Shown here: piece after piece, positions 1 to 64,000 of the stretch
How the letters are laid out: each line of letters begins with the position of its first letter
Numbering within the stretch: the first letter of the stretch is position 1
Assembly (NCBI GenBank): GCA_961205875.1
Contig: OY540812.1
Span: 34,543,098-34,607,097, forward strand
Reading direction: 5' to 3'
Length of the DNA stretch: 64,000 nucleotides
Origin: Sialis fuliginosa
Taxonomy: Eukaryota; Arthropoda; Insecta; Megaloptera; Sialidae
Program-made: the position numbers and the translations under genes
Notes under the pieces: model-generated
The model's database searches: none
Seen by the model: the letters and a program-made list of their open reading frames with translations, nothing else
Told to the model about the DNA's origin: nothing

Positions 1-1552
1 ACAGTTGGTATACGCAGCAAATAAACTGATTAAATTTTCGTTACGAATTTTCAAACAGTTATATCTCAGTGAAAAATAATTGGATTTGCATGATCCAAAG
101 CTCATTCGTAAGCTTGTACTTTCTAGTTTTTGAATCAAGAGCTCAATAATTTTTATCATTCCCTGCCGCTCTGTGCCAATGGTTAAAGGAGTTCGTAAAA
201 TTATCCCTTAATTTTTTATAAACTTAAAAAGCATACAATTTTTGCAAAAATTTTTGAAACTTGCAAACGTAAGTATGTAACTGTACTGGACTTTTATTTT
301 AATTTTTCATCGTAAAATACGATTCAAGGAGAAACACGTGTAAAAATATAAAAAGTTACGTTATAATAATGAGAAAAGAAAGGTGAATAAAACTAAATTG
401 TTTAAAAAAGTTAATTAATATTTAAAAATTAATAGGTATTAAACAGAAACAATAAAAAATTTTATAATAATAACAAAACAATAAGAAAAGGACGAAATGT
501 TAATAAACAAGAACAACAGTTGAAAATTTGACAACAATTAAAACAAAGATTAACAGCTGAATTAATATTTAAACAATAATTAAAAATTCATCACATAATA
601 AAGAACGAGACAATTAATATAATTGTCGAAAGTTTTTCAGATATTGATTTTAAATGTAATTTAAAATTGAGTCCAGTTTTTAAATTAACTTTAAACTATT
701 GTGCTTACAATTAAATAGTATAATTAACAACACAATATTATATTATTTATTATTTTACTAATTATAATGATTACAAGATATTAATGAATGTGAAAATTAT
801 ATTTAATTTATTATGACAACTGTGTTTTCTATTGTTTTATTTTACAATATAATATTTTTAATAACTATCGCTAGTAGCTTGTGCTGACGGCTTTAAAAGA
901 CAATGTCCTCAATAATGTTTGTTGAAATTGTAATTGTAATTTTACTTTTAATGCTAAAAGTGAGCCATTATTTACTCATCCATCTACATTTTTACTGGCT
1001 TCATTAAATTGTACCTGACAAAATAGAATATACTGATGTCGTTGGAATTGGTGATGTACTTACATACCTATTATGAAGGGACAGCAATATAATTTAATTT
1101 TTGTATCTTTTTCAGTATTGAATCGTGCTAAGGTGATATCTGTGTAGGGATGCCAAATTAGTCGACTTTTTTAATACCCGTGTAGTCAGTATTTCCAATT
1201 TTAATACCCGAATCTATTTTTGCTAATTTTCATATGCATTTGCATATTTTGATAAATTTGAAATTTATTTGCATATTTTGATTTTATTTTGGTGGATAAA
1301 TGTCCAAAATCAAATACAAAAATTTGTATTTACCACACGAAATTTTATTGGTGTATCACGAACTGTAATTTTTTATATCAAGTTTTACAAAATATATATT
1401 TCAATTTTATTAAAATTCGAAACAAAATTTTTGGCAGAAAAAGTTGCATATTTTTGCTGTTTTATATGTTTTACTGCATATTTGGGGTTAATATCGTGCA
1501 TATTTTTAATATATAAATACTCGACGAAATAATTAGCATCCGTATATGAAGT
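1..1552. other. AT-rich stretch without a recognisable gene
   Basis: I see only AT-rich sequence with frequent stops in all frames. The short open frames at 1269-1621 have no recognisable motif. A stretch around 1200-1290 repeats the words 'tttaatacccg' and 'gcatattttga' a few times, which is weak local duplication. No terminal inverted repeats or splice-bounded exon could be supported. Confidence 0.5.
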
Positions 1553-1889
1553 CCCGGGAAAAATATTCAGATCTGAAGTGATCAAATCAGATCGTGATAG
1601 ATCTGCATTTTGAGACATCATATTTTTTCACTGGTTTTTGATCTGTGGAGACCTGCAAAGATCTACAACGACCTACAAAGATCTACAAAGATTTTTAAAG
1701 ATCGTGATTGATTGAAAAGTTGAAAATTTATGAAATTTCAACATTACAACGATCTTCAGAGATTATAAATAGTTGTAGATCTTTGCAGATCTCCACAGAT
1801 CAAAAACCATTGAAAAAATATGATGTCTCAAAATGCAGATCAATCAAGATTTGATTTGATCACTTCAGATCTGAAATTTTTTATCGGGG
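1553..1889. mobile_element. Short copy of the GATCT-rich inverted-repeat element
   Basis: Inverted arms of about 100 bp pair 1553-1660 with 1785-1889. The ends read 'cccgggaaaaatattcagat' on the left and the complement of 'atctgaaattttttatcggg' on the right. Inside are 'gatctacaaagatctacaaa' type repeats. The ends match the larger copy at 26434-27752, so this is a small member of the same family. No TA target duplication is visible here, and the right end has drifted ('atcgggg' in place of 'cccggg'). Confidence 0.75.
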
Positions 1890-2082
1890 TGATTGATTTT
1901 TTCTTCTTTATTTCAGGATTGTTTATATTGTTCAGTCATACTTTTTGTAGATATTTTTTGAAACGGTGCATTTTTTATCTAAGGCGTCCAAGTCCAACCA
2001 TCCAACCTTATTGTTTTGTGTTAAAAATTTAATTGTCATTCTAAATTAAAAAAAAAAACTTAAATTAAAATTATTTTCTAGA

Positions 2083-2583
2083 TTTCTGTTTTAAAAAGAC
2101 CGTAATGGGTTACAATTAAAGTATGTATTTTTGTTTCGAACTATTTTTTCCTATTTTTCGAACCAATGATTTTGTAGCATTACATCATAATTCTTAGAAG
2201 TTTTAATACCGAAAACACAGCACTTTATTTAATTATTTTAATCGATCCGGTGCTATTTAAATGACACTGGACTTTTTTCTTTAAACATTTCCCTACTTTT
2301 AAATGCCACAATAACAAACTTTTAAAATTCCACATAGAACATTTATAAATTAATATACGACGCATTTTCTGATATTATAAATAAAATGTCACTGTTTTGT
2401 TTATATTATGAAATAATAAGAGACATGGGAAGTCTCAAAACAATAATTTAAGTAACAGTTGTTGACAGTAAGGTTGGTAAGGTCAAACCAACAATAACGC
2501 CAAAAAACAGTTCTATTTTTAAATATTCGAAACAAAAATACATATTTTTATTATGATCCACTACGACCTTTTTAAAACAGAAA
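2083..2583. mobile_element. MITE-like element with 57-bp inverted arms
   Basis: The sequence at 2083-2139 is found as an imperfect reverse complement at 2526-2583; shared words include 'tatttttgtttcgaa' and 'ctgttttaaaaa'. The 386-bp spacer has no coding sense. Inverted arms at this spacing fit a non-autonomous DNA element. The superfamily is not recognisable, and I could not fix a target duplication. Confidence 0.6.
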
Positions 2584-2866
2584 TTGTGAAAAGTTAAAGG
2601 GAATTTGAAATAAAATTATACAACTATATTTTATGTAAAATGTAGGTATATTATTTTAAAATTTCATAAAAACAATCAAATGACTTTCTAGTACTACACA
2701 ATTCACTCATTGCCAAGTGACAATCTAATGCAGTAATAAATACAGTGCGTTCACGATGAAAGGAAAAAATTCGTTTCAAATTCAGGTAATTATTTTGTGG
2801 AAAAACGCTCGGACCCGTCGATTAGTATTTTTAGTTGCGGATTTTTTGACATAATAAAATTGTATA

Positions 2867-2935
2867 CAGGGTGTCTCAGGAAAAACATATGCAGTCATCT
2901 TTGATTTTTTTAAATGGAACACCCTATATATTATA
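2867..2935. repeat. Fragment related to 'acagggtgtc' foldback elements
   Basis: It begins 'tacagggtgtctcagg' and contains 'tttttttaaatggaacaccct', the same pattern as the arms of the foldback element at 11703-13257 (11860-11885). Only this scrap is recognisable. 'ACAGGGTGTC' ends are typical of Tc1/mariner-type TIRs in insects. Confidence 0.45.
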
Positions 2936-3128
2936 CCATTTTTGAATTGTGCGATAAATTCTGAACACTTTTTGTACAGCATATCATATCTCTAAAATCA
3001 GCGGTTTCCGGAATAATGACGTTTGAAAATTATCATTTTGAAATACACACAAGTCAAATAAAATGTTAAAATTGAACAAAAACACTTTGAACATTTTTTT
3101 TAATGCCAAAAAAAATAACCTGGTATTG

Positions 3129-3189
3129 CAAAAAAGGAAAAAAAAAATAAAAAAGAAGAAAAAAAAGGAAAAATAAGAGGAAAAAAAAG
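3129..3189. repeat. Polypurine tract
   Basis: About 60 bases are almost all A and G, with GGAAAA and AAGAAG runs and only one or two T interruptions. It is low-complexity DNA able to adopt unusual structure. No gene. Confidence 0.8.
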
Positions 3190-3265
3190 TTCAATGTTTT
3201 TTTATATCGTAATTCATACACAGAGAAAAATATTTCATAACAATCACTCAATTTTTAAAGAAATA

Positions 3266-3652
3266 CAGCCGAGTCTCGAAAATTTTAAGTTTTTTTCTGT
3301 CCCCTTGAAAAACACTCGATAAATTGAAAAAAATCCATGTCCCCTCGGTAATTTGAAGTAACGGCATCTTGCTCGCCAACACTATAATTTGAAGTGAGTG
3401 CTCCCCAACTCTCTATAATTTGAAGTATTTTGAATCACTTCTGTAATTCGTTTTATCATGCATAGAGTTGTTCTTTGTTTACGTACATTGTTACGTACAT
3501 AATTGAGTTTTTAGTTTTCGTTCAACTTACAATTAGTTAAATTAAACATTTATGTAGCTTTAATATTTGCATTTTCTTATTTTTCATAAGTGTATGTACC
3601 AATTGAACCATATGTGTGGTCCCTTGAGTTTCAAATTATCGAGAGTCGACTG
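3266..3652. mobile_element. pogo/Tigger-like MITE
   Basis: The left end 'cagccgagtctcgaaaattt' and the complement of the right end, 'cagtcgactctcgataattt', match at 15 of 20 positions. Both ends are flanked by TA (3264-3265 and 3653-3654), the target duplication of Tc1/mariner-superfamily elements. The consensus CAGTCGACTCTCGATAATTTG resembles pogo/Tigger-like ends in many arthropods. The 387-bp body has no transposase, so it is non-autonomous. Confidence 0.75.
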
Positions 3653-3699
3653 TATTACTATTTGATTCAGTATTCTTAAAACGGGAGACAATTTTTTTG

Positions 3700-4410
3700 T
3701 ACTTCTTTCATATTAATTTTTTTTAATTTTGATATATTTATCTATTAATATCTACATAACTGTTTATGATGTTAAAGAAAATTCGGACAAAATAATATTC
3801 AATAAAAATAAAAATTTCAACATTCACTCCTAATATCAAAAGAGGGGGACGAGGTTGAGTTTTTGATGTTTATAGCTACTTTAGTATAATAGTGAATTCG
3901 GGTAAAATAGTCTTCAATAAAAATAAAAATTTCGACATTCAACCCCTAATGGCGGAGGTCGATAGGGGTGGGTTTCTACAATTTTTAATTAAGATCTGAG
4001 ATATTTACGATTTTGTATAGGTAATGAATAAAAATAAAAAAATAAATATTAATCTAATATTTCATCCCCTGTCACGTATGGAAGGTTGTGATTAGTTTCA
4101 TTCAATCCAGCGGAAGAAAATGTTCAGAGGGGGGGGGGGGGGGAACAAAGGCCGAGTTATTTATTATTTTGTGTAATGAATAAAAAACAAACAAAAAAAT
4201 AATTTAATTTCATCCCCTGTTGTAATTAGTTTCATTCGATCTGGCGGGAAAAATACCACAGGCGTGAGGGTTTTAGGGGGAGGAAACAACTCCCTTTCTC
4301 GTATAGGAACCGAGATGTTTATGATTTTGTATAATAAATAAAAGAGCAAAACAAAGGAAAAATATATAGTTTCGTAATCCACGTGAGCGAAGCCGCTGAT
4401 ATTAGCTAGT
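3700..4410 (+). mobile_element. Helitron-like 3' end fragment
   Basis: The segment ends 'gagcgaagccgctgatatta' followed by GCTAGT. That is a short stem-loop then CTAG/T, the usual 3' end of a common insect Helitron family. A second 3' end is at 16637-16664. The body contains direct copies of 'ataataatttcgacattcaa'-type text also seen near 16500, plus 'cattcgatc' segments also present near 27010. No Rep/helicase coding is present, so this is a non-autonomous remnant. The 5' boundary is uncertain. Confidence 0.55.
4129..4143. repeat. 15-base G homopolymer
   Basis: Uninterrupted run of G inside the Helitron-like segment. Length may be unreliable if it was sequenced with homopolymer-prone chemistry. 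Confidence 0.9.
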
Positions 4411-4898
4411 TATCAAATAAATCTGAAAAATATAAACTTACAAACCCTTACACGCTAGTGGCTCCATCTCTCGGCATTTTTAGTAAACAACGCGTATAGG
4501 ACTCTACTAAAAAAGTGATACCCGGCTTGTATAATGTAATTTGGGATAAAATAAATACATTAAACTAACCCGAAGCAAATATAAATAGATTCATGGTACA
4601 CTTAAACGTTGATATAACCTACATTATATATTTTTACAATGTTTTGAAGATATTTAGAACTAGCTAATTAGAATTGTTTATGATATGACTTACATGCTTT
4701 GTATTTTTGTAGGATTACTCATAAAGAGAACAGGTAATATTAGACAATTTACAATGAATACATACATATACAAGAAGATATTCAACTTTTAGCAATAAAG
4801 ATGAAATTCTATATGGGTGGTTCTTTGGTTAAAGCAAATAATTGTACTTTTTATGGATTGTTAACGGCTCATATATTGAGAAGCTTTTTTCTTTTCAG

Positions 4899-5160
4899 GG
4901 TTCCGAAGAAACCCTATTAATGTCATTTTGTCGTCCGTCCGTCCTTTTCACTCAAAGCTACATAGTTGATAAACTATATAAGCTAGAAACTTGAAATTTA
5001 TACTGAACATGTAAAAAGATGCCCTCTAGTAAAAGATGTAATTTATTGAAAACGTAATATTTTAGAGAGAGGGGGCACTAAGGAGCTAAAGCTAGGTAAA
5101 AAATATTTTTTTTATACCAAGGCATGTGGCACGTTAAAATATAGGTATAACCAAACAAGC
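4899..5160. repeat. Dispersed 'agggttccg' repeat, copy 1
   Basis: It starts 'agggttccgaagaaacccta', runs through a CGTCC microsatellite ('cgtccgtccgtcc') and on to 'gataaactatataagctaga'. The same order of words is found at 9794-9877 plus 11649-11700, where a foldback element splits it. A third start occurs near 17705. It is a dispersed non-coding repeat whose class I do not know. This copy preserves the empty target site used by the element at 9880-11648. Confidence 0.65.
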
Positions 5161-5357
5161 GGAATTTGACCATTTTTTTTCTAAATCAAAAATGGTGCCT
5201 GCAGGGGGCTTTAAAGCAAATAAAAAAAAAAAAAAACAAATATTGTATAGGTACCAAGACGTGTGGGGTATCGAAATGTAGATCTCAATTAGTAGAATAT
5301 GACCCTATTTTTTATTTTTATTTTTTTAAACTCAAAAATTGCGCCACCAATAATTTG

Positions 5358-5374
5358 CCCCCCCCCCCCCCCCC
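5358..5374. repeat. 17-base C homopolymer
   Basis: Uninterrupted C run. It makes the overlapping open frames here (proline- or glycine-rich) meaningless. Confidence 0.9.
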
Positions 5375-5706
5375 TCTAACACTGTAACTACTGGTTCTAA
5401 AAATCTGAAAAATAATTGGTAACGAGACTTATCACGAGAATTATCAATGACAAATACTAAAGTCAACAATATAATTTTAAATTTTGAAATAATAAAAAAA
5501 ATTGGTGTCCAATGTCCAGCATTAATTAATAGGAAAGGTCCTATATACTTCCACACGACAACGCGCGACCTCACGTAGCACAATAGTCCACGGTATTTAG
5601 ATTAAATTCGCCAAATACATAGAAGAAAAAAATTATCAAGTTTTGATACTTTGTCCACGAACTCTCAGTATAGTCCAGTACATTTAGACGAAAAATAGCT
5701 GTGTCT

Positions 5707-6111
5707 GGGGAAAAATTCGCAATAAGCTGAATTTTTGTATACACCTTCATTTTGTCTTTATAAATAAGATACCAAAAGTCCCCAACAATCCCATGCGAGC
5801 ATACTTTTTTACAGCCCACAAAAGGTGCTAACAATTAGTTTTAAGTAAATATCTCTGTATGTATTGGTTCTATGACTAAAATAGTTATTATCAAATATAA
5901 AGTTTAGAAAATTACCTACAATAAAGATCTTACAACTTTTTTCGCACAAGTAATCGTTTTCGCTTATTAAGAGGGTATTCTAATTGTTAGCACCTTTTGT
6001 GGGCTGTAAAAAAGTATGCTCGCATGGGATTGTTGGGGACTTTTGGTATCTTATTTATAAAGACAAAATGAAGGTGTATACAAAAATTCAGCTTATTGCG
6101 AATTTTTCCCC
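5707..6111. repeat. Hairpin with 131-bp arms
   Basis: The arm at 5707-5838 is reverse-complemented at 5981-6111 almost without mismatch (for example 'agcaccttttgtgggctgta' against its complement), around a spacer of about 140 bp. It lies directly beside the foldback at 6142-7225. The two may be parts of one rearranged element, because words from the outer flank near 5640 ('gtccacgaactct') recur inverted near 7236. Confidence 0.75.
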
Positions 6112-6141
6112 AGAGAAAACCTAATGTTCCTGGACTAGTAA

Positions 6142-7225
6142 GGTTCGGAATAAGATCCCGAAAAGTTCCCACCTAAATCATGGATGGAACATCCCCTTTC
6201 ACGTAAAAAACTACCCCCGGAATAAAATTTATCCCAGTTTTTCCCATTTTTCATCCGAACCAATCGTTGCCCAAAGTGAAGGGTAGTATTGGGAACGCAG
6301 CGAAAAATCGGCGTAACAATAGTTTTCAACATACATATTTCCAAAACGGCTGATTTTACGTAAAAAATAATAATGATAAAAATTAATCTTCTCTATGAGA
6401 TCCATGCACCACGAATTTTTTTCAAACGTTTTTCATTGATTTTTTTGCCCATTTTTCACAAACGTGCATTCTATTATTTTACATGGAGAAGATTTTTTAG
6501 TAAAAATTATCATCAAAATATGGTAAAATATGTTGTCTATGTGTGTGCGTATGTGTATGTGTGCCTGTCCCCTGAATTTTTGTCGCACGCTTAACTCATG
6601 AACCACTGGACCGATTTTAATGAAACTTTCTTTGTTGGTTCTGACTAGTAGATGATCCCATATAAAAATCATCAAAATCGTGTGGAAGGTAAGGAGGTAG
6701 TACCTAAAAATCAGTATTTTTTCAAAATATCTCAAAAAGACGCATCGTTTGTTTAAATTGTATTATATTTTGTAAAAAAAATGGAGTGTACAATGTACAT
6801 TTGTGAAAAAAGGTAAAAAAATCAATGAAAAACGTTTGAAAAAAATTCGTGGTGCATGGATCTCATAGAGAAGATTATGTTCTATAATTTTTATCATTAT
6901 CATTTTTTACGTAAAATCAGCCGTTTTGGAAATATGTATGTTGAAAACTATTGTTACGCCGATTTTCCGCTGCGTTCCCAAAACTACCCTTCACTTTGAG
7001 CAACGATTGCGATAGTAGGCTGAGAATTAACCGAATAGTGCATATGATATTTTTTACGTAGAATTTTATGTAGAATCTTTAATTCCTGTAATATTTTTTT
7101 CTCCGAACGGTGGTTCCGATAAAAAAATGGGAAAAACTGGAATAAATTTCATTCCGGGGGTAGTTTTTCACGTGAAAGGGGATGTTCCATCCACGATTTA
7201 GGTGGGAACTTTTCGGGCTCTTATT
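6142..7225. mobile_element. Foldback element with arms of 300-400 bp
   Basis: 6142-6451 pairs with 6807-7225. Shared words include 'ccatgcaccacgaatttttt' and 'cggctgattttacgtaaaaa', each present as complement on the other side. The loop (6535-6730) holds a separate dispersed repeat with 'taactcatgaaccac', also found at 19475-19670. No transposase is present, so it is a non-autonomous element of unknown superfamily. The right arm carries an extra insertion near 7010-7100. Confidence 0.7.
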
Positions 7226-7287
7226 TCAAACCCTACTAAGAGTTCGTGGACAAAGTATCAAAACTTTATGAATTTGTTCTTCTAAAA

Positions 7288-7442
7288 CTTCTAATTTACT
7301 TGGACTACAAGTGGCATTACAAAATCTGAACAAATTAGGATACGAACCCTTACCTCACCCACCTTACTCATCGGACCTCTCGCCCACTTTTTCAAGCACC
7401 TCGATAACTTCATACAGATGCCAAAAATGCCTTCGAACAACC
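7288..7442 (+). pseudogene. mariner transposase C-terminal fragment
   Basis: Reading forward, one frame gives LGYEPLPHPPYSSDLSPT, the C-terminal block of mariner (DD34D) transposases in which PHPPYSPDLSPTD carries the last catalytic aspartate. A frameshift follows, after which the next frame reads FFKHLDNFIQ, the normal continuation. Only about 50 residues of the roughly 345-residue protein remain. The N-terminal DNA-binding domain and the first two catalytic aspartates are absent, so it is inactive. The open frame on the opposite strand here is a shadow. It ends about 55 bases before the LRR exon and has no functional link with it. Confidence 0.8.
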
Positions 7443-7496
7443 TAATATCTGTAACCGGTAGAGTATGTAATAACATTATTTGGAAGTGCCAAAGAA

Positions 7497-7781
7497 TCAA
7501 CATATTTCTTCTAATTCAATATTTTTACATTTGGATGCACTTATTCTTGTATTTTCGCTAAGTAAAGGTGGAGTGTACGGTCTTGTTTTAGCTACCTCCA
7601 TTGCTTTAAACAGTGTTGCATCTGTTATATTTCCATAATTATCTATCTTTAGCCATTGTAAATGTGGGCATTGTTCTAACACATCTATTACACCTCTGTC
7701 TGTAACATTGTCACACTTAGATACACCTAAGTGAGTTAGTTTTCCATTTATTGCCCACATTTCTAATAATTCATCATTTAA
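7497..7781 (-). CDS. 3' terminal exon of an F-box/LRR-type protein
   Basis: An acceptor ('tttttacag') at 7790-7782 opens a 285-base exon that stays in frame for 94 residues to a stop at 7497. The peptide reads LNDELLEMWAINGKLTHLGV and continues with KCDNVTDRGVIDVLEQCP and LKIDNYGNITDATLFKAM, two cysteine-type leucine-rich repeats of the kind found in F-box/LRR (SCF substrate-receptor) and AMN1-like proteins. The tail after them is a short non-repeat segment ending KNIELEEIC. No upstream exon can be identified at higher coordinates within this window: 7.8-8.1 kb is repeat and 8.1-9.8 kb is a transposon. The parent gene must therefore continue beyond recognisable exons, or this exon is a relic. 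The frame is clean, which favours a real exon. Function beyond protein-protein recognition is inference. Confidence 0.65.
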   Translation of the reverse strand, partial: LNDELLEMWAINGKLTHLGVSKCDNVTDRGVIDVLEQCPHLQWLKIDNYGNITDATLFKAMEVAKTRPYTPPLLSENTRISASKCKNIELEEIC

Positions 7782-7839
7782 CTGTAAAAATAATTAGGGC
7801 AAGGGGGTCTATCATGCCCCGGGCGCCATGCCACATATA

Positions 7840-7905
7840 TCATATTACCCTCTCACTAACACTTCTACGAAGGAAGTGAGTAGAAATAATATGACAACTG
7901 AATTT
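7840..7905. repeat. Dispersed repeat shared with 13440-13600 and 14100-14185
   Basis: Contains 'ctacgaaggaagtgag', which is found inverted at 13545-13570 ('cactcacttccttcgta') and again near 14165. Non-coding. 7785-8118 otherwise holds only AT-rich sequence with TATATTT runs. Confidence 0.5.
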
Positions 7906-8118
7906 TCTCAATCGATATAAGCTCACATGAGCCTAAAATAGAAGGTTTTTTATATTTTATATTTATATTTATATTATATTTATATTTTATAGTTCGTTTT
8001 TTTTTACTCCCCCTCCTCTTAAAAATTAAAGAAATAGATTGAGCGTCTGCTGTGGAGTCTTTTAATATTTACTTTGAACGACAATAATTAATTTTTTTTT
8101 ATAGAAATTAATAATTAT

Positions 8119-9780
8119 ACAGTCCCAAGACTGTCAAAGTTTAATATTTCATATGGAAGAAAACTTTAAATACAAAAGTTGTCAGGTTAGATAAACCGCA
8201 TATTTTAAAAATAGTTACATTTGTATAGGGTGTCTAATAAGTGCGTTGCAAATTAAAGTTATGTTTTTTTAAATACAATATATATTTTTTTGATTGATAC
8301 ACTGGTTAACACTGTTTTTGTCACACGAACTTTGTGATGATTTTTGTTCATATTGGTGTACCCTCATTAACAATATATAATAATTTTGTTTCAATCACGT
8401 CCAGTTTTTTTGTGACAGCTACATATTCATTTCTGACCTCATATACGTGTCTTTTTTTTAATAACTTCATTTAGACGACTGTATAACTATTGCATTCAAT
8501 TAACTTACATCTTATATACGTTTGTTACATCGTAAACATGCCACGAAAGTGTTCTAACAACCCCGACAGTTTTTGTTATGTGTGTGGAGAATTAACTTTT
8601 ACATTTCAGCGTCGAAATTGCACATCATTAATTGAACAGTGCTATTTAGACTATTTTGGATTTCCTGTGAGGAATCAAGATAAATCCTGGGTTCCACATA
8701 AATGTTGTGTAACGTGTGTGAGACTGCTATTAAGTTGGGCTAAACAAGAACTCAGACATATGCCATTTGCTATACCAATGATTTGGACCGAACCAAAGGA
8801 TCATGTAAGTGATTGTTATTTTTGTTTGACTCAAACAAAAGGCATTACAACCAAGTCCAAACACACTATCCAGTATCCAAACTTGTCTTCGGCCAACAGA
8901 CCCATCCTACATAGTGCCGAACTGCCTGTGCCAAAGCCTTCAAATCGATCAGAAAGTCAGGATTTGTATATCTGAAAGAGAAATTCCCCAAACTCAGCGA
9001 GGCAAAAATTAAAGAGGGAATATTTGTAGGTCCACAAATACGGCAACTGATAAAAGATAAGAGCTTTGAAGAAAAACCGAATGATCAGGAAAAACTCGCC
9101 TAGAAATGTTTTGTGAACATTGTCCAAAATTTTCTAGGAAACCATAAATCGGAAAATTACAAAGACTTAATAAATGAACTTATAATGTCATATAAAGCTT
9201 TGGGGCGTAATATGTCCTTAAAAATACATATGCTGGACTCTCATCTGGATTTCTTTCCGGCAAATTTGGGTGCTGTGAGTGACGAACAAGGCAAGAGGTT
9301 CCGTCAGGACATTTCCTTAATGGAGAAGCGCTATCAAGGGAAATGGAGTCCAGGAATGCTAGCAGATTATTGTTGGAGACTTAAAAAAGACCTTCCAGAA
9401 GCCAAATATTCACGAAAATCATAAGTATTTATTCTATATTAAGCAATAATTTCTCTAAATATAGCTGATGTTTGTACTTTTTACGAAAATATATGTTTTG
9501 ATGTCACAAGGAAACCTGACGTGTCAATTTTTTTTCATTCGCATATTATTGTTTGGTGGCCCTAGTACATTCAAAATTTGATATAAGTTTTCATGTGACA
9601 AAAAAAGTTAAAATTTTGTTGACCATATAATCAAAAAGTATTTATTTTTTTGGTTATTTTGATATAGCATATGTGGGTTTATACTGATCGGTTTAGAAAT
9701 TAAGACCATTTTTAAAGAGAAAATTGACATATATACATTTAATAAATGAAATATTAAACTTTGACACAGTCTTGGGACAC
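8119..9780. mobile_element. TIR-bounded element carrying a Cys-rich repeat protein
   Basis: The left end (8119-8152) and right end (9747-9780) are inverted copies of about 32 bp. Left reads 'agtcccaagactgtcaaagt'; the complement of the right reads 'tgtcccaagactgtgtcaaa', with a 2-base indel. The 1.66-kb body holds one protein-coding region on the plus strand (8538-9424). A second copy of the outer 130 bp, with the same 'aaatatgcgg' and 'ctaacctgaca' words, lies inverted at 51979-52112. So the ends define a dispersed family. No transposase-like DDE region was found. Target duplication is unclear, and the element abuts the 'agggttccg' repeat at 9794. Confidence 0.75.
8538..9424 (+). pseudogene. 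Broken arthropod repeat protein with CxxC motifs
   Basis: The start is the ATG at 8538 (MPRKCSNNPDSFCYVCGELT). The N-terminal part carries paired cysteines (CYVCGE, HKCCVTC, DCYFCLTQTKG) that look like a zinc-binding module, then a linker. Near 8960 a one-base shift moves to another frame (YLKEKFPKLSEAKIKEG). A single in-frame TAG at 9101-9103 then interrupts the link to the C-terminal block (SLKIHMLDSHLDFFPANLGA, then YQGKWSPGMLADYCW), which ends at 9424. I recognise this as a multicopy unnamed family seen in many arthropod genomes, usually annotated only as uncharacterised. Full length would be close to 295 residues, so little is missing apart from the two lesions. It sits inside the TIR element at 8119-9780, which suggests it is element-encoded. 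Its biochemical role is unknown. Confidence 0.8.
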
Positions 9781-9793
9781 TCTGTAGGTTATT

Positions 9794-9877
9794 AGGGTTC
9801 CGAATAAATCCTAATAATCTCACTTTGTCGTCCGTCCGTCCGTCCTTTTCATTCAAAGTGAAATATCTCGTAAACTA
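9794..9877. repeat. Dispersed 'agggttccg' repeat, copy 2 (split)
   Basis: Starts 'agggttccgaataaatccta', passes a fourfold CGTC microsatellite and stops at 'gtaaacta' where the foldback element begins. The remainder continues at 11651 ('taaactagatactttaaatt'). Comparison with copy 1 ('taaactatataagctagaaa') shows the uninterrupted order. Confidence 0.7.
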
Positions 9878-9879
9878 TA

Positions 9880-11648
9880 CAGGGTGTCTAAATAACAGGG
9901 GACAGTATGGGATCTCGGAAACTATAAGAGATAGAGATTGGGTTAAATGAGAGAAAAGTTACCTTTAAAAGGGGACAGTTCAATGGTGTATTTACATTTC
10001 ACAAAAATTTCATAGCCTACTAGATATTAGCCAAAAACCATTTTAGTCCGAATTTTTCCATTGCGCATCGTGAATATTTCTTAAGCGACTTAAAATTTAA
10101 AAAAATGTTTCAAATAAATGCTGTAGGGTTTAGTATTGTCTATGTAGAAATATTTTTTTAATTTTCAGAAATCTCGTAGTTTTTGAGATATGAGACTAAC
10201 TTATGTTTTCTTAAATAGGAGCAATATGAAATTTTGTAATTTTTGAACAGAAGATTTTATTACCTTTTAAACGATATGCAACTTGATGCACTTACTTTTC
10301 AAAATATCTCAAAAAATGGTCAAAAGTATTTTTTATTTATTTAATACATTGTATGATCTAAAGATGGCTATGACAATCAACAGTAAGATTTAAAAACAAC
10401 TGAAAATTTACTTTAAACTAACGTAGCATGAATTAACTATTGTATTAATAAAAAATAAATACATATTTTATTTATTTAATACACAATACAAGCCAAAGAT
10501 GGCTATGGCTATCAACATCAATATTTAAAAAAAAACAATTGATTTAGCCTTTCTATTTATAAAAAAAAACATATTTTAATTTATTTAATTTATTTAATAC
10601 ACCATACCAGTCAAAGATGGCGATGGCTCACTATGGCTGTCAACAATGAGATTTTTAAAACAGCTGAGAAATTGTTATTATAGACCTAATTCCGTTGGAT
10701 TTTTTCATATGGGGTTGTGTTAAAGATCAATTTTTTTTTAATTTATAAAATTTGATAAAATTGGTGAAGTATTAAAAAAAATAGCCATGTACTGCTATTA
10801 AATGTCCAAACTGAAATACCTATAATAAACAAATCATAACTCTGTGAAAGATGTCATGGAAGGTAGTTTGTACAGTTTTGGTAAACATTTTAAATTTCAA
10901 AAGTTGTTTTAATTTTTTTTATAATTTTTCTTATGAATACAATTAATTACTAATCACGTTTTTTATAAGTTAATTTAATATCTTATTGTTGACAGCCATA
11001 ACCATTTTTGACTGGTAGTGTGTATTAAATAAATAAAATATGTCTTTATTTATTATTATTTATTATTATATGTCTTTATTAATAAAATAGTTAATTCATT
11101 CTACGTTAGCTTAAAATAAATTTTCAGTTGTTTTTAAATCTTATTGTTGATTGTCATAGCCATCTTTGGATCATACAATGTATTAAATAAATAAAAAATA
11201 CTTTTGACCATTTTTTGAGATATTTTGAAAAGTAAGTGCATCAAGTTGCATATCGTTTAAAAGGTAATAAAATCTTCTGTTCAAAAATTACAAAATTTCA
11301 TATTGCTCCTATTTAAGAAAACATAAGTTAGTCTCATATCTCAAAAACTACGAGATTTCTGAAAATTAAAAAAATATTTCTACATAGACAATACTAAACC
11401 CTACAGCATTTATTTGAAACATTTTTTTAAATTTTAAGTCGCTTAAGAAATATTCACGATGCGCAATGGAAAAATTCGGACTAAAATGGTTTTTGGCTAA
11501 TATCTAGTAGGCTATGAAATTTTTGTGAAATGGTAATACACCATTGAACTGTCCCCTTTTAAAGGTAACTTTTCTCTCATTTAACCAAATCTCTATCTCT
11601 TATAGTTTCCGAGATCCCCATACTGTCCCCTGTTATTTAGACACCCTG
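9880..11648. mobile_element. Foldback element with arms near 700 bp, TA target duplication
   Basis: The ends are 'cagggtgtctaaataacagg' and its complement, each flanked by TA (9878-9879 and 11649-11650). The left arm runs to about 10560 and is mirrored from about 10980 to 11648. Inside the arms a unit of about 120-140 bp with 'aaagatggctatgg' and 'tttaatacac' is tandemly repeated: three times on the left (10330, 10468, 10585) and twice on the right. There is no transposase. The pre-insertion sequence is visible in copy 1 of the host repeat, which confirms TA duplication and a Tc1/mariner-type mechanism. Confidence 0.85.
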
Positions 11649-11702
11649 TATAAACTAGATACTTTAAATTTTATGAAAAAATTAATATTTTCTTCAAACA
11701 TA

Positions 11703-13257
11703 CAGGGTAGTTCAATAGTGCGTCCGGCTTTCCTAGCGCACTTCTCATAGGAGATAGAAAAAAAAGTTTGGTACATAATATTATTGGTTTGAAAAGATCA
11801 ACGTCGTAAAATTATTTTCAACAATACAGGGTGTCCCATTTTTGCGCTATAACAAAAACAAAGATTTTTTTAAATGGAATACCCTGTAACGTTTTATGTC
11901 TTCCGATGTCGTTTCTTAACCTCTACATTAACGTCTGTTTATTTTTTAATTTAGTGACAGTGTTGCCAAATTAGAAATTTTTTTCCGAAAAATAATCCAT
12001 ATTCAGGCTCAACTATAAAAAATCGTAGCGACCTAATTTCTTTTGAAGTGGTGAATTTTTTTAGCAACAATGTTAGCCCAGTTAAAGAGTAACATTTTGA
12101 TAATAAACAATTTTAATTTAGTTCTACAGGGTGTTAATAAAAAAATGTCAAAGTTTGCAATCTTCAAAATGATAAAACTCATTTTTTTCAAATGTGACTA
12201 CCCTTTTTTTATTTCACTATTCGATGGGCTTTTTTCTCCTTTTCAATTTATATACGGGATATCTTATGTCTAAACCCCATACTTTCGGAGATATTCAATA
12301 ATTTTCACAAAAGTAACCATTTCACCACGTTTTTATGCACCAAAGTAGGCTGTGCTGATGCAAAAGAAATGCCAAAATGTAAGTACTTAAGTATCAATGT
12401 AATATTTAATTAAAATATATAATTAAAACGGATAATACTTATGTAATAAAATTATTTATTTTATTCAAAAAACTATGATAAGTAACAAAATTGAAAATAC
12501 ATATAAAAGATAAGTCTACAATAAATGTTCGAAATGTCTTCCATTTTCATCCAGGCACAAATCAATTCAGCGGCATTTGTTTTATAATTGTTTCGCATTT
12601 ATTTTGTATTTTTTTGGCCTACTTCGGTGCATAAAAACATGGTGAAATGGTTACTTTTGTGAAAATTATTGAATATCTCCGAAAGTATGGGGTTTAGACA
12701 TAAGATATCCCCTATACAAATTGAAAAGGAGAAAAAAAAACATCGGATAGTGAAATAAAAAAAGGGTAGTCACATTTGAAAAAAATGAGTTTTATCATTT
12801 TAAAGATTGCAAACTTTTTTTATTAACACCCTGTAGAACTAAATTAAAATTGTTTATTATCAAAATGTTACTCTTTATCTGGGCTAACATTGTTGCTAAA
12901 AAAATTCACCACTTCAAAAAAAATTAGGTCGCTACGATTTTTTATAGTTGAGCCTGAATATGGATTATTTTTCGGAAAAAAATTTCTAATTTGGCAACAC
13001 TGTCACTAAATTAAAAAATGAACAGACGTTAATGTAGAGGTTAAGAAACGACATCGGAAGACATAAAACGTTACAGGGTATTCCATTTAAAAAAATCTTT
13101 GTTTTTGTTATAGCGCAAAAATGGGACACCCTGTATTGTTGAAAATAATTTTACGACGTTGATCTTTTCAAACCAATAATATTATGTACCAAACTTTTTT
13201 TTCTATCTCCTATGGGAAGTGCGCTAGGAAAGCCGGACGCACTAATGAACTACCCTG
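11703..13257. mobile_element. Mariner-derived foldback family, copy 1
   Basis: Ends are 'cagggtagttcaatagtgcg' and its complement, flanked by TA on both sides. Arms of about 650 bp pair 11703-12350 with 12640-13257. A second 'acagggtgtcccatttttgc' end sits inside each arm (11825 and 13134), so the arm may be one element nested in another. The loop holds the last codons of a transposase (12516-12640). Copies 2 and 3 are at 32694-34222 and 43894-44572. The open frames inside the arms (for example 12070-12273) are arm shadows repeated in every copy. Confidence 0.85.
12516..12640 (-). pseudogene. Transposase C-terminus in foldback loop, copy 1
   Basis: On the minus strand the loop reads IDLCLDENGRHFEHLL then TAG at 12518-12516. 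An FEHL ending shortly before the stop is characteristic of mariner-type transposases. An in-frame TGA just upstream (after CR) and loss of everything N-terminal make it a relic. The same codons are present in copy 2 (33300-33404) and, without the stop, in copy 3 (44420-44528). So all copies descend from an element whose transposase was deleted between its long inverted repeats. Confidence 0.7.
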
Positions 13258-13439
13258 TATATCATTCTTCGAATTTTCACTTTTCTTTGGATTTTTTAGA
13301 CTCACCTATGTAGAGCATGTGGTATTTAAAATCTAAAAAGGTAATTTCGATTGATGAAACCTCTCGCAATCGCCCATCACTACGCACAAGTGTACTGTAA
13401 CGCTACGCGCGCTATCTTATTCAATGAGGTTCTTGCAGG

Positions 13440-13600
13440 GGGTGACCAGGGGGGCGAACGAACCACAATAGTTGCTGGCACCTTGCATTTTTAAGTTCTT
13501 AGGTATACGAATCTGAACATAGTTACCGGTTGTCATATTATTTCCACTCACTTCCTTCGTAGGAATGTTAGTGATAGCGCAATATGAACGCACAGAGTAG
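13440..13600. repeat. Dispersed repeat around 'aggtatacgaatctgaac'
   Basis: The order 'caccttg...ttaagtt', 'aggtatacgaatctgaac', 'gtcatatt', 'cactcacttcctt' is repeated at 14098-14185, and part of it is inverted at 7840-7905. Non-coding. 13260-13440 between the foldback and this repeat shows no gene. Confidence 0.6.
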
Positions 13601-13753
13601 AGAAACGCGCTTAGTTGTTAATTAAAATAAAGGTGGGTGCCGGTAATAATAATAAAATTGAAATATACCATATTGTTAATATTCGATTGAAGATTATACA
13701 CTTTTTTTTAAATATGATAATATAACTTCTGTAGGCTTTCGTGGCCGTTGTCC

Positions 13754-13919
13754 ATAGTAGCTAACTTTTCGGGCTGTTGTCCACGTTGTCGTATTTTTCT
13801 TACACTTGACGTTTCGACTCTCATGTCACTTCTGAAGAAGACTCCTACATGAGAGTCGAATCGTCAAGTGTAAGAAAAATACGACAACGTGGACAACAGC
13901 CCGAAAAGTTAGCTACTAT
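13754..13919. repeat. Near-perfect hairpin with 80-bp arms
   Basis: 13754-13836 and 13843-13919 are almost exact complements ('gtccacgttgtcgtattttt' against 'aaaaatacgacaacgtggac'). The short loop carries 'cttctgaagaagactcc'. Compact foldbacks with exactly these words are common dispersed insect MITEs. No coding sense. Confidence 0.85.
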
Positions 13920-14251
13920 GATAATATTAGTTTTAAAGTGTACATTTTCATGAATGAAAACACCCAAATTCAAGTATTTTATGAACTTTAAAAAAATTAT
14001 AACAAATAAATGAGTAGTTACAGTTATGAGTGTAAGGACCTTTTTTAAAGGGAAAGGCCTAATGATGTTACAAAAATTGCACCCAAGTACCGACTGACAC
14101 CTTGACTTTTTAAGTTTTTTGAGGTCTCAGGTATACGAATCTGAACAAAATTTGTCATATTTTGTACACTCACTTCCTTCTAGTGCCTGGTCTATTAATG
14201 AAATTAAAGTAAGCATCCTAGACAAAATTATAATAATATTTTTTTTTGAAA

Positions 14252-14395
14252 ACAAAATACTAATGACTATTTTATTAAATTTTGTAGCAGCATTTCAAAA
14301 TGCACCAATCACACATCGTTAAATTTGACTAAAGGTTACTAGAACACTTCTAATTGCCCTCATGTTAAATTTCCTATGTCTTAATCAACTTGGAA
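14252..14395. repeat. Repeat segment shared inverted with lectin intron 1
   Basis: 'caaaatactaatgac', 'gcagcatttcaaaatgcacc' and 'cttaatcaacttggaa' recur as complements at 22037-22182 inside the first intron of the C-type lectin gene. It is a dispersed non-coding repeat of about 145 bp. Confidence 0.7.
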
Positions 14396-14650
14396 TACAC
14401 TGTATACTGTATACCTTGATAATGTATCAGATATTAACCTAACTTTTTGTATATACTCACGTAGAAAGTGTAGTTTTCTGAGCTTTTCTTCATACACTTG
14501 CAGTAATTTGCTAGGAATAGGTAATGTGCAAGGAATCACAGAATATATTACATTTCTAATTTTCCATTTTATTGTAGTTTTGAGATTTTGTCGTTTACAT
14601 GTCATAAAATTTGTTAATATTGATCCTGTTCTGAATATTATATAGATATT

Positions 14651-15474
14651 AGTGATGTAACGAATATTCGCATTCGCGAATATTCGCACATTTTTTAACA
14701 TTCGCATTCGCTAGAAAAAGTGCGGATATTTTTGCGAATATTACTTTTTTTGTAATAATAAAAAAATTTTTTTTATCTATTATATTAAATAATTTTTTTT
14801 TAGAACTTTGGAACAGTCAACATTTATTTTTACTTCCATGTTCTGAAGAAATGGAAGTATTGTAATACCGTCGAAAAATCGTGTACGAGATAAGAGCAAA
14901 TTCTGATTGTACTAACTTCAAAATGTAAAAGAAAGTTGATTTACTCATGACGGCTGTGCGTGTGTGTGTCTGAATGTAAATTTTCATTCGTTCACGATAA
15001 CTACTGTAAAATGCACCGATTTGAATTATTTTTGGGGGAAATGTTTGTCATAGTGAGTACTCCAGACCCCACCAAAAAAATGTTTTTTTTATGCAATTAA
15101 AGCAATTTAAATAATACAATACATTTGGGAGGGGGGGTTGTATAAAGCATACTCGAACCCCTAAAAAAAGTAAAAGTTATAAAAAAAAACTAATTAAATA
15201 ATGCAATAATTTTTTAAGAGAGAAGGGATTATATGGATCGTGCCCCCCCCCACAAAAAAATACACAAAACTTATCAAATACAAATTAAAATTTACAAAAA
15301 AAAAGTTGAGGGAGCTTATATGTCTACATGCCCCCCCTCAAAGCGAAAAAATATGAAAAAGAGAATTTATAATAAAAAAATATTATATATTCGCATTCGC
15401 ATTCGCGAATGTCGGCCGCTAATATTCGCATTCGCATTCGCGAATGTTTAAAATCATACATTCGTTACATCACT
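14651..15474. mobile_element. TIR element with 'attcgcattcgcgaat' subterminal repeats
   Basis: The left end 'agtgatgtaacgaatattcg' and the complement of the right end, 'agtgatgtaacgaatgtatg', form TIRs, each followed by stacked ATTCGCATTCGCGAAT words (14668-14712 and 15390-15445). The 824-bp body is otherwise AT-rich, with C- and A-runs and no transposase. Subterminal repeats of this type are usual transposase-binding arrays in hAT-like elements. I could not find an 8-bp target duplication, so the superfamily stays open. Confidence 0.75.
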
Positions 15475-15496
15475 AAATTAGATATATGTATACGAG

Positions 15497-15555
15497 CAGT
15501 GCCGGCTTTAGAGCGACCGCCCGGGGCGCCAGACCAGGACGGGCGTCGCACAGTG
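15497..15555. repeat. GC-rich hAT-type end, unpaired
   Basis: 'cagtgccggctttagagcga' followed by 'cgcccggggcgcc' stands out in an AT-rich stretch and resembles hAT ends. No matching right end was found, so this is a fragment. 15555-16390 holds no gene that I can support. Confidence 0.4.
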
Positions 15556-16394
15556 GGATAAAAGTGCTTTTTGTTTGTTTCAAATGAGTGTACGAGCTGC
15601 AATTTTTGAGTAAACTTATTTTTTTTAATCTTTATAATTAAATTTTTTATCGATGTCTGATTTTGTAAAAAAAATTCTAAAAATATACAATATTAATAAA
15701 AATATGTTTTTTAAGTAAAATTGATTATTTAACAGCTGCTAACTAACAAATCCTTATTCATCAATCTAGAAAACCTTTAATAAGTTATTTAGTGCAAGGG
15801 TTATTACTTTATTTCAATGAATTCCATTGATTACACACAAACAATAATGATTTAAACTTTTTACCCGAATTCATTACGACAAATCAATGTATAGTGTTCG
15901 GGACCTATATACGACGACCTTAAAAAAAGCTTAAAATTTGCACGGATGATAGAAAATACTATAGCAATATTTGTGATTTTTTCAGATTTTTAAAAACGTG
16001 ACCTCAGCTTCAAATAAAAAAAAAATAACTTTACAAAAAATAATCAAAATTTTTATTTTACATAAAAACGGACAAAATTTCCAAAAAGATCGTTATTTTG
16101 TGAACAAAACTGAAAAAAAAATCAATTCGCTACGATAAGTACATTTGAAGATAAAAATTATTTATTTCTTCAAAACTTAAAATCCGCGTCATTTTCAAAA
16201 AACATAAAATTTTATGAAATGATTAATGAAACTTATATTCTTTGAGCAAGTTTAACAATATATGTGAATATTATGAAAATCCGTAAAAGTAACGTTTTTC
16301 TCCGATAGAATATGAAAATTATTTTGTACACTCAAAGTTGCCAACTGTGTTACAATTAGTTGAAGTATCACTGCTCTAAATTCTATAGCTAATC

Positions 16395-16664
16395 TATAGA
16401 TACTAGTACAGAATGCAAGGGGGTGTTAAATTTTTAAAATTTTGATATATTTATCTACATAGCTGTTTTTTATGTTGAAGTAAATTCGAACAACATAATA
16501 TTCAATAAAAATTTCGACATTCAACCTCTAATAGTGTGGGATTTTTGATATGCTTTTAGTTGCTTAAGTTATAATGGTGAATTAGGAAAAATAATCTTCA
16601 ATAAAAATACCACGGGAGTGAGGGTTTCAAAATACTCGCGAGCGAAGCCGCGGGTATCAGCTAG
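16395..16664 (+). mobile_element. Helitron-like 3' end fragment
   Basis: Ends with the stem-loop 'cgcgagcgaagccgcg' (16637-16652) and then GGTATCAGCTAG before T, the canonical 3' terminus of a Helitron family common in insects. Upstream text ('ttcgacattcaacc', 'ataatcttcaataaaaat') matches 3780-3950 in the other copy. No Rep/helicase, so non-autonomous. Confidence 0.65.
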
Positions 16665-17094
16665 TAAATTATATAATTTAACATAAATACTATTGGCAAC
16701 TTCGTCTGCGTGGAATTTGTATAGGTTCCTTTTTTATTGACTTAAAAAAATGTCATATATGTACTACAACATGATTGTTAATACTATTGTTATATTTGCT
16801 GAAATGTACGTTTTCTATTCGAATTAATTTGCATTGTTATATAAAAAAAATGAAATAATATTAAATATTCGATTTAAAAACATCAAATAGCGGTATGAAA
16901 TTTAAAATATATATTTGACTTTATTCGCCAAAAAATGAGGTTTAATTTTTGTCGCCATGCTAATTTGAACGACTTATTAATAAATCAGTTGTTATAAATA
17001 CAATCGAAGCAGATTTTTAAAAACATTATGAAACGTAGCACACATATTGTAATAATTTGCATCCAAGCATCAGCATGCCTAGTGTACAAATAAC

Positions 17095-17260
17095 ATAAAA
17101 ATCTTAATTTGAATCGCGATACCCGACGCTGTCTCAGACGCCGCGCCGCCGCAGATGGCGCGTGGCTATAAAAGGACGCTGGGATTGCGTGTCATGTCCC
17201 CACTACGACGCGTTGCCCCTACCATTCCGCGGTCACGTTACTTCAGTACAAACGACTGTA
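17095..17260 (+). promoter_or_regulatory. GC-rich patch with TATA box, candidate promoter or LTR
   Basis: In an AT-rich desert this patch is conspicuously GC-rich ('gacgccgcgccgccgcagat') and carries TATAAAAG at 17167-17174. Possible initiators follow: TCATG at 17192 and TCAGT at 17243. No open frame follows that I recognise. 17260-17640 is pyrimidine-leaning on the plus strand with repeated 'tttctt'. It could be the promoter of an unseen gene or non-coding RNA, or the U3 of a solo LTR. I found no second copy. Confidence 0.3.
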
Positions 17261-17779
17261 TAAATGTCTTCATTTAAGTCTCTTATCGTATTAAATTAGA
17301 CTAAAACCGATATATGTAGGTTTGCAGAAAATGTTTTTATTTATTTACTTCAATTTTACACTATTCAATACAACTTCAACATATTACACGTTTCTTCGTA
17401 AAAACTAATAGTATCTTCGTTACTTGTCTCGTTCAAGGCTATTTCTTCTTTCTAGCCTCGTTATTTCTCCGTCTATGTCTATTTCTTCGTACACGTTCCA
17501 ATCGTATCAACAAACGTCACCCATATCAATTCGTATGAAAAAAACGCTACTCCACTGTTCTCGTTTCTGTTATTTTTTTATAGTATGACAACGCCCTCTA
17601 TTTCTTTAAATCCTACATATACATATGTACTTGCACATCCATCTTCTCATGTGAATTATATTGGGAGATGAAGAATAGGGATTTAAAATTTAAATAAACA
17701 TGATAGGGTTCCGTAGTCATTCTCACTATACGATTTATAAAGAGTTCTTTCAAAATTTTTCATAAACTATTTCTGTTAC

Positions 17780-18186
17780 AGTGTTAGTTATAATTTTCAT
17801 TGAAAGTACTAATTAAAAGCTACATTCCGGATTTTTTTCAGATTTTTTGCATCGATAGAAATTAGAGGGGGGTACTTTTTGGTAGCTACTTTGAAAAGTA
17901 AATATATCGTGACTGAAAGGTTAAAATCAAAAGGTTCTATGATATTTTTGTTGCATTTTAGGAGGGGTAAGTGAAAAAAAGTTAGTACACTTTTCAGTCT
18001 ATGGATGGAAGTCCAAACTTTTTCAGTTTTTAGTGTTCGTTATAATTTTCATTGAAAGTACTAATTAAAAGCTACATTCTGGATTTTTACAGATTTTTTG
18101 AATCGATGTTTTAGAAATTAGAGGGGGGACGCTCTGATAGCGACATTGAGAAGCAAATATGTCGTGAATGAAGAGTTAAAATCAAT
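17780..18186 (+). repeat. Direct repeat of about 150 bp, two copies
   Basis: 17780-17932 and 18032-18186 share 'ataattttcattgaaagtac', 'aattaaaagctacattc' and 'gaaattagagggg' in the same order, offset by 252 bases. Non-coding; it looks like a tandem duplication within a dispersed repeat that opens with 'atagggttccgtag' near 17703. Confidence 0.7.
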
Positions 18187-18189
18187 AAT

Positions 18190-19474
18190 ATTCATGTGAC
18201 TTTATTATTGAGATAACGACATCGTTCTCAAATTTAAATCTTTATTATTAGACTGATGATGATTCTGTGAATCGAAAGCTTACGATTACTTTTTCTTGAA
18301 TAAATTTTGATTAATTATAAATTATAAATATACATTAGTGTATCTAGTATTTGTTATAAAAAAGTCAACATTCCTATTGTATTATTAATTATCCATATTT
18401 TTAAGTATCGTCATAAAACCGATTTGCAATATCAACAATATAAATCATTAAACTATTTGATCGCCTGTAGAAGTATCAACATGTTTATAATTTTATGTAT
18501 CATTTATTTGTCAAACAATTCGCTTTTTCCAATCGCCTAAATTTCGTTCGGTTATAATTCGATTCCCCTCGCAGGTAGATTCCCCGTAATATGAGATTCT
18601 TTGGAAGGGGCCCCCACTTAATGTTCTCCTAATATACTTCACGTATTCATTGTGAAGCTGCAACTTCTAAGTAAATATAGCAATGTATGGTGTACAGGTA
18701 AATAAATATCACAATTTTCTATTTCCGTAAATAGTTTCAAGAAAATATTTTTAATATCATTTCTAATGTATAACAAGTAAAATATTTCATGATCTTTTAA
18801 ATTAAGACATATTTTTATATTATTTCTGCATTTTATATTTACTTTTATTTTTATTTTTTTATTGTTTTATATTGGGTGCTCAATTTTAATTTCTCCAGGC
18901 CAATATTTCGAAAATTAAGCAAGATGTTCTAGACTAAAGTTGTAGCATTTCGAGGGGGACATTTATGGGACATTAATGGGGTAACATTTTTTCAAATGGC
19001 TTAAAACAAAAAAGTGGTTGATTTTTAAATCAATTCAAATCAACTTTGATAAAAAAAATGTAAGATAAAAGATGTTTTTTTAACACTGGTAAATTTTTCA
19101 AAATATTTTACCAACTTTTTCATCAACTTGATAAAGTTTTTTACCATTGAAGAATGAACATTTTTTCCTCTTATTTCTTGTAAACTGAGTGATCTATTTG
19201 TAAAAAGTTTATTGTTGAGTCAACCGTTGACATTAGCGTAACTTAATGTTCGCCACGCGGAGGTTACCGATCTACATCATAGGGCTGTTTCAAAATCGTT
19301 TTCTCATTCAGAATAAAAATCAATCACTTTTTAGTTTTAAGTCTTAATATCGTAAAAAAATTATGCTTTGCTTCCTTGCAATATCGAATATACGAGAAAC
19401 TTTGTGATCATTTTAGAATAAGACAAAAAATTGATCCTTCCGTTTCAGGATAAGACAAACACTTTTCGTTCTGT
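18190..19474. other. Intergenic, no gene seen
   Basis: AT-rich sequence with a few repeat-like words ('gactgatgatgattctgtga' near 18253, 'ttgtgaagctgcaacttct' near 18650). No splice-bounded exon or transposon end could be established. Confidence 0.4.
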
Positions 19475-19670
19475 ATTTATCTGTATGTGTGTGTCTGTCT
19501 GTCGAGTAAATCCTTGTCACACGCATAACTCATGAACCATTGAAACGATATTAATGAAACTTGGTTGGATGGTTGGGTTTGGCTTGAGGACGGTCCCATT
19601 TCAAAATCGTATTTAAGGGGGAGGGGTGACATCCCAAAACAGTAATTTTTTCAAGATATCTGCAATTGAA
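19475..19670. repeat. Dispersed repeat shared with 6535-6730
   Basis: 'tgtcacacgcataactcatg', 'accattgaaacgatattaat' and 'gaaactt' follow in order, matching 'tgtcgcacgcttaactcatg' and the rest at 6580-6635. Downstream text (19735-19800: 'tattttagatactttttagc') resembles 37165-37195. So this is one copy of a longer host repeat that is split by hAT elements at 32020-37075. Confidence 0.65.
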
Positions 19671-19989
19671 CCATGGATAACTCCTGTCGCGGACAACCAA
19701 AATCGGAGCAAACTTAGGGTAATATTCTACACCACTTTTGTAACATATCCTGTAAGTTGTAAGTATTAAAACTGTACGCAAAAATTCCTATTTTAGATAC
19801 TTTTTAGCCTAGCCAGCCTGGACTATTATTTTATATTTTATTTTATTTTATAAAACTAATTTTCAGATTCCGAAAAAATATTGAGGTTCCCATTTTAAAT
19901 TTAATGAAGTGATTGTGTTGTTCTTCTGTGTTTAAAAAAATCTGCTTTGAGTAAAGAGGACCCGATAATTTGTTTTACTACACTTTAAT

Positions 19990-20140
19990 TACACACAAAT
20001 TCATATCCGGAGTTGTAACGGATATCCGCAACTGCAGATTATCCTAATTTATATATCCTCATCTGCATCCTTATCCGCAACTTTGAATTTATAAAAATCC
20101 GCATCTTCATTTTTCTATGAGGATATTATAACGAATATTT
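19990..20140. repeat. 'ggatatccgcaac' repeat scrap
   Basis: Stacked 'ccgcaac' and 'ccgcatc' words after 'gttgtaacggatatccgc' resemble the subterminal repeat style of the element at 14651-15474, with 'aacgaatatttt' near 20120. Boundaries are unclear. Confidence 0.35.
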
Positions 20141-20521
20141 TCTACAAAACTACAAACCAATGTAGTGTAAATCAACAATAAAATTGAAATATATTACTAA
20201 ATATAAAAATTAATGGGTATCTCATTAACATTTTTGCAAATTATTGCATAATCTTGAATATTGAACTGATTTTCAAAAAAGTGATTATTGCAAATATGTT
20301 TTTAAAATGATCTATTGTAGCGAATTTTAAAATGAGTCATTGGTGTGTCATTATTTTCATTTTAGTGTACGTCCATTTCTAATGCTTGGGCTACACCTGC
20401 GTGTAACGTGATGTGAAATATAACGCTTAACGTCTAGTTTGCCACTAAACGCAGGTAAGTATAGCCACGAATTAACGCGCTAATTTTATAACGGCATTAA
20501 TAATGACATTAGACGTTAGGC

Positions 20522-21172
20522 TATGGTTGCCAGAATATCTCTTTTAGAGAGAAATGTTCTCTTTTTGAGCATTGATCTTTTTTTTATATTGAAATGTCTT
20601 TTTTTTAATGTTAGTATTTGTAAATACGTAAACCACATAAAAAGTTCCTATTTTGTTATTTTCTTTCTGGATAAAGAGTCCCGATTATCTCATATAAGTA
20701 CATTAGTTTTCATCATCTTTCATGTATCATAGAATTAAAAAAAAATCCAAATTTTCCTGGGTTAAATTTAAGGGGCTATTTTATATGCTGCCAACAAGGG
20801 GCGGATTTTGAACTAGGCAACTATGTACCTAGGTCCCATAATTTCTGCAATAACAGATTTTCAAAAGTGGAAGCGAAAAAAGGTCTTCAAATATTAATGT
20901 GGACAATTAAAATTTTGTAAAAAAATTATTTTGGAATTTGGTTTTTTAACGGGGTATGCAGTGGGAACCTTGCCTAGGGCACATTTTTTTTTAGTCCGCC
21001 CTTACCGGCAACAGTGAATAAATATTTAACTATTTTTAGTTTAAACGTATGTAAAACACAACTATAACAAAAGTTACCTATTAAAATAATTAATACAAAA
21101 TAAAAGTCTTCTTTTTGTTCTCTTTTAAATGGAATAGTTCTCTTTTTACATCATGAGTTTCTGACAACCCTA
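20522..21172. mobile_element. hAT-type element with proven 8-bp target duplication
   Basis: Flanked on both sides by CGTTAGGC (20514-20521 and 21173-21180). TIRs: left 'tatggttgccagaata', complement of right 'tagggttgtcagaaac'. The uninterrupted target is seen in the sister repeat at about 21963-21975. The 651-bp body contains a further nested element at 20796-21005 and no transposase, so it is non-autonomous. Several 'gttctcttt' words lie near both ends. Confidence 0.85.
20796..21005. mobile_element. Nested MITE inside the hAT element
   Basis: Ends 'aaggggcggattttgaacta' and the complement of 'tttagtccgccctta' are inverted, with matching 'ctaggcaa' / 'ttgcctag' just inside. It is a 210-bp non-coding element inside the 651-bp hAT element, which is itself inside the repeat at 20382-21262: three levels of nesting. 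Confidence 0.6.
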
Positions 21173-21467
21173 CGTTAGGCGATAACTCGGGTAGCGGTCT
21201 TTTTTAACGCGTTATACATATAACATAGTGCTCTGTTGTGGCTACACTTGCGTTATAGGAAGGGATTGAGATTTCCATTTTTGACATCATGGCGCCAGTA
21301 TTTTGAATTAAGAAGTATTCTTTGCTTACCCGGCTATACCCTTTCAACTTTCAGGTATATTAAATACAAATACGAATATTGGAACGTCCCTAATACGTAT
21401 TGAATATATTTATTTATAATTTATCAGTTTTGAAAAATATCACACATTTTACACGTGATGGGAAATT

Positions 21468-21619
21468 AACCACATTAACTAATTAGGTACATAAATAATT
21501 ACCAAATAAAAAATATTTCTAGTTTTTGATAACAAAAATTAATTATATCAACTATATAATTAATTTTTGTAACCAAAAATTAGAAATATTTTTTATTTAT
21601 GTAATCAGTTAATGTGGTT
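21468..21619. repeat. Hairpin of about 70-bp arms
   Basis: 21468-21548 ('aaccacattaact', 'aaaaaatatttcta', 'aacaaaaattaatta') is mirrored at 21553-21619. AT-rich MITE-like foldback about 130 bases upstream of the lectin start codon, so it could lie in or near its promoter. Confidence 0.7.
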
Positions 21620-21750
21620 GATGTATTAATTTAAAAGTTAATTAAAACGTGGTAAAAAACAGAAAATGACTAATAAGTTTACATATAAATATATTGTAAC
21701 TTAATTTATTTCCGCCAGTGTTTAATAATTGTAACACAACAATCATCATC

Positions 21751-23763
21751 ATGTTATCTAAAATACCTTTATCTTTGCTTATAATATTTTTTAATATTTA
21801 TAACTGTTATTCTGTCGTTTTAAATGTAAGTATTAATATATTATTGTTATGCTTGGGCTACACTTGCGTGGAACGTGACGATTAACGTCTAGTTTGCCAC
21901 TAAACACAGGTATATCCACGAACTAACGCGCTAATTTTATAACGGCATTAATAATGACATTAGATGTTAGGCGATAACTCGAGTAGCGGTCTTTTTTAAC
22001 ACATCAAAGGGACTTAACGCGATATCCAGTGTGTTCCAAGTTGATTAAGCCATAGGAAATTTAACATGGGGACAATTAGAAGTGTTGTAGTAGCCTTTAA
22101 TCAAATTTAACAATCAGTCATTGGTGCATTTTGAAATGCCGCCACAAAATTTAATAAAATTGTCATTAGTATTTTGTTTTCAATTTTATATCTATCAAAA
22201 TCATGATAATAATCATAAAACATTTTAATCGCAAAATTTGTAACTCATTGGTGTATGTAACGTCAGTTTTTATAATTCTCCTATAATCAAATTAGTTTTT
22301 TAGTTGTAAGCTTTTTTCACTTTTACCCCATTTTTTTGATGTTTCATATTTACCCCGCTCGACCCTACATTTTATTAGAATGATTTATTGTACACAATTT
22401 TATGACTTAACACGGCAGTGAAAATTATTTTATATTATGCGTATCATAATAATATATTATACCAAGTTCAAAAATATGATATACACATCATAATTATGAT
22501 ACGGTTGGCTACGCTGCCTTGGTTAGACATCACATTATACGTTATTGTAGCCAGTCAGTAATGTATAATCTAGCGCGTAATTTTTTAACGCGTTAATTAA
22601 CGTGTTTATGCCTGTTAGAAGTTAACGCAGGTGTGGCCCTAGCATTAGAATTATAATGACGCCTTATATTAAATTTATATTTGTAATATGTATTTTATAG
22701 ATTAAATCTAATGAGACTTTTTACCAAGATGATCCGCTGAATCCAGTGAATATAAATATATTTTGTAACGAAGGTGAGTTATTTTATAAACATAAATCTT
22801 AATGGTTTGTTTATAAATAAAGTAATGTTTTGTAATTATTTCTTCAGCAGATAAGGAAGTTGGGAAGATGTTAAAACTCCTTCAAGATTACACTTTCTTA
22901 CCTGGACTTGGTTATTACAAATACCACAAAAAATTGACCACGTGGCAGAATGCAAATGACATCTGTGTAAAGGAGGGGGACCATTTAGTTCTGATCAATT
23001 CTGAAGCCGAGGCGAATTTGGTCAAATGGATGATGGAAATATATTCTGTTGATCGGATACATCTAGGCTTTTATAGAATGTCCACGGATAGCGAATTAGT
23101 AACTGTTTTAGGTAAATAACCAAATACAGTGAAACTTCTCAAAAACGACCAGTATTTCATGATATTTACGTTGTTTTTATTTGTACCAAACTAGGTCAAT
23201 TTTGAGAAGTTTCACTAAAGATTCACTTAAAGCAGTGGTCACCAAACTACGGCCCGCGGACCGAATCCGGTCTTCCAAAGATTTTCATCCGGCCCCCGAT
23301 TTTTATAAATAAATATTTTATATATGAAACATATTAATTTTGTACAATTTAATTTTATGTACATTTTAATAAATATTTTCATTATAAATTCCGATATAAA
23401 CTCTCTGTCTATGCACATGTAAATAAATGTTCTAATTGGATTCTAACAAGAATATTTTTCGTCCGGCCCCTCATGTTTATAAAAAATTTGATCCGGCCCG
23501 TTTCTCGAAAGTTTGGTGACCCCTGACTTAAAGTATAAATAATTAAAAGATTCGAAATTCTCGAAAAAATTCATCAATATAAAAAAAATATTTGGTATTG
23601 TTTTTCAGGTAGTCGTTTGGCGGATTCTGGATTTAACAAATGGCACCCAGGTTATCCCGTTAATGATAAAGACCACAACTGTGGAAGGATGTATAGAGAT
23701 GGCACTATTTATAATGAACGCTGCTCAAGGGACCGCGCATTCATCTGTGAAAAAAAACTTTAA
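21751..23763 (+). CDS. Secreted C-type lectin, four exons, complete
   Basis: The exons are 21751-21825, 22701-22773, 22848-23111 and 23609-23763. They sum to 567 bases and give one clean 188-residue frame. Exon 1 is a signal peptide (MLSKIPLSLLIIFFNIYNC). Exons 3-4 form a C-type lectin domain: YTFLPGLGYYKYHKKLTTW, then NANDICVKEGDHLVLINSEA, ending WHPGYPVN, HNCGRM, NERCSRDRAFICEKK. The four conserved domain cysteines (ICVK, NCGR, RCSR, FICE) are present, and exon 2 adds one (FCNE). The calcium/sugar motif EPN or QPD is not present; the equivalent position reads YPVN. Sugar binding may therefore be altered or calcium-independent. Splice sites are GT-AG, with phase 1 at the second and third junctions. 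Such proteins act in insect haemolymph as pattern-recognition or LPS-binding lectins; this role is family inference. Introns 1 and 3 are full of transposons. Confidence 0.9.
21849..22646. mobile_element. 'gcttgggctacac' element, copy 2, in lectin intron 1
   Basis: Left end 'atgcttgggctacacttgcg'; right end 'cgcaggtgtggccctagcat', whose complement 'atgctagggccacacctgcg' matches the left. It nearly fills the 875-base intron and preserves the empty site of the hAT element at 20522. A separate dispersed repeat (22037-22182, inverted copy of 14252-14395) is inserted in it. No coding sense. Confidence 0.7.
23128..23216. mobile_element. 89-bp MITE in lectin intron 3
   Basis: 'agtgaaacttctcaaaaacg' is mirrored by 'caattttgagaagtttcact'. 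It starts about 16 bases after the splice donor, so its hairpin lies close to the 5' splice site. Confidence 0.7.
23233..23525. mobile_element. hAT MITE in lectin intron 3
   Basis: TIRs 'cagtggtcaccaaacta' and complement of right end 'caggggtcaccaaactt'; perfect 8-bp duplication ACTTAAAG at 23225-23232 and 23526-23533. Subterminal 'ccggcccc' and 'cggcccgcgg' words are typical of this hAT group. 293 bp, no transposase, and its right end lies about 80 bases before the acceptor of exon 4. Confidence 0.9.
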
Positions 23764-23830
23764 AATACATTTAGGTACTTAATTTTATTTTTAAAACTGT
23801 TTACTGCATTTCTGTATTTTTACACTAAAT

Positions 23831-23836
23831 AATAAA
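23831..23836 (+). terminator. Polyadenylation signal of the lectin gene
   Basis: AATAAA lies 68 bases after the TAA stop at 23761-23763, a normal spacing for a short insect 3' UTR. No other canonical signal is closer. Confidence 0.6.
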
Positions 23837-23839
23837 TAT

Positions 23840-25285
23840 ATATCTTAATCTATGGATGTTGTTTAGTTACACACGCACAGACACATATGTGTATAAAAAG
23901 ATAGAAAACCTCTTTTAACAATTTAAAAAACTGATAATGTGGAAGCTCCGAATGACTACAGTAATTGAGGCTTTCGTCTTAATTATGTCCAATAGTCATG
24001 CACTAATGTCGTTTTGTTTTAGATAAATTTTTACTTTTTGTTATAGTTCGTTATTTTTTTCCCTTACTATATTTTTGATTTTAAACAAATAAATTAAATT
24101 AAAAAGATACCAAAGATTTTTTTCGATATTACTGAATTATTATTTATTAGGTAAAAATGATCAAAAGAAGTAACTTAATTTAATTATTATTATTATTATA
24201 CTTATTTTATATTATACTATTTATTTAATACATTGTACATTTAATATTAAATACAGAATTAGCTTATATTTTTAGGTAGGTCGCTCTAATCAGTGGTTTT
24301 TAAGAGTTATTAAGATCTAAGATCTCATATAACCCTCAAAAAATATTTTTAGTAAGCGGACCTGGTTTTATAAATTATATTTAGATATATTAAAACATCA
24401 TAACAGTTTAATATAATACAATATTTTAATTAAACATTAATTTATGGATGAAAGTATATCTGTTTATAACAATCAAATAAATTTATTAAAATTATTTTTT
24501 TAAAACAATTGTATTGTTTAAAAAAAAACATTCCAGAAAATAAAAAAATTCAGAAAGATGTCGTGAATATGTTTTATCATAAAAAATATATCTTTCTGAA
24601 AATTTTTAATGTCCGAGATTTATTATTTACGTATACATTAGGGCGTTTGTATAAATTGAAATATTAACAGGACATCCACTCAATCCTCAATCTGTTCTTT
24701 GTGATAAAAAAATAAGGTAACCGCAAACTTAGCGTTGACAATTAATATTTAGGCTATGCTCAATGCATTTTAAATTTAACGTGTATTTAAAATAGCGTTT
24801 TTTTTTTAAAATGCTACTTTTCTCTCAATTTTTTCTGTGTATTATGTCTGTTTTTTGGTAGCTGACAAAATTTTAAAGAAGACTCATTAGTTTTTTTTAT
24901 ATTAATTTGCAAATTTCGGCGCCCGCTGAAATTTAACAAATTTTTATGTTTAATCGAATTTTTAAGAACGAATTTACTAAATTAATTTAAAAAAAATTTG
25001 TTGTAAAATATTCCACTTCACATGGTGATGCATATTGGTGATGAAGATGTGACGAATATTTGTTATGTTTGTGAATACCGTAAACTTGTCATCTACACTA
25101 GATGTTCCAACTTTATTTAACAAATATTTGTTCAAGTATAGTGAGTAATGGACGTCAGGAGAGTTTTCTAATTTTATTTTAAATTAAGGTAAAAGAAATT
25201 TGATTACTACAAATCAGCTTTATTCAATATCTTAAATTCTTAATCAACTTTTCATGATACCGATGATGTACATATTTTATAATGA
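23840..25285. other. Intergenic, no gene seen
   Basis: AT-rich sequence with a TTA microsatellite near 24185-24200. Nothing in either strand resembles an exon or a transposon end that I could pair. Confidence 0.4.
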
Positions 25286-25705
25286 GAAATTCATAATTAC
25301 ATTTATTTCTTTATAATTAATTATACATTTACTTGAATTCTATACATTTTAATTAAATATTAATGAACACTTGAATATACTCTAAACTTTATAAGAAAAA
25401 ACATTATCCATATTACTAAATAATATAATTGACACGAATCATAATCACAATAATACATTGTCTACGAATTAACGTATTGGAGACAAAATTCATAATTACA
25501 TTTATTTCTTTATAATTATTTACGTTTTAATTAAATATTAATGAACACTTGAATATACTCTAAACTTTATAAAAAAACGTTATCCATATCACTAAATAAT
25601 CGACACGAAACAATCACAAAGTTACATTGACTACGAATTAACACATAAATTACAATTATTTCTTTATAATTATTTACGTTTTAATTAAATATTAATTAAC
25701 ACTTA
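25286..25705. repeat. AT-rich tandem repeat, about 2.5 units
   Basis: Unit 1 starts near 25286, unit 2 near 25487 ('aattcataattacatttatt') and a shortened unit 3 near 25640. Shared words are 'ctttataattatttacgtt', 'attaaatattaatgaacact' and 'gactacgaattaac'. Period is about 200 then 155 bases. Non-coding. Confidence 0.75.
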
Positions 25706-25710
25706 ATTTG

Positions 25711-26020
25711 CATCCCAAAAAACTGTCTATAAAATCAAATGCGAACCAAGTCGGCTTGTAAATCTATCTGACCCAGCGCCTGACTTCAGTTTTCAGACTT
25801 CCTTATTTTACTTTTACAATTTCTATAAGCAGACATTAACGATTCCTTTTTCTTTTTCAAGACCGAAACTTCAACTGGAAAATTCATGTTGTTTTTTATA
25901 AGAATCCATGCATCGTTGACTACTGTTCTATTTTTATGAAATTTATTTTTTGGATCCCAGATAGAATCTTGCATTGTAAAGCTCCAGAAATCTTAAAATC
26001 GCTTCGTTTGTCCAATCCAT
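25711..26020 (-). pseudogene. MADF-domain protein remnant
   Basis: The start is MDWTNEAILRFLELYNARFY at 26020. After a frameshift near 25963 the frame reads WDPKNKFHKNRTVVNDAWIL, then VSVLKKKKESLMSAYRNCKS. Further shifts lead to SGAGSD and IYKPTWFAFDFI near 25720-25770. The first half is the N-terminal part of a MADF (Myb/SANT-like) DNA-binding domain. The SGAGSD...WFAF tail is typical of the MADF partner protein of insect PIF/Harbinger transposons and of related multicopy genes. At least two frameshifts make it non-functional. It is directly followed on this strand by the tandem repeat at 25286-25705 and lies beside the foldback at 26044. Another MADF exon, of different sequence, sits in the Harbinger-type element at 59059-59935. 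Confidence 0.7.
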
Positions 26021-26433
26021 AATCGATAGTATTGTAGCACTTATAGTCCAGTAAAGGAAGCATTTTGACAGGAAATTAAGAGGGCAAGCAATTTTATGAT
26101 TGATTCTTATAGATTTTGAACCGGAGAATTCGAAAAAAATAACCCGGACAAGCGAAAAGTGTTGCAACACCCTTAAAAATGGGGTTTAAGGGTGAAAACC
26201 CCATTTCCAACCGTTTTTTCAATTTATCACAAAATCTAAAGCAACGATGGTATATTTTTATCGTTGATATATGTTCAGGACACTCAGACGAATCGATTGT
26301 GACCTCATATACTAAATTTGACCAAAAATTATCTCTTCCAGAGGGTTTAAAAGACTTAAAAATGCATCTTTTCAGGGAAAATAGTTTAAAAATTAATAAC
26401 TTTTGCTAAAATCATCCAAATGACACGTAACTA

Positions 26434-27752
26434 CCCGGGAAAAAATTTCAGATCTAAAGTGATCAAATCAGATCTGCATTTTTACAGATCTGTTTTGATC
26501 TCCATTTTGGAACATATCAACGCAGATCAACACAGATCTGTGTTGATCTGTGTTGATCTGCGTAGATCAACACAGATCAAAACAGATCTGCGTAGATCGG
26601 GGATTTGATTTTTGTACACACACACACCACACAGCTTGACTTCCCGCAGTAACTGGGTTCGAAGAGCAATCCTGGAGAAGAGAACCACCATATATGTATT
26701 GTATTACCTTATTACTAACTGATCCGACTTGGCTTATATACGAATGAAAGTGAAAATACTGTGTTGGCGAGAGCTATGTTGCGATATTTATATATTATAC
26801 ATACATTATAATATGTACCTACTTATTCATAAATAAACTTTTGTCTACCTTAAATAACAAATACACATATACTGAAACCTTGTTTATAATTTAATCAATT
26901 AAAAAAAAATTGTACAGAAACGTACTGAATGATATTTGAGGCCCGTGTATTAAATTAATAAATAAATTCACAACCCACCCCCTGTCACAGATGAAGGGTT
27001 GTAATTGGTCTCATTCGATCCAGCGGGAAAAATACTTCGGGATACCAGGGGTATGGGGGGCAAAACAACCCTCTATCTAGCACAGGAGTCGAGATATTTA
27101 CGATTTTCTATAATGAATACCATAAGTAGCGAAACAGAGAAAAATTCAATATTTACTGTTAATACAGCATAGAAACATAAGATATTATTATTAAATTTAA
27201 TAAAATGAAAAAAAAGTCCAGACACGTATTAAGTGATATTTAAGGCCCGTATTGTTAAAATAACAAATACACATATTTTTTTAAATTGATTAAAATACAA
27301 ACAATACGTTTCAATCTCACGATCTACGACGATCTGCAATGATGTACAACGATCTACAAAGATCAACAACGATCTGTAAAGATTTACAACGATCTGCAAA
27401 GATCTACAACGATCTATAAAGATCACGATCTGCAAAGATCTGCAACGATTTACAAAGATCAATAGCGATCTACAAAGATCTGCAACGACCTACAACTATC
27501 TGCAAAGATCAACAACGATCTATTAAGATCACGATCTGCAAATATCTATAACGATCTGCAAATATCTACAACTATCTGCAAAGACCTACAACGATCTACA
27601 ACGATCTGCAAAGATCACGATCTACAAAGATCTACAGAGACCTACAACTATCTGCAAAGACCTACAACGATCTACAAAGATCTAAAAAGATCTGATTTGT
27701 TCCAAAATGAAGATCAACCGAGATCACTTCAGATCTGAAATTTTTTCCCGGG
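26434..27752. mobile_element. GATCT-rich TIR element with TA duplication
   Basis: Ends 'cccgggaaaaaatttcagat' and its complement (27733-27752), flanked by TA at 26432-26433 and 27753-27754. The empty site (GTAACTAAGC) is preserved on the minus strand near 28510-28525. Left interior (26500-26600) has 'gatctgtgttgatctgcgta' repeats; the middle (26620-27310) holds scraps of the Helitron-like segment ('cattcgatccagcggg') and 'cgtattaa' repeats; the right interior is the array at 27322-27700. No transposase. Confidence 0.85.
27322..27700. repeat. GATCT array with 10-bp period
   Basis: About 380 bases made almost entirely of 'gatctgcaaagatctacaac' variants. GATC recurs every 10 bases with occasional 9-12 base steps. 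The minus-strand frame at 27229-27462 (RCRSLQIV repeats) is simply the translation of this array and is not a gene. Confidence 0.85.
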
Positions 27753-29429
27753 TAAGCTCAAATTGTTACTGAAGTTCCAAAGAAGAATAATGAACCATAA
27801 TTTAAAAAAATATTAATAGTTTAACCAATAAAAATCGCTAATGTTTAACGGTTAGTAACGTAAATTTTTGAAAAACTATCTTTTTACTAAAATTTAAATA
27901 AAAACATCAGGGTTGAATATTTTTTAGTGAAACCAAGGTAGATACCTTCTATTTGTACATACAAACAAAATGAGACCCCTAAAATAATATTCAATTATTA
28001 GAACGGGTGCAAGCGCGCTTAGAAATACACTGAATTTTTGTTGTATACAATTAAAAAAAAATTACATTTTTCCAAACAAAATAATAGATTCAGTCCAGTC
28101 AAGGAAGCATTTTGGCAGGAAATTAAGAGGGCAAGCAATTTTATGATTGATTCTTATAGATTTTGAACCGGAGAATTCGAAAAAAATAACCCGGACTAGC
28201 GAAAAGTGGTGCAACACCCTTAAAAATGGGGTTTAAGGGTGAAAACCCCATTTCCAACCGTTTTTTTCAATTTATCACAAAATCTGAAGCGATGATGGTA
28301 TATTTTTATGATTGATATATGTTCAGGACACTTAAACGAATCGATTGTGACCACATATACTAAATTTGGCCAAAAATTACCTCTTCCAAAGGGTTTAAAA
28401 GACGTAAAAATGCACTAACCCTTAAACATTAGCGATTTTCATTAATTAAACTACTAATCTTTTTTTAAATTATGATTGGCCTTTATTCTTTGGAACTTCA
28501 GGAATAATTTGAGCTTAGTTACGAGTCATTTGGATGATTTTAACAAAAGTTATTAATTTTTAAACTATTTTTCCCGAAAAGATGCATTTTTACGTCTTTT
28601 AAGCCCTTTGAAAGACGTAATGTTTGGCCAAATTTAGTATATGTGGTCACAATCGATTCGTCTAAGTGTCCTGAACATATATCAATCATAAAAATATACC
28701 ATTGTTGCTTTAGATTTTGTGATAATTTGTAAAAATGGTTGGAAATGGGCTTTTCACCTTTAAACCCCATTTTAAGGGTGTTGCATCACTTTTCGCTAGT
28801 CCGGGTTATTTTTTTCGAATTCTTCGGTTCAAAATCTATAAGAATCAATTCGTTTCACTAAAAAATATTTAACCCTGGTGTTTTTATTTAAATTTTAGTA
28901 AAAATGTAGTTTTTCAAAAAATTACGTTACTTACCCTTGAACATTGGCGATTTTTATTGGTTAAACTATTAATATTTTTTTAAATTATGGTTCATTATTA
29001 TTATTTGGAACTTCAGGAACAATTTAACGCTAATTACGAGTCATTTGGATGATTTTAGCAAAAGTTATTAATTTTTAAACTATTTTCCCGAAAAGATACA
29101 TTTTTCTGTAATTTAAGCCCCCTGAAAGAGGTAATTTTTAGTCAAATTTAGTATATGAGGTCACAATCGATTCGTCTGAGTGTCCTGAACATATATCAAC
29201 GATAAAAATATACCATCGTTGCTTTAGATTTTGTGATAAATTGAAAAAACGGTTGGAAATGGGGTTTTCACCCTTAAACCCCATTTTTAAGGGTGTTGCA
29301 CCACTTTTCGCTTGTCCGGGTTATTTTTTTCGAATTCTCCGGTTCAAAATCTATAAGAATCAATCATAAAATTGCTTGCCCTCTAAATTTCCCTTTTTCT
29401 CACTTTTCACTGCTTCCTTGACTGGGCTA

Positions 29430-30640
29430 TTAGTGTATAACATTTATATTAAATAACTGTATTATTGGTGATATATTTATTTAATTAAAAGAAAACTAAT
29501 TATTTGCTGTACATTTATAAAAACTTCTTCATACACTCTATATTCTGTTTTATCATCCTGGTGGCTAGATAAAAAATTTATAAAATACAAATATAATTTT
29601 AATTTAAGATTACACTGACAGTGAAGTACGTGGGTTTGAGTACCCACAGTATAATAAGTAAAATATAATATAAATAATGAAACTACTTTTAAAAATTCTT
29701 TTACGAGAAATAAAATATTGAAAATTGTGTAGTTTAATAATTTACGCATAAGTTCTATTCTTTTATCTTCAGGGTTGGGTTCTTTTTAAAACTACTCTAA
29801 CGTATATAATCAACAATAAGTTCAAAGAAATAGATTGAACACGTGTTAAAAGAGCAAAAAGTATAATATAATTTTATACAATCAAGAACCAAGTAAAAAT
29901 GTACCTGTTATTAATCAAACGTATAACACGTAATAAGATGTTGTCTCGTAAATTCATACCATACGTAATATTTCTCGGCAAATTTTACTGTAGATAATAA
30001 AATATAATATAAATAAATAAATAGTAATATAAATAAAATAAAATATTGAAAACCTCAATTATTCAAAATTTACGAAAGAAACACTATCAACATTGCCACA
30101 GCAAATTGTGTACACACGTCTTGACGATTGCCAATTGATGCCAATAATGGAAAAACACGTTAAATTCAAACTTGTTTATTGTTAGCAATAAATTCTAAAT
30201 ATTCTAATAATCAAATATATTCAATACAACAATCAAATAATAAACTATTTAAACATGAGAAGCAAAATACATAACATCGTTTTTTATTTATCGATATTTT
30301 TCTACAAATCACTCATTACAGAAAAAAAATTCTAATAGACTATAAATATGCGGAAGATTATTGAAGTATTTAATTATTAATAAAAATATAAAATAAAATA
30401 GTTAAATTTGTTACCTAAACAATTTATTAAATAAAATTATAAAAAATGTCCAACTTCACGCCAAGTGAAGATGGTTATGTCAAATGTTTGCGTATTGAAA
30501 CCCTTTGATGTGCGCTCAAAAACCGACTTATATATATATATATTGGCCATGTTTGGCAATACATAGCAAACTAATATATGACCATCTACACATTAGTACA
30601 CTTGTACAAACATGATAAATATTTGTCTCGTATCATCATG
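29430..30640. other. Intergenic, no gene seen
   Basis: AT-rich, with a TATATA microsatellite at about 30528-30542. The open frame 29477-29749 (-) shows no motif and lacks convincing splice context. Confidence 0.4.
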
Positions 30641-30654
30641 TGAAGTGCCGGTTG

Positions 30655-30770
30655 TTTCCTGATTGCGGTTATTAAAGAAAACTGTCCTGATTGCGGTCAT
30701 ATCATTCACAGCTAGCTTAGAAAGTAAATATACAGCTCTACCATCTAATGTCCTGATTGCGGTCAACTCC
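30655..30770. repeat. Three copies of 'cctgattgcggt'
   Basis: The 12-mer occurs at about 30658, 30688 and 30752. It translates on the minus strand as TAIRT within a 67-residue open frame (30593-30796). The frame reads QELTAIRTLDGRAVYLLSKL and has no family I recognise. It may be a short repeat or a degenerate exon; I do not call a gene. Confidence 0.5.
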
Positions 30771-31383
30771 TGAAAACCCTTATATTTTCCATACATGATA
30801 AAAATTTAGACAAATTAATAATCTGTATATTTAATTAAAAGCATCAATTTATAACTGATTTTAAAGTGACCATCATATTAATAGAAAACATTATAAGTAA
30901 TTTATATAAAATCTATAATTTTTTTATTTAATTTTAAAAGATAAGAAATCGTTTCCAAAAATTTTCTTATGTATCGCATGTTTTTGTATTTTTTATTATT
31001 CTTTCGTACTTTTTCTTCCGCTTGACACCTTCTAAACTCATCTCCATTCTTAAAATTTTCATATCTGCTTTTTATGCCTCTAATATTAAACTGTTGACGA
31101 CTTTTTGTCGTCTTGGATTTGATCTTCCAATTATACTATTAAGATCCAACCTTCTGCTGCATTATTTGTTCTATGTCTTTCATTGAAACAATTCTACATT
31201 AGAATTGGTACAAATGTATTGTCATGCTATTGTTCTACAAAATAATTGAAAAATTTTGTTAGCAGGCGATTTTTTTCCGGTACATGTATTCCAGTTGGGG
31301 GGCCCGTGGTAATGCGAGGGCCATGCTTCTGTGGCAAAAAATAGCACATTTTGAATTTAGTAATGTATTGTTACTTCATATTA

Positions 31384-31947
31384 GTGTTCATGTTCATGCA
31401 AGTATACATTTTAGCATTGTTGAATTTTTCAGTTTAAATACAGAGCGCTTTTTAAATTCGAGCTTCAGTCTTAAATTATTTTAACATAGAATCCATTGTC
31501 ATCTCACATTTATATTTTGCCAGGTGATTCACAACTATAATGATTATGTTTGGTATTAATTTGAAAACTTTTGAAACCGTACTTGTTGTGAAATTAAAAA
31601 TCAAAATTTTGACTTTGATTTTGAAAACATTTTTTTTCTTAACCCATATTGTGTTGTATATCATTGGAATCGGTGTGAAATATGCTGTAAAATGACACCC
31701 CGCCCAGTCTCTAAGTCAATTAGATCAGCTTCCAGAGCATTTCAAAAATTTACCATCACGGTTTTTTGACCAATTTTTGAAAACTTTACATAGCTGTAAT
31801 TTCAAAACCAGTAGACATATCTCAATAAAATTTGATATTTTTCCAAGTCTAAATGAATAGTACAAATGTACCAAATTTCATGAAAATCTGAGATGGTGAG
31901 GTAAATTTTTCATTAAAATTGTGTTGATTTGACATGGAATGATTCTG
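31384..31947 (+). repeat. 560-bp dispersed repeat, forward copy
   Basis: Matches 48129-48686 on the opposite strand along its full length, with shared words 'aaattcgagcttcagtctta', 'tgtaaaatgacaccccgccc' and 'tcagattttcatgaa'. The two copies form a large inverted pair about 16 kb apart. The open frames in it (31476-31664) are not gene-like. It leads straight into the host repeat in which the hAT elements sit. Confidence 0.75.
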
Positions 31948-32693
31948 TACCTTTAGGATATTATTCTAAACCATATTTGGAACTAATCCTGTGAGTAGTA
32001 AAAACTACGTGGTGTAATGCATAGGCGTCCAACCTTTTGAACCTTCTGGGCCGCATAGCAGAAATTTTAATTAATTTCATTTAGGAAGGGCCGCAGGCCA
32101 GAATATAAAACTGATGACCTTTTTTTTATGAAATAGAGAATAAGATAGGAAAAATAAAACTGAAGACCTTTTTTTTAGTCATAAGGTAACGGCACCGGTC
32201 TTGACAAGCACCCCAGTAATGGCAAATGTTTAATTAAATGTCCTGAATTTGAAATATGTGATGATATTTGATTATAATCATTTCTGAATATTAATCTATG
32301 TATATTTAACTGTCTTACAGCGTGATTTGATGACAATCGGCCAATAGGTGTCAAAATAGTGGACATTTAAACATTGCGGATCAGTCGAAATTTACGTAGT
32401 GTGTATTTTTTTATGTAAATGAATAGTGGAGCGAGTTTGATTATTAGTGATTTTTATGCTGCTTAAATTTTTTTTTTAAAGTGAAATTAATATGTTTCAT
32501 TCTTGAACATATCTTAAAGATAAGGTCACCACTAAATTTAATTTTATTGTTCTAGGAGGGGTTTTGTGTTCAATAACCATTACTGGGTATTCATTTTTCA
32601 CTAATAACCAGTAGTGGCAGCGATGTTTTCAAATGTAGTTTTCATTACTAGGTGTGAAAAATGTTAAGCAGGCGGGTTGAAATTATTAATATA

Positions 32694-34222
32694 CAGGGTA
32701 GTTCAATGCGTCCGGCTTTCCTAGCGCACTTCCCGTAGAAGATAGAAAAAAAAGTTTGGTACATAATATTATTGGTTTGAAAAGATCAACGTCATAAAAT
32801 TATTTTCAACAATACAAAGATTTTTTTAAATGGAATACCCTGTAACGTTTTATGTCTTCAGATGTCGTTTCTTAACCTCTACATTAACGTCTGTTCATTT
32901 TTTAATTTAGTGACAGTGTTGCCAAATTAGAATTTTTTTTCCGAAAAATAATCCATATTCAGGCTCAACTATAAAAAATTGTAGCGACCTAATTTTTTTT
33001 GAAGTGATGAATTTTTTTAGCAACAATGTTAGCCCAGATAAAGAGTAACATTTTGATAATAAACAATTTTAATTTAGTTCTACAGGGTGTTAATAAAAAA
33101 ATGTCAAAGTTTGCAGTCTTCAAAATGATAAAACTCATTTTTTTCAAATGTGGCTACCCTTTTTTTATTTCACTATTCGATGGTTTTTTTTCTCCTTTTC
33201 AATTTGTATAGGGGATATCTTATGTCTAAACCCCATACTTTCTGAGATATTCAATAATTTTCACAAAAGTAACCATTTCACCACGTTTTTATGCAGCGAA
33301 GTAGGCCAAATAAATGCAATATAAATGCGAAACAATTACAAAACAAATGCCGGTGAATTGATTTGTACCTGGATGAAAATGGGAGACATTTCGAACATTT
33401 ATAGTAGACTGTTATCTTTTATATGTATTTTCAATTTTGTTACTTATCATAGTTTTTTGAATAAAATAAATAATTTTATTACATAAGTATTATCCATTTT
33501 AATTATAATTTTTAATTAAATGTTACATTGATACTTAAGTACTTACATTTTGGCATTTCTTTTGCATCAGCACAGCCTACTTCGGTGCATAAAAACGTGG
33601 TGAAATGGTTACTTTTGTGAAAATTATTGAATATCTCAGAAAGTATGGGGTTTAGACATAAGATATCCCCTATACAAATTGAAAAGGAGAAAAAAACCCA
33701 TCGAATAGTGAAATAAAAAAAGGGTAGCCACATTTGAAAAAAATGAGTTTTATCATTTTGAAGACTGCAAACTTTGACATTTTTTTATTAACACCCTGTA
33801 GAACTAAATTAAAATTGTTTATTATCAAAATGTTACTCTTTATCTGGGCTAACATTGTTGCTAAAAAAATTCATCACTTCAAAAAAAATTAGGTCGCTAC
33901 GATTTTTTATAGTTGAGCCTGAATATGGATTATTTTTCGGAAAAAAAATTCTAATTTGGCAACACTGTCACTAAATTAAAAAATGAACAGACGTTAATGT
34001 AGAGATTAAGAAACGACATCTGAAGACATAAAACGTTACAGGGTATTCCATTTAAAAAAATCTTTGTTTTTGTTATAGCGCAAAAATGGGACAACCTGTA
34101 TTGTTGAAAATAATTTTACGACGTTGATCTTTTCAAACCAATAATATTATGTACCAAACTTTTTTTTCTATCTTCTACGGGAAGTGCGCTAGGAAAGCCG
34201 GACGCACTATTGAACTACCCTG
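32694..34222. mobile_element. Mariner-derived foldback family, copy 2
   Basis: Ends 'cagggtagttcaatgcgtcc' and its complement, TA on both sides (32692-32693, 34223-34224). Arms of about 620 bp. Relative to copy 1 the left arm lacks the inner 'gggtgtcccatttttgc' segment, while the right arm keeps it. The loop holds the transposase C-terminus. The two identical 61-residue frames at 33026 (+) and 33670 (-) are the two arms read in opposite directions. Confidence 0.85.
33300..33404 (+). pseudogene. Transposase C-terminus in foldback loop, copy 2
   Basis: Reads NAKQLQNKCR, a TGA stop, then IDLYLDENGRHFEHL and TAG. Same C-terminal mariner-type end as in copies 1 and 3; the TGA shows decay. No other transposase part survives between the arms. 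Confidence 0.7.
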
Positions 34223-34269
34223 TATAGTGAATTATAATTCTAAAGATAAATTTGCAATTAACATATTCA

Positions 34270-34680
34270 AATTAGGTCAGGTAAGTATTAAGGAAAATTT
34301 ACGATTGATATTATTTTATGCAAAAATATATAAAACCATAAAGTCAAATTTAAGGTAATTGTTATGTTTGTTTGAATTGTTTAATGTACAAAAAAATATT
34401 GAATAATTAAGGCAGATCCGTATTAAGGAAGTAATTTAAATAATATTTTCTAAAAAACTATATTCTATAGTTATAAGGTAAAAAAATAGTTGTTATATTG
34501 ACAGTATTTGAATAAATTATAATATTGAAAATTTAAAGCAGGCCCGTATTAACCAAAATTTATAATACTTTATATTTAAAATATACAAAAATTTAAAGAA
34601 AAACTAAGACAGTTATGTTGATATAACTTAAATAAAATATAGAACTGTGCAGTTTAGGCAGACCTGTATTAACGAAAATT
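34270..34680 (-). repeat. Reverse-oriented array of the 126-bp unit
   Basis: About four degenerate units on the minus strand. The signature 'ggc(a/c)g..cgtattaa' appears near 34275, 34415, 34540 and 34658. It is the complement of the unit arrayed at 35079-35950, so the two arrays form inverted arms around a centre near 34850. Confidence 0.65.
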
Positions 34681-35078
34681 TACAAATGATTTTTATCGTA
34701 AAAAATACAAAAAAAGAAAAATTAATGATAGTTATGTTGGACGTACCCGGTTCGCTCGCGTTGTATAATTTTTTATACTTATTAACAGTAGAAATAATAT
34801 TATTTTAAGATAGATATTGAAATATAATTTTTTTTATATTTTTTGCTTTTTATTCATTATAAGATACTGGCATAACATATGTGATGTGAATTCATCATCA
34901 GAAGAAAGTGTGGTTAACATAAATTTTTATAATTAATTGTTAGTTAAATACTTGCTTATTATTTGTGATTTATAATTTGTTAATTAAAAAAATAAATTTA
35001 ATTGTGTAACTATCACACATGTGTTTTACTAAAGCATCTGCACAAATTATATTAGATAATATTAATTGTATATTTTTC

Positions 35079-35950
35079 TTAATACGCCCCTGACTCAAAA
35101 ATCACAATATAACCACTGCGGATGGTAAACATGTTCATGTTTATAAAATTTTTATGAAAAAATATTCATTATAAATTTTTCTTAATACGTGCCTGACTAA
35201 AATATTAATATATACATTTTTGGTTTAACTACATCAATGCTATAACGGTTTCATTTTTATACAATTTTTATTAGAAAATATTAATTATAAATTCTTTTTA
35301 ATACGTGCCTGGCTTAAATATACAATATGCATTATTGGTTTAGTTACATTAAAGTCATAACTACCATTACTTAATATTTTCATTTTTATAGAATTTTTAT
35401 CAGAAAATTTTCTAATTATAAATTGTTCTTAATACGTAGCTGACTAAAATATTCATATATACATTTTCAGTTTAACTACATCAATGTCATAACTGTCATT
35501 GCTTAATTGTTTCATTTTTATATAGTTTTTATTGGAAAATATTAATTATGAATTCTTCTTAATACGTACCTGACTAAAATATTCATATACACATTTTCGT
35601 ATTAACTACATTAATTCCATAACTTATTACTAAATGGTTTCGTTTTATACAGTTTTTATTGGAAAAATTATTTTTAAATTCTATTTAATACGTGCCTGGC
35701 TTAAATATTCAATATACATTATAAGTTTAATTACATAGATATAACAATTTTCATTGGTTAACATTTTCATTTTTAAACAAATTTTATGAGAAAATACTAA
35801 TTGTAAATTCTTCTTAATACGTGCCTGGCTTAAATATTCAATAACATTATCGGTTTAATTACATCGATATCAAAAGTTCCATTGCTTAGTATTTAATTAC
35901 TTATGATTTATTATTAAATATTAACTATAAATTTTACTTAATACGACCCT
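35079..35950 (+). repeat. Eight tandem units of about 126 bp
   Basis: Each unit carries 'cttaatacgtgcctgactaa' or a variant, at about 35079, 35181, 35298, 35429, 35559, 35684, 35812 and 35939, separated by AT-rich text with 'tttcatttttatacaatttt'. Spacing is mostly 120-130. Non-coding. Not CRISPR: repeats and spacers are both similar from unit to unit. Confidence 0.8.
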
Positions 35951-36431
35951 GCTCTAATTAAAAATGTAATCTATTTACTTATTTATTTATTGTATGACAT
36001 TTCATGATATTTACCTTTAGTTTAAAAACAAATTTTTTATAACAAAGTACTAGAAATATCATTTTGCCATCACTGGGTTGCCATAACTGGGTTTACCTCT
36101 GCCACTACTGGAGAAAAAACATGATCAAAATAAAAGGCTATAATTTAAAGAAAAAAACTATAATTGCGGATTTTGGTAATGAAATTGATTAAATAAAGAG
36201 TTACTTGTTTTATTAGTAACATGAGTTCATGAAAATTACAAAAAACAAGCTCATTAATCCAAAAAAACTGAAAACTTGCTCTTATAGTGGCCACCACTGG
36301 TGCCTTTACCTTACTACTTTCAATATAAATGTAATATAATTTTTTTTTTAATATCCTCGCGGGCCGCACCGAGGGTCCTCGAGGGCCGCATGTGGCACGC
36401 GGGTCGCGGGTTGGACAAGCTTGGTGTAATG

Positions 36432-37075
36432 CATAGAGAATGGACCACGCATCTGACTCGAAAATAGAGCCGTGTCAAAAGAAATAGATAGAAACAAGTT
36501 TGGAATATACTTGTACTTTTTCTAAACAGGTGTATAACTATTTCATTCTTGGTCCCGAACATTAAAAATATTCATAGATATGTATATAAAGAGGTTAAAA
36601 AACAAAAAATAATTAACGTTATAAAAAATTTTATTAAAAAAAAAACGATTATTGATTTCTAAATAATATAAGTTTCGAATTTTTTGACACAATTTTAATA
36701 TATTCTTCTTCTTTTTTCGTAGTTTCGTAATGTAACCTTAATAACAAAAAAATACATTTAAAATTTTGTTAAAAAATGTTATTTTCCCGGAATATCCGTT
36801 CATAATTTTGCAAATTTCTATCAGATCAATTGATGTTTTTTTTTTTAAATTTCCTCGATGAAAAATTTACTTTTCTAATAAAAAACTTATTACACAAAAA
36901 TCACATAATAGATATACAAAAATATATCGGACAGAAATACTACCCTACCAATCAGATTCTTAGAAAAAGAGATACATATATTCCAAACTATACTGCATCT
37001 CTCTCTCTCACTTTTTGAACAGATGTTATACCATTGTGTTAATACAGAATGCACTGTCCATTCTCTATGTCTATG
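36432..37075. mobile_element. Second hAT-type element in the same target
   Basis: Left end 'catagagaatggacc'; complement of right end 'catagacatagagaatggac'. Bounded by GTGTAATG on the left (36424-36431, shared with the neighbouring element) and again on the right (37076-37083). 644 bp without transposase. The left part is AT-rich and the right has a short CT run near 37000. Confidence 0.7.
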
Positions 37076-37083
37076 GTGTAATG

Positions 37084-37215
37084 TGCCTCAGCCACGGTTG
37101 TGAATACCCATCCGCAAAAATGTGTCGAGTGAGACATTCACTTCGGCAGAAAATTGTACCAAAAAATGCCTATTTTAGCCACTTTTTAGCCTAAACAGCC
37201 TGGACAATAGCCTTT
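37084..37215. repeat. Continuation of the host repeat split by two hAT elements
   Basis: 'tgcctattttagccactttttagcctaaacagcctggac' type text matches 19785-19825. The left half lies at 31950-32019. Removing 32020-37083 restores a continuous sequence. Confidence 0.55.
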
Positions 37216-37494
37216 CTCGTAGATTATTGTTTTTTATGCCACGTATTAACATATGTGTGTATCTTTGACAAGACTGTTAGTTAAAATTTCAGTCACAACT
37301 TGATGCTAATTTTTTCAATGATATTATAAAATGATCTATTGTTTCTTCATCTAATTGCTTTGGAGTAAAAAATGTATACCTAAATTTTTTTTTTCTCGGG
37401 TTAAAATACTTTCCAAATTTTTGTAAAAATTATTTTTATTTTCTTCAAATTTTAATGTTTTGTAGATTTGAAAAAACATTCTTCTCTGATATCC

Positions 37495-37690
37495 ATACTA
37501 ATATTATAAATGCGAATGTGTGTCTGTCTCTGTCTGTTACTTTTTCACGGCTAAACCGCAGAACCGATCGTGGTGAAATTTGGCAGGGAGATAGCTTGTA
37601 TCCTAAGGAAAGACACACATAGGCTACTTTATATTCCGAAAATTGTATCTCGAAAAATTTATAAGATAAAAAAAATTTGTATGTATATGT
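37495..37690 (+). mobile_element. Helitron-like 5' end fragment
   Basis: 'catactaatattataaatgc' followed by 'tgtctgtctctgtctgttac', 'tttttcacggctaaaccgca' and 'gaaatttggcaggga' is the standard opening of a widespread insect non-autonomous Helitron family. It ends in a hairpin 'tatagtcgatagactata' near 37691. No 3' end of the same copy was found. 37700-38520 shows no gene. Confidence 0.6.
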
Positions 37691-39565
37691 TATAGTCGAT
37701 AGACTATAACAGATATCTGTTTTACTTACTTCTTCTTCTACTTTTTCTTAATGGGTGGCAGTTCTACTCGTACCTAACCTAAATTCCACACGAAACCATA
37801 AACGTCTTATTATATGTACCTACATATATAATAGTATATATTACGTGAACACAGTTCGTGGGTAACAACTATAATATGGCACTTTTCTTTTCATCCATAT
37901 CACTTGCAATTAGATAATTTTTGAATCTTGTTTTCCATTTCGATCAATTTTCACCAGCATAATGGACATCGGTAATGCTTCTTTACTCAATTTCAATATT
38001 TATAGGTATAAACTATTTAAATATTAATTATTTTATTAAAAAAACGACATTTCAATCAGTTAATTTATCATTCTTGTTTTCTGACACAGTCATGAATTCA
38101 TGAATCACATAATTCATCACCGTGGAAGATACCCTACGGTTGATTAGTAATTTTCGATCAGTGAATTTTCGATATATTATAATAATATATTAGATTATGT
38201 AGTGATTAAAAATATCAAAGAATTAAAATATTTATTGGTATGAAAATGAAATATTTATTATAATAAGATGAAATAAATAGGTAAGCAACAATAATAATAA
38301 TCAATTTCGATATTTTAATATTCGTAAGTACAATGTTTCTATACGGTGGTCTATTTAAATTGAGACAAGTAAATATTTCAAAAATTAAGAATTTTTAGAG
38401 AAAATGTTTGGTACATAAGTTGCAGGGTTAGAAGGGGGAAAACTAATGGATGTAAAAAAAAATGACCTTGAGTCTATGTTTTAAGGCCATTTTGAGGTCA
38501 ACTTCATTTTTTTAAACGGAAATATATATATTTTTTGCATATTCGCATTTTAAAACAATAAGGAAATAACTTTTGTCTAAAAAGTTTTTTTTAAATCCCA
38601 ATTTTAACAAAAAAAATTTGTTTAGTAAATTTTTTTTTTTTAATATCTGAAATTAATCTTATAGAAAAAATACAACTTAAAAGAATGGAAATTTAAAATG
38701 TTTTATTAATTTAATAAATATTCGAAGTGATAACCATCAATTCCAATACATTTTTCAACATGATAATAATTAGATATACTTCAAAATAATTCGACAAGCC
38801 TATCCAAACTAGAAAACACCAGAAACTAAACGAAGAAACGTGCAGTAGAAGAAACAATTGAAGTGAATATCACAGAAAGCACTACGACGTCAACTGAAGA
38901 TAAACAACCCTAATCAATACTTAGAAGATAATCTTTCTATGGAGTATCTTCATTAACAAGTATGTTTAGTAATAAACTCTTGAATAAATAGCAGCATTGA
39001 ATCCTTCACGTTCCTTGTCTTTAAACTGTTTAGTTTCTGTATGCGAATGTTTTATTTTAGTATTGGTCGGATTGTAGGAGTATAATAATGAAACATTTGT
39101 CTTCAGTGTCATCAATAAGAAACCATAGTAATCATTCTTCTTTCAAGCAGGTCTCATTACCACTCTTATTACAGTTCACAGTCACCTAACCAAAAGAGTG
39201 AATCTTCAATGATTATTGTATTGTTATGATATACAGTGGCCTCGGAAAGTAAGTTAACAAGTCTGTATATTATGGATGGATATCGAAATATTACTATTGT
39301 AGGTCCTTTTGGCAGGTATGTCTTCATTTAGTTGAAATATTACCGTGAAAGCGTGTGTATATCAGCCATAGTCTTTTTTTTGCTTTAGTAGTGCGATTTT
39401 TTCGAATCGGAAAGTAAGTTAACACATTAAAAATATTGATTTAATGAAACTGTGTGTTGATAATTTTTGTTTGTTTGATTGTTTATTTGTTTATGTGCTA
39501 TTTATAAGGTAAGATGACAAAGTATTTTCCTTTTTTAACTTAACTAACTCAAATATTGTTTTTAA

Positions 39566-40900
39566 ATGCCTAAAGTAAGAATATTGACTTCTCATGAGTG
39601 GATGGCAGTATTTAGGGGTTGTATAAATGGAGAAACATTACAGTCCGATAGTCAATGATTATAATATTTCAAAGGCAGAAGTAAAAAAATAGTCGGAAAA
39701 CTCCAACAGCATTTGATACGATCCGGGCATAAGAGGAAAACTACACCCCGACAAGATCGTCAAATTATTTTTTTTAAACCTCGTGTTACGGTTTTGGTTC
39801 TCTCTCAAAACCTGGACCACTTCCCACCTCCACTGAGCTAGAGGCACCCCAGGCGGAAAGTCAGCCGGGGACGTGACAAGGAAAACTACAGCCCGACAAG
39901 ATCGTCAAATTAATTTTTTTTAAACCTCGTGTTCCAGCAAAACAACTAAAGGAAACACTAAATCTACCGATCCAGTTTAGAAAAATAAGACAGCGCATCC
40001 ATGAACAAGGGGTGACATGTAGAGTTACTAGGAAACGCACATTCATTTCTAAAATAAATGCACAAAATCGACTTGCATTTGCAAAAAGTCACATTAATAA
40101 AACTGATGAATTTTGGAAAAATATTATCTGGAGTGACGAATCAAAGTATGAAGTAAAATCGAATGAAAGACGCGGAAAAAAGAAGAATTTAAAAAATAAT
40201 AATAATCAAACTAACGGTAAAACATGAAGGTGCTATGTCGGTTATGGTTTGGTGTTGTTTCTCTGCTGCAGGTGTAGGAAACCTTTATATTATAGTACAA
40301 ACCTCTGATATATGCACCTCGTTCAGCGAACCTAATCCGTCAACGAATTTCACAAACTCCAAAGAGCCATTTAAAATTGATACAGGGGCAGATGTGTCCG
40401 TAATTGACAAAATATTAGCAAATAAATTATTACTGCAAGTTAATCAAACTAAAAAAAATTGTTTGGTGCAACAAAACAACGAATTAAGTTACTCGGTTTG
40501 ACGAATGTGGAAATAATTCACAATAAAAACAATGTTTTGAACAAATATTTGTTGTGGAAAAAGAACAAACTCCTTTATTAGGACGTCCAGGTATCCAAAA
40601 ATTAAAAATTATTAATTTTATCAACGAAATTTTTCAAAAAAATAAAGTATTAGAAGAAGCATATGGCCAAAGTAACAAGATAATTTTTACAGCAAGAAGG
40701 AATTTATGAATTGGATTGGCCTTCACAAAGCCTAGATTTGAATCACGTAGAACATTTATGGGGTCATTTAGATTTTAGATAGAGAGATACCGCAAAACAG
40801 GAGAACAAACAGGGATGACTTTATTAACGAATTGCAAGAAACATGGAGGTAAATGAACTAAAAAACGTTTATAAACTTCATAACGTTTACATGAAGTAAT
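39566..40900 (+). pseudogene. Tc1-type transposase, broken and interrupted
   Basis: Starts at ATG 39566 (MPKVRILTSHEWMAVFRGCI), the helix-turn-helix N-terminus; a one-base insertion shifts it near 39645. A 62-bp segment is duplicated (39732-39795 and 39879-39945) around an unrelated 84-bp GC-rich piece. The frame resumes with LPIQFRKIRQRIHEQGVTCR, then FWKNIIWSDESKYEV, which carries the first catalytic aspartate, and VMVWCCFSAAGVGNL (usual GGGSVMVWGCFS). At about 40290 it is cut by a gypsy-derived segment. The C-terminal LDWPSQSLDLNHVEHLWG (40715-40765), with the second aspartate, follows. Normal length is near 340 residues. Stops, shifts and the insertion make it dead. The first 50 codons recur inverted at 41491-41640. 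Confidence 0.85.
40300..40640 (+). pseudogene. Retrotransposon (Ty3/gypsy) aspartic protease fragment
   Basis: Reads FKIDTGADVSVIDKILANKL, with the DTGA active-site loop of retroviral-type aspartic proteases. After a frameshift comes LLGRPGIQKLKII, the block that closes the protease before reverse transcriptase. The DTGA position and the LGRPG box are known from Ty3/gypsy pol proteins. It is inserted in, or replaces, the centre of the Tc1 transposase on the same strand. No LTR or reverse transcriptase motif is adjacent. It is a decayed fragment. Confidence 0.8.
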
Positions 40901-42984
40901 TAAGGCGAAAGGATATTTATTATTAATAGAAGAAGCCCATCAATCCCAAAAAACAGTATACTTTACTCTTAATGTGTTCAAGACTGGTACCAGTACCTTA
41001 GCCCAGGAAAAATAACGAAAACCACGAAAACTATTGAAATAATACGGATTCAGTGATGAGAACAAATGGCATATAGTTGTCACACGTTTCTCTCATTTTT
41101 AGAAAACCTTGGTACCACAATAAGTAAATACAACAACTTGAGAAATCACCGATTCGGCTATTTCACCTTTAATAGTATAGGAATAGAATCATGAACTCAC
41201 AACGAATCAAAAAAAATCCGAAATATGTATTCCAGAGGAGACTTCCCCGAAGATTTAGATAACTGGAAAAACAACACTATCACCTTAATATTTTTCGTTA
41301 TCACATGATAAGAATGATAAGGTTGGAAATGTGGAAATTCAGAATCACGCACCAACTTGTGTAATTCTTATCAACACAAGGTGCAATATCCATAATAAAA
41401 ATGCATTTAAACTATTACCAAAAAAAAAACTTTAATATTACCAAAAAAAAAAATCTTACAATTAAAAAAAAAATGTAATATCCTCTTACACCCGGATCGT
41501 ATCAAATGCTGCTGGAGTTTTCCGACTATTTTTTTACTTCTGCCTTTGAAATATTATAATCATTAACTATCGACTGTAATGTTTCTCCATTTATACAACC
41601 CCTAAATACTGCCATCCACTCATGAGAAGTCAATATTCTTACTTTAGGCATTTAAAAACAATATTAGTTAAGTTAAAAAAGGAAAATAGTTTGTCATCTT
41701 ACCTTATAAATAAACAATCAAACAAACAAAAATTATCAACACACAGTTTCATTAAATCAATATTTTTAATGTGTTAACTTACTTTCCGATTCGAAAAAAT
41801 CGCACTACTAAAGCAAAAAAAAGACTATGGCTGATATACACACGCTTTCACGGTAATATTTCAACTAAATGAAGACAGATACCTGCCAAAAGGACCTACA
41901 ATAGTATATTTAATATATAATATATATAATATATAATATTTCGATATCCATCCATAATATACATACTTGTTAACATACTTTCCGAGGCCACTGTATATCA
42001 TAACAATACAATAATCATTGAAAATTCACTCTTTTGGTTAGGTAACTGTGAACTGTAATAAGAGTGGTAATGAGACCTGCTTGAAAGAAGAATGATTACT
42101 ATGGTTTCTTATTGATGACACTGAAGACAAATGTTTCATTATTAATACTCCACAATCCGACCAATACTAAAATAAAACATTCGCATACAGAAACTAAACA
42201 GCTTAAGGACAAGGAACGTGAAGGATTCAATGCTGCTATTTATTCAAGAGTTTATTACTAAACATACTTGTTGATGAAGATACTCCATAGAAAGATTATC
42301 TTCTAAGTATTGATTTGGGTTGTTTATCTTCAGTTGACGTCGTAGTGCTTTCTGTGATATTCACTTCAATTGTTTCTTCTACTGCACGTTTCTTCGTTTA
42401 GTTTCTGGTGTTTTCTAGTTTGGATAGGCTTGTCGAATTATTTTGAAGTATCTAATTATTATCATGTTGAAAAATGTATTGGAATTGATGGTTATCACTT
42501 CGAATATTTATTACATTAATAAAACATTTTAAATTTCCATTCTTTTAAGTTGTATTTTTTCTATAAGATTAATTTCAGATATTAAAAAAAAAAATTTAAT
42601 AAACAAATTTTTTTTGTTAAAATTGGGATTTAAAAAAAACTTTTTAGACAAAAGTTATTTCCTTATTGTTTTAGAATACGAATATGCAAAAAATATATGT
42701 ATTTAGAGTGGAGCGAAAAATTTTTTGTTATACATTCGAATTTTTATAAAATTTGCACAAGCGAATTTAAATTGCGGCACCCCTACAAAAGTTAGTATAG
42801 GGTGTGATGAAGTCACAAAAAAATTTTCAATGAAATTCGAACCGATCGACCAAAAAATGACATGAAAATGTGGATACCTAAAAAATTAAAAAAGATTCGG
42901 CAGAACATCAGAAGAATGGAATTAAATGAATAGTTAACTGAACATGATTGGTACAACAACAAGTTATCATAATATACCGTTTCC

Positions 42985-43870
42985 GTGAACATAACCTCAA
43001 AAACCTAGGTAACTTAAGGTCAATTGCTCACTTTTTACTGTTTAAAGTACTCTGCTTCTCGAAAAACTTGCAATAAGGGCTAATATCAGCAGAAAATAAT
43101 TGTCTTTGGATCAAGCACTCAATATTGACCTTTTCCTTGACTTAACCTCAATTTTCAGGGTAATTTCAAAGTCAAATGCCCATTTTTTTAGTGTCAAAAC
43201 GAAATGCTTTTAGGAAAACATACAATAGATGTTTTATTATTAACAAGAAGTTATTGTTTTTGTATCAAACACTTATTACTGCCCTTTTCCTGGAGCCTAA
43301 CCTCAATTTTTAAGGTTATTTCAAGGTAAGTCTTCCATTTTCAATGTTCAAAGTATTCTGGTCTTAGAGAAACATTTAACAGAGGCTACTATCAGCAGAG
43401 AGTTGTCTTTGGATCAAGCACTCAATATTGACCTTTTTCTTGACCTTAACCTCAATTTTCAGGGTAATATCAAAGTCAAATGCCCATTTTTTAGTGTCAA
43501 AAGCAAAATGCTTTTAGGAAACCATACAATGCATGTTTTCTTATTAACAAGAAGTTATTGTTTTTGTATCACAACACTTATTATTGCCCTTTTCCTTGAA
43601 CTTAACCTCAATCGTTAAGGTTATGTCAATATTAGTCTCCCATTTTTAATGTTTAAAGCATTCTGGTCTTAGGGAAACATTCAATAGAGGCTACTATCAG
43701 CAGAAGATTTTTGTCTTTGGATCAAGCTTTCATCGTTGTCCTTTTCCTTGACCTTAACCTCAATTTTCAAAGTAATTTCAAAATCAAATGCCCATTTTTT
43801 TTAGTATCTGGAGCCTAACCTCAATCTTTAAGGTTATGTCAATATTAGTCTCCCATTTTTAGCATCCAAA
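42985..43870. repeat. Tandem repeat of about 305 bp, nearly three units
   Basis: 'tgtctttggatcaagc' marks unit positions at 43101, 43404 and 43712. Each unit is itself built from similar blocks with 'cttaacctcaattttcaggg' and 'cttaacctcaat...aaggtt', giving an internal period near 100-160. The open frame 43403-43618 is a read-through of one unit. Directly followed by the mariner-derived copy 3. Confidence 0.85.
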
Positions 43871-43893
43871 GCAAAATAATATAATATTCCCGA

Positions 43894-44572
43894 AGGAAAA
43901 AAATTTGGTACATAATAATATTGGTTTGAAAAGATTAACGTCGTAAAATTATTTTTAACAACACAGGGTGTCCCATTTTTGCGGTATAACAAAAAAAAAG
44001 ATTTTTTTAAATGGAATACCCTGTAACGTTTTATGTCTTCCGATGTCATTTTTTAACCTCTACATAAACGTATGTTCATTTTTTAATTTAGTGACAGTGT
44101 TGCCAAATTAGAATTTTTTTTCCGAAAAATAATCCATATTCAGGCTCAACTATAAAAAATCGTAGCGACCTCGTTTTTTTTGAAGTGATGAATTTTTTTA
44201 GCAATAATGTTAGTCCAGGTAGAGAGTAACATTTTGATAATAAAAATGATAAAATTCATTTTTTTCCAATGTGACTACCCTTTTTTTATTTCACTATTCG
44301 ATGGATTTTTTTCTCCTTTTCAATTTGTATAGGGGATATCTTATGTCTAAACCCCATACTTTCTGATATATTCAATAATTTTCACAAAAGTAACCATTTT
44401 AACACGTTTCTATGCACCGAAGTAGGCCAAACAAATGCAAAATAAATGCGAAACAATTACAAAACAAATGCCGGTATATTGATTTGTGCCTGGATGAAAA
44501 TGGAAGACATTTCGAACATTTATTGTAGTCTTTTATTTTTTGTATGTATTTTCAATTTTGTTACTTATCATA
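43894..44572 (+). mobile_element. Mariner-derived family, copy 3, single arm
   Basis: From 'aaatttggtacataataata' onward it matches the left arm and loop of copies 1 and 2, including 'acacagggtgtcccattttt' and the transposase C-terminus, then stops before any inverted arm. The outer 'cagggtagttc' end is missing. It therefore represents a truncated copy or the pre-foldback arrangement. Confidence 0.8.
44420..44528 (+). pseudogene. Transposase C-terminus, copy 3, frame intact
   Basis: An open 36-codon frame ends NKCRYIDLCLDENGRHFEHL, then L and TAG at 44526-44528. Unlike copies 1 and 2 it has no internal stop, so it best represents the ancestral coding end. The family assignment rests on the FEHLL terminus shared by mariner-type transposases. 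The catalytic domain is absent. Confidence 0.75.
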
Positions 44573-46090
44573 TTAGTACAGCGGTCAGATAGTGAAAAGA
44601 CGTCTAGAAAAGAAAGCGTGACTAATGAAATATATACAGGCTAAGACATGGTGGAATCGATAGCTAGTACTTAGACCTACATTTTCGTGTAATTTTTTTT
44701 AAATTTGGTTGCGTAGAACTTTTTTAAATCGCGAAAAGGTTGATTTTTTACGTTTTTATAAAATTCTTATTTTTCATCTTAAACTCGTTGTATTTTTTTC
44801 CCCTTTTGAGTTGGGCTAAACATTTTTGAACACGGTCTTACTTAGTTCTTACCGAAAGTAGTGGTGTAGTTTTTAAACATCTGATAAGGCTCAATTCGTT
44901 ATAAATAAATGATTTATTAAAAAAAGTTGAAAATACGTTTAGTTTTTTTCAAATGCTTGGAGAGTCGAGGGAATTTTCAAGTTTATTCTTAAAAACTATA
45001 TAACACTATGAAGTATTAGTTGATAAAGTTTTCTGTGAAAAATTAGATTTTTTTGAGCAGTACAAAAGAAATGGCAAGTGTTTTAAAATATGGAACGCCG
45101 TGCGAAGCGGCGCGGTACGTTTAGTACGAGCGTAATCTCGGCGCTTGCTGGACAAAACACATCTAATTTAACGGAATTTAAAAAATTAATAAAACTGAAA
45201 AGAGTGGAGCTAATGCCCCAAAAAAATTTTACGTACCAATAAAACTTTCGGAGATATTTTTAAAAAACTCATTTTTTTGCCCATTAGACCCATTTTTGGG
45301 GTAGAATATAATTTAATAAATATTATTTGAAATAGTTGAGAAAAATAACTTTGAAGTTCTCAAAATTTGAAAATTAATTTTGAACACCCTGTACATGGTG
45401 GCTCTAAGATATTTAAACAGAAGTACCCACCGACCTCCTACAATAAGGTGCATATTTAATTTCGTCTTCAAAGCTGCGGCCGCGGAAGTGGTGAATTTTT
45501 AAGTGGAGTAATGTAAAAGTCAATTTTTTTGAAAAATATATTATTACGTCTAAACCGAACATCAGATGGGGCTAATATTTTTGATATGAATAAACATCCC
45601 AAGAGAAGTTTTAAATATGCAAAAATAATCAGGGCATTCCATTTAAAAAAAATTACCTTAAGCGTGCCACACTTTTTTGTATCACCCTGTATATTTGAAA
45701 ATAATTTCTATGTATGCGCATTTAACCACAGTTTACATCTGCATTAGAAAATTTTTTTTATCTGTTATGGTCTACGAGCTATTGAACTTCCACACACTAT
45801 TGCTCCACCTTGTATAAAAAATCTGAAAAAATTATGGAATATGCCTTACTAAATTTCAAATACATTTCAGAAAAAAATATTGAAAAAATCCTGAAAAAAA
45901 TCATTTTATTTTTTTGTTTATTTTTTTTAGGGATATTCCAAACGACTCTTCACAGAACGTGACATTGATAATTTCTTAATAAAAAAAGTAGTAAGCTTTG
46001 TTATTTTATATATTTAAATATTTACTATTTTAAAGCCCTTGTCAGCGAACATGGGATGAAGACATATTTTGTTTTTCAATGTCTTCATCT
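44573..46090. other. Mosaic of repeat scraps, no gene
   Basis: A GC-rich word run 'gaacgccgtgcgaagcggcg' at 45091-45110 stands out. 45635-45680 has 'cattccatttaaaaaaaatt' and 'atcaccctgtat', echoing the foldback arms. 'attgctccaccttgtat' near 45800 looks like another TIR scrap. No coding region is supported. Confidence 0.4.
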
Positions 46091-46094
46091 GTAC

Positions 46095-46541
46095 CAGGAG
46101 TGTGCTGGACCCGGCTCGCGCGAGCCGGTTAAGATTTTTGAAAATCAGCGAGCCGGTTGTTAAATTATTCCGCGAATAAAAGTTCAGATCATTTTTATGT
46201 TTTCGTTTCCACACGGTATTTGTTGGTTTCGGTTCGACTCCACGCTCTAGCGATAAAGCCTTTGTACTACATACGCTACATACCGTGTTTTGCTATTTTC
46301 CTCCAGTTTTGCCAATCGTTTTTAAATTTGTGTTTCTAAAAATTTGAGAATAAAAAAGAGCTTTAAAAGTGCATTCGACATTCATTTTAAAACTTTGTTG
46401 TGTTCATATTTTCGGTAGTTGTATTTATTAGTGCATAATTTGGTTGCAATTTTCGGAAACTGCAACAGGGCATTAAAAATTATGCGTGTTTTTTTTATAA
46501 ATTGCGAGCCGGGTTGTTAAATGTTTGCCAGCACACCCCTG
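46095..46541. mobile_element. hAT MITE, 447 bp
   Basis: Left end 'caggagtgtgctggacccgg', complement of right end 'caggggtgtgctggcaaaca'. Subterminal 'gagccgg' / 'gcgagccgg' blocks on both sides. Probable target duplication TCTGTAC / TCTGTATC with one base lost. The short frames inside are not genes. Confidence 0.75.
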
Positions 46542-46739
46542 TCTGTATCCCCAATGAACGGGGGTTATCTGTATTTTATTTTACTATTAAAATTCGACAA
46601 ATATATTTATTATAAATTCGCTAATTTGTGTTCTTCCTCAGCATCTTTCAGCCTTCAACAATTTTAAAATGACAATTTTCTCTTCTGCTTTAGCAATTTT
46701 TTTTAGCATGCTGCTGTTTGATCACTTTTCGGATTTTTA

Positions 46740-48060
46740 TCAATCTCAATTGCTGTATACTGTATACTAAATTTGATTTCTTAAAAATGTCTGCTTTTGG
46801 TTTAAGTTTTGTGTAATTACTTATATTTTTGTTAAATGTTTTAAATACAGTTTTTACATTGTATTTATTAAGAGTGTTTTTGATTAAATTAGATGATTTA
46901 TTTATGTAAGGAATTGTAATGTATTGTGTTGAAGTATTTGGTTTGTTATTACTATTAACTGTGTTGTATAATAAGTGAACTCTTTTTACTATACTTCGTT
47001 TAGTTAAATTAATTAGATAGTTATTGTTAAAAAATGCTGTTTTTATTTTGTTTAAATTTTCTCTCTAAACTGTGGATGTGATAATTTGAGTGCTCTGTCT
47101 ATGGTATTGTTTAATATATTAATTTTTATATGTTGTGGATGATCTTTTTGGTACCAGTTTGTAAGTATTTGTCCATTGTCATTAGTAAGTTGTAATCTAA
47201 AAATGCAATTTTATTTTGTTGTATTTCTAATGTGTGTTTACTATTATATTTGTTAAAAGTGTTTTGAATTTCGTCAATGTTATTAGGAAGTGCCTCTGTA
47301 ATTATGTCGTCTACATATCTATAATAAAATGCTGGTTTGGTGTTAATTGATCTAAACAACTATTTTCAATATCTTCCATGACTAAATTAGCTGTAACACT
47401 GGAAATTGATAATATAAATATAAATTCCTCTTTTGTAAGTTTAGTGTAATGTGAAATGTCCTGCCATTTATTATTGACAATATCTAGGGCCAAATCTATT
47501 GGTATGTTGGTATACAACGAAGTAATGTCCAAAGAGAATAACTTATGTATGTTCTTCAGGTATTTGTATGTTTTTAATTTTGTTGACAAAATCAAATGAA
47601 TTTTTAATACCATATTCAGTTTCACCCACCACATTAGACAAAATATTCATCATTTTAAATAAGTACTAGAATCATTAATTAATGTGTATGATTTGTTGAG
47701 GTAATCTGTTTTATTTTGTATAACCGTAACATTACCTTTGTCTGTTTTTGTTACTATAATGTTAGTGTTGTTTCTTAAAAAAGTTTTTGTTTCGGTGTTT
47801 ATTTTATTAAAAAATGCGTCTATGTATTATTATTAATAATTTGAATATTTTTGGAAATCTCTTTTCTAATGTTATCCATTTCTGTTTTATCTTTTTCAAA
47901 TGATAATAGTTCTGTATTTTTTATTGTTTCATTAACTAAATTATTATTAATATTTTTATTACAAAAATTGAAATTGGGTCCAAGACTTAACAGAAATATT
48001 GTGTGGTAATGTGACATTTGTTAAATTTTTGATCCAATTATTGTTGTATTTGATATTTGT
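46740..48060 (-). pseudogene. Penelope-like retroelement (reverse transcriptase)
   Basis: Read from high to low coordinates, the broken frames show the order of a Penelope-like protein. LLSLGPNFNF (near 47970) is the N-terminal conserved block. SLDITSLYTNIP (47505-47540) is reverse-transcriptase motif A with the catalytic aspartate. YRYVDDII (near 47320) is motif C. IAFLDYNL (near 47200) is the thumb region. IPYINKSSNLIKNTLNKYNV and KSNLVYSIQQL (about 46760-46920) form the linker and the very start of the GIY-YIG endonuclease. The endonuclease core is missing, and frameshifts occur near 47630 and 47125. Penelope elements use this RT plus GIY-YIG combination for target-primed insertion; this copy is dead. 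Confidence 0.85.
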
Positions 48061-48128
48061 TGTATTCTGTTTAAATAATTAATAAAACATGATTTTATGA
48101 ACGAATTTGGAATTTACTGAAATTTACT

Positions 48129-48686
48129 TGTAACGTTAGTCATTCCATGTCAAATCAACACAAACTTAATGAAAAATTTACCTCACCATCTCAGATTTTC
48201 ATGAATTTTGGCACAATTGTGACTTGGAAAAATACCAAATTTTATTGAAATATGTCTACTCGTTTTGAAATTACAGCTTTGTAATGTTTTCAAAAATTGG
48301 TCAAAAAACCGTGATGGAAATTTTTTGAAATGCTCTGGAAGCTGATCTAATTGACCTAGAGGATTGGGCGGGGTGTCATTTTACAGCATATTTCACACCG
48401 ACTCCAATGATATTCAACACAATATGGGTTAAGAAAAAAAATGTTTTCAAAATCAAAGTAAAAGTTTTGATTTTTAATTTCACAACAAGTACGGTTTCAA
48501 ACATTTTCAAATTAATACCAAGAATAGTCATTATACATAGTTGTGAATCACCTGGCATAATATAAATGTGGGATGATAATTGGTTCAATGTTAAAATAAT
48601 TTAAGACTGAAGCTCGAATTTAAAAATCGCTCTATATTTAGACTGTGAAGAATTCAACAATGCTAAAATTGATACTTGCATGAACA
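48129..48686 (-). repeat. 560-bp dispersed repeat, inverted copy
   Basis: Complement of 31384-31947. The frame at 48376-48588 (-) corresponds to that at 31476-31664 only as repeat sequence. It adjoins the 5' side of the Penelope fragment. Confidence 0.75.
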
Positions 48687-48689
48687 TTA

Positions 48690-50445
48690 AAATTAACCAC
48701 GTCCATAGCACGGCCGTGTTTTTTTACTCGGGATAATACATAGTAATTTATCATATCATAATTAAAACAGTGAAGGTACTGGCAACAGTTATGGCCACTA
48801 TAAGAGCAAGGTTTACTGTTTTTGTGATTGAATTTTTGTATTTATTTATTCTTTTGTGACGTTTTTGTGTGGTTATGTATTTATTTATTACTTAGATTAG
48901 GAAAGACTATGGAAACAACCAATGCTAGTTCGTATATGAAAGTGTTACCAAAATTTGTCGGCGGCCATCTTTTTTTAATTGTCTAAACCGCATATTATCC
49001 CAGAGGAGTCAGTTGAAAATTTATAATATGCAAATATGCTTTAAATTACAATTGAATTTAGTATGTATAAACGTTTCTGTTACAATTTAAATGTTGACAA
49101 TTTAAAACATTTATTATTAATTAATTTTATAATTAAAAACAATTGATATTTATTTTAAAATCTGAATGATACGCCAATGACTCGTGGCGCTATTTTTCGT
49201 GGTGTGATATGGTAACAACGCTAGGTAATGTGTTATTTGTCCTTTATCTTTCCTTGTCTAAGATTTATTATGTTTTCAAATGTACTTACATAATCACTAT
49301 TATTACTAAAGTTTGACAACCTTATTAATTAATACATTTAAAAGAGTTTAAGGGGTGTGCATTTTATGGCCAAGCCATACTACTTTCTTATACGTAGAAA
49401 GTCCAGTGAGATCGCATATAATGAAACATGTAATGTAAAATATGTTAAACCGAAGTACTGAAATAAATTTACAAATACGGGTAGAATTTTATCTAGTTCT
49501 TCTAGTCTAGTTAACAAAGCTTTAAAACATTGCCAGCACATAAACGTTGAAATAATTTTATTTTAAGAATGGGCAGTACTCACCAGATACTTATGTGCTT
49601 TTCGCCCACAAAAGCTGACTATTTATGAAATCATACGACCTCGTATTCACCGTGACTCACCATAACATATTTCCAGACAAATATTGAACGTATGTTTTGA
49701 AAAAGATCGCATTATTTTGTGTGCATAATATGTACGATTAGATCATACATTATAATTATAATATTTATAAAGCTGGATACATTCTTGCATACTTTGATTC
49801 GTGTATACCAGTGGTAGTCAAACTAACTCAATCTAAGAGTCTGCGGGTCGCAGTCCTCTCCCCCTAAAAACGATCTTCTAGAAAATAAACATCTGCCAAC
49901 TAAATGCACAGTGCTTCCTCGTGCTAAAAGGTAGTTAACTATTGAACAATTTATATAAAAATCGATAGTGTTAAGATAAACCAAGCATTTTATTTGTAAA
50001 CCATTTAATTTTTATACAATTTTACTATAAAATATTAGTTCAAAATTTTTCTTAAAACGCACGTGATTATTTTTTCGTATATTTTTAATTTTTTGACAAT
50101 TTCAATCTGAATCTAAAATGCAAACGTCAAAGTGACATTTGTCAAAGTAAATATCAATTAAAAAAAAAAAGATTTTTTAAAGCAGATTGAGATAAATGTT
50201 GTAAAACGATATTATAGGATATTGAATGCTCTACAAAAAAGATTCTATAAAATTTTCACGTAACATGTGTCGTTCTTGAGATATCTTGAAAAAATAAATA
50301 TTTTGGGATGTTACCTCTCGCCCTAACACATGACTTTACAACCTTAATATACAATTTCAATACAGTCAATTTCATATAATTTTAGTAGGTTTTGCATAGA
50401 AAACAAAAAACAAAACAATTCAGTTTAACAATAATTTTCACACAG
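48690..50445. other. Intergenic, no gene seen
   Basis: AT-rich, with an unpaired hAT-like end 'cagtggtagtcaaactaact' at about 49811 and an isolated 'cttaaaacgcacgtgat' near 50060 that resembles the 126-bp unit. Words near 48790-48820 ('ggccactataagagcaag') are the complement of 36270-36290. No exon supported. Confidence 0.4.
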
Positions 50446-50450
50446 TGCAT

Positions 50451-50627
50451 TGTAACACCCCAAATTCTCTCTCATTTACTTAAATACATAGTATTCAGTC
50501 TACTCAAATAATAATATCTTCATTAATAATATTTGTGTAAAAGTGTTTTAATGTAAATAATTAATAAAGTGTTCAATAAATGTTATTTGAAAAGTAACAC
50601 AACTCGAAGAATTATTTAAAACCTACA
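50451..50627 (+). repeat. Candidate LTR next to BEL/Pao pol
   Basis: Begins 'tgtaacaccccaaattctct' and ends 'aaaacctaca', i.e. TG...CA, with AATAAA near 50575, just upstream of the BEL/Pao pol fragment. Without a second copy in the window this is only a suggestion. Confidence 0.3.
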
Positions 50628-50639
50628 GTATAACCCACG

Positions 50640-51545
50640 GTCCCAACAAAAAAGAAGTCAACCCCATGTCGTTACCTTCTCTCATGTTATGTTGGGAAGG
50701 CCCCGAGTTTTTAAAAACTCACAAGTGTGAAACCCCCCAAGCGTTCCCCTTTCACACACAAAACACTTCCTTAATGGAATTAAGAAGTGACCCACTCCTC
50801 TTTAGTCGCAATTAAAGTCAATAATTTTAGTAAATTCTCAAAATAGTCTCACTTACAAATTTACAAAGAGCAATTACGTATTGTCTCCACTTTGCAAATA
50901 ACTGCAACCCAAAGAAACCTAATCTAGTAGGTCCCTTAACTGTCCCAGAATTGAGAAAATCCCTTAAATATATAATAAAATTAGTGCAATCCCAAAATTT
51001 TATAAAGGAAATTGTCAAGTAAAGAACTCAGAAATCGTCTCAAATAATTCACTCAAATCTATATACCCCTTTATCGACACAGACGGATCACTAAGAGTAG
51101 GAGGTCGTTTAGACAACGCTTCAATCCCATTTGAGGAGAAGCACCCTATCATTTTACCGGCTAAAAATCACGTTACTGATTTGATAATAGATTCAGAGCA
51201 CATCAATTCGCTACACGCTGGTCCCCAATTAGTGCTTAGTAATGTTGGCCTTTAAACGGAAAAAGAGAGATTAAACGAAGGATTCATAATTGTTTAACTT
51301 GTTTCAAGTTAAACACAAAAACATCACAACGACTCATGGATTCCCTACCATTAGAGCGCGTTACCCCATCTTGCCCATTTCAGAGCACCGGAATAGATTT
51401 CGCTGGACCTGTTTTCGTAAAGGTAAGGTAGTTGTGTCAAAAGCCTACATTTGCTTATTCATTTGTATGGTCACCAAATCAATTCACCTAGAAATTGTTT
51501 CTAGTCTCTCAACAGACGCATTTATTTTAGCTTTGTTAGATATAT
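50640..51545 (+). pseudogene. BEL/Pao polyprotein fragment (RNase H end and integrase)
   Basis: Shifted frames give, in order, LMLCWEGPEFLK (50680-50720; usual LWW.GP.WL), LQRAITYCLHFANNC and LTVPELRKSLKYIIK (about 50855-50975), GSLRVGGRLDNA and HPIILPAKNHVTDLII (51085-51190), the zinc-finger block [15 protein letters not shown] (about 51265-51310), and [11 protein letters not shown] (51390-51422) with [18 protein letters not shown] (51441-51494). This is the end of the BEL/Pao RNase H region, the H2C2 zinc finger and the first part of the integrase core, whose first aspartate sits in GIDFAGP. At least three frameshifts or stops occur. Gag, protease and reverse transcriptase are missing. The sequence leaves the family after 51545. 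Confidence 0.85.
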
Positions 51546-51744
51546 AATATATAGGTTGGTACACCGTATGGTGTGATATGAGATATTTTAAAAATAAAAT
51601 TTAACTAATATTTAACGAAACTAGAGCAATTTTAGTAAAACCCTAAAATTTAGGATCAAGTCGCCATATTTTCTAAATAATTGAATGTATGAAAATTTTT
51701 TTTTTACAAAAGTTTCTTACTTTTTTATGATCTTCAAAATTATC

Positions 51745-51945
51745 TACTTTTGGATATACCGTTCCAAATAACCCCTACGGTCAAGGTCAAATTCAAGGTC
51801 ATGGTCGTACGTCCCCCTCCTTGTCCAACAACTTTTGTACAAAACTTTTTTTATTATTTCACTTGCCAATCGAGTTATTCTCCATTAAATGTTAAAATCG
51901 TCCACCCGATATATAGTAAATTTTTTATCATAAAACTCTATCTTC
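51745..51945 (+). repeat. 'aacccctacggtcaaggtca' direct repeat, copy 1
   Basis: Shares 'aaggtcatggtcgtacgtcc', 'caacaacttttgta' and 'cgagttattctccattaaat' with 53228-53408 in the same orientation. Copy 2 has one extra 'caaggt' unit. About 170-180 bp, non-coding. Confidence 0.75.
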
Positions 51946-51978
51946 AATAGTTAGGGCGTAAAACATAGTGGTCTGGAA

Positions 51979-52112
51979 CACCCGGTATAATTGTATCTAT
52001 TTTTAAAATATGCGGCTTGTCTAACCTGACAAGTTTTGTATGTCAAGTTTTCTTCCATCTGTTATAATAAATGAAATATTGAACTTTGACACAGTCGTGG
52101 GACAACCTGTAT
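51979..52112 (-). mobile_element. End fragment of the TIR element seen at 8119-9780
   Basis: Inverted match to 8119-8235: 'tttttaaaatatgcggcttg', 'tctaacctgacaagttttgt', 'gaaatattgaactttgacac' and 'agtcgtgggacaacctgta'. The coding part is absent. It shows that the outer 130 bp is a mobile, dispersed sequence. Confidence 0.75.
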
Positions 52113-52249
52113 ATCTAAGGACATATCATCTTGATAAGCCTTCGTATCTTCATAAGTATCCCGTCTGGACTTTAGCTGACTGCCTTTGTTACTTGACGTC
52201 CAAGTATTCCGGCGTCTTATTTTTCTCCCAACTCAGTAATGTCCTATCT

Positions 52250-52424
52250 CACTCTGTACTAGCAACTGTGTTTCCACACCATTCAACTTAATTGTGCTAC
52301 CTCCAAAGTCAATCACGGCTCTATGTTCCTCTAGGAAATCCCTTCCTAGGAGTCCATCAGCACGGATTGGTAAATCCTCGCCTACTACATATCTTGCTGT
52401 TTGTAAGAACAAGCTTAATAACAA
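52250..52424 (-). pseudogene. Ty3/gypsy protease-end fragment
   Basis: A 63-residue minus-strand frame reads LPIRADGLLGRDFLEEHRAV and DFGGSTIKLNG. ADG(L/I)LG.DFL is the conserved block closing the aspartic protease of a large group of insect Ty3/gypsy elements. No DTG active site or reverse transcriptase is adjacent, so it is a fragment. It lies just upstream of the LTR piece at 52636 but on the opposite strand to the gag at 54461, so it probably comes from another copy. Confidence 0.65.
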
Positions 52425-52635
52425 GATATATTTAATTACTTAATTACAAAGTAGGCTAGAGCTGTCAGAGAACAGAAACAACAGACAACGCTAGTAAGCT
52501 GAAAGAAACAAGTTTAAAAACTTAATTAATATATTGTAATAAATACAAAGTAATAAATAATAAACATCTTAAACATAAACGTATTACATGGTGTCAGGTA
52601 TAAAATCGTAGGACCCACCTTCAGTTTCATTAATA

Positions 52636-52779
52636 TGTGGGGACTACTACCCACACAACCTTTTGTCGCCTGTACATAACTAACTATCATATTAAAATAA
52701 ATTATGATATGTTTCAGAATGTTGATGAAAAAACAATACAATGTATATAGGGAATATTTTTGACATGTCAGATTTTTAC
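52636..52779 (+). repeat. gypsy LTR fragment (5' part)
   Basis: Matches the 3' LTR (55307-55506) from its first base: 'tgtggggactactacccaca', 'ccttttgtcgcctgtacata', then 'tttcagaatgttgatgaaaa' up to 'gtcagatttttac'. It lacks a 7-9 base piece ('agttagct') and the LTR end. The Harbinger end starts immediately after it. Confidence 0.8.
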
Positions 52780-52781
52780 AT

Positions 52782-52820
52782 GCCCGTCTAACTGTACCTA
52801 TAGCACAGTTAGACGGGCAA
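52782..52820. repeat. Perfect 15-bp-arm hairpin from two Harbinger ends
   Basis: 'tgcccgtctaactgt' and its exact complement 'acagttagacgggca' are separated by 9 bases (ACCTATAGC). Each arm equals the terminal sequence of the Harbinger-type element, so two ends meet head to head here. Confidence 0.8.
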
Positions 52821-53227
52821 TAATATTTATTTAGTGTGTGTATTTATAAGTGTATTTTATTTTTTGTTATGTCAAAACGTTTTTTTTAGCTTTTCTTTCA
52901 GTAAATTTAAGAAATTCTTTAGTAATATTTTGTCTCATTTTTTCTCGATATGCTCGCGCCCCCCTTTTAGTTTTATCACGCCCCCATGAAAAATTCAATT
53001 GTTTTCTTATCAAAATAACATTTTATTTTGTTTCCAACGCCAACGTTAAGAGATACCTATGTACAGATACGATTTTCACATGAATACACGTACAAGTTCC
53101 TTTTGACCTTGAAATGACCTCAAAACATGACATTTGAACTTATCAATCTACATATCCTATTGTAGAATTTCCCGTTCTTTCCGAATCCGGGGTCGAAAAC
53201 AGGCATTTCCATTTGAAAAATTATAGT

Positions 53228-53408
53228 TGGCCTTCAAATAACCCCTACGGTCAAGGTCAAGGTCAAATTCAAGGTCATGGTCGTACGTCCCCCTCCTTGC
53301 CCAACAACTTTTGTATAAAACTTTTTTTATTATTTTGCTTACCGGTCGAGTTATTTTCCATTAAAGGTTAAAATGGTCCACTCGGTATATTTATAATAAA
53401 TTTTTTAT
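53228..53408 (+). repeat. 'aacccctacggtcaaggtca' direct repeat, copy 2
   Basis: Second copy of the repeat at 51745-51945, here inside the Harbinger-type element where the transposase catalytic region would be expected. One additional 'caaggt' hexamer relative to copy 1. Confidence 0.7.
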
Positions 53409-53435
53409 TTAATAATATAATTTTTGTTTTACTCA

Positions 53436-53945
53436 CCTTTAAATATTCTTTTTTTAATACTTTGTAAATTGCCTCGCACACTTTGGGAATTATACCTGAT
53501 ATCGTGCAACTAGGAATCCGAAATAAATACATAAGGGAGTGATAACTATCCCCTACAAATGTAAAAAACGATTTAATATAATTATAATAAAAGATTATCT
53601 ATACCATTTACCAGAGGACAGATATCTCAACGTTATTGCTAATCGTTCACCAGGCGTAATAGATAGTCTCATGTTCGTGTCTTTTTTTCTTTATTAGAGG
53701 ACTTAATTTTTCTAATAGAGTATTAAAATCAATAAGCGATATACGCAAGAAAATTTTACAGGTAATTTTATCGTCACTTATTTCCCTAAATAGTTTGTGA
53801 TAAAAGCCTTCCTGTTCTCTTTTCATTACCCACTGCTTAATCCATATGCTTCTAGTTTTTTTACATTTCTTTTTTTTCACTCTCAGTTAATTGTATAAAA
53901 GTAGCAACTGCTGCTCCTAATTTTCTAAGATCACACATATTTTTA
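53436..53945 (-). pseudogene. HARBI1-like transposase, N-terminal half
   Basis: Two exons on the minus strand. Exon 1 (53945 to 53612) starts MCDLRKLGAAVATFIQLTE, shifts frame in an A-run near 53880, and reads IWIKQWVMKREQEGFYHKLF, then a second shift to MRLSITPGERLAITLRYLSS. After a 58-base GT-AG intron (53611-53554), exon 2 reads GDSYHSLMYLFRIPSCTISG and VCEAIYKVLKKEYLK, followed by a good donor at 53435. The order and the GDSYHSLMY box are characteristic of PIF/Harbinger transposases. The DDE catalytic domain that should follow is gone, replaced by a direct repeat. Two frameshifts plus the truncation make it inactive. Confidence 0.85.
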
Positions 53946-54011
53946 AACACAGTGACATTAATTAATATTAATAGCAACGAAAATATTTTCATCGCTAAGC
54001 AAATAATATTG

Positions 54012-54184
54012 CTCGTCTAACCACCCTTGGAAATTTTTTGAAAATATTGCCAGCAATTATGTATCCAGCAATCTTTTTTTACTAGCGAGCAATGAAATTT
54101 CTTCGCAGTGTAACCACATGCAGCAATTATATTGCCAACAATTAAAAAAATTGCCGGCAATATTATTGCCCGTCTAACTGTACC
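54012..54184. repeat. GCAAT-rich subterminal region of the Harbinger element
   Basis: About ten copies of GCAAT or ATTGC in both orientations within 175 bases (for example 'ttgccggcaatattattgcc'). Clustered short subterminal repeats commonly bind the transposase; the function here is inferred. Confidence 0.5.
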
Positions 54185-54189
54185 TTTAA

Positions 54190-54305
54190 TTTCAGAATGT
54201 TGATGAAAAAACAATACAATGTATATAGGGAATATTTTTGACATGTCAGATTTTACAACCTTATATTTTACAATATTTTAATAAATAAATAATTAGTGCA
54301 AATCA
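54190..54305 (+). repeat. gypsy LTR fragment (3' part)
   Basis: Matches the 3' LTR from 'tttcagaatgttgatgaaaa' to the end 'gcaaatca'. The first 66 bases are also present in the fragment at 52714-52779, so the two LTR pieces overlap rather than meet. It is followed by GTAAA and then the primer-binding-site region. Confidence 0.75.
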
Positions 54306-54310
54306 GTAAA

Positions 54311-54329
54311 TTGGTGACCCCGACGTGAT
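54311..54329 (+). other. Candidate primer binding site
   Basis: 'ttggtgaccccgacgtgat' begins 5 bases after the LTR end. Its position and TGG start fit a tRNA-primed PBS of a gypsy-type retrotransposon. The tRNA was not identified. Confidence 0.55.
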
Positions 54330-54460
54330 CTCAACACGCAACCGTCGTGATCAATCAAGAAATTGTGTGAAATAACATTTTTATTTATCGTGTGCAGTGA
54401 CATTTTTTAATTATTCATATCTATTGTATATTTTTAATAACTGACTTGTGAGTGATAAAT

Positions 54461-54870
54461 ATGTTTGCGGATAACACAACTTCGATTAACCGAATCACTG
54501 TAAAAGTGCCACCATTTATATCAGCTGATCCGGAACTATGGTTTTCAATGTTGGAAAACAGTTTTGACGCCGCGGGGGTAACACAAAACAACACTAAATT
54601 TGGTTACGCCCTGAGAGGATTAGATCAGAAATATGCTCTCGAAGTTCGTGACATAATTATACAACCCAGAACTGAACGATCATATGAACATTTGAAAACA
54701 GAACTAATTAAGCGAATCGGTTCCTCACAAGATCAAAACTCCTGGAAAACGAACCTCTAGGTGATCGAAAACCATCACAATTCCTACATCAACAGGTTCA
54801 ACTATAACCTCCTCAGCAACAGGTTCAACTATAACCTCCACAGCAACAGGTTCAACTATAACCTTCACAG
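54461..54870 (+). pseudogene. Ty3/gypsy Gag fragment
   Basis: From ATG 54461 the frame reads KVPPFISADPELWFSMLENS and TKFGYALRGLDQKYALEVRD, then LKTELIKRIGSSQDQ: the N-terminal Gag of a large insect Ty3/gypsy group (PPF....PELWF..LE..F). A frame change near 54740 leads to NEPLGDRKPSQFLHQ, after which the expected DNA has turned into a 27-bp minisatellite with stops. The rest of gag is lost at a hAT insertion (54885), and protease, reverse transcriptase and integrase are absent. It lies between the LTR end at 54305 and the 3' LTR at 55307, so the element is internally deleted. Confidence 0.85.
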
Positions 54871-54876
54871 AAAAAG
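54790..54876 (+). repeat. 27-bp minisatellite in gag
   Basis: 'caacaggttcaactataacc' recurs three times with period 27 and decays in a fourth. As 27 is a multiple of three it could have expanded without shifting frame, but each unit contains a TAA in the gag frame. Confidence 0.8.
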
Positions 54877-54884
54877 GTTCAATA

Positions 54885-55098
54885 CAGTGGCGTAGGAACG
54901 GGGGGGGTTTTGGGGTCGAAACCCCCCCCGAAATATTTTATGTGCATAAAATATATGAAATTATTATTACAATTTTGAATTGAATGACCTTTTTTTGTGA
55001 TTATAACCCCCCCCCCCCCCCCGAAATATTCAATGTTCTTAAAGTATGTGAAATAATTATAATAACCCCCCCCGAAAATTTTTCTTACTACGCCACTG
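54885..55098. mobile_element. hAT MITE in the gypsy remnant
   Basis: Ends 'cagtggcgtaggaacg' and complement of 'cttactacgccactg'; exact 8-bp duplication GTTCAATA (54877-54884 and 55099-55106). The 214-bp body consists of three C- or G-homopolymer blocks, each next to 'gaaatatt'-like text. A smaller relative with the same ends is at 57230-57306. Confidence 0.9.
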
Positions 55099-55296
55099 GT
55101 TCAATAACAACTTACAACAAAGCAACAGATTAACAGACTCCATACGCCGGTACCTATCTAGTATTTCGTCGAAAACTGTGATGATCAAGATCCACGGCCG
55201 ACAAGACTTTACAATCTGACAATCTACAACGTAAAACCAGAACTAGAATATGCCAAAACAAAATTGGGTAGACATTTTTAAATCTAAAATACTAGC

Positions 55297-55506
55297 AAGG
55301 GGGTACTGTGGGGACTAATACCCACACAACCTTTTGTCGCCTGTACATAACTAACTATCATATTAAAATAAATTATGATAGTTAGCTATGTTTCAGAATG
55401 TTGATGAAAAAACAATACAATGTATATAGGGAATATTTTTGACATGTCAGATTTTACAATCTTATATTTTACAATTTATTAATAAATAAATAATTAGCGC
55501 AACTCA
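55297..55506 (+). repeat. gypsy polypurine tract and 3' LTR
   Basis: 'aagggggtac' (55297-55306) precedes the LTR start TGTGGGGAC at 55307. The LTR ends at 'gcaactca' 55506, about 200 bp, and contains an inverted 'aactatcat...atgatagtt' hairpin. It is the only full-length LTR of this element here. The flanks of 5' and 3' LTRs share no target duplication, in keeping with rearrangement. Confidence 0.75.
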
Positions 55507-56599
55507 CTTAAAATACATAATCTTATCTATAGACAACGCGACTGCTATATCGTTAACCAGCAGTTCTCAATATGGGTCTTGCGACCGTTAAATGATAATT
55601 GCTCTAGAAGAAGGCGAATTCTTGCTGCAAAACACATTAGGAAAAAATTTGCAGACGTCGTTTACTTCAGAACACACGAGGTAATTCTTATAGCAGCTCA
55701 AATACATGATGTCAAAATCAACAGTGAAACTTTTGTGATAAATTGTCTGCAACTATTTCATCGAATCATCTGTATTGTAAAAATCCACAAGAGCTGCATT
55801 CTTATTTTAAATTTGAATTAACTTTAACTCCACGTTGTTAATTTCATGAAGGTTCTCTGCGTAAAGGGGAATTTTCTTCATATTCGAAATATGTCGTAGA
55901 TAGTGATCATTTACTACATTCTGTTGTATGGTCAAATCCTGGAAATGTATGGAAAGTAAGTTTTAAAATATTATGATACCAATTCAGTTGTAATATTTGA
56001 TGGCTATCCGGACTACGCCACTACGAAAGAGAGCGGTTGCTACAGTTTCGTTAAACATTGAAATATAAAAAAATGACCTGTTTTACTTCACGGGCAGATT
56101 TTCTGTGTAATGCCTTTCATAAGTCAAACATAATTAAACACTTAAAGCAATATTTTAACGACTTAAACATAGCCACCCACCAGGCTGAGGCTGATGCAAA
56201 TGTTGCAATCGCAAATTTCGCTATGGAATTTGCTAAGCGTGGAGAAGCAGTAGTAGTCGTAGCTGAGGATTCGGACAACCTTATTTTATTGACATATTAT
56301 TGCTCGCCTGAACAACAAAAAATGTGGTTTCTTTGTCCTAGATCAAAAATAGTGTATACGACATACCAGCGAAAAGGAAACGGTTGACCTTCATGAGCGA
56401 CCTGCTGCTTGTTGTCCATGCGTTTACTGGATGTGATACCACTTCCGCATTGTACAGAAAAGGAAAACTAAAGGTGTTTAAGCTTATGCAGTCTAAACAC
56501 GAGTTGAGAGCACATGTAAAAATTTTCTTGGAAATCAGCGCAACGAAGGAACAAATTGCAGTGAGCGGGACGCAGTTTATGAGCGGATTATATAATATC

Positions 56600-56975
56600 T
56601 CGCAAGATACATCACTGGAGGAAGGAAGGTACCGTGCTTACTTAAATGGAAATGAAGATGAAAATGTTGGAGATTCAACAGAAAAAAAGAAGAGGAATAG
56701 TTCAGACAAAGATTTTGGGCAGATTCTGAGATCAACCAGACACCTAAAACAACCAGCACGATTTGATGAATATATTTTGGAATAAGGGTTTGAACTTAAT
56801 TGGGGAGGAGTTGTAGTGATTGTCATAGATGAGATAGATTCAGGATAATAATAAGAAGAGACATTAGAATATAACAGTTGATAGTTAATGTAAAAAGGAG
56901 TGATTGTAAGATTAAATAAATAAAGTATAAAAGTTATTATTACTGTGTGTTATTATTTACTGTATATGATAACTG
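56600..56975 (+). pseudogene. 3' end of a gypsy element inserted in copy A
   Basis: The frame running out of the nuclease family continues LRSTRHLKQPARFDEYILE and stops at 56785. This basic tail resembles the C-terminus of gypsy integrases (LR.STR....P.R). A purine tract 'ttggggaggag' (56800-56810) and a TGTAGTGATTG LTR-like start at 56812 follow, with AATAAA near 56920. Family A resumes about 56980 (SLCNDKKYNSYNH). Both boundaries are approximate; no target duplication was found. Confidence 0.5.
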
Positions 56976-57171
56976 TGTTATTAGTTTGTGTAACGATAAG
57001 AAATATAACAGTTACAACCATTCAATTACTAATCTGCAATTGCATTCAAAATTTGAGTTAGCCTGCCTTCCACCAACAAAAACTGCTACTAACCAGCATT
57101 CGTTTAGAGTGTTCCATCAAATTCAAGCGTGGCTGGGAAATAACTTGGAGCCAACAGATTGGGGATAGAAA

Positions 57172-57763
57172 CAGTGCCGGATTAAGTCAGCACGAGACCT
57201 GTAGCAAATGTTATAAATGGCCCTTGTCAGTGGCGTGACTAGGAGGGGGGGATGACACTATAGATTTCCACCTCAGGTGTCACCCCCCCCACCTAGTTAC
57301 GCCACTGACAAGGGGTGGAAATCGATAGTGTCGTCCCCCCAAAAAATTAGAAATAGTGTAAACTTTTGAATGAGTTTTGGATCATGCAAATCTAATAATT
57401 TTTCGCGGAGATATAACTATTTGAAAATTTGAATTCTTTTTGCTTTTTTTTAATTATCTCTTAATTTTTTTGAGGAATGCATAATAAAACACCACTTTTA
57501 CAGACAAACTTTTCTTAATTTAATGTGAGCAAATTAAGAAAAATCGATTAAAAACATTCAAAATTAAAAATCGATTTTTCGATAAAATCGAATCGAGATC
57601 GGAACCCTAAAATAAATTACTGTAGATTTTGACACCCCGTATCAACCATTGAACGGTAGGTGGTGAATCCAATAAGAGGTATTTTTTCGCTAAGCCGCGG
57701 GGGCCCCAGAGACGCGGGACCCGTAGCATTTGCTACTCCTGCTACATGGCTAATCCGACACTA
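57172..57763. mobile_element. hAT element inserted in copy A
   Basis: Ends 'cagtgccggattaag' and complement of right 'tagtgtcggattagc'; exact 8-bp duplication GATAGAAA (57164-57171 and 57764-57771). It splits the DWGW region of the nuclease family. Subterminal 'gtagcaaatg' / 'catttgctac' blocks are inverted. It contains the small MITE at 57230-57306. No transposase. Confidence 0.9.
57230..57306. mobile_element. 77-bp nested MITE, relative of 54885-55098
   Basis: 'cagtggcgtgactaggaggg' mirrored by 'acctagttacgccactg'. The flanks CCCTTGT and ACAAGGG are inverted, not direct, so the palindrome runs on beyond the element. Confidence 0.6.
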
Positions 57764-58109
57764 GATAGAAATGTGTTAAAATAACCTGGTACTAATCTCC
57801 GCCGGTCTCAGAACATTTGTTGAAGCTAATAACATATAATTGCTGTACGCAATGCACCACTAAATGCAAATGTAAAAGATCAGGGCTGTCATGTTCTGCT
57901 ATTTGCAGAACCTACCAAGGGATATCATGCGAAAACACCTCATGCGAAGATGACTACAATGACAATATTATTCAGCTCAAATCATAATTTTTAAAATTTC
58001 GGATTGCAATACAACTTCCAGTTTTGTTGGAAAAGGAAAAAAACAATAGTAAGATAATTACTGAGCAACAAAAATTTATCAAGCCTAGCTAGTATTTAAA
58101 AAAAAAAAG

Positions 58110-58500
58110 ATGCAGACCAAATACCATTGCAAAAATGGATCTCAACTTATAGCTGGTATTTACAAAAGTAAAAAAATAGACATATCATTAAATCAATTAA
58201 GATTTGAGCATTACCAACTGGCAACTAACAAATCTACTTTCAAATTGGAAAATCTTCCCCCAACTGAAGGAGCAGCTCACAACACGCCTATAGAGTTTAT
58301 TACCAATTGCAAACTTGGCTTGATTATTTAGACAACGAGCACGATAACAAAAAAGTTAAGCAATGGGGCTGGAACGAACATCTAGGTAGACTCGTGTCAA
58401 AATTTATCCCAGACAATTCAGACTTAATTCCCGAAAAATTATTAAAAAGTATTAGCTGCAACTGTGAAAGGAGTTGTAATAAACAAATTTCCCATATTCT
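58110..58500 (+). pseudogene. FEN/XPG-like repeat family, copy B (C-terminal part)
   Basis: Two overlapping frames give SLNQLRFEHYQLATNKSTF, LENLPPTEGAAHNTPIEF (to 58303), then after a shift WLDYLDNEHDNKK, VKQWGWNEHLGRLV, and IPEKLLKSISCNCERSC (to about 58480). This is the same order as the end of copy A (LPPT block, W.D/L segment, WGW, first cysteines) but the sequence differs clearly, so it is a second family member and not a recent duplicate. The upstream nuclease region is absent. The two C-terminal parts lie about 1 kb apart in the same orientation. Confidence 0.7.
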
Positions 58501-58639
58501 AAAAAAATCATACTTATTCAATGTAAAAAAAGGTATACTTTCACAAAATTTCATGTCAATTGAATTATTTTTACGAGTAAAAAAAATAATAAACAAAAAA
58601 ATCGGTTTTTCGCTATTTTCTCGGAAAATTTGAGGTTAT

Positions 58640-59055
58640 GTTGAAAAATGTATTGTATGAAAGTTTAAGATTTTTTTATTATCTACAACTTTTGCATTGT
58701 ACATAATCCACTAGGAGGTCACATTTCGCTGATAATAGCAAAAAACCACTATCAACCCCTAAATAGCACCCCCATTTCTCTATTTCCCATTATCTCGTGT
58801 TTCATTTTTGTTTTTTCTCTTTATTATACCCTAAACTAAATTTTTTAGGCTTCAAAATCCGCTTTGGCACTGGTCTAAAGTGTCACTTAAAGAACAAAAT
58901 TCTGGGGAATTTTGATTTTTGATGTACGTTGCTATGATGCAAGTTTATAATTTGTTTGTATCCAAAGTAGTTACACCTTGGTTTATGTCAATATAATTTG
59001 GAATATGAATTGTGGATTTGATTTGTACTGTAATTGTTATCCAAAAAATATTCAG
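58640..59055. other. Spacer, no gene seen
   Basis: AT-rich sequence between copy B and the Harbinger-type element. No paired repeats or exon signals that I can support. Confidence 0.4.
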
Positions 59056-59058
59056 TTA

Positions 59059-59935
59059 AGGCTCTGTCAAACAGGAGGTCAGTCCGCGCGGACAGTCGCG
59101 AACTCTGTGTCGTATTGCATTACCTTGGTCAAACAGAAAGCGGACTACCGCGGCGGACAGAACTCGTTACAGGTTGTAAATTTTTACAGAGTCCGCGCGC
59201 GGACTGGATGCTAGAATGAGTAAAGATAATGAAAAAATGATTGATCTTGTGCGGGAGTATAGTTGTTTATACGATTTAAGTAATCCGGATTATAAAGACG
59301 CAGGTATGAAAGCAGTAGCCTGGAGAAATATTGCAGAAAAACTAAATCAAAGCAGTAAGTTACATTTTATTCAAAATTAAAATAAAATCACAATCATAAT
59401 TCAGTATAGTAAGTTTTGAATAATTAGTAGATAAGGCACGGTTTCTCAATATGAGTTTAAACTATATATTACGTCCTAAGTTTAAATTAGACACTCTATA
59501 AATTTTATTATTTAATTATTTACAGATAATATTACGCAATAGAATCAAATTTTTGATTGTTTACAATTTTTGTCAACAAACAAAATTTTTAGATATATTA
59601 TTTCAATACTCAAATTGTAAAATTCTTTCTCAGTACTGTCTGTTCATGTCCAAAAAGTTACCCCCCCTCCCAAATGCATATTTTTAGTTAATTTTATGTG
59701 TAATCGTTTGATATTTGTTTGATTGTGTTTGATAGTCTAATATTATCGTTTAATAGTTGTTACTTTAATTAGTATTAATTAAATAAATTTTATGAGAGAA
59801 TTAGCTAACAAAAGAAGCAAGGACATGATGATCACTTGATGAAGAAAGAATTCGCACTGGTTCGCCGTCACTTGCGCGTTTTGTTTGACCTCCCTAGTCC
59901 GCGGCGGACAGTCCGCTTCCTGTTTGACAGAGCCT
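59059..59935. mobile_element. PIF/Harbinger-type element carrying a MADF exon
   Basis: TIRs begin with 18 identical bases, 'aggctctgtcaaacagga' and complement, and the element is flanked by TTA on both sides (59056-59058 and 59936-59938), the target preference of PIF/Harbinger. Subterminal 'gtccgc' / 'gcggac' palindromes are stacked at both ends. The 877-bp body encodes the first exon of a MADF protein, close to the left end. No transposase is present, so it is a deletion derivative of a two-gene element. Confidence 0.85.
59216..59354 (+). CDS. First exon of a MADF-domain protein in a Harbinger element
   Basis: From ATG 59216 an uninterrupted 46-codon frame reads MSKDNEKMIDLVREYSCLYD, then PDYKDAGMKAVAWRNIAEKL, NQS, and reaches a consensus donor GTAAGT at 59355. 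This is the N-terminal half of a MADF domain: acidic start, L(V/I)..Y..LYD, then W..IA..L. MADF proteins bind DNA through a Myb-like helical fold. In PIF/Harbinger transposons a Myb/MADF-like partner protein brings the transposase to the ends. No second exon of this protein is recognisable before the right TIR at 59935. So the gene is truncated, or the exon could splice into downstream host sequence. The frame has no damage, which suggests the element is young. Confidence 0.7.
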
Positions 59936-60019
59936 TTATACACGGATATATCAAAAGCGATAAAAGAGAGGAGCGAGATTCACGCAGGAAGATAAAATAT
60001 TGCCTTTTTTGTATTTAAA

Positions 60020-61185
60020 TATATATTTGATATATGAAATTTCAAAGTATTATAATTTTTGTTATTTTTTATATTAGTTTTAAGAAATACTACTAACATG
60101 TCATATAAATATTCGAGTCTATTTTTCAAACGAGGTATCAAAGCTAACACGTGGCTAACACTGGAGGCTATGTCAAACGAAACAGTTTTAAAAAGGTTAA
60201 TTTTGACATATCGTGAAAATGGTTAGTTATATCTACAATAAACTTGGCTTGAAATGCCATAAACTATTATACCTATGATATCTGCATCATTGCCATCAAT
60301 AATTTTATCAAAAATGTTTACAATACTCATTTTTGTGTACAGTTTTAAGGTTAAGTGGAACTAAAGTATCACTTTGACTAGGACTTAATTTTAGGTGATA
60401 CTTAACAACTTAAGGAACACTTAAATCGTTGGTGCAACAATTTAAAATTTTTATGTGTTCCATAATCGCTAAGGTTAAGCGGTGAGTTGTTATTAATTTA
60501 AAGTGATCTTTAGTTACCTCGCTACGCGGCTAGGTTCGAAAATTATTCGTCGGTAATAATAGTTATCATTATTGACTCGTGGTATAATATACTATTGTTT
60601 AAAACCTTATTTCCCATTATTGACTGTTATTTTAGAATTTAAGCCAAAAAATGTATATTTGTGTTGATAATACGAAAAATTTTTATTCTGAATTTACCTG
60701 TCAGACATAAAAACAAAAGAAGTATTTTATTGTTATAAATTACATAAATTAAAATATTTTTAAATAACAGTATTTAGAACATATTATGTGGAACATACAA
60801 CTGTAATGAAAATAATAATATTAGTACTTCATATGCTTACATATATGAAAAAATATGTAATAAAAACAAATCATTACATTTCAGTACGCAATTTTTTCTT
60901 TTTTTTCAATATTTTTTAGCAATAATTTTTTTTCTCACAATTTAGTTCTGTATGTGTATAATTTTTTTTATGAAACTTATTGCTAAATATGTAAGTGACG
61001 TGTTGTGAAAATTTAACATGATCCATGTGTTTTATTGGACTTTAACCGTCAATACACTATTCTGCCATAAGAGCCCATGTTAATTTTAAAAAAATAATAA
61101 CTTTTAAACTATGTTGTTGTAAAACCTTTTTAAATTTTGTGTGGGTACTTAAGATTTATAAAGGAGTAACTTCTCCAAATTTCAA
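60020..61185. other. Intergenic, no gene seen
   Basis: AT-rich, no motif-bearing frame. A weak inverted pair 'aagtatcac' / 'gtgatactt' lies near 60366-60402. Confidence 0.4.
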
Positions 61186-61569
61186 TTATTTCTCGTTGAA
61201 ATTAGATACCTGCCATACATCCTTAATTTCTTCAAAAGCTTTTTTCATATTCAACCATTTCCTTCGATATAAGAAACGTTTAACTGCAACATTATTCGGC
61301 CAAGTTTCTTCTTTATACATTTCTTCAAGTAATGATGCATCAGCACCAATTTTAAAACTACATGTTTGACCATAAGTTGACACTTTTTTATAAGTAAAGT
61401 TGTGTCCATTAAATTTTTCTGTTAGATATTTAATAATATCTTTTGTGTCTGCGTTACTACGTACACGACTTAATAATATCCATATTTTTCTGTCCGCACT
61501 TTGACAGTGGAATGAATATGCGACAACAAATATCTTTATTGTATTTATTAATTTAACTATTACAATCAT
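61186..61569 (-). CDS. Mobile-element protein domain, ORF1-like, single clean frame
   Basis: The 127-residue frame contains IWILLSRVRSNADTKDIIKY, then TCSFKIGADASLLEEMYKEE and WPNNVAVKRFLYRRKW. The pattern (K.W..(V/L)..(V/R)......I..YL......F.......SFK(V/I)......L....WP.GV.V..F..RR) is one I associate with a protein encoded by multicopy arthropod elements, probably the ORF1/gag-like protein of a non-LTR element. There is no zinc finger in this copy. The true start is unclear: MIVIVKL and the following hydrophobic residues may be flank, with the domain proper beginning near SADRKIW. It is near a LINE on the same strand (61897-63201) but downstream of that element's tail, so it belongs to a different copy. 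Confidence 0.5.
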   Translation of the reverse strand: MIVIVKLINTIKIFVVAYSFHCQSADRKIWILLSRVRSNADTKDIIKYLTEKFNGHNFTYKKVSTYGQTCSFKIGADASLLEEMYKEETWPNNVAVKRFLYRRKWLNMKKAFEEIKDVWQVSNFNEK

Positions 61570-62198
61570 ATGATAAACAACTGTATTTATATTTCACAAC
61601 CGTACATACTTTTCTCAGTACGTACTTCTTCTTTTTTTCCTAACAACTATCTTTTGTTTACCTCTGATACCGACAACAACTATGATTGCAGTGTATCCAC
61701 TACACGCACCTTGAAAATTATTTGCATTATTTTTGACAAATTTCCAATATATAATTTGACGTTTTTTCCTATTTTGTACTAATGTAAATTCATAATTTTC
61801 TTCATTTGTTATTATTGTATTATTAATATTATTTTGGATTACATAACTTGTATTTACTTTAATAATTTATTTATTAATGATATTATGTATCACATTTTTT
61901 TTTTTTTTAAATTTATTTGACATAAATGTCGGCCGGGTGTTCTCCTCTTCCGACAGCTCTTCGTGTATTGTTTTGTGTATTGTGTGTGTGTTGTTTTGTT
62001 TTTGTTTTTTGTTTTTTTTTGGGGGGGGAGGGGGGTCACGGGGACACAAGATGGATTTAGGATGTTGCTGATGGGCCGATCATCGCAGGATAAGACGAAC
62101 TGGGTGGCCATATTAACAGGATTGGGGTGTTTGGTTGACTGAGGAAGGGGATGACATATATTTATTTTTGATTTATCTTCTATTTGCTGTTGTTGTTG

Positions 62199-62860
62199 TT
62201 ATATTGTTAATTTAGTTTTGTTGATAAATTCGAATAGTTTATTATATAATTTAGTGTTTTGTAATAATTCTTGGATTGAGTCTGGAATTTCCCTGAAGGT
62301 TGCATCTCTTTCACTTTTCCAAATGGGACATTTTAAAATTAAATGCTCAGCATTAGCTATGCTTATATTGTCGCATCTGCATGTGTTCGTAGTGGTGATT
62401 TTTATTTTATGCTGGTATTCTGGTGTGAATGCGTGATTGAATCGAAGTCGAATGACTGCACTTATTAGTCTTCTAGGTTTTTTAATGTTTTGGAACCATG
62501 GTGTTGTAGGAATTGTTGGTTGAAGTTTTCCATAGAAACGCCCTGTTAATTGGAGTGATAGCTGGTAGTGGTATTGCCATTTTTCTTTTATCTTCTTGTG
62601 TGCCTCTGCTTTGAGGTCTGTGATAGGGAGTAATATTGTTGACTTTTCTTCATTCCTTGTAATATCTTGTGCTAATTGATCAGCTGTTTCGTTCCCTCGT
62701 ATTTGGACATGGCTTTTACACCAGACGAATGTGACCTTTGTGTTGTAGAGCTCTTTGTGTAATATTATTAAGTTTAGAATTTCCATATCAGATAATTCGT
62801 TTTTTTACTGGTCCTGCTCAGGTTTTGTAATACACTTTTGCTATCGCTGATGAATATTTT
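62199..62860 (-). pseudogene. LINE ORF2 C-terminus: RNase H and zinc knuckle
   Basis: A leading segment IFISDSKSVLQNLSR (about 62850-62805) carries an RNase H catalytic aspartate. After a frame break, a long 195-residue frame from 62786 reads VTFVWCKSHVQIRGNETAD, the last RNase H block with its histidine and aspartate. It then ends in a cysteine-histidine knuckle, CRCDNISIANAEHLILKCP followed by KSERD. This is the usual end of ORF2 in RNase H-bearing LINEs. The reverse transcriptase that should precede it is deleted. The stop at 62199 is probably the natural one because the 3' UTR follows. Confidence 0.85.
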
Positions 62861-62999
62861 TATTTACATTTGGTAATATGTTTACAGGTTTAGTGATTTT
62901 TACCTTTTTTGTTTCTAAAACTTCTGCATATATGTAAGGGTTTTGATATTGATGATTCTGTTGGTTTAATTAGTTTTTGTTTTAATTCATTTATTTCTT

Positions 63000-63201
63000 C
63001 TGACATTTTAAAAATCATGTTCTTTTAAAGCCTTAATTTCTTTTAGAATTTCATTTTTTCTTAAATGATTTTTATTATTTTTGAAATAATTTCATTAAAT
63101 TCATTTGACAGTAAAATATTTTTAACATTTATATTAATATTTTCGATTGCTTCATTATCTTCTTCAGTTAGTATTTTCGTATTGTGTGTATTAAAAGCCA
63201 T
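63000..63201 (-). pseudogene. LINE ORF1 N-terminus remnant
   Basis: Starts MAFNTHNTKILTEEDNEAIE and continues with an acidic, lysine-rich segment; after frame changes it reads MSEEINELKQKLIKP and TYAEVLETKKVKITKP near 62900-63000. A coiled-coil-like charged N-terminus and a TYAEVL box are common in LINE ORF1 proteins. Frameshifted and truncated; its end runs straight into the RNase H piece, marking the internal deletion. Confidence 0.45.
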
Positions 63202-63254
63202 TATTAATTAATAATACACTATATTTCTATTTTAAGAGATGAGCTTATTTGACA

Positions 63255-63882
63255 ATTACATATTTAGTACACAGCACAATGGAGAGTTGTCTTTAAATAA
63301 ATTTAGAATTTTTGTCATGTCTCTAATATCTTTTTCGATCCTTAATTTTCTTGCATCAACATGTTGATCACTTGTTAGAAATACTACTTTAGAATAATCT
63401 AATAAGGCTGATGTTACGTTCACAAGAGCACTGAGTCAGTCAATCCACATATTTCCGACTGTGCTTCGAGTTATACCTCTATTTATTATACCTTATTTTG
63501 TTTTTATTTGTCTCATCAAGACTTGTTTTATAGTCTGATCAGTAAAAATCCCTGACCAGAATTTGTCCGTTCTTATTATTGTAAAACCCATCATCAACAA
63601 TTTTTTATATTTGTCTTTGTCCATAATATTTTTCAGTTCAAAAATATCTTGTGAATACAGAGTACCATATTGTGCATAATATAGAAAATATCCGCTCGCG
63701 TGAAAAATTGGTAGCATTTTTTGTACAACTGCAAATTGCCACTTCTTTCGACTTCTGTAAACTGTTTTATCAGAGAGGTCATTCTGAAATACAATAACTA
63801 TAATTTTGCTGTAATTTTTCGTAAATTTTTGAAAACTTTTCGTTTTTAAGTTTTCTAATACTTGAGTCTCAGAAGTAATCAA
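63255..63882 (-). pseudogene. FEN/XPG-like repeat family, copy C (N-terminal part)
   Basis: The 129-residue frame (63882-63493) contains WQFAVVQKMLPIFHASGYFL, then YKKLLMMGFTIIRTDKFWSG and TDQTIKQVLMRQIKT. After frame breaks, GITRSTVGNMWID and VVFLTSDQHVDARKLRIEKD (63340-63440) follow, ending FKDNSPLC. From memory these blocks (P.FHA.G, FWSG.WTD.TIEQ.LMR, TS.QHVD.R) form the part of the same large protein family that precedes the nuclease region seen in copy A. It is therefore the missing N-terminal half, from another copy and on the opposite strand. At least one stop (after WID) and frameshifts are present. The link to copies A and B rests on family knowledge, not on overlap within the window. 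Confidence 0.65.
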
Positions 63883-64000
63883 ATAATTTAAAAATAAGAG
63901 TTATTCGTTGGTATATTGAAATTCTGTTGTAAATAATTATTTGAATATAAAATCGCCTAACATAGCATTCAGCAAAATGTGACCTCTTACAGCTTTCTAC

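Follow-up and report, generated by a model that had tools for sequence, protein, structure and literature searches.

A decayed DNA transposon, probably of the AcademX lineage, with a predicted FEN/EXO1-type nuclease domain in Sialis fuliginosa

Introduction

In Tn7, a second nuclease, TnsA, cuts the strand that the transposase leaves untransferred; TnsA is a protein of its own, with a fold other than that of FEN-type nucleases. Among Academ transposons, the AcademX lineage, reportedly described by Kojima in 2020, carries an XPG-like nuclease. According to the available passages of PMC10045372, AcademX elements generate target-site duplications of 3–4 bp and AcademH elements duplications of 9–10 bp, lengths apparently tied to the AcademX nuclease and the AcademH helicase. 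Curated Academ elements of bivalves average 5,565 bp, as stated in an excerpt of PMC10294476. Nuclease uptake is described for another superfamily in the accessible part of PMC9587614, where KolobokE, KolobokP and KolobokD acquired lambda-exonuclease-like, His-Me finger or DEDDh nucleases.

Here, we analyzed a window, that is, the whole 64,000-nucleotide stretch under study (C4:34543098-34607097, contig OY540812.1), from the 392-Mb, 20-contig genome of Sialis fuliginosa. A preliminary description of the window had proposed a multicopy gene family with an apparent FEN/XPG-type nuclease core.

Results

Layout and decay of copy A

Comparison of the window by tblastn with 129 query proteins (the protein of an intact element elsewhere in the genome and 128 others obtained by searches) returned 708 matching stretches at four places at E ≤ 1e-4, with a best E of 2.7e-41. 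A decayed protein-coding relic, copy A, occupies 55534-57975 of the plus strand and comprises the following parts:

55534..56821, plus strand: pre-nuclease region and FEN/EXO1-like nuclease domain relic (tblastn, best E 2.7e-41)
56944..57171, plus strand: helical stretch behind the nuclease core (ACLPPT..QHSFRVFHQIQAWLG..WG), reaching the insertion point (tblastn, E 6e-19)
57172..57763, no strand assigned: non-autonomous hAT-like insert, unrelated to copy A, which it interrupts (inverted ends and duplication)
57796..57975, plus strand: cysteine-rich (CXC-like) tail (alignment with relatives; against the protein of the intact element, E 1.2e-4)

The matches of 55764-56366 with P0108 (E = 2.7e-41) and of 56950-57171 with P0001 (E = 6e-19) lie far beyond chance, indicating that the pieces of copy A derive from one ancestral protein. 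Along the plus strand, the motifs run YVVDSDHLLHSVVW, VVIFDGYPD (FDG), QAEADANV (within the acidic box at 56187-56201), VVVVAEDSDNLILL (EDSD) and VHAFTGCDTTSALYRKGK (the GCDTTSA block), followed by the helical region to 57171 and the tail at 57796-57975. Their codons are spread over all three forward frames with stops in between, and copy A, starting at about 55534, is therefore a pseudogene. A one-frame protein search gave no match among 55 candidates, and a Pfam search with three window pieces returned nothing useful.

The hAT-like insert is flanked by an 8-bp duplication, GATAGAAA, at 57164-57171 and 57764-57771. Relatives of the insert, 77–86% alike, were found at 39 other places in the genome, with 40 of 1,488 candidates scored; when copy A and the insert were used together as a DNA query, only the insert gave relatives among those 40.

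A predicted FEN/EXO1-type nuclease domain

A composite query found eight protein relatives. A query with the last 1,061 aa of the protein encoded by the intact element (its residues 1-1000 scored) found at least 263 in a search that scored only the 7,991 candidates with most shared words, and 120 of these were used. The relatives are recorded as uncharacterized, hypothetical or "Tesmin/TSO1-like CXC domain-containing" proteins. Viral contigs searched with P0001 and with the protein of locus L001 contained no relative. Alignment A2 holds 127 of the 128 proteins, P0017, a protein with other transposon domains, being excluded; residues are numbered after P0003, and counts cover the sequences not gapped at that column. 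Seven metal-site aspartates are present in the relatives: D83 (124/124), D123 (125/125), D197 and D199 (119/120 each), D222 and D224 (119/119 each) and D279 (118/119). That all seven are kept in 99–100% of sequences, yet mean column identity is 29%, points to catalysis. The corresponding positions in copy A are:

55899..55901, plus strand: codon of metal-site Asp 1 (family D83), within YVVDSDHLLHSVVW
55999..56001, plus strand: codon of metal-site Asp 2 (D123), in FDG
56193..56201, plus strand: D-A-N where the family has D-A-D (D197, D199), with the Asp of the second position missing
56265..56276, plus strand: EDSD (D222 and D224 kept)
56435..56437, plus strand: codon of the last metal-site Asp (D279), in GCDTTSA; aligns with the EXO1 GCD

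Copy A thus has six of the seven, with D199 replaced by N. The Glu of EDSD occurs in 84/120 relatives, and the family position of the Glu in the copy A "AEAD" is variable (E in 23/120). In the tail, nine cysteines are conserved, each in 107–111 of 108–111 sequences.

The predicted fold is of FEN type and matches residues 2-312 of EXO1, and the seven acidic residues of the relatives follow the FEN/EXO1 order with similar spacing. Foldseek TM-scores for the FEN-type hits were low (query 0.24–0.34, target 0.35–0.54), the best structural alignments to FEN-type nucleases showed 13–15% identity, and a family profile matched EXO1 at E 0.022 only. P0003 as a single sequence matched none of the PDB sequences. 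Across 33 members, no Pfam nuclease model, XPG and PIN included, matched at E ≤ 0.01; the best nuclease scores in five members were PIN_4 at 0.094 and 5_3_exonuc_N at 0.25. Conservation and predicted fold together support a FEN/EXO1/XPG-type nuclease core, as the preliminary description had suspected. The nuclease domain starts at the N-terminus in FEN1 and EXO1, whereas in the family protein it is internal; human EXO1, FEN1, XPG/Rad2 and GEN1 have E-A-E or E-A-D where the family has D-A-D, and, unlike them, the family domain sits inside a transposon protein.

Copy A had been described as preserving three acidic clusters, FDG, AEAD and EDSD, followed by a "unique" HAFTGCDTTSAL block and a cysteine-rich tail. 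The clusters do lie in that order in what was one ancestral protein, and the tail does follow the GCDTTSA block. However, AEAD is out of register with the family D-A-D, a further metal-site aspartate lies upstream in YVVDSDHLLHSVVW, and the block taken as unique aligns with the EXO1 GCD motif. Copy A itself consists of pieces in three frames, with stops and the unrelated insert between them.

A putative transposase domain ahead of the nuclease

In P0018 numbering, the domain ahead of the nuclease keeps D46 (108/109), D49 (108/108), D210 (115/115), H241 (116/116) and E452 (119/119). Its secondary structure has a plausible order of strands and helices, with a long helical stretch before E452. 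With this invariant D, D and E set, the domain is a putative DDD/E transposase. In a structure search with the long model, the listed matches fell on the nuclease and none on the transposase-like part. DUF6589 matched seven of 33 members at E ≤ 0.01 (best 1.7e-8), and two matches examined in detail lay below Pfam's own cut-off; our literature search for a link between DUF6589 and transposition found none. P0101, from a record named for the rust fungus Austropuccinia psidii, also matches DUF6589 and shares 42% identity with the insect element across 95% of the query; it may represent a relative in fungi or else stray sequence.

Intact elements in the same genome

P0001 gave at least 85 matches in the genome, and 11 loci (L001-L011) hold an open frame of 1,551 codons. 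The 18-bp end TAGCCCAGTCATATTAGG, searched as an exact pattern that copies with altered ends would escape, occurs at 22 sites, 11 per orientation, and its reversed control at none. By arithmetic on the site list, these pair up as 11 spans, each exactly 5,917 bp long (for example, G000:C1:32995456-33001372). A 3-bp target-site duplication flanks all 11, and a 4-bp duplication none. Over 3,881 bp compared with L001, eight of the ten other copies are identical and two differ by one base; the 5' 2,036 bp showed one mismatch between the two copies compared. We take these 11 near-identical elements with open frames as signs of a very recent burst: an element of this kind moved in the genome very recently.

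The first likely Met is at codon 72, which gives a protein of ~1,480 aa, a length shared with many relatives. It comprises N-terminal zinc-finger-like motifs, the transposase-like domain, the FEN/EXO1-type 5'-nuclease domain in the same open frame, and a CXC-like tail. A second family, with TAGTCCAGTAAC ends, also has 3-bp duplications at both of the two loci with both ends visible (L021, 2,324 bp, ACT; L029, 2,012 bp, ATA).

A 20-base probe found no end of the intact element around copy A, or anywhere in the window, within five mismatches, and copy A showed no DNA-level match to the loci of the intact element and the second family that were compared. Copy A is a copy of neither, and is related to them at the protein level.

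Euphydryas editha, Arctia plantaginis and Diatraea saccharalis belong to different insect families. Over 1,155 aa, the intact protein shows 98.96% identity to P0010 from E. editha; its identity to P0017 from A. plantaginis is 99.7% over 301 aa and 99.5% over 209 aa, and to P0013 from D. saccharalis 90–92%. Between P0010 and P0017, identity is 99.7% (301 aa) and 93.9% (163 aa). From this protein-level comparison, horizontal transfer of the element appears the likeliest explanation. Contamination is possible as a source of the ~99% identity with butterfly and moth proteins, but the contigs of the P0010 and P0017 records are long (22.8 and 5.3 Mb).

Other repeats in the window

Further pieces of the family and possible non-autonomous relatives lie elsewhere in the window:

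57981..58603, plus strand: second C-terminal piece, by position copy C of the preliminary description (tblastn, later part E down to 3.5e-18)
63097..63996, minus strand: transposase-like domain relic of another copy, running off the window (tblastn E 7e-36)
26044..29429, no strand assigned: possible non-autonomous element with TAG[TC]CCAGTMAAGGAAGCA ends (same end type; 3-bp duplication TTA)
5671..6137, no strand assigned: possible 467-bp non-autonomous element with TAGTCCAG-type inverted ends (3-bp duplication GTA)

In copy C, the GCD region reads DCN, N standing in for D279, although the match in this part is weak (E 0.003). The minus-strand relic has Lys (TDQTIKQ) at the conserved Glu, present in 119/119 relatives. 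The 3,386-bp element at 26044-29429 has inverted arms ~98.8% alike over 163–173 bp and is perhaps a non-autonomous relative, an assignment made by its ends only. An extra copy of the TAG[TC]CCAGT-type end lies inside it, at 28091. The ends of 5671-6137 hint weakly at the same group. Of 34 candidate TIR-like pairs examined in the window, two have a 3-bp duplication, where a rough estimate expects about one by chance.

The pairs at 12074-12886 and 33030-33851 were dropped, as their inverted repeat extends past the motif and they have no 3-bp duplication. They span 813–822 bp, their inverted repeats of at least 60 bp reach beyond TAGCCCAG, and they probably represent a different repeat family. 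Pieces at 52636-52780, 54190-54305 and 55307-55506 are 93–97% alike, and an open frame at 54452-54760 is presumably gag-like, which suggests a degraded LTR retrotransposon at 52636-55506, ending where copy A starts. Open frames at 39877-40227 (plus), 47311-47646 (minus) and 62199-62804 (minus) we take to resemble Tc1/mariner, Penelope-type RT and non-LTR RNase H fragments.

Discussion

Very probably, copy A is what remains of a cut-and-paste DNA transposon, truncated and no longer active. It most likely belongs to the Academ superfamily and, by description, to its AcademX lineage. Like Academ elements, the family has terminal inverted repeats (18 bp) and dispersed copies. By the descriptions available, AcademX elements share with the intact element the terminal repeats, the nuclease within the protein and the short duplication, and 5,917 bp is near the bivalve Academ mean. 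AcademH would belong to the same superfamily if our assignment is right, and DUF6589 similarity also occurs in the rust-fungus record P0101; AcademH differs in having a helicase in place of the nuclease and longer duplications. The tie of duplication length to nuclease or helicase, as far as the passages of PMC10045372 go, fits a direct role for the nuclease.

The element might instead belong to another or an undescribed superfamily that acquired a FEN-like nuclease independently: on the transposase part, a Pfam match, to the functionally uncharacterized DUF6589, occurs in only seven of 33 members. Kolobok elements are, by the excerpt of PMC9587614, also DDD/E transposons with acquired nucleases, though not FEN-like ones, and titles and passages of the accessible literature yielded no description of this fold or these ends; a search on PIN, XPG or flap endonucleases with transposons showed nothing relevant among the papers listed. 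We consider a non-Academ origin unlikely, given that PMC10045372, in the passages available, assigns the pairing of nuclease and 3-bp duplication to AcademX and that the length fits.

That the fold was retained for DNA binding or structure and does not cut is less probable still: the N-terminal arrangement that FEN-type enzymes have close to their active site is not obvious in an internal domain, but the near-invariance of the seven aspartates in so divergent a family argues against it. Least credible is a host gene family or host-captured nuclease with no transposon. Named genomes do carry gene annotations for some relatives; against this stand the 11 copies, nearly identical and bounded by precise terminal repeats with target duplications, on which we rejected it, and the window copies are pseudogenes.

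In the AcademX-like element, the D..D..E domain would carry out strand transfer, linking the 3' ends to the target at a stagger of 3 nt. The nuclease domain, acting with metal ions, would cut or trim either the non-transferred 5' strand or 5' flaps at the element's termini, and the cysteine-rich parts would bind DNA. By analogy with Tn7, the nuclease would play the part of TnsA, here in a single chain with the transposase. We entertain only tentatively the bolder reading that an AcademX-type element has just invaded this and other genomes horizontally, its FEN/EXO1-type domain cutting the non-transferred strand or removing flaps as a eukaryotic counterpart of the two-nuclease excision of Tn7; there, the 11 near-identical copies and the ~99% identical butterfly and moth proteins would reflect horizontal transfer. 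The window copies themselves are incapable of any of these steps.

The preliminary description was, then, a real observation whose enzyme fold is right by prediction, with one motif register wrong, and most likely of a known kind of element. The predicted fold has a PIN/FEN core, the metal-site aspartates are kept in relatives, and shared 18-bp ends with 3-bp duplications bound all 11 intact copies, so that the family is multicopy, as had been claimed, and transposon-borne. Of the copies A, B and C, the last two named without coordinates, we recovered copy A and the pieces at 57981-58603 and 63097-63996. Annotation "only as uncharacterised" was nearly right, the Tesmin/TSO1-like records aside. 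The suggested new kind of selfish or host-captured enzyme is not supported: by the passages of PMC10045372, Academ elements that carry a nuclease and make 3–4-bp duplications have already been published, and we rejected a new enzyme class on this ground.

Many animal proteins recorded as "uncharacterized" or "Tesmin/TSO1-like CXC" would thus be transposon proteins with an EXO1/FEN1-like nuclease, the whole metal site of which is strongly constrained. The recently mobile element, with its open frame, offers a system for testing the part of the nuclease in transposition.
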